Below the pieces are notes generated by a model. The model saw only the letters and a program-made list of their open reading frames with translations, was not told the DNA's origin and ran no database searches. Made by a program: the position numbers and the translations under genes. From Deltaproteobacteria bacterium (GTDB lineage: Bacteria > Desulfobacterota > G020345765), in assembly GCA_020345765.1 (NCBI GenBank), contig CP070770.1, forward strand, positions 3,019,159 to 3,055,812: a stretch of 36,654 nucleotides of DNA. The letters are read 5' to 3'. Position 1 is the first letter of the stretch. The number at the start of each line of letters is the position of its first letter. Positions 1-36,654 of this stretch are shown here, piece by piece.

Positions 1-675
1 GACCAGGCGATTGCCGGCTTCCAAAAACTTAAGGAATTTGGAGTAAGTGTCCAGTTTAATACCACCGTTACCCAACGTAACCAGTCCGAGATTGAACAGT
101 TACTAAATATGGCAAGGGAACTTAAAGCCGATGCCCTTCATTTGTTTATGCTGGTTCCGGTGGGATGCGGGGTGGAGATTGCCGAGGATCAAATGTTAAG
201 TCCCGGTGAATATGAAAAGATTTTAAACTGGTTGTCCCGGTCCGCCCAACGCTTTAAAGATATTGAGCTGAAGGCTACTTGTGCACCGCATTATTTTCGA
301 ATACTTGAACAGCGTTCGCGAAAGGAAGGGAGCCCGGTTGGTCCGCCTAAGGCGGGGAGGATGTCGGCACTGACCAGGGGCTGTCTGGCAGGAAGCGCGG
401 TCTGCTTTGTCTCCCGAATCGGGGATGTTCAACCCTGTGGATACCTACCGATAATTGCAGGGAATGTAAGGGAGCAGAGTATTAGAGATATCTGGGAAAG
501 CTCCTCGGTATTTATGGATCTTCGCGATCCTGAAAGACTAAGAGGAAAGTGTGGACGATGCGACTATAAGCTCATCTGTGGTGGATGTCGGGCTCGGGCC
601 TATTTCCAAACCGGAGATTATCTGGAAGAAGAACCCTTCTGCAGCTACCAGCCTAATGTTGCGAAGGTTGTCTGA
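1..675 (+). CDS. ahbD: AhbD-like radical SAM/SPASM haem-biosynthesis protein (5' truncated)
   Basis: The frame is open from base 1, so the N-terminal radical SAM half with its CxxxCxxC cluster lies outside the window. What remains is the end of the barrel (motif LVPVGCG) and a Cys-rich SPASM-type tail: RGCLAG, PCGYLP, then GKCGRCDYKLICGGCRARAY and a final FC. This tail is typical of the AhbC/AhbD/NirJ family, which in sulfate reducers and archaea turns siroheme into haem b in the cytoplasm. The LVPVGCG motif fits AhbD (Fe-coproporphyrin III to haem b) better than AhbC or NirJ, but this is from memory of the family. The ahbA-like gene begins 9 bases downstream, supporting the pathway. A small palindrome at 343-355 lies in frame in a loop just before the Cys tail. 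Family assignment is secure; the D versus C choice is moderate. Confidence 0.8.
   Translation, partial: DQAIAGFQKLKEFGVSVQFNTTVTQRNQSEIEQLLNMARELKADALHLFMLVPVGCGVEIAEDQMLSPGEYEKILNWLSRSAQRFKDIELKATCAPHYFRILEQRSRKEGSPVGPPKAGRMSALTRGCLAGSAVCFVSRIGDVQPCGYLPIIAGNVREQSIRDIWESSSVFMDLRDPERLRGKCGRCDYKLICGGCRARAYFQTGDYLEEEPFCSYQPNVAKVV
343..355. repeat. Short GC palindrome inside the ahbD-like CDS
   Basis: CCGCC-TAA-GGCGG, a five-base-pair inverted repeat. The same arms occur at 7736-7748 with centre TCA and at 33642-33654 with centre AAA. Here it is translated without breaking the frame. Confidence 0.5.
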
Positions 676-684
676 GGCGCTATT

Positions 685-1047
685 ATGGACGAGATTGACC
701 GGGTTATTTTAAATAAGATCCAATCTGATTTCCCTCTTGACTCCAGACCTTTTTTACAAATTGGTCAGGAAGTAGGTATCTCCGAGGAGGAGACCCTGAA
801 GCGGATTAAGCGGTTGAAACAGAATGGAATTATCCGAAGGATCGGGGGTGAGTTTAACTCGAGGAAAATGGGTTATGCCAGTACCCTATGTGCTGCTCGA
901 GTGGCAGAAGAAGAGGTTCCGCGGTTTGTCGAGCTAATTAATTCTTTTTCCGGAGTAACCCATAATTACCGGAGAAGGCACAAATATAATATCTGGTTCA
1001 CTTTCATTGCCGAATCGAGAGAAAAGATCGGGCAGTGTCTGAAATAG
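685..1047 (+). CDS. ahbA: Siroheme decarboxylase subunit AhbA-like (Lrp/AsnC fold), cut short by TAG
   Basis: 120 residues as read. The N-terminal 60 residues form an AsnC/Lrp-type helix-turn-helix. The following RRIGGEFNSRKMGY and THNYRRRHKYNIWFT segments match AhbA/NirD-type siroheme decarboxylases, which use the Lrp fold for catalysis and not for DNA binding. AhbA pairs with AhbB to decarboxylate siroheme, upstream of AhbC and AhbD; no ahbB is in the window. The gene starts 9 bases after the ahbD-like stop, so the two are probably co-transcribed. The reading frame meets TAG at 1045-1047, then continues in frame for 27 more codons to TAA at 1129-1131. That extension (LDLPAVKLFKLKVDL) looks like the normal AhbA C-terminus. 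The gene is therefore probably a nonsense mutant, a sequencing error or a readthrough case. Confidence 0.75.
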   Translation: MDEIDRVILNKIQSDFPLDSRPFLQIGQEVGISEEETLKRIKRLKQNGIIRRIGGEFNSRKMGYASTLCAARVAEEEVPRFVELINSFSGVTHNYRRRHKYNIWFTFIAESREKIGQCLK

Positions 1048-1131
1048 ATTCGGGAACGAAGCGGGATCGACGATATCCTGGATCTACCCGCAGTAAAACT
1101 CTTTAAGCTTAAGGTGGATTTAAAAATTTAA
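1048..1131 (+). pseudogene. Detached C-terminal codons of ahbA downstream of the in-frame TAG
   Basis: Twenty-seven sense codons in the same frame as ahbA followed by TAA at 1129-1131. They encode IRERSGIDDILDLPAVKLF and a short basic tail, the expected last beta strand of the Lrp-like domain. There is no separate start codon or ribosome binding site, so this is the tail of the interrupted gene and not an independent gene. Confidence 0.7.
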
Positions 1132-1150
1132 TTCTATATAATGAGTTGTT

Positions 1151-1174
1151 GTAGGGGGTCGATTTATCGAACTC
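1151..1174. repeat. Small intergenic inverted repeat, copy 1
   Basis: GTAGGGGGTCGAT followed by TTATCGAACTC forms an imperfect hairpin. The same parts (GTAGGG, TCGAT, TTATCGAAC) are found in the longer element at 1930-1982. Just downstream, 1200-1231 holds a tandem run of GCATAC/GTATGC-like units, and 1182-1195 (CTCAAAGTTCAAAT) recurs at 7663-7676. This looks like non-coding spacer repeat material. Confidence 0.4.
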
Positions 1175-1251
1175 GAAATCACTCAAAGTTCAAATAAAAA
1201 TGCATACGGCATACTGCGTACTGCATACTATTGGTCATCGGGATTTAATAG

Positions 1252-1455
1252 ATGGATAGATACAAAGTAGTTGAACTGACAACGGTTACCGATGAAACCC
1301 TGGAGAAAGCTATCAACGAGTGGGTGGGAAAGGGCTGGAGCCTCAACGGTATCCAGTTCGCGATGCGAGAAACTACCCGCCGTCCCACTATGGCCTTTAT
1401 TCTGTTTACTAAGAGAATCCCTGAGAATGAAGAGGATCCCGGGAAAGGAGAGTAA
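1252..1455 (+). CDS. Small DUF4177-like protein
   Basis: 67 residues. The pattern YKVVEL, an amphipathic helix (LEKAINEWVGKGW), a short strand and a final FILFTKR strand is that of DUF4177 and related small proteins (sheet-helix-sheet, cytoplasmic, function unknown). The run ...NEWVGKGWSLNGIQF is the most typical part. The ribosome binding site is weak. The gene ends two bases before the RDD-family gene, and its last codons (GGAAAGGAG) supply that gene's ribosome binding site, so the pair is likely translated together. A longer overlapping reading frame from 1292 lacks family features and was discarded. Function cannot be given. Confidence 0.65.
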   Translation: MDRYKVVELTTVTDETLEKAINEWVGKGWSLNGIQFAMRETTRRPTMAFILFTKRIPENEEDPGKGE

Positions 1456-1457
1456 AG

Positions 1458-1904
1458 ATGGACCAAAATGTTGGTGAGGGCTTAAAGGAATATGTCAGGG
1501 CAGATTTGGTTAATCGGTTTCTGGCAAAATTCATCGATTTTCTCCTGGTTGGCGCCCTTGCACAAATACTTAAACCTATCGGACCCCTGAGCGGACTTAC
1601 CTACATCCTGATCTCCGATGGCCTCTTTCAAGGAAGGAGCATAGGGAAGAAGATTATTGGCCTGAGGGTTATTGTTAGGAGAGAGGGAAGGGAGTGCAAC
1701 TACCGGGATTCTATTGTAAGGAACCTTACTCTCGCAGCCGTAGTTTTATTCTCAATCCTCCCGCTTATCGGTTGGTTCCTCTTTTTTACTGTAGGGATAA
1801 TTATTTTAATATTTGAATCATATTTAATCATTACTGACGAGGCCGGGATACGAATTGGTGATATTCTGGCAGACACGCAGGTGATAGATAGTCCGAGGAA
1901 ATAA
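1458..1904 (+). CDS. RDD-family integral membrane protein
   Basis: 148 residues. The RDD pattern is visible: Arg20 and Asp27 in the first helix, GRSIGKKIIGLRV at about 59-71, and the closing GDILADTQVI. Hydrophobic segments lie at about 22-38, 43-56, 91-108 and 109-127, so there are three or four membrane helices. RDD proteins are inner-membrane proteins of mostly unknown role; some have been linked to ion transport or to membrane-anchored partners. The start is supported by AAGGAG seven bases upstream. It is coupled to the DUF4177-like gene before it. The following 195 bases hold an inverted repeat and no gene. Confidence 0.8.
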   Translation: MDQNVGEGLKEYVRADLVNRFLAKFIDFLLVGALAQILKPIGPLSGLTYILISDGLFQGRSIGKKIIGLRVIVRREGRECNYRDSIVRNLTLAAVVLFSILPLIGWFLFFTVGIIILIFESYLIITDEAGIRIGDILADTQVIDSPRK

Positions 1905-1929
1905 ATAAAACCAATAATGTGTTAATGTA

Positions 1930-1982
1930 GGGTTCGATCCTACCCCGCCATATGCGAGGCTCAGGATAGGTTTATCGAACCC
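1930..1982. repeat. Intergenic inverted repeat, copy 2
   Basis: Perfect nine-base arms GGGTTCGAT (1930-1938) and ATCGAACCC (1974-1982) around a 35-base loop that includes CCTACC and GGATAGG. There is no T-run after it, so it is not a standard terminator. It shares sequence with the element at 1151-1174. Confidence 0.45.
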
Positions 1983-2099
1983 GACTAATACTCCCCACAA
2001 TGGCCATCGGGATAAATGGGAGGGGGAACATAAGATGGTGACAAAGAATGAGGTGAGCAGTGCAACCTGATAACGAATAACTATTTTAAAGGAGTGGAT

Positions 2100-2636
2100 A
2101 TGCTTAACTTGGAGATGCAACAGAAATTGGTTGATGAACTGAAGGTTGAACTTAAGAAGAAGCTGGAGAAGTCGGAGGATCCCAAGGCTGATAAGGATCT
2201 GCGAAAGGCCAGAAAGAAGCTTAAAAGGGCCCAGAGGAGGCTACGGGAGCTAAAGGCCGGGGGAGAAAGGAAAGCCGCTAAGGAGAAGGCAAAGGAGAAG
2301 AAGGAGGCAGCGGCGAAGGAAAAGGAAGCGGCGAAGGAGGAAAAAGAAAAGAAGGCAAAGGAGAAAAAGAAAGAGCCAGAGCCAAAAGAGGAGGCAGCAG
2401 AGGCGAAAGAGGAGAAGGAGGAAGCAAAAGAGGAAAAGGCGGAAGTGAAGGAGGAGAAGGCGGAAGCAAAAGAAAAGAAGGCAAAGGAGAAAAAGAAAGA
2501 GCCGGAGACAGAAGAGAAAAAGGCGGAAGCAAAAGAAAAAAAGGCAGGAACTAAGGAGAAGAAAACGAAAGCGAAAGGGGGAAAGGCGGGGACTAAGGAT
2601 AAAGAGGTAAGTGAGGAAAAGGCGAAGGAAGCTTAA
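2100..2636 (+). CDS. Lys/Glu/Ala-rich low-complexity protein
   Basis: 178 residues from the ATG at 2100, chosen because AAAGGAG ends five bases upstream; a GTG six bases earlier overlaps that site. The first 55 residues are a charged helical stretch (KLVDELKVELKKKLEK, then KARKKLKRAQRRLREL). The rest consists almost only of K, E and A with a few P, T and G, in repeats such as EAKEKKAKEKKKEPE. It is probably disordered or a long single helix, very hydrophilic and without membrane segment or signal peptide. Similar tails occur in histone H1-like and ribosome-associated proteins, but no family can be named. The helicase gene begins 10 bases after its stop, suggesting joint expression. The DNA is almost pure purine on the plus strand and contains a 36-base direct repeat (2342-2377 and 2468-2503). 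Confidence 0.7.
   Translation: MLNLEMQQKLVDELKVELKKKLEKSEDPKADKDLRKARKKLKRAQRRLRELKAGGERKAAKEKAKEKKEAAAKEKEAAKEEKEKKAKEKKKEPEPKEEAAEAKEEKEEAKEEKAEVKEEKAEAKEKKAKEKKKEPETEEKKAEAKEKKAGTKEKKTKAKGGKAGTKDKEVSEEKAKEA
2342..2503 (+). repeat. 36-bp perfect direct repeat in a purine tract
   Basis: The same 36 bases, beginning AAAAGAAAAGAAGGCAAAGG, occur at 2342-2377 and 2468-2503, offset by 126 bases (42 codons). The repeat is in frame and duplicates the segment KEKKAKEKKKEP of the low-complexity protein. It is a likely site of slippage length variation. Confidence 0.8.
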
Positions 2637-2645
2637 GAAGAGATC

Positions 2646-4670
2646 ATGCGGAAATATACCTTAAAGTCACCGGTAAGGCAAGGAGAATATTCGGTAAGAT
2701 ATGAGGAAGAGTTAAATCCCCAGCAGTTAGAGGTAGTGATGGCCGGGAACGGCCCTCTTCTGATTATTGCCGGGGCCGGAAGTGGAAAGACCAGGGTAGT
2801 TACCTACCGGGTTGCCCGATTGATCGAGTCCGGGGTAAGTCCCTCCCAGATCCTGCTGGTGACCTTCACCAATAAGGCGGCCCGGGAGATGCTCCACCGG
2901 GTGGGAATACTGATCAAGGCGGATATCCGCAGTCTCTGGGGAGGAACCTTCCATCACATTGCCAACCTAACCCTCCGACGTCACAGTGAAGCAGTTGGGT
3001 ATAGTCCTAAATTTACTATCCTGGACCGGGAAGATGCCCGGGGTCTCCTGAATGCCTGCCTGACCGATCTTAAAATTAATACCAAGGAGAGAAGGTTCCC
3101 CCGGGCGGATGTATTGTGCGATATCATAAGCTTCTCAGCTAACACTCAGGCAGAGCTGGAGGGGATTATCGCCAATCGGTATCCCTATTTTTTGGATATC
3201 GCCGGCGAGATTGCCCGTATAGCCCAATTCTATTCCCAGAGGAAGAAAAAGCTGAATATGATGGATTTTGATGACCTTTTGGGTAACTGGAAACTCCTGC
3301 TGGAGGAGAATCCGAAGATAAAAGAGGTTTATGCGGAGAAATTCCGCCATATCCTGGTCGATGAGTATCAGGACACCAATAAGATTCAGGCGGATATTAT
3401 TGATTTGCTCGGTTTTCGGCGAAGAAATGTGATGGTGGTAGGCGATGATTCCCAATCGATTTACTCTTTCCGGGGGGCTAACTTCGCCAATATCATCGAG
3501 TTCCCCCGACGCTACCCGGAGGCGAAGATCTACAAACTGGAGACGAACTACCGCAGCACCCCCGAGATTCTCGGATTGGCCAACCTGAGCATTACCAATA
3601 ATCTGAAACAGTTCCCGAAAAAACTGGCCTCGGTCCGGGGTCCCGGCTCTTCTCCGGTCCTGATCCCGCTGAGGGCTGTCCTCCAGCAGGCCGAGTTCGT
3701 TGCTCAGAGGATCCTGGAGCTGCGGGAGGAGGGGTTCTCCCTTAACGAAATAGCGGTCCTTTACCGCTCCCATTACCACTCGATGGAGCTTCAGATGGAG
3801 TTGACCCGGAGGGGGATCCCTTTCGAGGTGCGCTCGGGCCTCAGATTCTTCGAGCAGGCTCATATCAAGGATGTAACCGCTTATTTAAGGATCGTTCACA
3901 ACCCGAATGATGAACTGTCCTGGAAACGGGTGGTAAAGCTTTGTCCCCGGATCGGGAACCGGACCGCTGACAAGATCTGGGGATACATCTCCTCCCGGGA
4001 GAATGGGCTGAAGGCGGCCAGGAATAAGGAGCTTCTTTCCCAGCTGCCCCGGGGAGCCGAGGAAGGGTGGAAAAGATTTATGTCACTTCTTAAGAACCTC
4101 CAGACACCGGAGATCCTAAAATTTCCCGGCCAGATGATCCAGGTAGTGTTGGAAGAGGGCTACCATGAGTATCTTCAGAATATTTACCCCAACTACCAGG
4201 CAAGGTTGGAGGATCTGAATCAGCTTAGTGATTTTGCCGTCCAGTATGACTCCCTGGAGAGCTTCCTGAGCGAGCTGGCACTGCTGAGCAGCGTCACCGG
4301 CGAGGATGTCGTCGGCGGGGAAGATGACGAGATGGTGGCCCTGAGCTCGGTTCACCAGGCCAAGGGGCTGGAGTGGAAAGTGGTGCTTATCATTTGGCTA
4401 TCCGAGGGCAGGTTTCCGGCGGCGAAGGCCCTGAACGATCCCGAGGGTGAGGAAGAGGAGAGGCGTCTCTTCTATGTGGCGGCGACCCGGGCGAAGGACG
4501 AGCTCTATCTCTGCTATCCGATGATGCTTCCCGAGGGCAGGTATCAGAGTATTCTGCTGAGGCCCTCCCGGTTTATTCAGGAGCTTTCCGAGACTACCTA
4601 CGAGCAGTGGCAGATCGACGAGGGTGAAGACTGGGGCCTTCTAGGATCGGAAGCCGAAGAACTCTATTGA
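2646..4670 (+). CDS. Rep/UvrD/PcrA-type superfamily 1 DNA helicase
   Basis: 674 residues, close to the length of Rep. All SF1A motifs can be read: Q motif LNPQQLEVV (about 23-31), Walker A AGAGSGKT (41-48), Ia VTFTNKAA, Ib GTFHHIA, II LVDEYQDTN (about 237-245), III VVGDDSQSIYSFRGA, IV ETNYRST, V SSVHQAKGLEW (about 568), VI RRLFYVAATRAKDELYL (about 605-621). These ATP-driven 3'-5' helicases act in replication restart and DNA repair. The N-terminus has about 20 extra residues before the Q motif. The gene follows the Lys-rich protein gene by 10 bases, with a weak site (AAGAAGAG) before ATG. The C-terminus ends in an acidic stretch in place of the basic or Tudor-like tail of many UvrD/PcrA proteins. 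Rep, PcrA and UvrD cannot be told apart from this alone. Confidence 0.95.
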   Translation: MRKYTLKSPVRQGEYSVRYEEELNPQQLEVVMAGNGPLLIIAGAGSGKTRVVTYRVARLIESGVSPSQILLVTFTNKAAREMLHRVGILIKADIRSLWGGTFHHIANLTLRRHSEAVGYSPKFTILDREDARGLLNACLTDLKINTKERRFPRADVLCDIISFSANTQAELEGIIANRYPYFLDIAGEIARIAQFYSQRKKKLNMMDFDDLLGNWKLLLEENPKIKEVYAEKFRHILVDEYQDTNKIQADIIDLLGFRRRNVMVVGDDSQSIYSFRGANFANIIEFPRRYPEAKIYKLETNYRSTPEILGLANLSITNNLKQFPKKLASVRGPGSSPVLIPLRAVLQQAEFVAQRILELREEGFSLNEIAVLYRSHYHSMELQMELTRRGIPFEVRSGLRFFEQAHIKDVTAYLRIVHNPNDELSWKRVVKLCPRIGNRTADKIWGYISSRENGLKAARNKELLSQLPRGAEEGWKRFMSLLKNLQTPEILKFPGQMIQVVLEEGYHEYLQNIYPNYQARLEDLNQLSDFAVQYDSLESFLSELALLSSVTGEDVVGGEDDEMVALSSVHQAKGLEWKVVLIIWLSEGRFPAAKALNDPEGEEEERRLFYVAATRAKDELYLCYPMMLPEGRYQSILLRPSRFIQELSETTYEQWQIDEGEDWGLLGSEAEELY

Positions 4671-4678
4671 CCTATTCC

Positions 4679-4724
4679 GGGGACATCATTGCTCATTTGT
4701 CAAGAGTTAAGATTTGATGACCCC
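4679..4724. repeat. REP-like imperfect inverted repeat between convergent genes
   Basis: GGGGACATC at 4679-4687 is mirrored by GATGACCCC at 4716-4724 with one mismatch and a 28-base loop. It fills the gap between the helicase stop and the stop of the opposing gene. GGGGAC-led fragments also occur at 29321-29343 and 31079-31100. It could be a remnant of a REP or MITE-type element; a role in ending transcription from both sides is possible but there is no T-run. Confidence 0.4.
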
Positions 4725-4737
4725 CGACCTTTTCGCT

Positions 4738-5652
4738 CTAGTTCACCAATTCTATCTCGGTGGCATCGAAATCGGCCAGCCACACGGTGTAGCCTTCGCT
4801 ATTGACGCATTCCACCGTATACAAAGGGTGGTCGGTATCTTCCCCCGTAATGTTGACGATTGTACCGGTGTCACCTACTACGGGCTGGCGCAGCACCGCC
4901 TCGGTGCCGTCAACATGCCGAGAAGGGCTAGAGAGAGCAACAATACGGACGACATCATATTCCCTTAGGGTCATGTTTTTTCTTTCTCCATGAAAATAGG
5001 GATAGCGCCCATTTTCTCTGCTTGTTGCTCGTCTTCTTCCCAATAAACCCGTTATGACGCAAATGACTCCATAAATACCCAGAATGATAGTCGTTGAATA
5101 CCAGCCGAATCTCGGGAATAAGAAGATGCCCAAAATAACGATAAGGCTCATTGATATGAACGGAAGTGAAAATTCCTGGGCGCCTTGGATATTTTCTTGC
5201 AGGACTGCCAGCAGGCTCGATCCAGCGAGCAGGATCGCTATATTAGCGGCTATCTTCAGATAATAGATCTGTGGCCAAATGAAATGGAGAACAAGAACAA
5301 GGACTGGGATAAGCGTGATTGAAATTCCGAGAATCGATGGGGCCTCCTTGGCCGCCTCCGGGCTGGCTTTATCCATGTGATTGCTGAGCGCTTGTGCCAA
5401 TTTTTCCAGAATTTCTCTCAGCTCTTCACTTGAAAACTTGGTTTCTACGACACTTCTATTCTGTGCTTCCCGGAAGAGATCTTTGTCGTCAAGAAGTCGG
5501 TGTATATTCATGATGTAATACGACGGACCTTCATCAAGGCCAATTTCGGAATAAATAATGGTATGATACAAATGGGAAATAGCATCTTCCTTAGTTTTAC
5601 GGAAGCTGATCGTGTATAAAAGTTTATTTAAGAAGCTATGTGGTTCGGGCAT
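4738..5652 (-). CDS. Four-helix membrane protein with C-terminal DUF4926-like domain
   Basis: 304 residues. The N-terminal 105 residues are soluble, with a charged helical region (FSSEELREILEKLAQALSNH). Four hydrophobic helices follow at about 107-125, 131-152, 162-180 and 185-204, then a basic stretch (GRRRATSR). The last 78 residues (from about 227: LREYDVVRIVAL, VVGDTGTIVNI, YTVECVNSEG, ATEIELV) match the DUF4926 pattern, a small SH3-like beta domain normally found as a stand-alone protein near toxin-antitoxin genes. No classical toxin is adjacent. The stop codon is TAG. No strong ribosome binding site precedes the ATG. The N-terminal and membrane parts are not recognised. Function unknown. 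Confidence 0.65.
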   Translation of the reverse strand: MPEPHSFLNKLLYTISFRKTKEDAISHLYHTIIYSEIGLDEGPSYYIMNIHRLLDDKDLFREAQNRSVVETKFSSEELREILEKLAQALSNHMDKASPEAAKEAPSILGISITLIPVLVLVLHFIWPQIYYLKIAANIAILLAGSSLLAVLQENIQGAQEFSLPFISMSLIVILGIFLFPRFGWYSTTIILGIYGVICVITGLLGRRRATSRENGRYPYFHGERKNMTLREYDVVRIVALSSPSRHVDGTEAVLRQPVVGDTGTIVNITGEDTDHPLYTVECVNSEGYTVWLADFDATEIELVN

Positions 5653-5773
5653 AGTCTGATCACATATAAGTTTTATGAAAGTAGGCGCGATACTCGTTTT
5701 ATCTCTTCAATAAATAACATATGAAGATGTGACCCCGGATCACCTCTGTTCTATCCTAATATTTGCCTACTCC

Positions 5774-6220
5774 CTACTCCTTTTCACGTGATCTAGGGCC
5801 CTGGATGAGGTAGAGGAGGAAGAAGAGGGTAAAGATGGAATCTCCGAGCACGGCAAAGACCGCTAAGGCCGTGGCCCGGTCAATGGAGAAGAGGTAGAGC
5901 CAGTGGCCGGCGACTATGGTCTTGCCGATGATGCCCATGATAACGATCCCCAGGTGTTTGCCCGGATCGGAGGCGATGATAAGGTAGCCGATCCCAAAGA
6001 CCAGTATCGCCCACCACAGCCCGCGGTTCAAGAAGAGGGTTATATAATTGTCGGTGATTACTGCATAGAACAGGCGCAGGTTGAGTCTGGGGGAAACAAG
6101 GGCGGGGACGGCCCCGATCAAGTTCCAGGCCGCGGCCACGAAAAAGAACTTGCGCCACGAACCGTAATCCCAGGTCAAGGGATTCATGTTCTGCTTTTGA
6201 TTCTCCATGGTTGAGTTCAT
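5774..6220 (-). CDS. Four-helix integral membrane protein of unknown function
   Basis: 148 residues with hydrophobic helices at about 25-43, 63-83, 89-111 and 118-140, short loops and no signal peptide. The small conserved-looking motif RKFFFVAAAWNLIGAVPAL at the first helix is seen in uncharacterised bacterial membrane proteins. Two ATG codons (residues 1 and 5) are possible starts and neither has a clear ribosome binding site. A perfect 16-base palindrome at 6261-6276 lies about 41 bases upstream and could be an operator. The gene follows the aminotransferase gene on the same strand with a 120-base gap. No function is proposed. Confidence 0.65.
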   Translation of the reverse strand: MNSTMENQKQNMNPLTWDYGSWRKFFFVAAAWNLIGAVPALVSPRLNLRLFYAVITDNYITLFLNRGLWWAILVFGIGYLIIASDPGKHLGIVIMGIIGKTIVAGHWLYLFSIDRATALAVFAVLGDSIFTLFFLLYLIQGPRSREKE

Positions 6221-6260
6221 AAAAAAGTCAATTCTTCAATTCCGCCCCAAAAATTCCAAA

Positions 6261-6276
6261 ATCAATGATCATTGAT
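6261..6276. promoter_or_regulatory. Perfect 16-bp palindrome, possible operator
   Basis: ATCAATGATCATTGAT reads the same on both strands. It is upstream of the four-helix membrane protein gene and downstream of the aminotransferase stop. A half-site (AATCAATGATAAAATA) recurs at about 7674-7689. It could be a dimeric regulator site, or part of the AT-rich spacer repeats seen in this genome. Confidence 0.35.
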
Positions 6277-6340
6277 AAAATAACCTCGAAAAATGGGCGC
6301 TTTCCATATTTTACCGATCCTAAAAACTCTTAGTTTAACA

Positions 6341-7459
6341 CTAACTAAACAGCTCAATTGTCTCTTTGAGCTTCGAAATTCCCCATTCGATATCATTCGG
6401 CTGAAAAGCTGGAAACGTCAATCTGATAAAGAGGCCTTTTCCCTGTAATTCCTCCTTGAAATTAGGAGCGACGGCGTTCCACGCCGGCGCGATACCGACC
6501 CCGGCATCTTTTGCGGATTTGACAAAGGCTGATTCATTATCAACTGAAATATCACCGAGAGTGAGAGGAGCAAAGAAACCGCCACTGATTTCAACGGGTG
6601 ATGCTCCGGGGAAGTGGGTATTGAACGCAGTATTCAACGCATCCATTCTCGGTCTGTACAGTTCGCGTAAGTAGCCAAGATAATCGTCATACCATCCCGA
6701 TTGAATAAAATCGGCTATAAAGGCCTGAGTTGGCAGGTTGGGATTTATCCGGGTATTGGCGACAATTCCTATTAGATGCTCTACGTAATCTTTTGGAACG
6801 ATAATATACCCGCATTTGGTTCCCGGAGAGATAGTCTTCGTAAAGGAGCTGGTTAAGATCGGTCCCCATTCTGAAACATCTATGGCCCCGTTCGCTTTTC
6901 CATCATACCGGAGATCCTGATAACAGACATCCCATACACACAAGATATTATGTTCCTGGCATATACTTTCAACCGCTTTGCGGTTCTCATCCGTGTAATT
7001 GATTCCGGTAGGGTTTTGATGAAAAGGAATTCCGTAAAAAGCCGCAGGCTCCGTCTTTTTCACCACGTCTCGAAATTGGTCCAAATCGACTCCCTCCGGT
7101 GTCAGTTTGACGCCGATCATATTATGTCCATAACGCTTGGCATCCAACAGTACTCGATCGTAAGTTACTTCTTCGACTATGACATTGCTTTGTAAAGGAA
7201 GAGATTTAAAGAACAAGGAGATAACTTCCAAACCTCCGTTGCCTGCTACGATTCGCTCCGGATCAACATGATGTAAGTTGGCAATCAGTTCACGCAGAGG
7301 CTTAAAGCCTGTAAAATGGCCGTATTGAAGCACCTGCGTTCCATACTGTCGAATCACTTTTTCGTATCCTTCTGCCACCATTGGAATAAGGTGTGATAAG
7401 GCCTCTTCGGAAGGAACACCACGTAAGAAATTGATTGCACGTGTCTCATTTTTTCCCAT
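6341..7459 (-). CDS. PLP-dependent class I/II aminotransferase
   Basis: 372 residues with the fold type I landmarks: YGHFTGFKPLRELIA (about 46-60, substrate and cofactor entry), GNGGLEVI (73-80), HQNPTG (147-152, Asn149), DVCYQDL (Asp177 and Tyr180 around the PLP ring), SSFTKT with Lys208 as the probable Schiff-base lysine, then GTKCGYI. The layout resembles the 2-aminoadipate aminotransferase/LysN group and the catalytic half of MocR regulators, but there is no N-terminal DNA-binding domain. The enzyme is cytoplasmic and probably transfers the amino group of an amino acid to a 2-oxoacid. Substrate cannot be told. AAAGGA eight bases before ATG supports the start. No biosynthetic partners are adjacent. 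Confidence 0.88.
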   Translation of the reverse strand: MGKNETRAINFLRGVPSEEALSHLIPMVAEGYEKVIRQYGTQVLQYGHFTGFKPLRELIANLHHVDPERIVAGNGGLEVISLFFKSLPLQSNVIVEEVTYDRVLLDAKRYGHNMIGVKLTPEGVDLDQFRDVVKKTEPAAFYGIPFHQNPTGINYTDENRKAVESICQEHNILCVWDVCYQDLRYDGKANGAIDVSEWGPILTSSFTKTISPGTKCGYIIVPKDYVEHLIGIVANTRINPNLPTQAFIADFIQSGWYDDYLGYLRELYRPRMDALNTAFNTHFPGASPVEISGGFFAPLTLGDISVDNESAFVKSAKDAGVGIAPAWNAVAPNFKEELQGKGLFIRLTFPAFQPNDIEWGISKLKETIELFS

Positions 7460-7784
7460 AACGATATCCTTTCTGTTTTAAATTATTCGAACGAAAAACA
7501 GGGATAGCAACCGTTTTATCCCAGTTTGCTTTATCTTATCCCAAAATGTGGGGTTAATCAATCCTCCTTCGCTGGAAGCTTCATCCTTCGCCAGCCTACT
7601 TCGCCAAGGCTACGTAAGGCCAAAGGGCTACGGAGGACAAGACGGTAGGACACATGGCAAGGCTCAAAGTTCAAATCAATGATAAAATACAAATACCAAA
7701 TGAGGTTTGGAGGCAAAAGTAAGTCGGGCCAATATCCGCCTCAGGCGGAATGGTTTGTCGGACAGATGCCCTGAAGGAGAACCC
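7460..7784. other. 325-base intergenic spacer with repeat debris, no gene
   Basis: This gap lies between the starts of the aminotransferase and the end of the rseB-like gene. It contains repeated CTTCGCCA and GGCTACG units (about 7563-7640) that can fold on each other, the 14-base word CTCAAAGTTCAAAT (7663-7676) also found at 1182-1195, and the palindrome at 7735-7749. A short plus-strand frame from 7707 runs into the opposing gene and has no coding character. No RNA gene was recognised. The aminotransferase promoter should lie in its left part but no clear -35/-10 pair was found. Confidence 0.5.
7735..7749. repeat. Short GC palindrome
   Basis: TCCGCC-TCA-GGCGGA, six-base arms and a three-base centre. 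It is related to the copies at 343-355 and 33640-33656. There is no T-run, so it is not a clear terminator. Confidence 0.5.
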
Positions 7785-8813
7785 TTAGGGGAGGGATTGG
7801 GCGATTTTGGCAATCTCTTCTTCCGAGATATCACCTACCAGCATTATCTGACGATTACCGATAGGGAAGCCCATGATATTATTCAGCCCCCGGGAGTAGG
7901 ACAGGGGTTCGGTTCTCTTCACGCCTTTCTGGAATGCAATCCCTTTCCCCGGCAACGACCGACCGGTCTCTTGGAATACCGATACCGAGCTTAGTCCGTC
8001 GGAGTAAAGGAGCTGCAGCCGGCGTTTGCCTCCGATAAAGGATAGGGCGATGTCTCGAAGAATAAAGCCGGAAGGAAGGTAGTTCGGAAGCATGACTTTT
8101 TCCCCGAAAAGTTTCTCCGCCGAAGCGAGCTCAAGGTTAGCTTTTTCCTCCATTTCTCTAACGGATTCTTTTTTAGGGATCTGAAGCTTAAAATCCTCTC
8201 CGGTCAGGTTGGGGGCGAAGTCTATTTTCGAATAGGTACTCACCATGGCCAGCTGGCCTTTGGTGCTGTAAACCTCGGTCTTGAGAGGCACGCCCGAGTC
8301 CTTATCCACCCAGATCCAGTGTTTCGGACGGTTTGCTACCCTCGGTTGGAGGGTAATGACAAAGGTGGACCGGTTGACGAGGTTTTGCTTTTCCCCGACC
8401 TTCACATAGTAATTTTTTTGCACGAGCTTAATGTTCTCGTTTGCCCTTTCTCTTGCCTCATCAGGATTTTCCTGGGGCCTTTTGATAATGAGTCGGTGGG
8501 AGGGGATGTATCTCCACTGGTACTTGCCGTCCTCGATGATAACCTCGGTGCTTTCCCCGGTGGAAGAGATGATCTCCTTTTTCCCTAAATTGGGAATAAG
8601 CTGGGCCACTAAAACCCTGCTGACATTTGGGTTTGGTACCTGGAAAGAGATGACTACCTGGTTCCCCCGGAAATTCACCTTTACTTTAGAGTTACCCATT
8701 TTGCTCAGGAGCTCCGAGGCAACGATCTCTTCTGCCCGGACCGAGGTGACAGCCAACAGGCAGATCAAGGCCGGGATAAGTAAAATACCCTTATTAAGCT
8801 TTATTTCTGTCAT
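7785..8813 (-). CDS. RseB/MucB-like periplasmic sigma-factor regulatory protein
   Basis: 342 residues with a signal peptide (basic MTEIKLNKG, hydrophobic core, cleavage likely after SVRA at 27). The middle part resembles MucB/RseB and LolA-like folds: strands ending in WIWVDKDSGVPLKTEVYS, then YSKIDFAPNL and the typical C-terminal YLPSGFILRDI, LQLLYSDGLSSVSVFQE and IMLVGDISEEEIAKIAQSL. RseB-type proteins sit in the periplasm, bind the anti-sigma factor and sense envelope damage or misplaced lipids. Its ATG overlaps the anti-sigma stop by four bases (ATGA), with GGGAGG just upstream, so translation is coupled. It is the last gene of the sigma/anti-sigma unit. Sequence is divergent from enterobacterial RseB, so no symbol is given. 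Confidence 0.82.
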   Translation of the reverse strand: MTEIKLNKGILLIPALICLLAVTSVRAEEIVASELLSKMGNSKVKVNFRGNQVVISFQVPNPNVSRVLVAQLIPNLGKKEIISSTGESTEVIIEDGKYQWRYIPSHRLIIKRPQENPDEARERANENIKLVQKNYYVKVGEKQNLVNRSTFVITLQPRVANRPKHWIWVDKDSGVPLKTEVYSTKGQLAMVSTYSKIDFAPNLTGEDFKLQIPKKESVREMEEKANLELASAEKLFGEKVMLPNYLPSGFILRDIALSFIGGKRRLQLLYSDGLSSVSVFQETGRSLPGKGIAFQKGVKRTEPLSYSRGLNNIMGFPIGNRQIMLVGDISEEEIAKIAQSLP

Positions 8814-9316
8814 TTTTCCTCCCTGAAGTAACCGGTGGTCGACAAATCTCCGATTGTATTTTCGGCTGCCCGAAAGGCATGTTGATACAGGTAAATATCA
8901 ATATCTTCGTAATCCGGGGAAAGGGGCGAACTTTTCTGATTGAAATAATAGAATGTCCCGAGGCTCAGCAGAATCAAAACGGTTGCCAGGGAGCTCGCCA
9001 GGAGGGGACGGGGGCTGATGAGTTCCGCTAACCTTGCCCCGATCCCCTTCAGGTATTCTTTCTTCGGGAAGGAAGCGGTCTCCGGCGGGGATTCCAGCCG
9101 CTCCAGGACCCTCTGGGAAAAATCCGGGGCAACCTGGGGCTCGGGGGAACGAAGCGAGCCCTGCTTCACCAGAATGCGGATATTGGAGTAGGACTCGAGA
9201 ACCTTCTTGCACCCGCGGCATTGCCGGAGATGCGCCAAAAGCTCCTCCGTCTCCGGCCCGCTGGTTTCGTTATCGATATAGGCCGAGATCAATTCGTGAT
9301 ACTTCTGACACTCCAT
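8810..9316 (-). CDS. Zinc-binding anti-sigma factor (zf-HC2, single-pass membrane)
   Basis: 168 residues. The N-terminus carries the ZAS zinc motif: Cys3, then His29-x3-Cys33-x2-Cys36. This domain binds and masks ECF sigma factors in the cytoplasm. After a linker rich in Pro and Glu, one membrane helix (LLASSLATVLILLSLGTFYYF, about 105-126) precedes a 40-residue periplasmic tail, the usual RseA/RsrA-like layout. The gene begins 12 bases after the sigma gene's stop, with GGGGGT before ATG, and overlaps the RseB-like gene by four bases. The three genes form a standard sense-and-release unit: loss of the membrane-bound anti-sigma would free the sigma factor. Confidence 0.9.
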   Translation of the reverse strand: MECQKYHELISAYIDNETSGPETEELLAHLRQCRGCKKVLESYSNIRILVKQGSLRSPEPQVAPDFSQRVLERLESPPETASFPKKEYLKGIGARLAELISPRPLLASSLATVLILLSLGTFYYFNQKSSPLSPDYEDIDIYLYQHAFRAAENTIGDLSTTGYFREEK

Positions 9317-9328
9317 AGCTACCCCCAG

Positions 9329-9892
9329 TTAAATATAAGTACTCAGTTTTTCCTGAAGCTCCTGGCGGGCACGGTGAAGCCGGGAGCGCACCGTCCCTAC
9401 CGGACAATCGACCGCTTCGGCGATATCTTCGTAAGACATGTCCTCCAGTTCGCGCAGGAGAAAAGCAGTCCGGTGTTTCTGGGAGAGGGAATCAACCGCA
9501 TCGCTTATTCCCTGATTCAGCTCCTTGACTAAAAGCGCCCCTTCGGGATTGTCTATTTTCCCTTCGATGAAGCCGGGATTCAGGCTTAACTTGTTAGCCA
9601 GGATGTCCTCTTCCAGGAGCACCGGGGTATTTGACGACAGATAATTCAAACAGGTGTTTACCGCAATTTTACGGAGCCAGGTATAAAACGAAGACTTTTG
9701 GGCGAATTGCTTGATTGCCGCAAAGGCCTTCAGAAAGGTTTCCTGAGCAAGGTCTTCAACCATATCGGTATTATTGGTCAGTCGGAAGATCAGACCGAAT
9801 ATCCGGCGCTGATACTTGATGATCAGTAGCTCGAATGATTGTCGATCCCCTTTTTGGCTCCTTCTGACCAGAATTTCATCGGATTCCGCCAA
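9329..9892 (-). CDS. rpoE: ECF (group 4) RNA polymerase sigma factor, RpoE-like
   Basis: 187 residues. Region 2 is clear (FELLIIKYQRRIFGLIFRLT, then DMVEDLAQETFLKAFAAI, containing the DLAQETF motif) and region 4 has LRELEDMSYEDIAEAVDCP and GTVRSRLHRARQEL, the helix-turn-helix that reads the -35 element. There is no region 1 or 3, as expected for ECF factors. The start is a TTG, placed by the frame and by a G-run (GGGGGG) about eight bases upstream. An RpoE-type promoter at 9924-9951 suggests autoregulation. The anti-sigma and RseB-like genes follow directly, so this is the envelope-stress type of ECF system. Confidence 0.92.
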   Translation of the reverse strand: MAESDEILVRRSQKGDRQSFELLIIKYQRRIFGLIFRLTNNTDMVEDLAQETFLKAFAAIKQFAQKSSFYTWLRKIAVNTCLNYLSSNTPVLLEEDILANKLSLNPGFIEGKIDNPEGALLVKELNQGISDAVDSLSQKHRTAFLLRELEDMSYEDIAEAVDCPVGTVRSRLHRARQELQEKLSTYI

Positions 9893-9923
9893 AAGATAAT
9901 CCCCCCCAAGAGCTGATGTTTAA

Positions 9924-9951
9924 ATAGACAAATGATCTTCAAAAAAGTTCA
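9924..9951 (-). promoter_or_regulatory. RpoE-type (ECF) promoter in front of the sigma gene
   Basis: On the minus strand TGAACTT, 15 bases, GTCTAT. The enterobacterial RpoE consensus is close to GGAACTT-N15-GTCTAA. It lies 32 bases before the TTG start, so the leader would be about 25 bases. This indicates that the sigma factor drives its own operon. Confidence 0.7.
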
Positions 9952-9999
9952 TAAAATAAAGATTTTAGACGCCACAATCCAAAATCGATAATCTACCAT

Positions 10000-11004
10000 C
10001 TATTTCTTTCCTCCCCAATGGACCCGGTATCCCCGGGCATCGATGTGGACGAACGGACCGTGGCGGCTGGTACTGCCATAATACCCCAATCCACCCGGAT
10101 AGGTATCAAAAATATGCTTGTCAGACATTTTCTTGATAATATCGTAAATCAGCCGGGCGTCCCGGATATCGACCCTTCCGTCCCGGTTGAGATCGTCCAT
10201 TACTTCATCCCGGGGGTTTTCGTCAATAAAAAAGTCTATCCCGTCCCCGTAGATATGTCGGGAATATCGGACATTTCCGATCATCCGGTTGTAATGGGGG
10301 GTCCGGTAGCCGCTCATTATCGTTAACCGGGAACAGCGGTGGCCTTCCCGGTTAATCCCCTCCAGGATCATTTCAAGTTTCATCAAGCTCGCTTCTGACA
10401 GCACGATATACTTCGGGTAGGAGCTCTCCTGTTTGCAGAGAAAGTCCTGAAGCCGGAAATGATCGGAGACCAGTACCGTATGGTTCTCCCGGGTAACCTC
10501 GACAAAGCCCTTGGGTGGCAGGTAAGCAGGCAAGCCTCGATAGGGCCTGATTGGATACTTCCCGATCCGGTAGCCGTTCAACACCCCCTTCCTCAAACGG
10601 TCATAAGGAACGAGGACAAAACCGTGGAGACGGACGGGATCCGCCGGGTTAGAACTCTTGGGGTTATTTCTTTTTTGACTTATAGTCAAAGGATAAAGCC
10701 CGGGCTTCTCGGGGGCCGACCATTTGTATCTGTTAACGGAGACCTCAGTCAACTTACCATCGGAGCTCGAGCACTGATATTCTTCTCCCTTATTCGTCGG
10801 GATAATCTCTATCTGAGTCTCTTCTCCCGGAAGAAGGAACCGGGAGATTGTCCGGGCGTGATAGAGGTTCTTTCCGATCCGGACGCCCAAGCTTTCTCCC
10901 CCTGCCCGGACTCCTTCTGAAAATATCCCTGATAAGGGGATAAAGGATAGCAGAATCAGGATAAAAAGCTTATTTTTTCCCGAATGAATTTCAGGGACGG
11001 TCAT
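10000..11004 (-). CDS. Exported M15-type (DUF882/YcbK-like) peptidase with internal EF-hand-like loop
   Basis: 334 residues with an N-terminal hydrophobic segment (LFILILLSFIPLSGIFS) consistent with a signal peptide. Residues 40-120 look like an Ig-like beta domain. The C-terminal 150 residues carry the M15 peptidase zinc site: GYRTPHYN, SRHIYGDGIDF (His250, Asp257) and GPFVHID (His320). M15 enzymes cut D-Ala-containing peptides of peptidoglycan, so a periplasmic cell-wall role is likely. Within the catalytic domain, residues 271-282 read DLNRDGRVDIRD, a full calcium-binding EF-hand/dockerin-type loop. The gene is upstream of the sigma gene on the same strand, 107 bases away, with its own start lacking a strong ribosome binding site. 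Peptidase activity is inferred; the family also has non-catalytic members. Confidence 0.82.
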   Translation of the reverse strand: MTVPEIHSGKNKLFILILLSFIPLSGIFSEGVRAGGESLGVRIGKNLYHARTISRFLLPGEETQIEIIPTNKGEEYQCSSSDGKLTEVSVNRYKWSAPEKPGLYPLTISQKRNNPKSSNPADPVRLHGFVLVPYDRLRKGVLNGYRIGKYPIRPYRGLPAYLPPKGFVEVTRENHTVLVSDHFRLQDFLCKQESSYPKYIVLSEASLMKLEMILEGINREGHRCSRLTIMSGYRTPHYNRMIGNVRYSRHIYGDGIDFFIDENPRDEVMDDLNRDGRVDIRDARLIYDIIKKMSDKHIFDTYPGGLGYYGSTSRHGPFVHIDARGYRVHWGGKK

Positions 11005-11077
11005 ATGACTAAAATAATGGATTCAGCCAGAAATATCAAGAAATTTAAATAATTGGAGGCTTAGATTTATCTATTTC

Positions 11078-11106
11078 TTGACATTCAGCGGTAGTTATTG
11101 CATGAT
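11078..11106 (+). promoter_or_regulatory. Sigma-70-type promoter
   Basis: TTGACA (11078-11083), 17 bases, CATGAT (11101-11106). The -35 is perfect and the -10 matches four of six. It would start transcription about 60 bases before the gene at 11174. Confidence 0.45.
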
Positions 11107-11173
11107 TCCATTATTGCGAGAATACGAAGGATCGCATATAGTTTAAATCAAAGGAAAAGGAGGGGAGGAAAGA

Positions 11174-11575
11174 ATGGATAAAAATACATTCTTAGTGAAA
11201 TTCATAAAATTCAACGGATGGGTCGAACTCTTTTTGGCGGTAATGTTCTTCTTTATGGGGTATATTACCGAATTCCTCGGCCTGGATAAAGGTATCCCCC
11301 TGTTCTACCAATTTGCAGCGGTAGAGCTCCTGATCCTGGGGTTCCTTCTACTTTACTCTGCCCGGGATATCAAGAGGTATCTTATAATTATCTTATCTTC
11401 ATGTGTATTTCGATACATTATGCCCGCAGGACCTGAGTTATATGCGATTCTGACCCTTTGGCCGAATCCGTTTGCCATCATAATGATTCCCACCTTTTTC
11501 TATGACATCGGGACCGCGACGATAACTCTGGTTCTCCTGAAGCAATTGGGCTATCTCAAGAAAGAGAATTTTTAA
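11174..11575 (+). CDS. Small integral membrane protein of unknown function
   Basis: 133 residues with hydrophobic helices at about 14-36, 42-61, 68-84 and 97-123, few charged residues and no signal peptide cleavage site. The start is firm: AAAGGAGGGGAGG lies just upstream. A sigma-70-type promoter is present at 11078-11106. The methyltransferase gene follows after 60 bases. No family was recognised and no function is proposed. Confidence 0.75.
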   Translation: MDKNTFLVKFIKFNGWVELFLAVMFFFMGYITEFLGLDKGIPLFYQFAAVELLILGFLLLYSARDIKRYLIIILSSCVFRYIMPAGPELYAILTLWPNPFAIIMIPTFFYDIGTATITLVLLKQLGYLKKENF

Positions 11576-11635
11576 GCCGACATCGGTAATAATTCATCGA
11601 TCAGATTCGTTTATGTCATCGGGGAGAAATAATAG

Positions 11636-12322
11636 GTGAGGGATTTAGGGCACGTCCAGACCAACTTTGAAAAACAGGCCTCCATCTACGACGATTGTAT
11701 TACCAAACTGATCCCCAAATACCGGGAACAGAACGAATTGATTCCTAAACTGATCCCATTTGACCGGGAGCGGGGGCTTTCGGCAATCGACCTGGGCTGC
11801 GGCACGGGGATCCTGGCTTATCTGATTCTCCAAAGATATCCGAAAGCCCGGGTGATTGCCTTTGACCTGGCAGGGAATATGTTGGAGGAGTGTAAGAAGA
11901 ATCTTGCCGGGTTCGAGAAAAGGCTGATCCTGAAAAAGGGCGATTTCGGGATCGATGATTTCGGGTCCGGGTATGATATCGCAGTATCGGGCCTGTCGAT
12001 CCACCATCTCGATAGTGTCACTAAAAGAAGACTCTATCAACGGATATACCGGGCACTCAGTCCGGGGGGGATCTTCATTAACCGGGATATCGTCCTGGGG
12101 AAAACCCCCGTTTTGACCGAGGAATATCATGAGCGATGGCGCGATTACATGAGATCGTGCGGGGAAGACGGGAAAATGTGGTTCAATAAATATTTAGAGC
12201 AGGACACTCCGGATTCAGCGGAAGACCAGATGGAATGGTTAAAGGAAGCCGGTTTTACAGAGGTGGAGTGTTACTGGCGCTATATTAATTTTGCCATATT
12301 CGGGGGAAGAAAGGCGGGATAG
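11636..12322 (+). CDS. SAM-dependent class I methyltransferase
   Basis: 228 residues. Motif I is AIDLGCGTGIL (about 50-60), the acidic end of strand 2 is AFDLAGNMLEECKKNL, and motif IV/V regions are GYDIAVSGLSIHHLD and LYRALSPGGIFINRDIV. This is the Rossmann-like fold that uses S-adenosylmethionine. The GLSIHHL and LSPGG motifs occur in small-molecule methyltransferases (UbiE/TehB-like group) but do not fix the substrate. The start is GTG, with GGGGAG nine bases upstream. It follows a membrane protein gene by 60 bases and precedes the transporter gene by 66 bases. Confidence 0.88.
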   Translation: MRDLGHVQTNFEKQASIYDDCITKLIPKYREQNELIPKLIPFDRERGLSAIDLGCGTGILAYLILQRYPKARVIAFDLAGNMLEECKKNLAGFEKRLILKKGDFGIDDFGSGYDIAVSGLSIHHLDSVTKRRLYQRIYRALSPGGIFINRDIVLGKTPVLTEEYHERWRDYMRSCGEDGKMWFNKYLEQDTPDSAEDQMEWLKEAGFTEVECYWRYINFAIFGGRKAG

Positions 12323-12388
12323 CCGAGGATGGCGATACCAGATAAAGAACTCATATATTTGCCCATAATTGGGATATAGTTTTCAATA

Positions 12389-14629
12389 ATGAAGATCGCT
12401 GATGACGAAAAAAAATTAGGGACTTTTCTGGGCGTCTACACCCCGACGATCCTGACAATCCTGGGTGTAATCATGTATCTGCGGTCCGGCTGGTTGGTCG
12501 GACACCTGGGGCTCACCCAGGTGATCGTTATTGTCCTCCTGGCGAATTCGATTACCCTGATTACCGCCCTGGCATTCTCGTCGGTAGCGACTAATATCAA
12601 AGTAGGAACCGGTGGGGCCTACTATATCATTTCGCGGAGCCTTGGGCTCGAAATCGGCGGTGCGGTAGGGGTTCCCTTATTTCTTTCCCAGGCCTTTTCG
12701 GTTACCCTCTATTCATACGGTCTCGCCGAGTCCCTGCGGCTCTTCTGGCCGGAGGTACCCGTGCAGAGTGCAAGCTTCGTCATCATTATCGCCGTCGGCG
12801 TGCTTGCCCTAATGGGTGCCGGGTTGGCGTTGAGGACGCAGATCCCGATAATGGTTTGCATCGCCGTCTCCCTGGTCGCCCTTACCTTCGGGGCAATTTC
12901 CCAGGCCACCGGAAACGTTTTCCCAGTTATCATCCCCTCGGGCGAAGTCGCTTTCTGGGCGGGATTTGCGATCTTTTTCCCCGCGGTCACCGGAGTAATG
13001 GCCGGTCTCGGTTTGTCGGGCGATCTCAGGCAGCCCGAGCGGGCCATCCCGCTCGGGGCAATTTCTGCGGTCCTTACTGCTTTCGCGATCTATCTCATTA
13101 TCCCGGTGCTGCTTGCGCGGGGAGCAAGCGTAACGCAGTTGCGCGAGGATTCGCTGGTATGGATACACATCGCCCCCTTCGGTAATTGGGTTGTCCTTCC
13201 CGGTCTTTTGGGGGCTATCTTCTCTTCCGCGGTAGCCTCCATGCTCGGGGCACCGCGCACCCTGCAGGCACTCGCGAAAGACCGGTTAGCACCGCGGGGA
13301 TTTGGCAGGGTTACGGGAGACAGGAAAGAATTTCTGCCCGGATTAGCCGTATCGCTCGCTATTGCCCTCGGTGCCGTCTTCCTGGGTGATTTAAACGCCG
13401 TAGCTTCGGTGGTCACCATATTCTTCCTTACGATTTACGGCACCGTGAACATCGTGGCGGCCTTTGAAACCCTGAGCGGCGACCCGTCCTGGCGTCCGAA
13501 GCTTAGGGTACCATGGCCCATAAGCCTTATGGGAGGCGGAGCCTGTCTGGCGGTGATGTTCCTCATAAACCCGATAGCGGGTTTCGTTGCCGTCTCCGCC
13601 GAATTAATGATCTGGATATTTCTGTCACGCCGGGAGCACCAGGCAAGATGGGGCGATGTTCGACGGGGATTGTATGAAGCCCTGATCCGCTGGGCACTTA
13701 TCCGACTTGCCCACCGCCCCATGAGCGCCCGTAACTGGAGACCTCATGTTCTGGCTTTCGTGCCCGACCCGGTAACTCATCTGGACCTTATCCGTTTCGG
13801 CAACTGGTTCAGTCAGGGACGAGGTGTGGTCACGGTCTGTGAGCTGGTTATTGACGATCTCCTCAACGAGGATCTGGATCTAATGGCCAGACGCGGCAAG
13901 ATGCAGGAGGAGCTTGACCGCGAGGAACTTGTGGTATTTGCCGAACAGAATGTTGTCCAGGATGTGGTGGAGGGGATCACTAATGTTGCCCAGGCGAATG
14001 GTATCGGTGCAATGGAGAGTAATACGGTAATGCTCGGCTGGCCGAAAGACGAGGGGCTCCTGGCCGAGTTCCTCCGGGTTATGCGGAGGCTCGAGTGCCT
14101 GAAGAAATCACTAATCATAGGACGCATTCAACCGCGCCACCTTTTCCGACGAACAGGGATCGAGCGAAAGATCCACGTGTGGTGGGGGGGGATGCAGCGT
14201 AACGGTGATTTGATGCTCCTCTTGGCATATCTCCTCACCCGGAACCACGAATGGCGCGGGGCGCAGATTGAGGTGCTGAGCCTCGCTTCTAACGAGTTAA
14301 TGAAGGTCCAGACCGAGAGACATCTCAACAGGCTTATCCCCGAGATCCGGATAGAAGCCCGGCCGCGGGTTATCATTAAACCGGAGGATAAGAGCGTGCG
14401 CGAGCTGATCCACGAGGAGAGCAAAGATGCCGAGGTGATCTTTTTCGGACTGGCAATGCCGGATAAAGGAGACGAGGAGGAATATGCCCGGCGTCTGAAG
14501 GAACTGGCAGGAGACCTCCCGACCGTCTTCTTCGTCAAGAACTCCAGCCTGTTCATCGGTGAGCTGCTGGAGCAGAGCACCGGGGAGGAGATAGATTCTA
14601 AGGACAGGCCGGAACATTTAGAGGAGTGA
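12389..14629 (+). CDS. SLC12-type (cation-chloride cotransporter) APC-superfamily transporter
   Basis: 746 residues. The N-terminus GVYTPTILTILGVIMYLRSG is the hallmark of the cation-chloride cotransporter family, followed by TGGAYYIISRSLG and about 12 membrane helices up to residue 415. The C-terminal 330 residues form the cytoplasmic domain typical of SLC12 proteins, starting with NWRPHVLAFVPDP and ending in a USP-like repeat (VIFFGLAMPDKGDEEEYARRL). Eukaryotic members move Na, K and Cl together; bacterial ones have been little studied. The gene runs directly into the Fe-S gene (a GTG overlapping its TGA, or an ATG 12 bases on), so transporter and redox enzyme appear to be in one operon. 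Ion coupling and substrate are not evident from sequence. Confidence 0.88.
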   Translation: MKIADDEKKLGTFLGVYTPTILTILGVIMYLRSGWLVGHLGLTQVIVIVLLANSITLITALAFSSVATNIKVGTGGAYYIISRSLGLEIGGAVGVPLFLSQAFSVTLYSYGLAESLRLFWPEVPVQSASFVIIIAVGVLALMGAGLALRTQIPIMVCIAVSLVALTFGAISQATGNVFPVIIPSGEVAFWAGFAIFFPAVTGVMAGLGLSGDLRQPERAIPLGAISAVLTAFAIYLIIPVLLARGASVTQLREDSLVWIHIAPFGNWVVLPGLLGAIFSSAVASMLGAPRTLQALAKDRLAPRGFGRVTGDRKEFLPGLAVSLAIALGAVFLGDLNAVASVVTIFFLTIYGTVNIVAAFETLSGDPSWRPKLRVPWPISLMGGGACLAVMFLINPIAGFVAVSAELMIWIFLSRREHQARWGDVRRGLYEALIRWALIRLAHRPMSARNWRPHVLAFVPDPVTHLDLIRFGNWFSQGRGVVTVCELVIDDLLNEDLDLMARRGKMQEELDREELVVFAEQNVVQDVVEGITNVAQANGIGAMESNTVMLGWPKDEGLLAEFLRVMRRLECLKKSLIIGRIQPRHLFRRTGIERKIHVWWGGMQRNGDLMLLLAYLLTRNHEWRGAQIEVLSLASNELMKVQTERHLNRLIPEIRIEARPRVIIKPEDKSVRELIHEESKDAEVIFFGLAMPDKGDEEEYARRLKELAGDLPTVFFVKNSSLFIGELLEQSTGEEIDSKDRPEHLEE

Positions 14630-14640
14630 GAACAGGTATT

Positions 14641-15951
14641 ATGGATTTGATTAGGTTAAAAAGTCTCAAGACCGACATGGAGAAATGCTTCCGTTGCTCG
14701 CTCTGCAAGATGATTCCCCTGCCGGTCGTCCGCCATCCGGAGTTTACCGATGCCTGTCCGGCATCCCGTCTATTCCATTTCCACGGATACTCCGGCTCGG
14801 GGAAACAGATCATGGCACTCTCCCTCCTTGACGGACGCATCGAGCCCGATGAGGCGTTGGCCAGAGCCGTTTTCACCTGTACGGCCTGCGGATACTGCGA
14901 TGTCGCCTGCAAGTTCATAATGGACGCGGAGCGCCATCGGGTTAACATGGTGCTGCGCGAACACCTGGTTGACCGGGGCCTCTCCCCCCCGGCTCATAAA
15001 AAAGTTAGAGAGAACCTCAGAACCTACGGTAATCCCAAGGGCCGGCCGGAGCGGACTGCCGGTGCCTGGGCCGAGGGTCTGGGCCTAAAAGTTTTGCCTG
15101 AGCGAAAGGCCGAGGTGCTTTTATTTGCCGGTTGTGTCCCGAGCAATGATCCGCAGTCAGCCGAGGTTGTGCGGAAGTTGGCCCGCCTGCTGCTCCATGC
15201 CGGGGTTGACCTTGGCATCCTGGGCGATGCGGAGCCCGGCTGCGGCCTTCCGGCATACTGGATGGGAGACCGTGATCTCTTCACAAAGATGGCATCGGAT
15301 GCGGTTTCGATTTTTAGTAAAACAAACGTGCGTACCATTGTTGCCGCTTCGGGCTCATGCCTGGGGGCATTTCGCTCCAAGTATCCGGAGTATGCCCGGG
15401 CACCCGATGTTGAGGTCCTCCACGCCACGGAGTTTTTGCTCCGCTTGATCAGTGAGGGGCGTTTGTCATTGCCCCGGCCCGTGCGTGCCCGGGTCACCTA
15501 TCAAGACCCCTGTTACCTGGGCCGCCAGAGCGAGCCCTACGCTAAGTGGGAAGGGGTGGAGAGAACCGCCCTCGGGGTTATGACCTATACGGACCCTCCC
15601 AAACCTGTAAGCCGCGGGGTTAAGGGGGTATATGAGCCCCCGCGCCAGATCCTCCGGGCAATTCCCGGGATCGAGTTTAATGAGATGTACCGCATCCGGG
15701 AATACTCCTTTTGCTGCGGGGCCGGGGGTGGAGTCCCCGCGGCGTATCCGGAGCTGGCCCGCTCGGCCGCACAGCATCGGCTTACGGAGGCCCGGGCGGT
15801 AGGAGGAGAGCTACTGGTGACGGCCTGTGCATACTGCGAGGCTCATTTCCGACGGGTGCAGGAGGATGGAGGATCGCAGAAGCAGCCGGAAAAAATGAAG
15901 GTGGTGGATATCATTGAACTTGTTTACGAAGCGGCCGGTTTGGATGGATAA
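14641..15951 (+). CDS. CCG-domain Fe-S oxidoreductase subunit (GlcF/HdrD-like)
   Basis: 436 residues from the ATG at 14641; a GTG at 14626 overlapping the transporter's TGA would add five residues. Two N-terminal [4Fe-4S] motifs are visible: CFRCSLC with a distant DACPA, and CTACGYCDVAC. Two Cys-rich CCG domains follow. The second is complete (DPCYLG, FCCGAGGG, TACAYC). The first has lost two cysteines (PGCG in place of PCCG, SGSC in place of CxxC). Such proteins pass electrons from flavin dehydrogenases to quinones, ferredoxins or heterodisulfide reductase. Two FAD-binding genes follow at once (gaps of 9 and 15 bases), giving a GlcDEF-like three-gene set. Glycolate or lactate specificity is not shown. 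Confidence 0.85.
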   Translation: MDLIRLKSLKTDMEKCFRCSLCKMIPLPVVRHPEFTDACPASRLFHFHGYSGSGKQIMALSLLDGRIEPDEALARAVFTCTACGYCDVACKFIMDAERHRVNMVLREHLVDRGLSPPAHKKVRENLRTYGNPKGRPERTAGAWAEGLGLKVLPERKAEVLLFAGCVPSNDPQSAEVVRKLARLLLHAGVDLGILGDAEPGCGLPAYWMGDRDLFTKMASDAVSIFSKTNVRTIVAASGSCLGAFRSKYPEYARAPDVEVLHATEFLLRLISEGRLSLPRPVRARVTYQDPCYLGRQSEPYAKWEGVERTALGVMTYTDPPKPVSRGVKGVYEPPRQILRAIPGIEFNEMYRIREYSFCCGAGGGVPAAYPELARSAAQHRLTEARAVGGELLVTACAYCEAHFRRVQEDGGSQKQPEKMKVVDIIELVYEAAGLDG

Positions 15952-15960
15952 GCAATATCT

Positions 15961-17436
15961 ATGGGTGCAAAAGAAATAAATGATCGGCTTAGGGCCGTAT
16001 TATCGGAAGACGGTTTAAGCACGGATCCCGATATTCTGACATTATACCGGGTGGCTAATCCGATTGTCCGAGATAGAGTCGGGCCGTCCCGGGTTGCGAG
16101 GCCCCGAGATGTCACGGAGCTGCAAAATCTGGTTCGGCTTGCAAACGAACAGGGACTTCACCTGGTCCCAGTTTCTTCCCAAGGGCCCCACGGTAAAGGC
16201 GGAACCGCCTGCGCCGAGGAGCACATCGCGTTGGACCTGTCTTCCTGGAAGAAGATCCTTCGGACGGACCGCCGGAACCGCGTGTGCATGATCGAGCCCG
16301 GGGTGACTTACGGGGAGCTTCTGGATGCCCTCGAGCCGCTGGGGATGACCGTGCCGATGCCGCTTGCCCCCAGGAGCGGAAAGAGCGTAGCGGCGGCGGT
16401 AATGGACCGAGAGCCTTCCACCTGGCCGAACCGGCAGTGGGATATCTCCGATCCGGTCGGGAGTACGGAATTCATATTCGGGACGGGAGATATTTTCCGG
16501 ACCGGGGCCGCTGGCGGGCCCGGCTCACTCGAGAAACAGCGGGTGGCAGGGGGGGCGCAGAAGAGTCCGATGGGGCCGTCGCAGACCGATTTCCAACGCG
16601 TGGTCCAGGGCTCTCAGGGCTCCCTGGGTATCGTTACCTGGCTTACCGTGCGCACCGAGCTGAGGCCTTCCGTGGAAGGGCCATGTCTGATCGGGTCTGA
16701 TGAGCTCGAAAAACTCATACCCTTTATTTACGGGGTCCAGCGTCCCTGGTTAGGTGAGCACTCGTTTATACTCGATCGCAACGCGGCCACATTGCTCATG
16801 ACTCACAACGCCCCCGACAGCTTTGAGGCAGTAACAGCTTCTCTTCCCGCATTTATCTGCCTGCAGAACATAGCCGGATTCGAGCGACTCCCCCGGGAAC
16901 GCGTGGCCTACCAGTTAAAGGATATTGAAGAGATTGCAGCACGTAATGGACTGGCTCTTTCTTCGTCACTGGGTTCGGTTTTGGCGCCGGAATTACTTAA
17001 AGCGGCAACCCGCCCGTGCGGGCCCCGGGATTTTCGCCATGCCCTCCGGGGGCATTGTCTGTCTATATTCTTCTTGTCCACCCTCGACCAATCCCCCCGG
17101 TTCCTCGGGGCGATCGGAGAGGTAGCCGGGCGTCACCAGATCGAGCGTAATCGAATCGGGATCTACCTGCAGCCGGTCGTGCAGAATCACGCCTGCCATA
17201 TCGAATTTATGGTCCCGTTTGATCCGGAAAATAGGGGGGAGGTTGAGCTCATGCGGCGCTTCGAGGCGGATGCGGTTCACGAATTATTTGATGAAGGAGC
17301 CTTCTTCAGCCGTCCTTACGGGGCGGCAGGAAAGCTTGCATTTGTCCGGAATCAACTGAATAACGCAGTCTTGAAAAAGATAAAGGATATCTTCGATCCG
17401 AACCGGGTATTGAACCCCGGCAAATTCGGCCTTTAA
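15961..17436 (+). CDS. FAD-binding (PCMH/VAO-type) oxidoreductase subunit 1
   Basis: 491 residues. The FAD-binding PCMH domain occupies about residues 40-225, with PRDVTELQNLVRLANEQG, a typical strand-helix entry, VPVSSQGPHGKGG in place of the usual PRGGGTG loop, MIEPGVTYGELLDAL and GSQGSLGIVTWLTV. The C-terminus ends in DPNRVLNPGKFGL, the usual seal of the GlcD/VAO family. The unusual GPHGKGG loop and the shortened central region suggest a substrate other than glycolate or lactate. There is no clear ribosome binding site and the gene begins nine bases after the Fe-S gene. It probably forms a complex with the neighbouring Fe-S and FAD proteins in the cytoplasm or on the inner membrane face. 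Confidence 0.85.
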   Translation: MGAKEINDRLRAVLSEDGLSTDPDILTLYRVANPIVRDRVGPSRVARPRDVTELQNLVRLANEQGLHLVPVSSQGPHGKGGTACAEEHIALDLSSWKKILRTDRRNRVCMIEPGVTYGELLDALEPLGMTVPMPLAPRSGKSVAAAVMDREPSTWPNRQWDISDPVGSTEFIFGTGDIFRTGAAGGPGSLEKQRVAGGAQKSPMGPSQTDFQRVVQGSQGSLGIVTWLTVRTELRPSVEGPCLIGSDELEKLIPFIYGVQRPWLGEHSFILDRNAATLLMTHNAPDSFEAVTASLPAFICLQNIAGFERLPRERVAYQLKDIEEIAARNGLALSSSLGSVLAPELLKAATRPCGPRDFRHALRGHCLSIFFLSTLDQSPRFLGAIGEVAGRHQIERNRIGIYLQPVVQNHACHIEFMVPFDPENRGEVELMRRFEADAVHELFDEGAFFSRPYGAAGKLAFVRNQLNNAVLKKIKDIFDPNRVLNPGKFGL

Positions 17437-17451
17437 CGAAGGAGATTGATC

Positions 17452-19188
17452 ATGCTTAGCTCCGAGGAGATAAGGGTCCTGGGCGATACCGTCGGCCCCG
17501 AATGGGTCTGCACGGACCCATGTATGATGGATACCTATTCGTATTACATGAACCCGGAGATCGTAAACCAGGAAGGCAGTCTCTGGCTGACCCGGCCGGA
17601 AGCCGTGGTAATGCCCGCGAATACCAGGGAGGTCTCCGAGGTCGTTCGGCTTTGCAACCGTTTGAACCTGATGGTGAAGCCCATTTCCACCGGCTGGAGT
17701 GCAACGGCGGCGGCCTCCCGCGACCGGGTGATCGTGCTCGACCTGAAGCGGATGGACCGGATCATTGAGATCGATGTGAAGAACCAGATCGCCGTGGTCG
17801 AGCCCTATGTCAAGGCCATTATCTTGCAGACGATCCTCTGGAAGGAGGGGCTCAATCTCCACGTGGTCTCCTGCGGTGGTAACCATTCTCCCCTGGCATC
17901 AACCACCTCCGCCTGGGGAACCGGTCTGGACGGACCGTCCATGAGCTACAGTGGGCGGAACCTGCTCGGGGTCGAGTGGGTCTTACCTACGGGTGATGTC
18001 CTCATCCTGGGCAGTGCCGGCGAGGGGGCGGGCTGGTTCACTGCCGACGGACCCGGTCCGTCGTTGCGGGGAATCGTCCGCGGTTACCAGGGGGCATTCG
18101 GAAGTCTCGGGGTATTCACGAAGGCCGCGCTCAAGCTCTATCAGTGGGACGGCCCCCCCGAAATAGAGGTTGGTGGCTGCTCGCCCCATTATATAATAAA
18201 GGATTTACCCTCGAACATAGGGCTGTTTATGCTCTCATTCCCGGATGCGAAGGCCATGGTGGAGGCAGGATACCGGATGGGCGAGGCCGGGATCAATTAT
18301 GCGGACTTCCGCCTGCCGGCCTTTATGTGCGCCATCGGCTCGACGGATGATAACCTTGATCTTAAGAGGATCTGGGAGACGGGTCTGTTCCAGAAGATCG
18401 CCAATTATATTATGATCACCGCCGTGATCGGCTACTCCCCGCGCGAGTTCGAGTGGAAGATGAAGGCGTTTAGGCAGATACTCTCCGAGGTAGGCGGCGT
18501 TAACCTGCCAATCAACCTGCCGGACAACACGCGCGTTCCCGAGAGGTTACTCAAGCGGATAAGACGCATTGTTGAATTTATAGATGACCCTCTCAAGCTT
18601 CTCAGAAAGCTTCCATTCCTCCAGGATCTGATCTCAAGGCTGCCGATCAACAAGAGGCAGCGCCAGAAGAACCTCTCCGAGCTCTTCTGGGTGATGCTGC
18701 GCCATGCGAACAATACCCAGGGTAATTTCCGTCCCTCTCAGGCCATGCTGACGACCATGGGAACATTTGACACCTGGGACCTGGGCATACGCCAGTCGGA
18801 CTGGATCGCCCAAAAGAAGCAGGAGTATATAAAAAAAGGGCTTTTCCTCGACGACGGGGGAGACCTCGGATGCGGCGGCACCTTCGAGCAGGGACACATG
18901 GGCTACCTGGAGGGTATTACCCTCTATTCTTCAAAGGATCCGAGATCGGTGGAGGCGGCGGGGAAGGTAGTAGAAGAAGCGGTTCAGGCCTGTATCGACG
19001 AGGCGTTCGGGATCCCCATTGCGGGCTTCGGCCAGGAGATGAATGCCAAGCTCGGGCCGCACTGCGGTGACTATCATAAGTGGATGAAGCGGATCAAGGA
19101 AGCCCTGGACCCCAACCTTGCCGTTGATCCCTTTTTCTATGTCGATCCGGGCAAAAAGACTGACGAAGACGATAGTCAAGGCGGCTGA
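17452..19188 (+). CDS. FAD-binding (PCMH/VAO-type) oxidoreductase subunit 2
   Basis: 578 residues from the ATG at 17452, chosen because GAAGGAG ends seven bases upstream; a TTG six bases earlier is unlikely. The PCMH domain covers about residues 55-235: RPEAVVMPANTREVSEVVRL, PISTGWSATAA, AVVEPYVKAIILQ, GNHSPLAS and GAFGSLGVFTKAALKL. The remaining 340 residues are longer than in GlcD and include a Leu/Arg-rich helical insert (residues about 360-405) and the tail LDPNLAVDPFFYVDPG. It is a paralogue of the preceding gene only at fold level. It may be the catalytic flavoprotein of the complex, with the other acting in electron transfer. The 4-cresol/vanillyl-alcohol type is conceivable, but neither the covalent-FAD residue nor the substrate was identified. 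Confidence 0.85.
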   Translation: MLSSEEIRVLGDTVGPEWVCTDPCMMDTYSYYMNPEIVNQEGSLWLTRPEAVVMPANTREVSEVVRLCNRLNLMVKPISTGWSATAAASRDRVIVLDLKRMDRIIEIDVKNQIAVVEPYVKAIILQTILWKEGLNLHVVSCGGNHSPLASTTSAWGTGLDGPSMSYSGRNLLGVEWVLPTGDVLILGSAGEGAGWFTADGPGPSLRGIVRGYQGAFGSLGVFTKAALKLYQWDGPPEIEVGGCSPHYIIKDLPSNIGLFMLSFPDAKAMVEAGYRMGEAGINYADFRLPAFMCAIGSTDDNLDLKRIWETGLFQKIANYIMITAVIGYSPREFEWKMKAFRQILSEVGGVNLPINLPDNTRVPERLLKRIRRIVEFIDDPLKLLRKLPFLQDLISRLPINKRQRQKNLSELFWVMLRHANNTQGNFRPSQAMLTTMGTFDTWDLGIRQSDWIAQKKQEYIKKGLFLDDGGDLGCGGTFEQGHMGYLEGITLYSSKDPRSVEAAGKVVEEAVQACIDEAFGIPIAGFGQEMNAKLGPHCGDYHKWMKRIKEALDPNLAVDPFFYVDPGKKTDEDDSQGG

Positions 19189-19201
19189 CCACATCTAAAA
19201 A

Positions 19202-20317
19202 ATGGATTCAAAGGAACGGATAGAGGCGGTAGTGGCGTTGGAGGCGCCGGACCGGGTTCCGGTGGGGCCTCTGCTCGACCACTGGGCCGCCACTTATTCC
19301 GGGATAACCAAGCAGGAGTTCATGGAAAACGGTGGCAAGCGGATCGCAGCAATACTAAAAACCATGCGGGAGGTAGGCCCCTGGGATATAGCCTATATGG
19401 CGGAGACGGCCAATCCGGTTCTGCTCATGGGGGCGCCGGCGCGCGTGCATTGGCCGGGAAGGGATTTGCCTCCTGACGAGATTCACCAGTTCGAGGAGTT
19501 CGAGCTACTCAAGCCGGATGATTATGACCTTCTTTTAAAAGATGGACTCAACCGCTTCCTGCGCAGGGTGGCGCACAGGCTCTACCCGGACACGGGAACG
19601 CTGAAAGGGATAGGCATGATCGTCTCGTTCGCCTGGGAGCTAAGGAGGCACGCGAAAATGGTCAAAGCCGCCGGTACCGAGGTTAACTGCGGGTTCATGA
19701 TTCCCGGCCCCTTGTTCGAGTATTTCTCCATCGGCCGGAGCATGGCAAGGATGTGCACGGACCTTTATGATTATCCGGAGAAGATCAAAGCGGCGAGCAG
19801 GGAGTGGGCCAAGTCACTTACCTCCATGGCCATCAGATTTGCCCGGTTAATGGGGGTGCCCAGGGTATTTATCGGTCTGGCGCGCAGCTCACCGGCAATG
19901 ATTTCGCCACGGCATTTCGAGGAGTTCGTCATGCCCGAGCTCGAGTATATGGTCAATAATATCGTCGATGCCGGTATGTTTCCGGTTTTCCACTGCGATA
20001 CCGATTGGACCAGGAACCTTCCCTTGTTTCGCCGATTTCCGGCAAAAAGATGTATTATTGAGCTTGATGGGGCCTCCGACATCTTCAAGGCCAAGGAGAT
20101 CCTGGGCGACTGGATGTGCATCAAGGGTGATGTGCCGGCCCATCTGCTGGCATTCAGGGAAAAGGACCGGGTAATGGATTACTGCAGGCGGCTGATCCAG
20201 GAGGTGGGTAAGGGGGGCGGATTTATCCTTTCCTCGGGATGCTCGATCCCGGCCAACGCCAAGGCCGAGAATGTGCGGGCACTGGTCGAAGCCGCCGAAG
20301 AATGGGGATACTACTAA
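19202..20317 (+). CDS. URO-D/MtaA-type protein (uroporphyrinogen decarboxylase-like, possible methyltransferase)
   Basis: 371 residues. It begins SKERIEAVVALEAPDRVPVGP, the usual start of the URO-D superfamily group that includes cobamide methyltransferases (MtaA, MtbA, CmuA). The TIM barrel carries a possible zinc site at FHCDTDW (His264, Cys265, Asp266) and Cys347 in SSGCSIPANAKAENV. In MtaA-type enzymes zinc binds a thiol that accepts the methyl group from a corrinoid protein. True HemE residues for porphyrin binding were not seen, so a role in haem synthesis is unlikely. It is 13 bases after the FAD gene and clearly in the same operon. No corrinoid-binding protein lies in the window. A dehydrogenase-linked demethylation is a guess. 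Confidence 0.8.
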   Translation: MDSKERIEAVVALEAPDRVPVGPLLDHWAATYSGITKQEFMENGGKRIAAILKTMREVGPWDIAYMAETANPVLLMGAPARVHWPGRDLPPDEIHQFEEFELLKPDDYDLLLKDGLNRFLRRVAHRLYPDTGTLKGIGMIVSFAWELRRHAKMVKAAGTEVNCGFMIPGPLFEYFSIGRSMARMCTDLYDYPEKIKAASREWAKSLTSMAIRFARLMGVPRVFIGLARSSPAMISPRHFEEFVMPELEYMVNNIVDAGMFPVFHCDTDWTRNLPLFRRFPAKRCIIELDGASDIFKAKEILGDWMCIKGDVPAHLLAFREKDRVMDYCRRLIQEVGKGGGFILSSGCSIPANAKAENVRALVEAAEEWGYY

Positions 20318-20330
20318 TATAAGAAAGGGG

Positions 20331-20360
20331 TCGAGGGTTCAAGGATTCGAGGGTTCAAGG
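20331..20360 (+). repeat. Tandem 14-bp repeat in the 118-base spacer
   Basis: TCGAGGGTTCAAGG occurs at 20331-20344 and 20347-20360, period 16. The rest of the spacer (to 20435) holds related words (AGAGTTCAGAGTTCAA, GGGGTCGAGGA) and no gene. Confidence 0.6.
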
Positions 20361-20435
20361 GGAGTAAAATAGTTTAGAGTTCAGAGTTCAATATGAGGAT
20401 TTGAGGGGTCGAGGAATATGGTTAGGAGGATTTGA

Positions 20436-22010
20436 ATGAAGAAGATTGATACGCCCGGTATTGTGTTCGAGCCCGAAGACGATATCCCCTCGGCTTTCCG
20501 GAAGGCGGTAAAGGAGCAGCCGGAAAAAATTGCGGTAATCTTCAAGGATAGACGAGTGAGCCTGCTCGAACTCGGGACCCGGATCAATCGGGTGGCCAAT
20601 ACCCTGCTTGCCCAGGGGATTAAAACCGGGGACCGGGTAAGTATCCTCTCGAGAAACTCGGTAGAATACATCGAGGTGTTTTTCGGGACCCTCACCGCCG
20701 GTGGGTGTGCGGTGCCGTTGCCTACGATGGCAAGCACGGAGGCGCTCAAGCTGATGATCGAGGATTCCCGGTCAAAGATACTCGTGGTCTCGTCCGAGAT
20801 GCGGGGGCTGGTCGAGCCTTTTATCCGCGATCTCGATCACATCGAAGCGGGCTCGAGGATCGGGTTCTATTTCGAAGACGAAGGGTGGTTGAGCTACGAG
20901 AAATGGATCGAGGGGGCTTCCGGTGATGCTCCGGAAGTGAAAATAGGGAAGGACGACGATTTCAATATCATCTACAGTTCGGGGACTACCGGGGAACCCA
21001 AGGGTATCATCCACACCCATGCGGTCCGGAGGGTCTTTACCGATGAACTGAAAGCAGTATTTTCCATCCCCGGCATGGTCAATATCATCTCGACGCCGCT
21101 TTACTCGAACACCACCATGGTCACCTGGCTCCCTTCGATGCGCTGCGGGACAACGATCGTCCTCATGGATAAGTTCGATGAACGTGAATTTTTAAAGCTA
21201 TGCGAGCGGGACAGGGCAACCCTCGCAATGCTGGTGCCGGTTCAGTACCAGCGAATTTTGCGGGTGGAAGATTTAGGTCATTTCGATCTTTCCTCCCTGC
21301 TGGTCAAGTTCTGTACCAGCGCACCGCTGCACGCGGATGTGAAAAAACAGATACTGGACAGGATCCCGGGCGAGCTTGTCGAGATTTACGGGTTGACCGA
21401 GGGTGGGGTGGGCACGGTGCTCATCGCCTCCCAGAACCGGGATAAACTGGGATCGGTCGGTCAGCCGGCCCCGGGTTGCGAGATTAAGGTAATCGATGAG
21501 GAAGGCAACGAACTACCACCGGGGGAGACCGGCGAGATCGTCGGACGGTACACCTTCATGATGAAGGGGTACCAGAGCCGTGAGGATGCCACTAATGCGA
21601 TGCTCTGGTATGATAAGGAGGGGCGGGCTTTTTACCGGAGCGGCGATATCGGGCGGATGGACGAGGAGTCCTTTGTGTATGTGCTGGACCGGAAGAAGGA
21701 TGTGATCATCTCCGGGGGACTGAATATCTACGCAGTTGACCTGGAGCGTGAATTACTCAAACACGAGGCGGTCCTCGAGGCGGCGGTTATCGGCGTTCCG
21801 GACGACAGGTGGGGAGAGACGCCCCTCGCTTTGGTGGTTATGGAGAAGGGAGTCACGGAGACCCCGGAAAGCATCCGCGAGTGGGCTAATACCCGGCTGG
21901 GTAAAAGCCAGCGGATCTCGAAAGTGGAATTCCGGGACGAGCTTCCTAAAGGAAGTGTGGGAAAGATCCTGAAAAAAGAACTCAGACGTCCCTACTGGGA
22001 AAAAGGCTGA
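20436..22010 (+). CDS. AMP-forming acyl-CoA synthetase/ligase
   Basis: 524 residues with every adenylation motif of the ANL family: A3 YSSGTTGEPKGIIHTH (about 184-199), A5 EIYGLTEGG, A7 YRSGDIGRMD, A8 hinge DRKKDVIISGGLNIYAVDLE and A10 PKGSVGKILKKEL with the catalytic Lys. The enzyme activates a carboxylic acid to its acyl-adenylate and then to the CoA thioester in the cytoplasm. The acid cannot be read, though the size fits medium-chain or aryl acids. TAGGAGG six bases before ATG is a strong site. A 118-base spacer separates it from the URO-D gene, so it may be a second transcription unit or the operon tail. It fits activation of the product or substrate of the upstream oxidoreductases. Confidence 0.93.
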   Translation: MKKIDTPGIVFEPEDDIPSAFRKAVKEQPEKIAVIFKDRRVSLLELGTRINRVANTLLAQGIKTGDRVSILSRNSVEYIEVFFGTLTAGGCAVPLPTMASTEALKLMIEDSRSKILVVSSEMRGLVEPFIRDLDHIEAGSRIGFYFEDEGWLSYEKWIEGASGDAPEVKIGKDDDFNIIYSSGTTGEPKGIIHTHAVRRVFTDELKAVFSIPGMVNIISTPLYSNTTMVTWLPSMRCGTTIVLMDKFDEREFLKLCERDRATLAMLVPVQYQRILRVEDLGHFDLSSLLVKFCTSAPLHADVKKQILDRIPGELVEIYGLTEGGVGTVLIASQNRDKLGSVGQPAPGCEIKVIDEEGNELPPGETGEIVGRYTFMMKGYQSREDATNAMLWYDKEGRAFYRSGDIGRMDEESFVYVLDRKKDVIISGGLNIYAVDLERELLKHEAVLEAAVIGVPDDRWGETPLALVVMEKGVTETPESIREWANTRLGKSQRISKVEFRDELPKGSVGKILKKELRRPYWEKG

Positions 22011-22042
22011 TGATGAGTCAGGAGCGCTCCTATTTCTTAACC

Positions 22043-22071
22043 TTGACCTTATTTTCTGATAATAATATTAT
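22043..22071 (+). promoter_or_regulatory. Sigma-70-type promoter
   Basis: TTGACC (22043-22048), 17 bases, TATTAT (22066-22071), five of six matches in each box. It would start a transcript about 70 bases before the Fe-S protein gene at 22147. Confidence 0.6.
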
Positions 22072-22146
22072 TAAGTTAAGATCAGTAGTGACGGGACCGA
22101 CGAAGTTGTATCCCCAAAAGTAATAGTTTTTACCAGGAGGTAAAGG

Positions 22147-23007
22147 ATGAAAAGGAAATGGTTTCCGGGATTGTTCGATTTGACGAGACCTTTCAAGAAT
22201 CCCCGAACTTTAGAGCGGATGAAATATTCGCGAATGACCAGGCTTACCCTCGATTCCATCGTGCTCCATTTTCGCTTCGCCAACCTTCCGATAATCCGTC
22301 GCTTCCACCCCTGGGTGGATCGGGAAAGAACCAGGATTTACATAATCCCGGTCAATAAAGCCCTGGAACGCGGCAAAGACGTAGTGCTCCCTTACCAGAT
22401 CGTCGAGAAGTTCATTGATAGATCTTCCGATCATACTATCATTGAGTTTTGCGGCTGTCGCACGGCCTACGGGTGCAAGGATTATCCCCATAATGTCGGG
22501 TGCCTGATGTTGGGACCGGACAGCAAGAAGATCAAAGGCCCCTTTGCCCGGTCGGTATCGAAGGAAGAGGCCAAGGAGCACATGAAGAAGGCCGTAGAGG
22601 CCAACTTGACCCCGATCATCGGCAAGGCCCGGGTGGATAACTTTATCTTCGGTATTCCGGACAACCACCGGCTCTTCACCGTTTGCTTCTGCTGCGAGTG
22701 CTGCTGTCTCGGGCAGATCTACAAATATATGCCTCCGGAGGAACGTAACATCCAGTTTAACCGACTAGAGGGGCTGGAGGTCTGGGTTGACGAGGAGAAG
22801 TGCGAAGGTTGCGGTACCTGTGTCGAGCACTGCTTCCTTGACCTGATGACAATGGTGGACGGTAAGGCCCGGATCTCGGAAGACTGCCGGGGATGCGGGC
22901 GCTGTGCCCGCGCCTGCCCCGAAGATGCCATCCAGTTAAGGCTGAATAATCCGGATTTTATCGCCCAGGCCATGAAACATATCGAAAGCAAGGTTGAACT
23001 GGCGTGA
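22147..23007 (+). CDS. Cys-rich ferredoxin-like protein with two [4Fe-4S] motifs
   Basis: 286 residues. The C-terminus has two bacterial ferredoxin motifs, CEGCGTCVEHC (about 219-229) and CRGCGRCARACP (about 247-258). The N-terminal part holds two further Cys groups: CGCRTAYGCKDYPHNVGC (about 102-119) and CFCCECCC (about 180-187), with SKEEAKEHMKKAVEAN between them. The same arrangement recurs in the gene at 23090, so they are paralogues. This Cys-rich unit plus two ferredoxin clusters is widespread in anaerobes but I know of no proven function. It is cytoplasmic, probably electron transfer. CCAGGAGG before ATG and the promoter at 22043 support the start. It follows the CoA ligase by 136 bases. 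Confidence 0.82.
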   Translation: MKRKWFPGLFDLTRPFKNPRTLERMKYSRMTRLTLDSIVLHFRFANLPIIRRFHPWVDRERTRIYIIPVNKALERGKDVVLPYQIVEKFIDRSSDHTIIEFCGCRTAYGCKDYPHNVGCLMLGPDSKKIKGPFARSVSKEEAKEHMKKAVEANLTPIIGKARVDNFIFGIPDNHRLFTVCFCCECCCLGQIYKYMPPEERNIQFNRLEGLEVWVDEEKCEGCGTCVEHCFLDLMTMVDGKARISEDCRGCGRCARACPEDAIQLRLNNPDFIAQAMKHIESKVELA

Positions 23008-23089
23008 TTTGTGATTGAATTAATTCGTCGGACAAAGGTGATTTAAGGGGTCGACTCGAGACTTAATTAAATAGACGAAAGGGAATAAA

Positions 23090-24286
23090 ATGACGGTAGC
23101 GAAAATGTCTTCGGGACGCAAGAGCAAGCTCAGAGCACTTGCCAGATTGATGAATAAACAAAATGAGAGGCTAATTTTCGTCAACCAGCAGCTTCTCGAT
23201 TGCCTCGATCTAGTGGTAAGCCCGAAAGAGACCAATTTTCTTCTGCGAATGGGCACGGAACCGCTTACCTATAAGCAGGCGGCCTCACTCACTGATATGC
23301 CGGAAGAGCAATTCAGTAAATTCTTTGAAACGATTATTAAAAGGGGGGTCATTAGATTGCAGCATGATGAGCAGGGGGAAGAGCGCTTTATTTTGGAGGC
23401 GATCGCAGTCGGTTGGTTGGAGATGCAACTTATGAACGGCGGGGAGACACCTGAGCAGAAGGAATTTGCCCGAAGAACCGATGCATATTTTAATTCCTTA
23501 AAGAAGCTGAATATTTTTCCTCTGCGGAATTTACAGAACATTATGGTCCGACACACCCAAAAACCCAATCAGAGTATTGCCGCAATTAAGCCACCCGGGG
23601 AAGACGAGAAGAAAGCCGAGATCGATGTACGCCGTACGATAGAGGTGTCTGAGTCGAAGGTTTACCCCACGCAAAGCATCAATGAAATAATCGAGCAATA
23701 CGGGGAGGATAACCCGATTGGACTGGTGCACTGCTTCTGCCGGCAGTGGCGTAGATTTGTGAGTGAGCCCTGCCGGTTTAATTTGCCGACCGAGGCCTGC
23801 ATTATGATCGGCGATATTGTTGAACATATGGTTCGGTACGGGTATGGCCGGCAAATTTCCAAGGAAGAAGCGCTGGCAGTGATCGAGGAAACACAGGATA
23901 AAGGAGCGGTACACACGGTATTTTATGAAAAAGATGACCTGAGACTGCCCCGAATTGCGATCTGTAACTGCTGCTGGGACTGCTGCGGAATTATGGCGTC
24001 CTACCACCGGGGGATATCAGCGTTACAGTATAAGAGTTACTACTCCGCTCAAATTGTGGATAGTTCGTCATGTACCGGTTGCGAAAAATGTGTAAAACAT
24101 TGTCCCGCCGATACGATTTCTATAATAGAGAAGAAGGCGGTCATTGATAGTGATAAGTGCATCGGATGCGGGCAGTGTGCCCACCAGTGTCCGAAGGATG
24201 TTATTACGCTCAATTTTAACGAACGCAGCGTTTTCCTGCCGCTGAAAAAGAAGTCGGAAGTTAGAATACCAGAAAAGAATATATAG
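23090..24286 (+). CDS. Ferredoxin-like protein with N-terminal winged-helix domain
   Basis: 398 residues. Residues about 60-120 look like a winged helix: PLTYKQAASLTDMPEEQFSK, then a recognition-like helix and a beta wing (RLQHDEQGEERFIL). The second half repeats the layout of the preceding protein: HCFCRQW (about 214-220) with Cys at about 226 and 236, SKEEALAVIEETQ, CNCCWDCC (about 292-299), then CTGCEKCVKHCP (about 328) and CIGCGQCAHQCP (about 358). Members of this family are common near redox and corrinoid genes in anaerobes. The winged helix may be structural, or allow redox-controlled DNA binding; this is inference. AAAGGG lies seven bases before ATG. It follows its paralogue by 82 bases. 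Confidence 0.82.
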   Translation: MTVAKMSSGRKSKLRALARLMNKQNERLIFVNQQLLDCLDLVVSPKETNFLLRMGTEPLTYKQAASLTDMPEEQFSKFFETIIKRGVIRLQHDEQGEERFILEAIAVGWLEMQLMNGGETPEQKEFARRTDAYFNSLKKLNIFPLRNLQNIMVRHTQKPNQSIAAIKPPGEDEKKAEIDVRRTIEVSESKVYPTQSINEIIEQYGEDNPIGLVHCFCRQWRRFVSEPCRFNLPTEACIMIGDIVEHMVRYGYGRQISKEEALAVIEETQDKGAVHTVFYEKDDLRLPRIAICNCCWDCCGIMASYHRGISALQYKSYYSAQIVDSSSCTGCEKCVKHCPADTISIIEKKAVIDSDKCIGCGQCAHQCPKDVITLNFNERSVFLPLKKKSEVRIPEKNI

Positions 24287-24356
24287 TCGAGGTTCAACCC
24301 TGACCCTAAATGAACTGCCTGGGAATATTCGTTGCTAATTTAAAAAGGAGGGAGTC

Positions 24357-25385
24357 ATGATAAAGTTCGGCCGTAAGGAGAGATTGAGGGTATTCAAACG
24401 AGTAGTGTGGGTTGGGCTCACGCCGTTCATCGGGGTGTGGCTTTTGTCTTTTTTCAATATCAATCCGAAAGACCCTACTTTTTTCGATAAGGAATACACT
24501 GCGAGCTACCGGGCGGAGGGAGAGATATTTAAACCGGAAGGAATTTTGGAGATTAAGTCAAGGGGAAAGAACACGCTCCGGGTCATTAAGGGTGCTTTTA
24601 AGCAGGACTTTATGATTTCCGAGAAGGAGCATTCCATTTTCTGGGTCTATTGGCCTAATCCCGTGGTCTCTTTACGCTCGAAGGTTGACAATGCGATCAG
24701 CTCGGCCAAAGTGGTTGACTACCCGGGCATTTTGGGCCGGCCCGGGGCGACCTACAAAATGGTGATGAAGGAGAGAATCATTCTCTGGTCGAGGGTTCTG
24801 GACAGCCAGGCGAGCTATCGGATCGGGCTTATTGACGGGGAGGGCAGGGAGATCGCCACCGGGATCTACGACGCCACCTGCGGCCTGCTTTTCCGACTGG
24901 AGGGCCACACGGGCTCGCTGAGTGTGCTCGAACTTGAGGAGACGGATTTTCCGATCAGCCGTAACCGCAACTGGCAGGGACTGATTGCGTTCCTCTGGGG
25001 GATCGGCGTGCTCGCTTACCAGTTCCTTTTTCTCCGGCGCAAGGTCACGGAGGAGACCCGCACTCTCTATTCGCTGGAAAATGAGCTCGTAATTTTCGGG
25101 GTCATTGCCATCTGGATCGATGCCTTCTACGATATCTGGTTCTTCCATTACCTGTGGACACCGGGGCTTGTGGTTATCCATGTGCTCGCGGTGGCCTATG
25201 TGTTCTGGAGGTTCGGCTGGTGGGGGATCTTCCCGCTTTTCGAGCTCGCCTGGGCAAGTGCGTATATGGGGGGGAAGGAGAGCCTGGTGCCCCAGTTGAC
25301 CTTTTTCCCGGGGCTAATCGTCACCTGGGTGGCCTGCCTGCTGTTCCAGGATTTTAGACGAAGGCTGAAAGAAGGGGAAAAGTAA
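24357..25385 (+). CDS. Membrane protein with one N-terminal and five C-terminal helices
   Basis: 342 residues. A hydrophobic helix at about 15-33 is followed by a 170-residue soluble, probably extracytoplasmic, beta-rich region (35-205), then helices at about 207-225, 243-262, 267-285, 286-303 and 313-331, with a basic C-terminus (FRRRLKEGEK). The soluble part has no Cys pair or heme motif. AAGGAGGG before ATG gives a firm start. It lies between the Fe-S genes and the chemoreceptor-like genes. No family recognised; a sensor or membrane anchor of the neighbouring redox proteins is possible but unsupported. Confidence 0.75.
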   Translation: MIKFGRKERLRVFKRVVWVGLTPFIGVWLLSFFNINPKDPTFFDKEYTASYRAEGEIFKPEGILEIKSRGKNTLRVIKGAFKQDFMISEKEHSIFWVYWPNPVVSLRSKVDNAISSAKVVDYPGILGRPGATYKMVMKERIILWSRVLDSQASYRIGLIDGEGREIATGIYDATCGLLFRLEGHTGSLSVLELEETDFPISRNRNWQGLIAFLWGIGVLAYQFLFLRRKVTEETRTLYSLENELVIFGVIAIWIDAFYDIWFFHYLWTPGLVVIHVLAVAYVFWRFGWWGIFPLFELAWASAYMGGKESLVPQLTFFPGLIVTWVACLLFQDFRRRLKEGEK

Positions 25386-25397
25386 TACCCGGTTTTG

Positions 25398-25406
25398 TGC
25401 TATAAT
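25398..25406 (+). promoter_or_regulatory. Extended -10 promoter ahead of the receptor pair
   Basis: TGC followed by a perfect TATAAT (25401-25406), an extended -10 box. No convincing -35 is present 17 bases upstream, which extended -10 promoters can tolerate. It is about 104 bases before the first receptor gene. Confidence 0.45.
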
Positions 25407-25509
25407 AGTTTCATGCCGAGGGAGATAAGATTAGATGCGGGAAAGGGCACGATACCGGTAAGGGATATTCCAAGAGTTATCCTCTGATAACCGATAGATG
25501 TGATTTGAG

Positions 25510-27384
25510 ATGAGTAAGCAGAAATTCTTTGGTCGGGTGCTGGGTATTATCCTGATAACCGTCTATTCCCTGATTATGATGATCGAGCTTCTGATCTACT
25601 TCGTGATGAATGCCACCCCCGATGATTTCAGGCGCATGATTATTTACCCCATACCGGTCGAACTCGTTCTCGTCGGGAGTTATATTGCGATCGTTTATGT
25701 TTATCTCCGTCCCGTCCTTGCTTTCCTGGAAGCCGACCAGAAAGGGGAGCACCTGTATGAGGCCGAAGTACTTTCCGTCCAGGATCGTTGCGTTAATCTC
25801 GCCTATTTCCTGGCCGCTCTTTCTTTTCCGGCTTTCATTTTGGGCGGAGCTCTCGGGATCTTGCTGGCTTCCTTTATTATCAAATGGCCTCTGTATCTCT
25901 GGATTTACGGGCTCCTTGCCGGAATTATCTGCGGGCTCCTGACGATTCCCATATCCATTTATGCTTCCAATTGGTTGGTGGAGCCGGTGCTCGCGCGAAC
26001 CATAGCCCTGCTTTCCGATCGCGATACCGCCCGGATCGCTGGACGATGGTTGCCCCTCCGGAACAAATTTGTCATGATCGTGATTGTCCTGGTGGTAAGT
26101 ATCACCGGCTACACCATGATCGTGGGTTACGGCCAGACCAATGCCGTGCTCAAGAACATGGAAAAGATGGAACGATCCATTTCCCCATCCGTTGCCGCCG
26201 GTTTTGTGGACGAGATTAAAAATTATAATGACCCGGCGATCAGGTCGTCCCGATTCTTCAAATCACGAATCGGGAGCCTCCGGATCTTCTACTTCGTACT
26301 CATGCTGCTCAGCTCAGGATTCGGCCTGGCACTGGCTTTCGCCGTTGCCCGGGAGACGACGAAGCCGGTCCGTATTCTCCAGACCGTTGCCGAGCAGGTA
26401 AGGGAAGGGAATTATTTCGAGCCGGCCCGGATCGTAAGTAATGATGAGTTTGCCGAGCTGGGAGGGGTCTTCAATCAGATGAAAGATACCATTGTGGGAC
26501 AGATGAAGGCCGCGGTATCCATACTGGAAACCCTCCGCTACGGGATTATGGGGATGGATGAGACGGTGAGCACCGTGCTCTCGGTGAGTGCGGAGCAATC
26601 GAGAGGGGCCGCCAAACAGGCCTCCGCGGTTCAGGAAACTTCAAGCACCGTCGAGGAGATGACGGTTATTGCCCGGGAGATCATGGAGCGGGCTAAGACG
26701 GTGGATGAGGTGGCCTCCAAGACCCTCAGTGCATGTCACGATGGGCAGCAGAGGCTTGACCAGGTGCAGAAGGACTTCCAGGGAGTTACGGAGCAGGTTG
26801 ATGCGATCAGGGATGCGATGGTCATGCTGGAGGACCGTTTCCGGGAGACCTACCGGATCGTCGAGTTGATGGAGAAGGTTGCGGAGCAGACCGAGCTCCT
26901 GGCGATGAACGCCACTCTGGAGGCTGCGGGAGCGGGCGAGGAAGGACGCCGGTTTTCGGTAGTTGCCATGGCCACCCGGACCCTGGCAGTCAAGGCGAGG
27001 GAAGCGACGAAGGAGATCCGGGACTTGGTCGAGGCCATTCAGGAGGCAACCACGAAGAGCACCCGGATCGCCGAGGGTGGTCGGGAGAAGGTAGCGGTTG
27101 GGGGCAGTGCGATTTCGGGAGTGATCGATGCTTTGCAGACGATATCGTCGCTGGCGGACTCCACTTCGTCCGCTGTCCGTGAGATCACGGTTTCGACCGG
27201 GCAGCAGACCTCGGCCTCGGAGCAGCTCGCCGCTGCGATCTCCGAGGTAAACGAGGTTGCCGGCCGGGTGGAGAACGGGGCCCGGGAGATTGAGTCGGCA
27301 ATTGGGAGGCTCAGGGATTTTGCGGAGAACCTGCGGGCCACCGTAGAAGAAGACAGTTCACTGAACCGTCTCGGCCCGGTTTAG
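25510..27384 (+). CDS. Six-helix methyl-accepting chemotaxis-like protein 1
   Basis: 624 residues. Hydrophobic helices at about 7-32, 44-66, 100-125, 128-155, 189-210 and 255-280; only about 45 residues lie between the last two, so there is no large periplasmic sensor. A HAMP domain (about 281-335, TTKPVRILQTVAEQV) leads to a long coiled-coil signalling domain. The hairpin tip reads VAEQTELLAMNATLEAAGAGEEG (written in parts: VAEQTELLAMNA, then TLEAAGAGEEG), which resembles the MCP tip, but the Arg of the usual EAARAGE is Gly. That Arg contributes to trimer and CheA/CheW contacts. The gene is followed by a close paralogue after 45 bases. No cheA, cheW or cheY is nearby. It may sense an intramembrane or energy signal. 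Confidence 0.88.
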   Translation: MSKQKFFGRVLGIILITVYSLIMMIELLIYFVMNATPDDFRRMIIYPIPVELVLVGSYIAIVYVYLRPVLAFLEADQKGEHLYEAEVLSVQDRCVNLAYFLAALSFPAFILGGALGILLASFIIKWPLYLWIYGLLAGIICGLLTIPISIYASNWLVEPVLARTIALLSDRDTARIAGRWLPLRNKFVMIVIVLVVSITGYTMIVGYGQTNAVLKNMEKMERSISPSVAAGFVDEIKNYNDPAIRSSRFFKSRIGSLRIFYFVLMLLSSGFGLALAFAVARETTKPVRILQTVAEQVREGNYFEPARIVSNDEFAELGGVFNQMKDTIVGQMKAAVSILETLRYGIMGMDETVSTVLSVSAEQSRGAAKQASAVQETSSTVEEMTVIAREIMERAKTVDEVASKTLSACHDGQQRLDQVQKDFQGVTEQVDAIRDAMVMLEDRFRETYRIVELMEKVAEQTELLAMNATLEAAGAGEEGRRFSVVAMATRTLAVKAREATKEIRDLVEAIQEATTKSTRIAEGGREKVAVGGSAISGVIDALQTISSLADSTSSAVREITVSTGQQTSASEQLAAAISEVNEVAGRVENGAREIESAIGRLRDFAENLRATVEEDSSLNRLGPV

Positions 27385-27429
27385 GAGGGCTTTCGGGAGT
27401 TTTATTTTCAATTAAAAGTGTGAATCTAA

Positions 27430-29298
27430 ATGAGTAAACGAAAATTTTTAGAGCGGTTGGTAGGCGCTATTCTGCCGATTGTCTTTTTGAATATAATCGG
27501 GATCGAGATCCTGATGTACTTCGTGATGAGTCCCACATTCGACGAGACCAAGATCATGCTCACCTATCCTTTGCCCCCAGCCATCGCCATCATCGTTATA
27601 TATTTTGTGGTTGTCAGCATTTATTCCCGCCCGATTTTTCTTCTCCTGGAAGCTGACAAGAAAGGCGAAGTTCTGGATGAGGGCATGGTGCGTTTGGTTC
27701 AGGATCGATGCGTGGACCATCCTTATTTACTAGCCGACCTTTCTTTCCCGGCCTACATTTCCGGCATGGTCGTCGGGGTCTTAATCGTTACCCCGATCCT
27801 GGGCTGGCCCCGGGACACCTGGGTTTACGGGCTCCTTGCCGGTATTATCGCCGGGCTTATGACGACTCCCATGGCCATCTATGCCTCTGGTTATGTGGTG
27901 GAGCCGATACTGCAGCGAACCATGGCTCTGAGCCCCGATCATGATGCTGCCCGGATCGCAGGGTGGAGATTTCCTCTGCGAAACAAATTTATCATGATCG
28001 TGATTGTCCTGGTAGTGAGTATTGTCGGTTATGCCATGATTGTGGGTTACAGTCAGACCGACGCCGTGCTCAAGAATATGGAAAAGATGGAACAGGTTCT
28101 CCCTCCCTCGGTAGCTTACGGTCTCTTGGACCGGGTCGAAAATACCACCGACCCGGGAATCAGGTCTTCCCGATACTTCCGGTCACGAATGGGAAGCCTT
28201 CAGACCTTTTATTTCATGCTTTTACTGGTTGGTTCGGGATTAGCCCTGATTATCACTTACGCCGCTGCTCGGGAAACGACGAAACCGATCCGGATTCTCC
28301 AGAGCGTTGCCGAGCAGATAAGCCGGGGGAATTATGATGAACCGGTTCGTCTCGTGAGTAATAATGAGTTTGCCGAGTTAGGAGTAGCCTTCAACCGGAT
28401 GAGGGATACCATCGCGGGGCAGATTAAGGCCACCGAATCGATACTGGAGACTCTCCGCTCAGGGATTATGGGGGTGGACGAGACGGTGAGTACCGTGCTT
28501 TCGGTGAGTGCGGAGCAATCGAAAGGGGCCTCCAAGCAGGCTTCCGCGGTTCAGGAGACCTCCAGCACCGTCGAGGAAATGACGGTCATTGCCAAGGAGA
28601 TCATGGAGCGGGCCAAAATGGTGGATGAGGTGGCCTCCAAGACCCTCATTGCATGTCACGATGGTCAGCGGAGGCTCGACCAGGTGCAGGGGGACTTTCA
28701 GGAGATCATGGAGCAGGTCGATGCGATTAGGGACGCGATGGTCGTGCTAGAGGACCGTTTCCGGGAGGTCTACCGGATTGTCGAGTTGATAGATAAGGTT
28801 GCGGAGCAGACCGAGCTTCTGTCGGTGAGTGCCTCGCTGGAGGCAGCAGGAGCGGGTGCCGAGGAGCGTCGGTTCTCGGTAGTCGCCACTTCCACCCGAA
28901 GCCTGGCGGTGAAGGCGAGGGAGACAGCGAAGGAGATCCGGGCTTTGGTCGAGATTATTCAGGAAGCAACCAAGAAAAGCACCCGGGTTGCCGAGGCTGG
29001 TCGGGAGAAGGTGGCGGTTGGGGTAAGTGCGATTTCGGGAGTGATCGATGCTCTGCAGACGATATCATTGCTGGCGGGCTCCACTTCATCCGCGGTCCGC
29101 GAGATCACCGTTTCAACCGAACAGCAGACCTCAGCCTCGGAGCAGCTTGCCTCCGCCATCTCCGAGGTAAACGAAGTTGCCGGTCAGGTGGAGGACGGTG
29201 CCAAGGAGGTTGATTCGGCGATTGTAAAACTCAGGAACTTTGCGGAAGCGCTGCGGACCACCGCAGAAAAAAGCAGTTCAATCCAAAATGGGTTCTGA
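27430..29298 (+). CDS. Six-helix methyl-accepting chemotaxis-like protein 2 (tandem paralogue)
   Basis: 622 residues, colinear with the preceding receptor over its whole length: same six helices, HAMP (TTKPIRILQSVAEQ) and signalling coiled coil. Long DNA stretches between the two are nearly the same, as around 26560-27250 and 28490-29180, so this is a tandem duplication. The tip is more degraded: VAEQTELLSVSASLEAAGAGAEE, quoted in parts as TELLSVSASLE and AAGAGAEE. The usual LNA is SVS, the ARAGE Arg is Gly and the following Glu is Ala. It may have lost normal coupling to CheA or act through its paralogue. It begins 45 bases after the first receptor and is probably on the same transcript. The 3' flank holds a REP-like fragment. 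Confidence 0.87.
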   Translation: MSKRKFLERLVGAILPIVFLNIIGIEILMYFVMSPTFDETKIMLTYPLPPAIAIIVIYFVVVSIYSRPIFLLLEADKKGEVLDEGMVRLVQDRCVDHPYLLADLSFPAYISGMVVGVLIVTPILGWPRDTWVYGLLAGIIAGLMTTPMAIYASGYVVEPILQRTMALSPDHDAARIAGWRFPLRNKFIMIVIVLVVSIVGYAMIVGYSQTDAVLKNMEKMEQVLPPSVAYGLLDRVENTTDPGIRSSRYFRSRMGSLQTFYFMLLLVGSGLALIITYAAARETTKPIRILQSVAEQISRGNYDEPVRLVSNNEFAELGVAFNRMRDTIAGQIKATESILETLRSGIMGVDETVSTVLSVSAEQSKGASKQASAVQETSSTVEEMTVIAKEIMERAKMVDEVASKTLIACHDGQRRLDQVQGDFQEIMEQVDAIRDAMVVLEDRFREVYRIVELIDKVAEQTELLSVSASLEAAGAGAEERRFSVVATSTRSLAVKARETAKEIRALVEIIQEATKKSTRVAEAGREKVAVGVSAISGVIDALQTISLLAGSTSSAVREITVSTEQQTSASEQLASAISEVNEVAGQVEDGAKEVDSAIVKLRNFAEALRTTAEKSSSIQNGF

Positions 29299-29320
29299 AT
29301 GATGTTGAAGCTAAAAGGAA

Positions 29321-29343
29321 TCGGGGACATATTCTATTTTTCT
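29321..29343. repeat. REP-like spacer fragment
   Basis: TCGGGGACATATTCTATTTT followed by TCT. The pattern GGGGAC-(A/G)-TTCTATTTTT recurs at 31079-31100. Fragments like these in other genomes belong to REP/MITE elements; no transposase gene is present. Confidence 0.35.
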
Positions 29344-29402
29344 ACTTTTCAGATCCTTTCCGGCTAAAGTTTTAGTTCGGCAGGTCTTCTTCTACTTTAC
29401 TC

Positions 29403-30536
29403 ATGAAAAAGCTATTTATTTTCATTCTGTTTTTCCTGACTTTATTGGCTAACCCCTATCTATTGGATGCCCGGGCAGGGTTTGGCGAGGAAGAGCAATT
29501 ACAGTTTGGTTCGGATGAAGCACCACCGTGCCCGGCAGAGAATGAGATAAAAAAGGGTTTTGGCGTTGCGCCTTTTGCGAGTCCGGGCTATACCCCGGAA
29601 ACCGGTTTTGTTTTGGGGGGCGCGGTTGTCTTTACCTATCGCGCGGAAGACAGCACAGCCGAGGACCGACCGAGTTCCCTCGAGCTTTTATTGATGTATT
29701 CTCAGAAACAACAGTTAGGTATCAGTATAACCCCGGATTTTTATTTTGATAACGAGGACTGGGAAGCCAAGATGGTTTTGACTTATTCGGACTATCCCGA
29801 TGTGTTCTATGGAATCGGTAACGACACAGATGAGGATAAGGAGGACTATAAGACCGAACGGATCGGCTTACAGCCCTGGATTATCCGGAAGATTTATTCA
29901 AATCTCAAGTTCGGGATAATGTACGAGCTGAATGGGTTTGATGTGTCGGAGGAAGGAGTCGCTTTGGTCAGTTTATCACCGACAGGTTCCGACGGAGGGA
30001 TAAATTCCGGGAGCGGGCCCCTGCTCGAGTGGGACACCCGGGATAACATATTTTGTTCCTCCAAGGGTGGTTGGTATCGTTTTTACGCGGGCTTCTACCG
30101 CGACTGGTTGGGCAGCGATTTCAACTACGAGCTTTACACCCTGGACCTGAGACATTATGTTGCCATGCTTTCGTCCCATATCTTGGCCTTTCAGGTTTAT
30201 GGCCGTTTTAGTGAGGGGGAGGTCCCTTTTCCCTGGTTGTCGAAGCTGAAATTATTACGGGGCATAGTCGGGGGGCGCTTTCGTGACCGCTACGCCTATG
30301 CGTCCCAGGTCGAATACCGGTATCCGATCGCATGGCGTTTTTCCGGGGTCGCCTTTGCCGGGGTCGGTGATGTTTCCGGCAGTCTGGGCAACTTCGAAAT
30401 CGATGAAATGAAGTTCGCCGGGGGCGGCGGTATCCGGTTTGCCGTGAACAGGCAGGAGAAGATCAACATCCGCCTGGATATCGGTGCCAGCCCTTGGGGA
30501 ATCTGTTTCTACTTCCATATTGCGGAGGTTTTCTAA
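29403..30536 (+). CDS. Omp85/BamA-TamA-type outer membrane beta-barrel protein
   Basis: 377 residues with a signal peptide (MKKLFIFILFFLTLLANPYL, cleavage probably after DARA at 25). After a short linker the chain alternates amphipathic strands rich in Tyr, Trp and Gly. The C-terminal half has the bacterial surface antigen pattern: LLEWDTRDNIFCSSKGGWY, LLRGIVGGRFRDRYAY, QVEYRYPI and VAFAGVGDVSG, ending in an outer-membrane type Phe. There are no POTRA domains, so it is the barrel alone, like many patatin-linked or DUF5982-type barrels. It is not the essential BamA. Role in outer membrane transport is probable; cargo unknown. No convincing ribosome binding site is visible. It follows the receptor pair by 104 bases. 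Confidence 0.85.
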   Translation: MKKLFIFILFFLTLLANPYLLDARAGFGEEEQLQFGSDEAPPCPAENEIKKGFGVAPFASPGYTPETGFVLGGAVVFTYRAEDSTAEDRPSSLELLLMYSQKQQLGISITPDFYFDNEDWEAKMVLTYSDYPDVFYGIGNDTDEDKEDYKTERIGLQPWIIRKIYSNLKFGIMYELNGFDVSEEGVALVSLSPTGSDGGINSGSGPLLEWDTRDNIFCSSKGGWYRFYAGFYRDWLGSDFNYELYTLDLRHYVAMLSSHILAFQVYGRFSEGEVPFPWLSKLKLLRGIVGGRFRDRYAYASQVEYRYPIAWRFSGVAFAGVGDVSGSLGNFEIDEMKFAGGGGIRFAVNRQEKINIRLDIGASPWGICFYFHIAEVF

Positions 30537-30607
30537 ATAGAGTTTAATGTGCCCTCTGAACTTCATTTGTCATTTGGATTTTGTCATTAAATGAAAGGAG
30601 GAATATC

Positions 30608-31066
30608 ATGGCCAAGGCAGTAAGTGTTGAGGAACTGAAAGGTTATATCGGTAAGGAGATCGGGATCTCGGATTGGCTCGAGATTAACCAGGACCGTATT
30701 AACGCTTTTGCTGATTGCACCGAGGATCACCAGTGGATCCATGTCGACAAAGAAAAGGCCAGGCAAGGCCCTTTTGGCACTACCATTGCCCATGGCTATC
30801 TGACCCTCTCTTTGCTCCCCTACTTCGGTTATCAAAACAAGATTGTCCCTTCCGGGATCAAAATGACCATCAACTATGGGCTTAACCGGCTCCGGTTCAT
30901 AAACCCGGTCCCGGTAGGGTCGCGGATAAGAAACCGGGCCGTGCTCAAGGAATTGAACGATAAGGGCGAGGGCCGGATCCTGATGGTAACCGAGAGCACT
31001 ATTGAGATTGAAGGACAGGATAAACCAGCCATGGTCGCCGAGACAGTATCCATGCTTTTCTTGTAG
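30608..31066 (+). CDS. MaoC-type (R)-specific enoyl-CoA hydratase
   Basis: 152 residues from the ATG at 30608, chosen because AAAGGAGG ends six bases upstream; an upstream TTG in the same frame is unlikely. The hot-dog fold catalytic motif is DCTEDHQWIHVD, with Asp and His spaced as in (R)-hydratases, followed by AHGYLTLSLLPYF, the usual MaoC/NodN sequence. The enzyme hydrates trans-2-enoyl-CoA to (R)-3-hydroxyacyl-CoA in the cytoplasm. Single-domain members of this size are dimeric. No other beta-oxidation gene is adjacent, though the CoA ligase at 20436 could supply acyl-CoA. The ribosome binding site sits inside a spacer with CATTTGTCATTTGG repeats. A REP-like fragment follows. Confidence 0.92.
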   Translation: MAKAVSVEELKGYIGKEIGISDWLEINQDRINAFADCTEDHQWIHVDKEKARQGPFGTTIAHGYLTLSLLPYFGYQNKIVPSGIKMTINYGLNRLRFINPVPVGSRIRNRAVLKELNDKGEGRILMVTESTIEIEGQDKPAMVAETVSMLFL

Positions 31067-31078
31067 AAATGGTAGAAA

Positions 31079-31100
31079 TGGGGACGGTTCTATTTTTTAA
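31079..31100. repeat. REP-like spacer fragment
   Basis: TGGGGACGGTTCTATTTTTT then AA, sharing GGGGAC and TTCTATTTTT with 29321-29343. It sits between the MaoC gene and the kinase-like gene. Confidence 0.35.
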
Positions 31101-31228
31101 TAAACCGGGCGCTGGGCTTATTTTCTCTTAAGTTGTTTTAGAACAAATAAAAGTTAAGAATAGACTTGACTATTGCCTGGGTTTGGGCAAAGACCTCTGT
31201 AAACTATCTTGGTTTTTATGAGAAGAAA

Positions 31229-32899
31229 ATGATGAAGTTTGCCAGGCGGCAGAGGATTCTTGATGTAGACTATACCCATTTGGCCCTGGATGAAGAAGGC
31301 GATCTCTTTCTTACAGATTTTGCCGTGCCATTCGTCGAGTGCCTGTTACCCGAGAATTTCTGGTCTGACAAAGAATGGTTTGAAAAAAATTCTCAAAGAC
31401 TTACCGGGACAAGCAGCATTTACCGGATCAGGACAAAGGAAGTTAAAGGAAAGCAGAGGGACATAGTGCTCAAATGGAACCGGATGGGCCAGGGTGTTCC
31501 CGGGAGCGAAGACGACGAGCAGCTGGCCAATGCGGAGTTCAACAGTCCATTCGAGGAATTCTCTCTGCTGATGGAATTGAGAAGTTTATTGAGAGCAACG
31601 GGGACATCGCTCTATACGCAGAAACCATTGGCCATATTCGTACCGGAAAAGCGCGTGGAACTGCGGCGGATGGGGCGCAAAGAGTATCTGATGAAGGCTA
31701 TTATCGAAAAGCACATCGAGATCGACCTCGACATGCATCGTGCGTATGGTGTCATTTACGAATGGGTGAAGGGGATAGATGCTACCCAGGCTTTACAACA
31801 GCATATCATTGATGAAGAGCTTGTGGAATCACTCACACTTCAAGCACATAAAAGGATGTTGGATTGCGGATTCGATGTGAAAGACAACAAGCCTCATCAT
31901 ATTATAGTCCGGCCGAAGGGCAATGAGGAGATCCTGCGTGATTCAAAAAACAATCCGCTCTATGCAGTGGTGGATCACGAGCTTCTGAAAAGAACACCTG
32001 AGTGGGAAAAGATCGTGAAGGGCCGTAAGCGTAAGGAGTATTTGGAAAAACAGCGGGACAGATTCCGGGTCGGGATTCCTACGAGGCTCCCACCGCCCCT
32101 TAAGCACGTAAATATTATGGGAGTCGATTACATATACGGGCCCTGTGAAAGCACCGGCGGCGCTCTTTGGGTGGTAGGAAAGGACCCCGACCTGTTTGAC
32201 TATTTCCTGCCGGAGAAGTGGGAAAAGACTCCCCGCAACCGGTTATCAGCGTACAACGAAATATACCATACGCTGACAAAAGATAATATCAACCTTGTAT
32301 GGAAGGTTTCCAAGGTAGGTGTGCAGCCGGATATGGACCCCTTCAAGGAGGATGAAAAGAAAATCCTGGAATTTGGATATAACAGTCCGTTCGAAGAAGT
32401 TTCTCTTGCTATTGGGCTTACCCGTGCATCTATACCAACGACATATCCGAGGGCGATATACATGACCGGCATCAAGACCGAAATCCCCAATACACTATCT
32501 GACGACAGCCGCTATGAAAGTCATAAGAAATACATGACCCCGGATAACCGGCCCATTCTGAGGAAAGACCGCGACTATATATCAATCTGGGGTTACTGGA
32601 ACGGCCCCGACGAGAAGCTCGCGGATGAGGACGGGAACTATTACCGGGGGGTTGACGCCCTTCGTGCGCTGAGAGAAGGGATGATCTCAAACGAGACCTA
32701 TTTGAATTTGCTTCAGTCCATTAAGCAAAGACTGCTGCTTGCCGGGGTCGAGGATCTTAACTTGCGGGGAAGCCATCTTCTCTTATCGGTCCTGATAAGC
32801 ACAGGCCATCTGATTACCGACAGGGGGAACATTCCGGAAATCCGCATCTGCAGTTTTGAGTTGCTGAAAGATTTACAAAAACAACAAATTAACAAATGA
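31229..32899 (+). CDS. Tandem-duplicated kinase-like protein of unknown function
   Basis: 556 residues from the first of two ATGs (31229, 31232) with GAGAAG upstream; a TTG at 31166 would add 21 residues. The protein is two diverged copies of one module, about 1-275 and 285-556. Matching pairs are ILDVDY/IMGVDY, LLPENFWS/FLPEKWEK, FNSPFEEFSLLMEL/YNSPFEEVSLAIGL, HRAYGVIYEWVKGID/DYISIWGYWNGPD and VDHELL/CSFELL. Copy 1 resembles an atypical protein-kinase fold: IVLKW (beta-3 Lys, about 80), Glu in the SPFEE helix, hinge, DVKDNKPHHII (catalytic-loop-like, about 216-226) and AVVDHELL (DFG-like Asp, about 249). In copy 2 those acidic residues are lost, suggesting a pseudokinase half. The kinase reading is inference; no exact family was recognised. 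A methyltransferase gene follows after 19 bases. Confidence 0.75.
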   Translation: MMKFARRQRILDVDYTHLALDEEGDLFLTDFAVPFVECLLPENFWSDKEWFEKNSQRLTGTSSIYRIRTKEVKGKQRDIVLKWNRMGQGVPGSEDDEQLANAEFNSPFEEFSLLMELRSLLRATGTSLYTQKPLAIFVPEKRVELRRMGRKEYLMKAIIEKHIEIDLDMHRAYGVIYEWVKGIDATQALQQHIIDEELVESLTLQAHKRMLDCGFDVKDNKPHHIIVRPKGNEEILRDSKNNPLYAVVDHELLKRTPEWEKIVKGRKRKEYLEKQRDRFRVGIPTRLPPPLKHVNIMGVDYIYGPCESTGGALWVVGKDPDLFDYFLPEKWEKTPRNRLSAYNEIYHTLTKDNINLVWKVSKVGVQPDMDPFKEDEKKILEFGYNSPFEEVSLAIGLTRASIPTTYPRAIYMTGIKTEIPNTLSDDSRYESHKKYMTPDNRPILRKDRDYISIWGYWNGPDEKLADEDGNYYRGVDALRALREGMISNETYLNLLQSIKQRLLLAGVEDLNLRGSHLLLSVLISTGHLITDRGNIPEIRICSFELLKDLQKQQINK

Positions 32900-32918
32900 G
32901 AAAAGAAAGGTTAGGGGA

Positions 32919-33602
32919 GTGAGTTCGAATTCAAAACCTCATGACTACTTACAGGATGTTCAGAAGTTATTTACTGAGAAGACATCATTGTATCATCTCG
33001 TATTTTTGGATATTTTCAGATATCACAAAGGGCTTAAGATGTTTCTCCGGAAATCAAATTGTTTACAGCCCGGCATGAAGGTTCTGGATGCCGGCTGCGG
33101 CTCGGGTAACCTGACAAGAAACCTGTATGAAATTGCATCTGAAAAAGGATTGGACGGCATATCTTTTCATGGATTTGACATCACCCAGGCAATGCTTGAC
33201 CTGTTTAAAAAATGGATATCGGGAAAAAAGGCAGAGAACGTTGAATTAAGCCGGGCAAATGTTCTGCAGCCTGGACAACTACCCGTTGAATGGAAGGATT
33301 ACGATCTCGTTGTTTCGGCTGCCATGTTGGAATACCTGCCAAAGGATGAGATTAAAGATGCCCTGCGAAATTTAAGAATATTATTGAAAGACAATGGTAA
33401 AATAATAGTATTCATTACGAGAGACAATATTTTGATGAAATTGCTTATACAGATTTGGTGGAAAGCAAACATGTATAAAAGAAGCGAGATGATGGAGATA
33501 TTTAAGGATGCCGGCTTCGGCAGGATTCGATTTAAAAGATTCCCGTTCCCGTACTCCTATCTGAGCTTATGGGGACTTATTATAGAAGCAGAAAAGGGGT
33601 AA
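32919..33602 (+). CDS. SAM-dependent class I methyltransferase
   Basis: 227 residues. Motif I is VLDAGCGSGNL (about 55-65), the strand-2 acidic residue is in FHGFDITQAML, and later motifs are DYDLVVSAAMLEYLP and LRILLKDNGKIIVFI. The start is GTG, with AAAGG about eight bases upstream. A long N-terminal helix (about 1-45) precedes the Rossmann part. Substrate not evident; the LEYLP region is found in small-molecule and lipid methyltransferases. It is not a close copy of the methyltransferase at 11636. It lies 19 bases after the kinase-like gene, so the two probably act together. Confidence 0.88.
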   Translation: MSSNSKPHDYLQDVQKLFTEKTSLYHLVFLDIFRYHKGLKMFLRKSNCLQPGMKVLDAGCGSGNLTRNLYEIASEKGLDGISFHGFDITQAMLDLFKKWISGKKAENVELSRANVLQPGQLPVEWKDYDLVVSAAMLEYLPKDEIKDALRNLRILLKDNGKIIVFITRDNILMKLLIQIWWKANMYKRSEMMEIFKDAGFGRIRFKRFPFPYSYLSLWGLIIEAEKG

Positions 33603-33639
33603 TAATCCTTAGAAAAGTTGGATATTATTGAAATATTGA

Positions 33640-33656
33640 CCCCGCCAAAGGCGGGG
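33640..33656. repeat. GC palindrome in the spacer after the methyltransferase
   Basis: CCCCGCC-AAA-GGCGGGG, a seven-base-pair hairpin with a three-base loop. It is a strong hairpin but is followed by CTCCGG, not a T-run, so rho-independent termination is doubtful. It shares its core with 343-355 and 7735-7749. A weaker hairpin follows at about 33678-33697 (GTTACC and GGTGAC) with TTTT behind it. Confidence 0.5.
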
Positions 33657-33799
33657 CTCCGGCCCGCATCTTGACCGTTACCGGTTATTTGGTGACTTTT
33701 GATTAGATTTTCATTGACCTGTTGGGGAAATTATCGGAGAATAGATAGTAGACTATGGTTTAACCGGAATAGATTCAGAGGGGAACAACAAGGAGAATT

Positions 33800-34654
33800 A
33801 TGAAAAAAGGAAACCGATCGCAGAAATTTACCGGCGCCACGAAATATGTGGTCGATGACGAGCTGGCTAAGATTGTCAATATTTCCATGGCCCTGGAAAT
33901 GCCCCTCCTGCTCAAGGGGGAGCCCGGCACCGGGAAAACCATGCTTGCCCATGCCATCGCGCAATCGCTTGGTATGCCGTTAATCGTTTTAAATGTTAAG
34001 TCCAACATGAAACTCGTTGACGCCCTTTACCAATACGATACCCTGACCCGGCTGAACGACAGCCGTTTCGGTGACTCCGGCCGGGATGTCAGCCGAATCG
34101 AGGATTATATCAAGATGGGGAAAATCGGCCAGGCGTTTACCGCGGAAACCCGGACCGTTCTCCTGATTGACGAGATCGATAAGGCGGATACCGACTTTCA
34201 GGATGACATGCTCGATGTGCTGGATCAGATGGAATTCGACATCATCGAGATCGACAAGACTGTCAGTGCCCGGTACCGACCGGTCATCGTTATTACCTCT
34301 AATGCCAAGAAGGACCTCTCCGACCCGTTTCTGGGGCGGTGCAACTTTCACCATATTGCGTTTCCCAATCCCGAGGGGATGCAGGAAATAATCCGGGTTC
34401 ATTTCCCCGATCTGGAAGCCAACCTGGCAAAACACGCCATCGCCACTTTCTACCGCTTGCGGGAGATCGACATGGTAGAAAAGAAGCCAGCCACCCGGGA
34501 GCTGATCAACTGGATCCGGGCCCTCCAGCTCGATCCGGACTTCAAAACTCAAAATCTGGCAAAAGGTGAGGTTCCCTATCTGGGGGTTTTATTCAAGAAG
34601 AGCCAGGACTACGTAGTGGCAGATAGTTATGTCAACCGCCGAAGACCATTTTAA
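33800..34654 (+). CDS. MoxR/CbbQ-type AAA+ ATPase
   Basis: 284 residues. Walker A is GEPGTGKTM (about 40-48), Walker B LLIDEIDKAD (about 121-130), and sensor/arginine-finger regions are VIVITSNAKKDL and DPFLGRCNFHHI. The C-terminal lid is present and ends NRRRPF. MoxR-type ATPases work with VWA-domain proteins as chaperones that mature or activate partner enzymes, often metal-cofactor enzymes. Its partner follows after 84 bases. AAGGAG lies seven bases before ATG. The enzyme they would act on is not next to them, unless it is the cytochrome further right or an enzyme outside the window. Confidence 0.93.
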   Translation: MKKGNRSQKFTGATKYVVDDELAKIVNISMALEMPLLLKGEPGTGKTMLAHAIAQSLGMPLIVLNVKSNMKLVDALYQYDTLTRLNDSRFGDSGRDVSRIEDYIKMGKIGQAFTAETRTVLLIDEIDKADTDFQDDMLDVLDQMEFDIIEIDKTVSARYRPVIVITSNAKKDLSDPFLGRCNFHHIAFPNPEGMQEIIRVHFPDLEANLAKHAIATFYRLREIDMVEKKPATRELINWIRALQLDPDFKTQNLAKGEVPYLGVLFKKSQDYVVADSYVNRRRPF

Positions 34655-34738
34655 CTTCCGTTGCTGATTTTTTAACCAATTAATTCCTTGATTAGATGCT
34701 GTCATATTAATGGACTCCGTTATCTCTGATGGTATTAA

Positions 34739-35929
34739 ATGTTTACTGAGTTCTTCTACAAACTGAGGGATTCCGGTGTCCCCGTCACCCCGACCTCGTT
34801 TCTGACCCTCCACCGGGCGTTAAATAAGGGCCTGATCAATTCACTGGAGGATTTTTACACCGCCTCCCGGACTATCCTGATCAAGAGCGAGCGGTATTTC
34901 GATCTTTACGATCAGATATTCGCCTACTACTTCGAAGGCGCCGAGATGCCTGACGAGGAGGAGCTGGAGCTGAACGAAACTATCCGCGCCCTCCTGGATG
35001 AATGGCTGAAGAATCCCAAGGTACTTGCCGATGCCCTAGGCTGGGATGAGGCTACTTTGAAAAAGCTGACCCCGGACGAACTGATCGAATACTTAAAAGA
35101 ACGCCTCAAGGAACAGACCGAGCGGCACGACGGCGGAGATAAATGGATCGGCACCGGCGGAACTTCCCCGGTGGGGCATTCGGGGTACCACCCCGGGGGT
35201 TTAAGGATCGGCGGGGGCTCCCGGAACAAGTCGGCGGTCAAGGTCGCCAATGAAAGACGGTTTAAGGATTATTCCCGCATGGGTCCCCTGACCCAGGCGT
35301 CCATGGGGGAGGCCCTGAAACGGCTGCGGAATATGATACCGTCCGGGCCGAGGGATCAGGTTAACATCGAGGAAAGTATTTATCAGACGATGAAAAATGC
35401 CGGGGAGATCGAGATCGTATTCGACCGGAGCCTGAAGGACCGGTTGAAGGTGATCCTGGCCATCGACAACGGGGGCTGGTCCATGGACCCCTATATACCG
35501 GTGGTGCAGACATTATTCAATCACGCCCGGTCCAACTTCAAGGACCTGAAGATCTATTATTTTCACAATACGGTTTACAGTGAACTCTGGGAAGACCCGA
35601 CCCGGCGGAAAAAGCCGAAGCCGGTGGAGGAGTTTGCCCGGATGGACCCGGAAACCCGGCTGATTCTGGTGGGCGATGCCAGCATGGCCCGCTATGAACT
35701 GCTGGGCGTAGACGGTTCCATATATGTTCAGGAGCGGAGCGGGAAACCCAGTATTGAACGACTGGCGTTCCTGGCCAAGACGTTCCCGCATAGTGCCTGG
35801 CTGAACCCGGTTTCGGAACGGTCATGGCGGTATATCGAGACCGTCGTCTACATTGCCCAGATCTTCCCGATGTTTTCGCTCACGATAGATGGCCTGGAAG
35901 AGGCGGTAACTCATCTGATGGCAGCGTGA
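34739..35929 (+). CDS. CoxE-type VWA-domain protein, partner of the MoxR ATPase
   Basis: 396 residues. The N-terminal 125 residues are helical (FTEFFYKLRDSGVPVTPTSF, the usual start of CoxE-like proteins), followed by a Gly-rich linker (about 140-168). The VWA domain begins at about 237 with VILAIDNGGWSM. The MIDAS motif DxSxS is altered: the first Ser is Gly, leaving Asp241 and a later Ser. VGDASMARYEL and TFPHSAWLNPV complete the domain. With the MoxR gene it forms the NorQ/NorD or CbbQ/CbbO type pair that inserts metals or remodels enzymes using ATP. Only a weak ribosome binding site precedes ATG. It is the last gene before the regulatory region at 36048. Confidence 0.88.
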   Translation: MFTEFFYKLRDSGVPVTPTSFLTLHRALNKGLINSLEDFYTASRTILIKSERYFDLYDQIFAYYFEGAEMPDEEELELNETIRALLDEWLKNPKVLADALGWDEATLKKLTPDELIEYLKERLKEQTERHDGGDKWIGTGGTSPVGHSGYHPGGLRIGGGSRNKSAVKVANERRFKDYSRMGPLTQASMGEALKRLRNMIPSGPRDQVNIEESIYQTMKNAGEIEIVFDRSLKDRLKVILAIDNGGWSMDPYIPVVQTLFNHARSNFKDLKIYYFHNTVYSELWEDPTRRKKPKPVEEFARMDPETRLILVGDASMARYELLGVDGSIYVQERSGKPSIERLAFLAKTFPHSAWLNPVSERSWRYIETVVYIAQIFPMFSLTIDGLEEAVTHLMAA

Positions 35930-36047
35930 ATTTCAGTAGTTTTGGGGCCAGGATTTGAGTGAAGAAAAGGCCAAACCCACTATTATTCAGACCCAGATTC
36001 AAAAATCCTCCTTCCGGTCATAATGATACTGTTGCATTGTTCATAGT

Positions 36048-36070
36048 GTCTCATTTAAGTTAAATGAGAC
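36048..36070. promoter_or_regulatory. Palindromic regulator site 1 (possible enhancer)
   Basis: GTCTCATTTAA, one base, TTAAATGAGAC: eleven-base arms, perfect. It lies about 255-280 bases upstream of the predicted transcription start, the usual range for sigma-54 activator sites. Confidence 0.65.
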
Positions 36071-36185
36071 GCTTTATCCACAGCCATTTTATCCATACTT
36101 ATCTGAAAAAGGCAATAATAATGTAGGTTATAATGACAAATAAGACAATTAAAAACTACAACTAAGGTAATTCATATCATATATT

Positions 36186-36212
36186 GTCTCATTTAAACCG
36201 ATTAAATGATAC
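36186..36212. promoter_or_regulatory. Palindromic regulator site 2 (possible enhancer)
   Basis: The same arms as site 1, GTCTCATTTAA and TTAAATGATAC (one mismatch), with a five-base centre. Its centre is 140 bases downstream of that of site 1. Confidence 0.6.
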
Positions 36213-36259
36213 TCACTCTAATTTTTTCTACATGATGTGTCTTTGATAAAAGTCTTTTT

Positions 36260-36272
36260 TTTCAAATATTTA
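36260..36272 (+). promoter_or_regulatory. Possible IHF-like bending site
   Basis: TTTCAAATATTTA fits WATCAANNNNTTR with one mismatch. It lies between regulator site 2 and the sigma-54 promoter, where IHF often bends DNA. The motif is short and the region is AT-rich, so the call is tentative. Confidence 0.3.
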
Positions 36273-36298
36273 GAGACATTATCGAGATGTAGATAGCC

Positions 36299-36315
36299 TT
36301 GGCACTTGATTTGCC
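36299..36315 (+). promoter_or_regulatory. Sigma-54 (RpoN) -24/-12 promoter
   Basis: TTGGCACTTGATTTGCC. The consensus TGGCAC-N5-TTGC is matched in full, with GG at 36301-36302 and GC at 36313-36314, exactly 10 bases apart. The predicted start is near 36326, 86 bases before the cytochrome gene. Confidence 0.85.
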
Positions 36316-36411
36316 TTCTAATTAGGTTTATGTGATTTTTAAAATAAAGCCGTTACGGTGGTCTTCTAACCATACCTTGGCAATCAAAGACTAATATTAA
36401 GGGGGGGATTT

Positions 36412-36654
36412 ATGTATAAGCGTTTTATCATAGGGGTTGCCGCAATCGGTATCATACTTTCTTACACAATAATCACTTCCGCTTGGACACCGGTGCCCGT
36501 TAAGGACGACCCCCTTGTGAGAATGCCGGGGACGCAGCCGGACCAGGGGGTGAACCTCGAGGCACCTAACCGGTGTTTCAACTGCCACGGAGGCTATGAC
36601 ATTGCCGTCGAGCCCGGATATAACTGGCTGGGCTCGATGATGGCCCAGGCGGCC
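36412..36654 (+). CDS. Secreted c-type cytochrome, N-terminal part (3' truncated)
   Basis: 81 codons run to the window edge. An N-terminal signal or anchor helix (FIIGVAAIGIILSYTIIT) is followed by an exported segment with a heme c site CFNCH (residues 55-59). The next residues, YNWLGSMMAQAA, resemble the start of multihaem cytochromes of anaerobic bacteria, where GSMMA precedes further CxxCH motifs; how many hemes follow cannot be seen. GGGGGGG ends about five bases before ATG. It is preceded by a sigma-54 promoter and two palindromes, so expression is probably switched on by an activator in response to a specific signal. It would sit in the periplasm or be anchored to the inner membrane and carry electrons in respiration. 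Confidence 0.85.
   Translation, partial: MYKRFIIGVAAIGIILSYTIITSAWTPVPVKDDPLVRMPGTQPDQGVNLEAPNRCFNCHGGYDIAVEPGYNWLGSMMAQAA

Follow-up and report, generated by a model that had tools for sequence, protein, structure and literature searches.

A predicted tandem kinase-pseudokinase family and its possible link to the PEP-pyruvate-oxaloacetate-malate node

A duplicated protein and its downstream neighbor

What function might be served by a protein that carries two related kinase-like halves in a single chain, only one of which retains a complete active site, and does this function involve the methyltransferase encoded just downstream? The question is raised by a locus in the window, as we term the whole 36,654-nucleotide stretch of deltaproteobacterial DNA that was analyzed. 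A prior sequence-only reading had interpreted this locus as a kinase with an active first copy and a pseudokinase second copy, coupled to a methyltransferase; the kinase-like fold and the assignments of both copies stood up to the present analysis, whereas the coupling did not. The duplication, motif conservation, predicted structure, descent, and neighborhood described below all rest on computation. For the alignment and neighborhood analyses, the loci of 80 of 109 relatives were retained and 29 were left out. The features of the locus, with residue counts given over the 80 aligned rows, are as follows.

31229..32899, + strand: tandem kinase-pseudokinase gene, an ORF of 556 aa plus stop (80 aligned rows, mostly full-length)
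31229..32083, + strand: copy 1 (residues 1-285), the kinase half with a complete active site (AlphaFold model with pLDDT 93.8 and pTM 0.90; PDB matches)
31400..31417, + strand: LTGTSS (residues 58-63), a putative glycine-loop-like element flanked in the model by beta strands 55-57 and 64-68 (L58 and G60 each conserved at 90% or above)
31472..31474, + strand: beta-3 lysine K82, the putative ATP-binding Lys, on modeled strand 78-83 (K 80/80)
31553..31558, + strand: helix-C glutamates E109/E110 in FNSPFEE, on modeled helix 107-124 (both 80/80)
31763..31774, + strand: hinge W179-V-K-G182, following modeled strand 174-178 (W and G 80/80)
31883..31900, + strand: catalytic loop D219-N-K221-P-H-H224 (D 80/80, K 80/80, P 76/80, H224 79/80)
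31973..31981, + strand: DFG-equivalent D249-H-E251, D-F/Y-E in relatives (D and E 80/80)
32084..32896, + strand: copy 2 (residues 286-556), the pseudokinase half (hhalign to copy 1; strands and helices modeled in the same order as in copy 1)
32393..32398, + strand: E389/E390, the copy 2 counterpart of the helix-C glutamates (E389 80/80)
32759..32776, + strand: decayed catalytic loop of copy 2, N511-L-R-G-S-H516 (N 56/80, D 6/80; H516 80/80)
32852..32854, + strand: S542 of copy 2, replacing the metal-binding Asp (N 75/80, S 2/80)
32919..33602, + strand: SAM-dependent methyltransferase ORF, 19 bases downstream of the kinase-pseudokinase ORF and not a conserved partner (Pfam; absent from the 80 related loci)

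The two halves of the protein are recognizably related even in a direct blastp comparison (E = 7e-13, 24% identity over 274 columns), and profiles of copies 1 and 2 built from the 80 rows align with a probability of 99.93% (hhalign, E = 2.2e-35, 242 columns). The motifs FNSPFEE (residues 104-110) and YNSPFEE (residues 384-390) fall in the same register in both copies. The proposed internal duplication is thus borne out.

The identification of the downstream gene as a methyltransferase also holds (Pfam Methyltransf_25, E = 3e-15), and its spacing and shared strand with the kinase gene in the window would suit a small-molecule or lipid kinase acting on the same substrate as its neighbor. WbdD, a fused kinase-methyltransferase, is among the fold matches (4ax8, 4azt). 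Against this, no homolog of the methyltransferase was found at the 80 related loci or, at E <= 1e-10, in any of 58 other genomes of the phylum, three of which (G002, G034, and G048) carry the kinase. The sequence-only reading had named a lack of joint conservation as grounds for refutation, and this outcome applies to the pair; its other ground, a predicted fold unlike that of kinases, does not apply. In G001, a sister genome, the downstream AAA/VWA genes persist at 87% identity, while the DNA upstream of them differs, which places the methyltransferase in a variable block. Similarity to the lipopolysaccharide kinases of the Kdo type is weak and limited to 2 of the 80 members (E = 0.04), and nothing in the analysis spoke for the lipid or small-molecule substrate that had been suggested. 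We regard such a shared-substrate kinase as very unlikely; the adjacency looks incidental, and the partnership was ruled out on the counts over loci and genomes and on the variable block in G001.

The neighbors of the kinase in the window are a MaoC hydratase, the methyltransferase, and the AAA/VWA pair. A promoter and terminator scan of 30900-33900 gave matches at chance level. Elsewhere in the window, two adjacent genes for methyl-accepting chemotaxis proteins (25510-27384 and 27430-29298) form a tandem gene duplication, with products 69% identical over 619 residues.

Fold and active sites of the two copies

Structure prediction yielded a confident AlphaFold model of the whole protein (pLDDT 92.4, pTM 0.84). 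A comparison of copy 1 with known structures, which the sequence-only reading had proposed as a check, returned a kinase domain or kinase-like fold in all 50 of the PDB matches listed (probability 0.96-1.00), the best of these being CDC7 (E = 1.5e-4). The named matches among those listed from BFVD are likewise kinases, save for one viral polyprotein (best E = 3.7e-6). Superposition on the solved kinases is poor (TM 0.3-0.4, rmsd mostly 7 or more among the listed matches), indicating that copy 1 is a divergent member and no close relative of any solved kinase. We assign a protein-kinase-like fold with high confidence. Read from its secondary structure, the model of copy 1 comprises a kinase N-lobe preceded by an extra small beta unit, a hinge, a catalytic loop, a DFG-equivalent, and finally one long helix. 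It is predicted to lack the APE motif, the later C-lobe or substrate-binding helices, and a conventional activation segment.

Profile comparisons of copy 1 rank the Ser/Thr kinases first (hhalign probability 73%), ahead of the ABC1 (33%) and Kdo (10%) families, with 10 of 11 decoys scoring under 0.5%. The remaining decoy, dec4, gave 99% over 10-19 columns only and was discarded as a broken alignment rather than a match. In three genomes, what the family profile matches next best are genuine Ser/Thr kinases, two of them with Pfam Pkinase hits at E = 2e-40 and 2e-37. Neither the window protein nor the full profile retrieved anything useful from the PDB sequences, while the copy 1 profile recovered five weak, subthreshold matches, all to protein kinases; the two that were shown align at the hinge and the catalytic loop. 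Judged by sequence, then, Ser/Thr kinases are the closest kin. The kinase-like character and the statement that the protein belongs to no named family are both upheld: the window protein has no match above the Pfam cut-off and no NCBIfam match, and PF00069 gives no match in the window protein, the 80 members, or six single-copy homologs described below.

Copy 1 shares with the Hanks-type Ser/Thr kinases (PF00069, e.g., PknB), its nearest relatives by both profile and fold, the beta-3 Lys, the helix-C Glu, the D-x-K-P signature, and the metal-binding Asp. It departs from them in having His rather than Asn in its catalytic loop and D-F/Y-E in place of DFG, in a C-lobe that ends after one helix, in the extra N-terminal beta unit, and in the fused pseudokinase. 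A check of the Hanks motifs accordingly found xxDxKPxH and D-F/Y-E, no APE, and, past the final strand of copy 1, a single helix. The ABC1/UbiB atypical kinases (PF03109) give weak matches to 7 of the 80 members (best E = 7e-4) and none to the window protein. The Kdo/WaaP lipopolysaccharide kinases (PF06293), which also have a His in the catalytic loop, remain below the cut-off in the two members that they match.

The active site of copy 1 is under strict constraint: K82, R85, E109, E110, W179, G182, D219, K221, D249, and E251 are identical in all 80 rows, and H224 is kept in all rows except one, in agreement with the intact kinase site ascribed to this copy. E110 is retained in the single-copy homologs as well, whereas E109 is not kept in all of them. 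In the model, K82, E110, and D219 would lie on strand beta-3, helix C, and the catalytic loop, respectively, and D249 just past strand 245-247. The D-x-K-P sequence is similar to the HRDxKPxN loop found in Ser/Thr kinases, with the loop His occupying the place of their metal-binding Asn. In the VVDHELL motif of the window protein (31973-31981), His250 stands at the DFG Phe position, a state seen in this row only (1/80), the other 79 having F or Y.

This atypical loop, with its His in place of Asn, and the low similarity to solved kinases raise the prospect that the fold uses ATP for some other transfer to proteins. Kinase-like folds are capable of such chemistry, as SelO, which AMPylates, and SidJ, which glutamylates, illustrate. 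However, D-x-K-P together with both catalytic Asp residues, which are invariant or nearly so, is the pattern of a phosphotransferring Ser/Thr kinase, and the nearest sequence kin are themselves Ser/Thr kinases. Such alternative chemistry is therefore unlikely in our estimation. We favor phosphotransfer by copy 1 as the likely activity, and copy 1 is probably a compact, catalytically competent Ser/Thr-type kinase.

Copy 2 presents the opposite picture at the catalytic positions. The counterpart of D219 (position 511) is mostly Asn and that of D249 (position 542) Asn or Ser, confirming the earlier observation that this copy lacks the acidic residues, while E389 and H516 are invariant. Copy 2 is thus a pseudokinase, with a kinase fold and lost catalytic residues that is conserved as such and forms a single clade across phyla, and it is very probably inactive as a catalyst. 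Taken over both halves, the conservation pattern is that of a pseudokinase joined to a catalytic domain under constraint.

Distribution and descent of the family

At least 109 relatives, from over ten phyla, were detected in one genome collection, nearly all of them full-length tandem proteins of approximately 550-700 aa. The titles of the respective metagenome-assembled genomes name Deltaproteobacteria, Thermodesulfobacteriota, Elusimicrobia, Auribacterota, Omnitrophota, Spirochaetes, Nitrospirae, Planctomycetes, Lentisphaerae, Verrucomicrobia, Kiritimatiellae, Fibrobacteria/Chitinivibrionales, BRC1, and Zixibacteria, along with a single genome titled Altiarchaeota. One full-length copy was found per genome in the 25 genomes checked, the extra profile matches among these being an added C-terminal repeat (three) or ordinary kinases (two). 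Some larger members of approximately 650-690 aa (L086, L087, L089, and also L008) contain an additional repeat of the C-terminal portion of copy 2.

The distribution is patchy, with members in 8 of 395 sampled genomes of the window's phylum and in 27 of 388 and 8 of 393 genomes of the phyla of L059 and L022, respectively; none was found in one other genome of the same genus, which is 90% complete. Patchiness of this kind is what one might expect of an anti-phage defense or toxin-like kinase, and a defense role had been raised earlier. However, a PADLOC scan of the 80 loci produced only a single stray match (1/80, E = 0.004), no homolog of the tandem family was found in plasmids, phages, or viral contigs, and the recurrent neighbors are housekeeping metabolic genes. 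We consider a defense or toxin function highly improbable, and the defense-system candidate was rejected on the stray PADLOC match and the lack of homologs in those three sources.

A tree of 66 rows separates copy 1 from copy 2 with full support (100/100), and within each half the rows group in a broadly similar manner, which implies that the duplication took place before the family spread. Both halves derive from one ancient duplication. On this tree, the halves of the window protein fall among sequences of Nitrospirota, Elusimicrobiota, and Spirochaetota, a placement that would fit transfer between phyla.

Six Verrucomicrobia proteins of 305-328 aa consist of copy 1 only. Their position in the tree, within copy 1 and next to L087-L089, suggests that the pseudokinase half was lost, rather than that an ancestral single form was retained, and on this phylogenetic basis the standalone form seems to be a secondary loss of copy 2. 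The catalytic half can persist alone, as it does in these six genomes. In four of them (L115-L118), the standalone kinase gene directly adjoins argJ, the two being separated by a short gap or overlapping. In two Verrucomicrobia genomes, the halves occupy separate touching or overlapping frames (L111/L120 and L112/L119), representing either split genes or assembly frameshifts.

These standalone forms also bear on the notion that the protein is regulatory and noncatalytic, with both halves binding nucleotide and acting as a scaffold. The truncated C-lobe, which lacks the usual substrate-binding helices, would be compatible with such a role. Yet the catalytic residues of copy 1 are perfectly conserved over more than 10 phyla while copy 2 loses them, and the six proteins that have copy 1 alone keep the catalytic Asp, the Lys, and the metal-binding Asp. 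A purely scaffolding protein is improbable on these grounds, and an active copy 1 remains our preferred reading.

Other genomes of the window's phylum encode proteins of approximately 540-580 aa with Kdo-kinase-like domains and two profile matches per frame (L139, L140, L144, L146, L148, and L149). Their sequences mark them as another tandem kinase-like arrangement with weak similarity to the tandem family; those of approximately 560 aa with two Kdo-like domains (L139, L144, and L146) are separate from it and score weakly with its profile.

Bacterial pseudokinases are for the most part unexplored by experiment (PMC12599244). The bacterial Ser/Thr pseudokinase families ActPs1-3, GLW, CP1, DYD, and DLHK (PMC12599244) share with the tandem family the presence of conserved bacterial pseudokinase domains but are pseudokinase families rather than kinases fused to their own decayed duplicates; the words tandem, fused, and dual do not occur in the text of that review (PMC12599244). 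No description of the tandem family was found in the literature, judged by the titles and abstracts listed, and we present it as a new, previously undescribed family.

Metabolic neighbors and a proposed role

The genes around the relatives offer a clue to function. Gene calls in these neighborhoods followed a simple longest-ORF scheme, with near genes defined as those within 450 bases of the kinase and far genes as those over 1500 bases away. Among 108 near genes, Pfam identified malic enzyme beside four kinases (L020, L021, L087, and L089), GTP-PEPCK beside three (L048, L059, and L072), and a PYC/OadA pyruvate/oxaloacetate (de)carboxylase beside three (L022, L023, and L069), in tallies that are approximate because some ORFs were set aside by eye (about 28 doubtful ones in the near set and 11 of the 145 sampled in the far set). 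PTS EIIA was likewise found near four kinases. The families listed for 134 far genes, a list in which singleton families were not shown, include none of the three enzymes. When all ORFs of at least 120 aa are taken in and compared by blastp, the three enzymes account for 10 of 136 near genes versus 1 of 332 far genes (Fisher p = 2.8e-5), a test that was framed after looking at the same loci and that counts the near relatives L020/L021 and L022/L023 separately, so that the events number approximately eight independent ones at most. Most of the 80 loci, including that of the window, have no enzyme of this node adjoining.

Single cases add a malate/lactate-dehydrogenase-family gene (L043), an aspartase/fumarase-type lyase (L082), an ADP-forming acyl-CoA ligase (L026), and PTS enzyme I (L126). 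At L084, the kinase gene overlaps by one base a gene resembling methylmalonyl-CoA epimerase, for which Pfam gives the glyoxalase family only, and a methylmalonyl-CoA-mutase-like ORF follows. Drawing on these gene neighbors, we consider a role in central metabolism possible, if still doubtful.

On the basis of these observations, we put forward as the best, if tentative, explanation, not far from evenly balanced, that the protein is a Ser/Thr-type kinase fused to a pseudokinase that regulates it, and that it plausibly controls the PEP-pyruvate-oxaloacetate-malate node. Copy 1 would phosphorylate Ser/Thr residues of proteins, and copy 2, in which the kinase fold, the loop His, and the helix-C Glu are retained but both catalytic Asp residues are lost, would most likely regulate or complete copy 1. 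The substrates would be one or a few metabolic proteins at this node. We infer phosphotransfer, a protein substrate, allostery, and the metabolic role, and we lean modestly toward a protein as the substrate. The classic precedent for phosphorylation in central metabolism is AceK, which acts on isocitrate dehydrogenase. AceK is similar in size to the tandem protein and is not known to contain a duplication. The AceK family does not occur among the Pfam or NCBIfam matches or among the 50 listed fold matches of copy 1; it would be analogous in the proposed role, a kinase fold controlling a central-metabolism enzyme, and unrelated.

Across phyla, an active-looking kinase copy and its decayed counterpart have remained joined in one chain ever since a single duplication. 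The apparent loss of the decayed copy in one lineage provides a natural experiment on the role of the pseudokinase half. A more far-reaching version, which we hold to be somewhat unlikely, is an unrecognized posttranslational switch of the PEP-pyruvate-oxaloacetate node in over ten phyla, in which a kinase governed by its own decayed duplicate would phosphorylate PEPCK, malic enzyme, oxaloacetate/pyruvate (de)carboxylase, or PTS regulators. If the neighbor signal holds, the main branch point of anaerobic carbon metabolism would appear to be subject to a phosphorylation switch.
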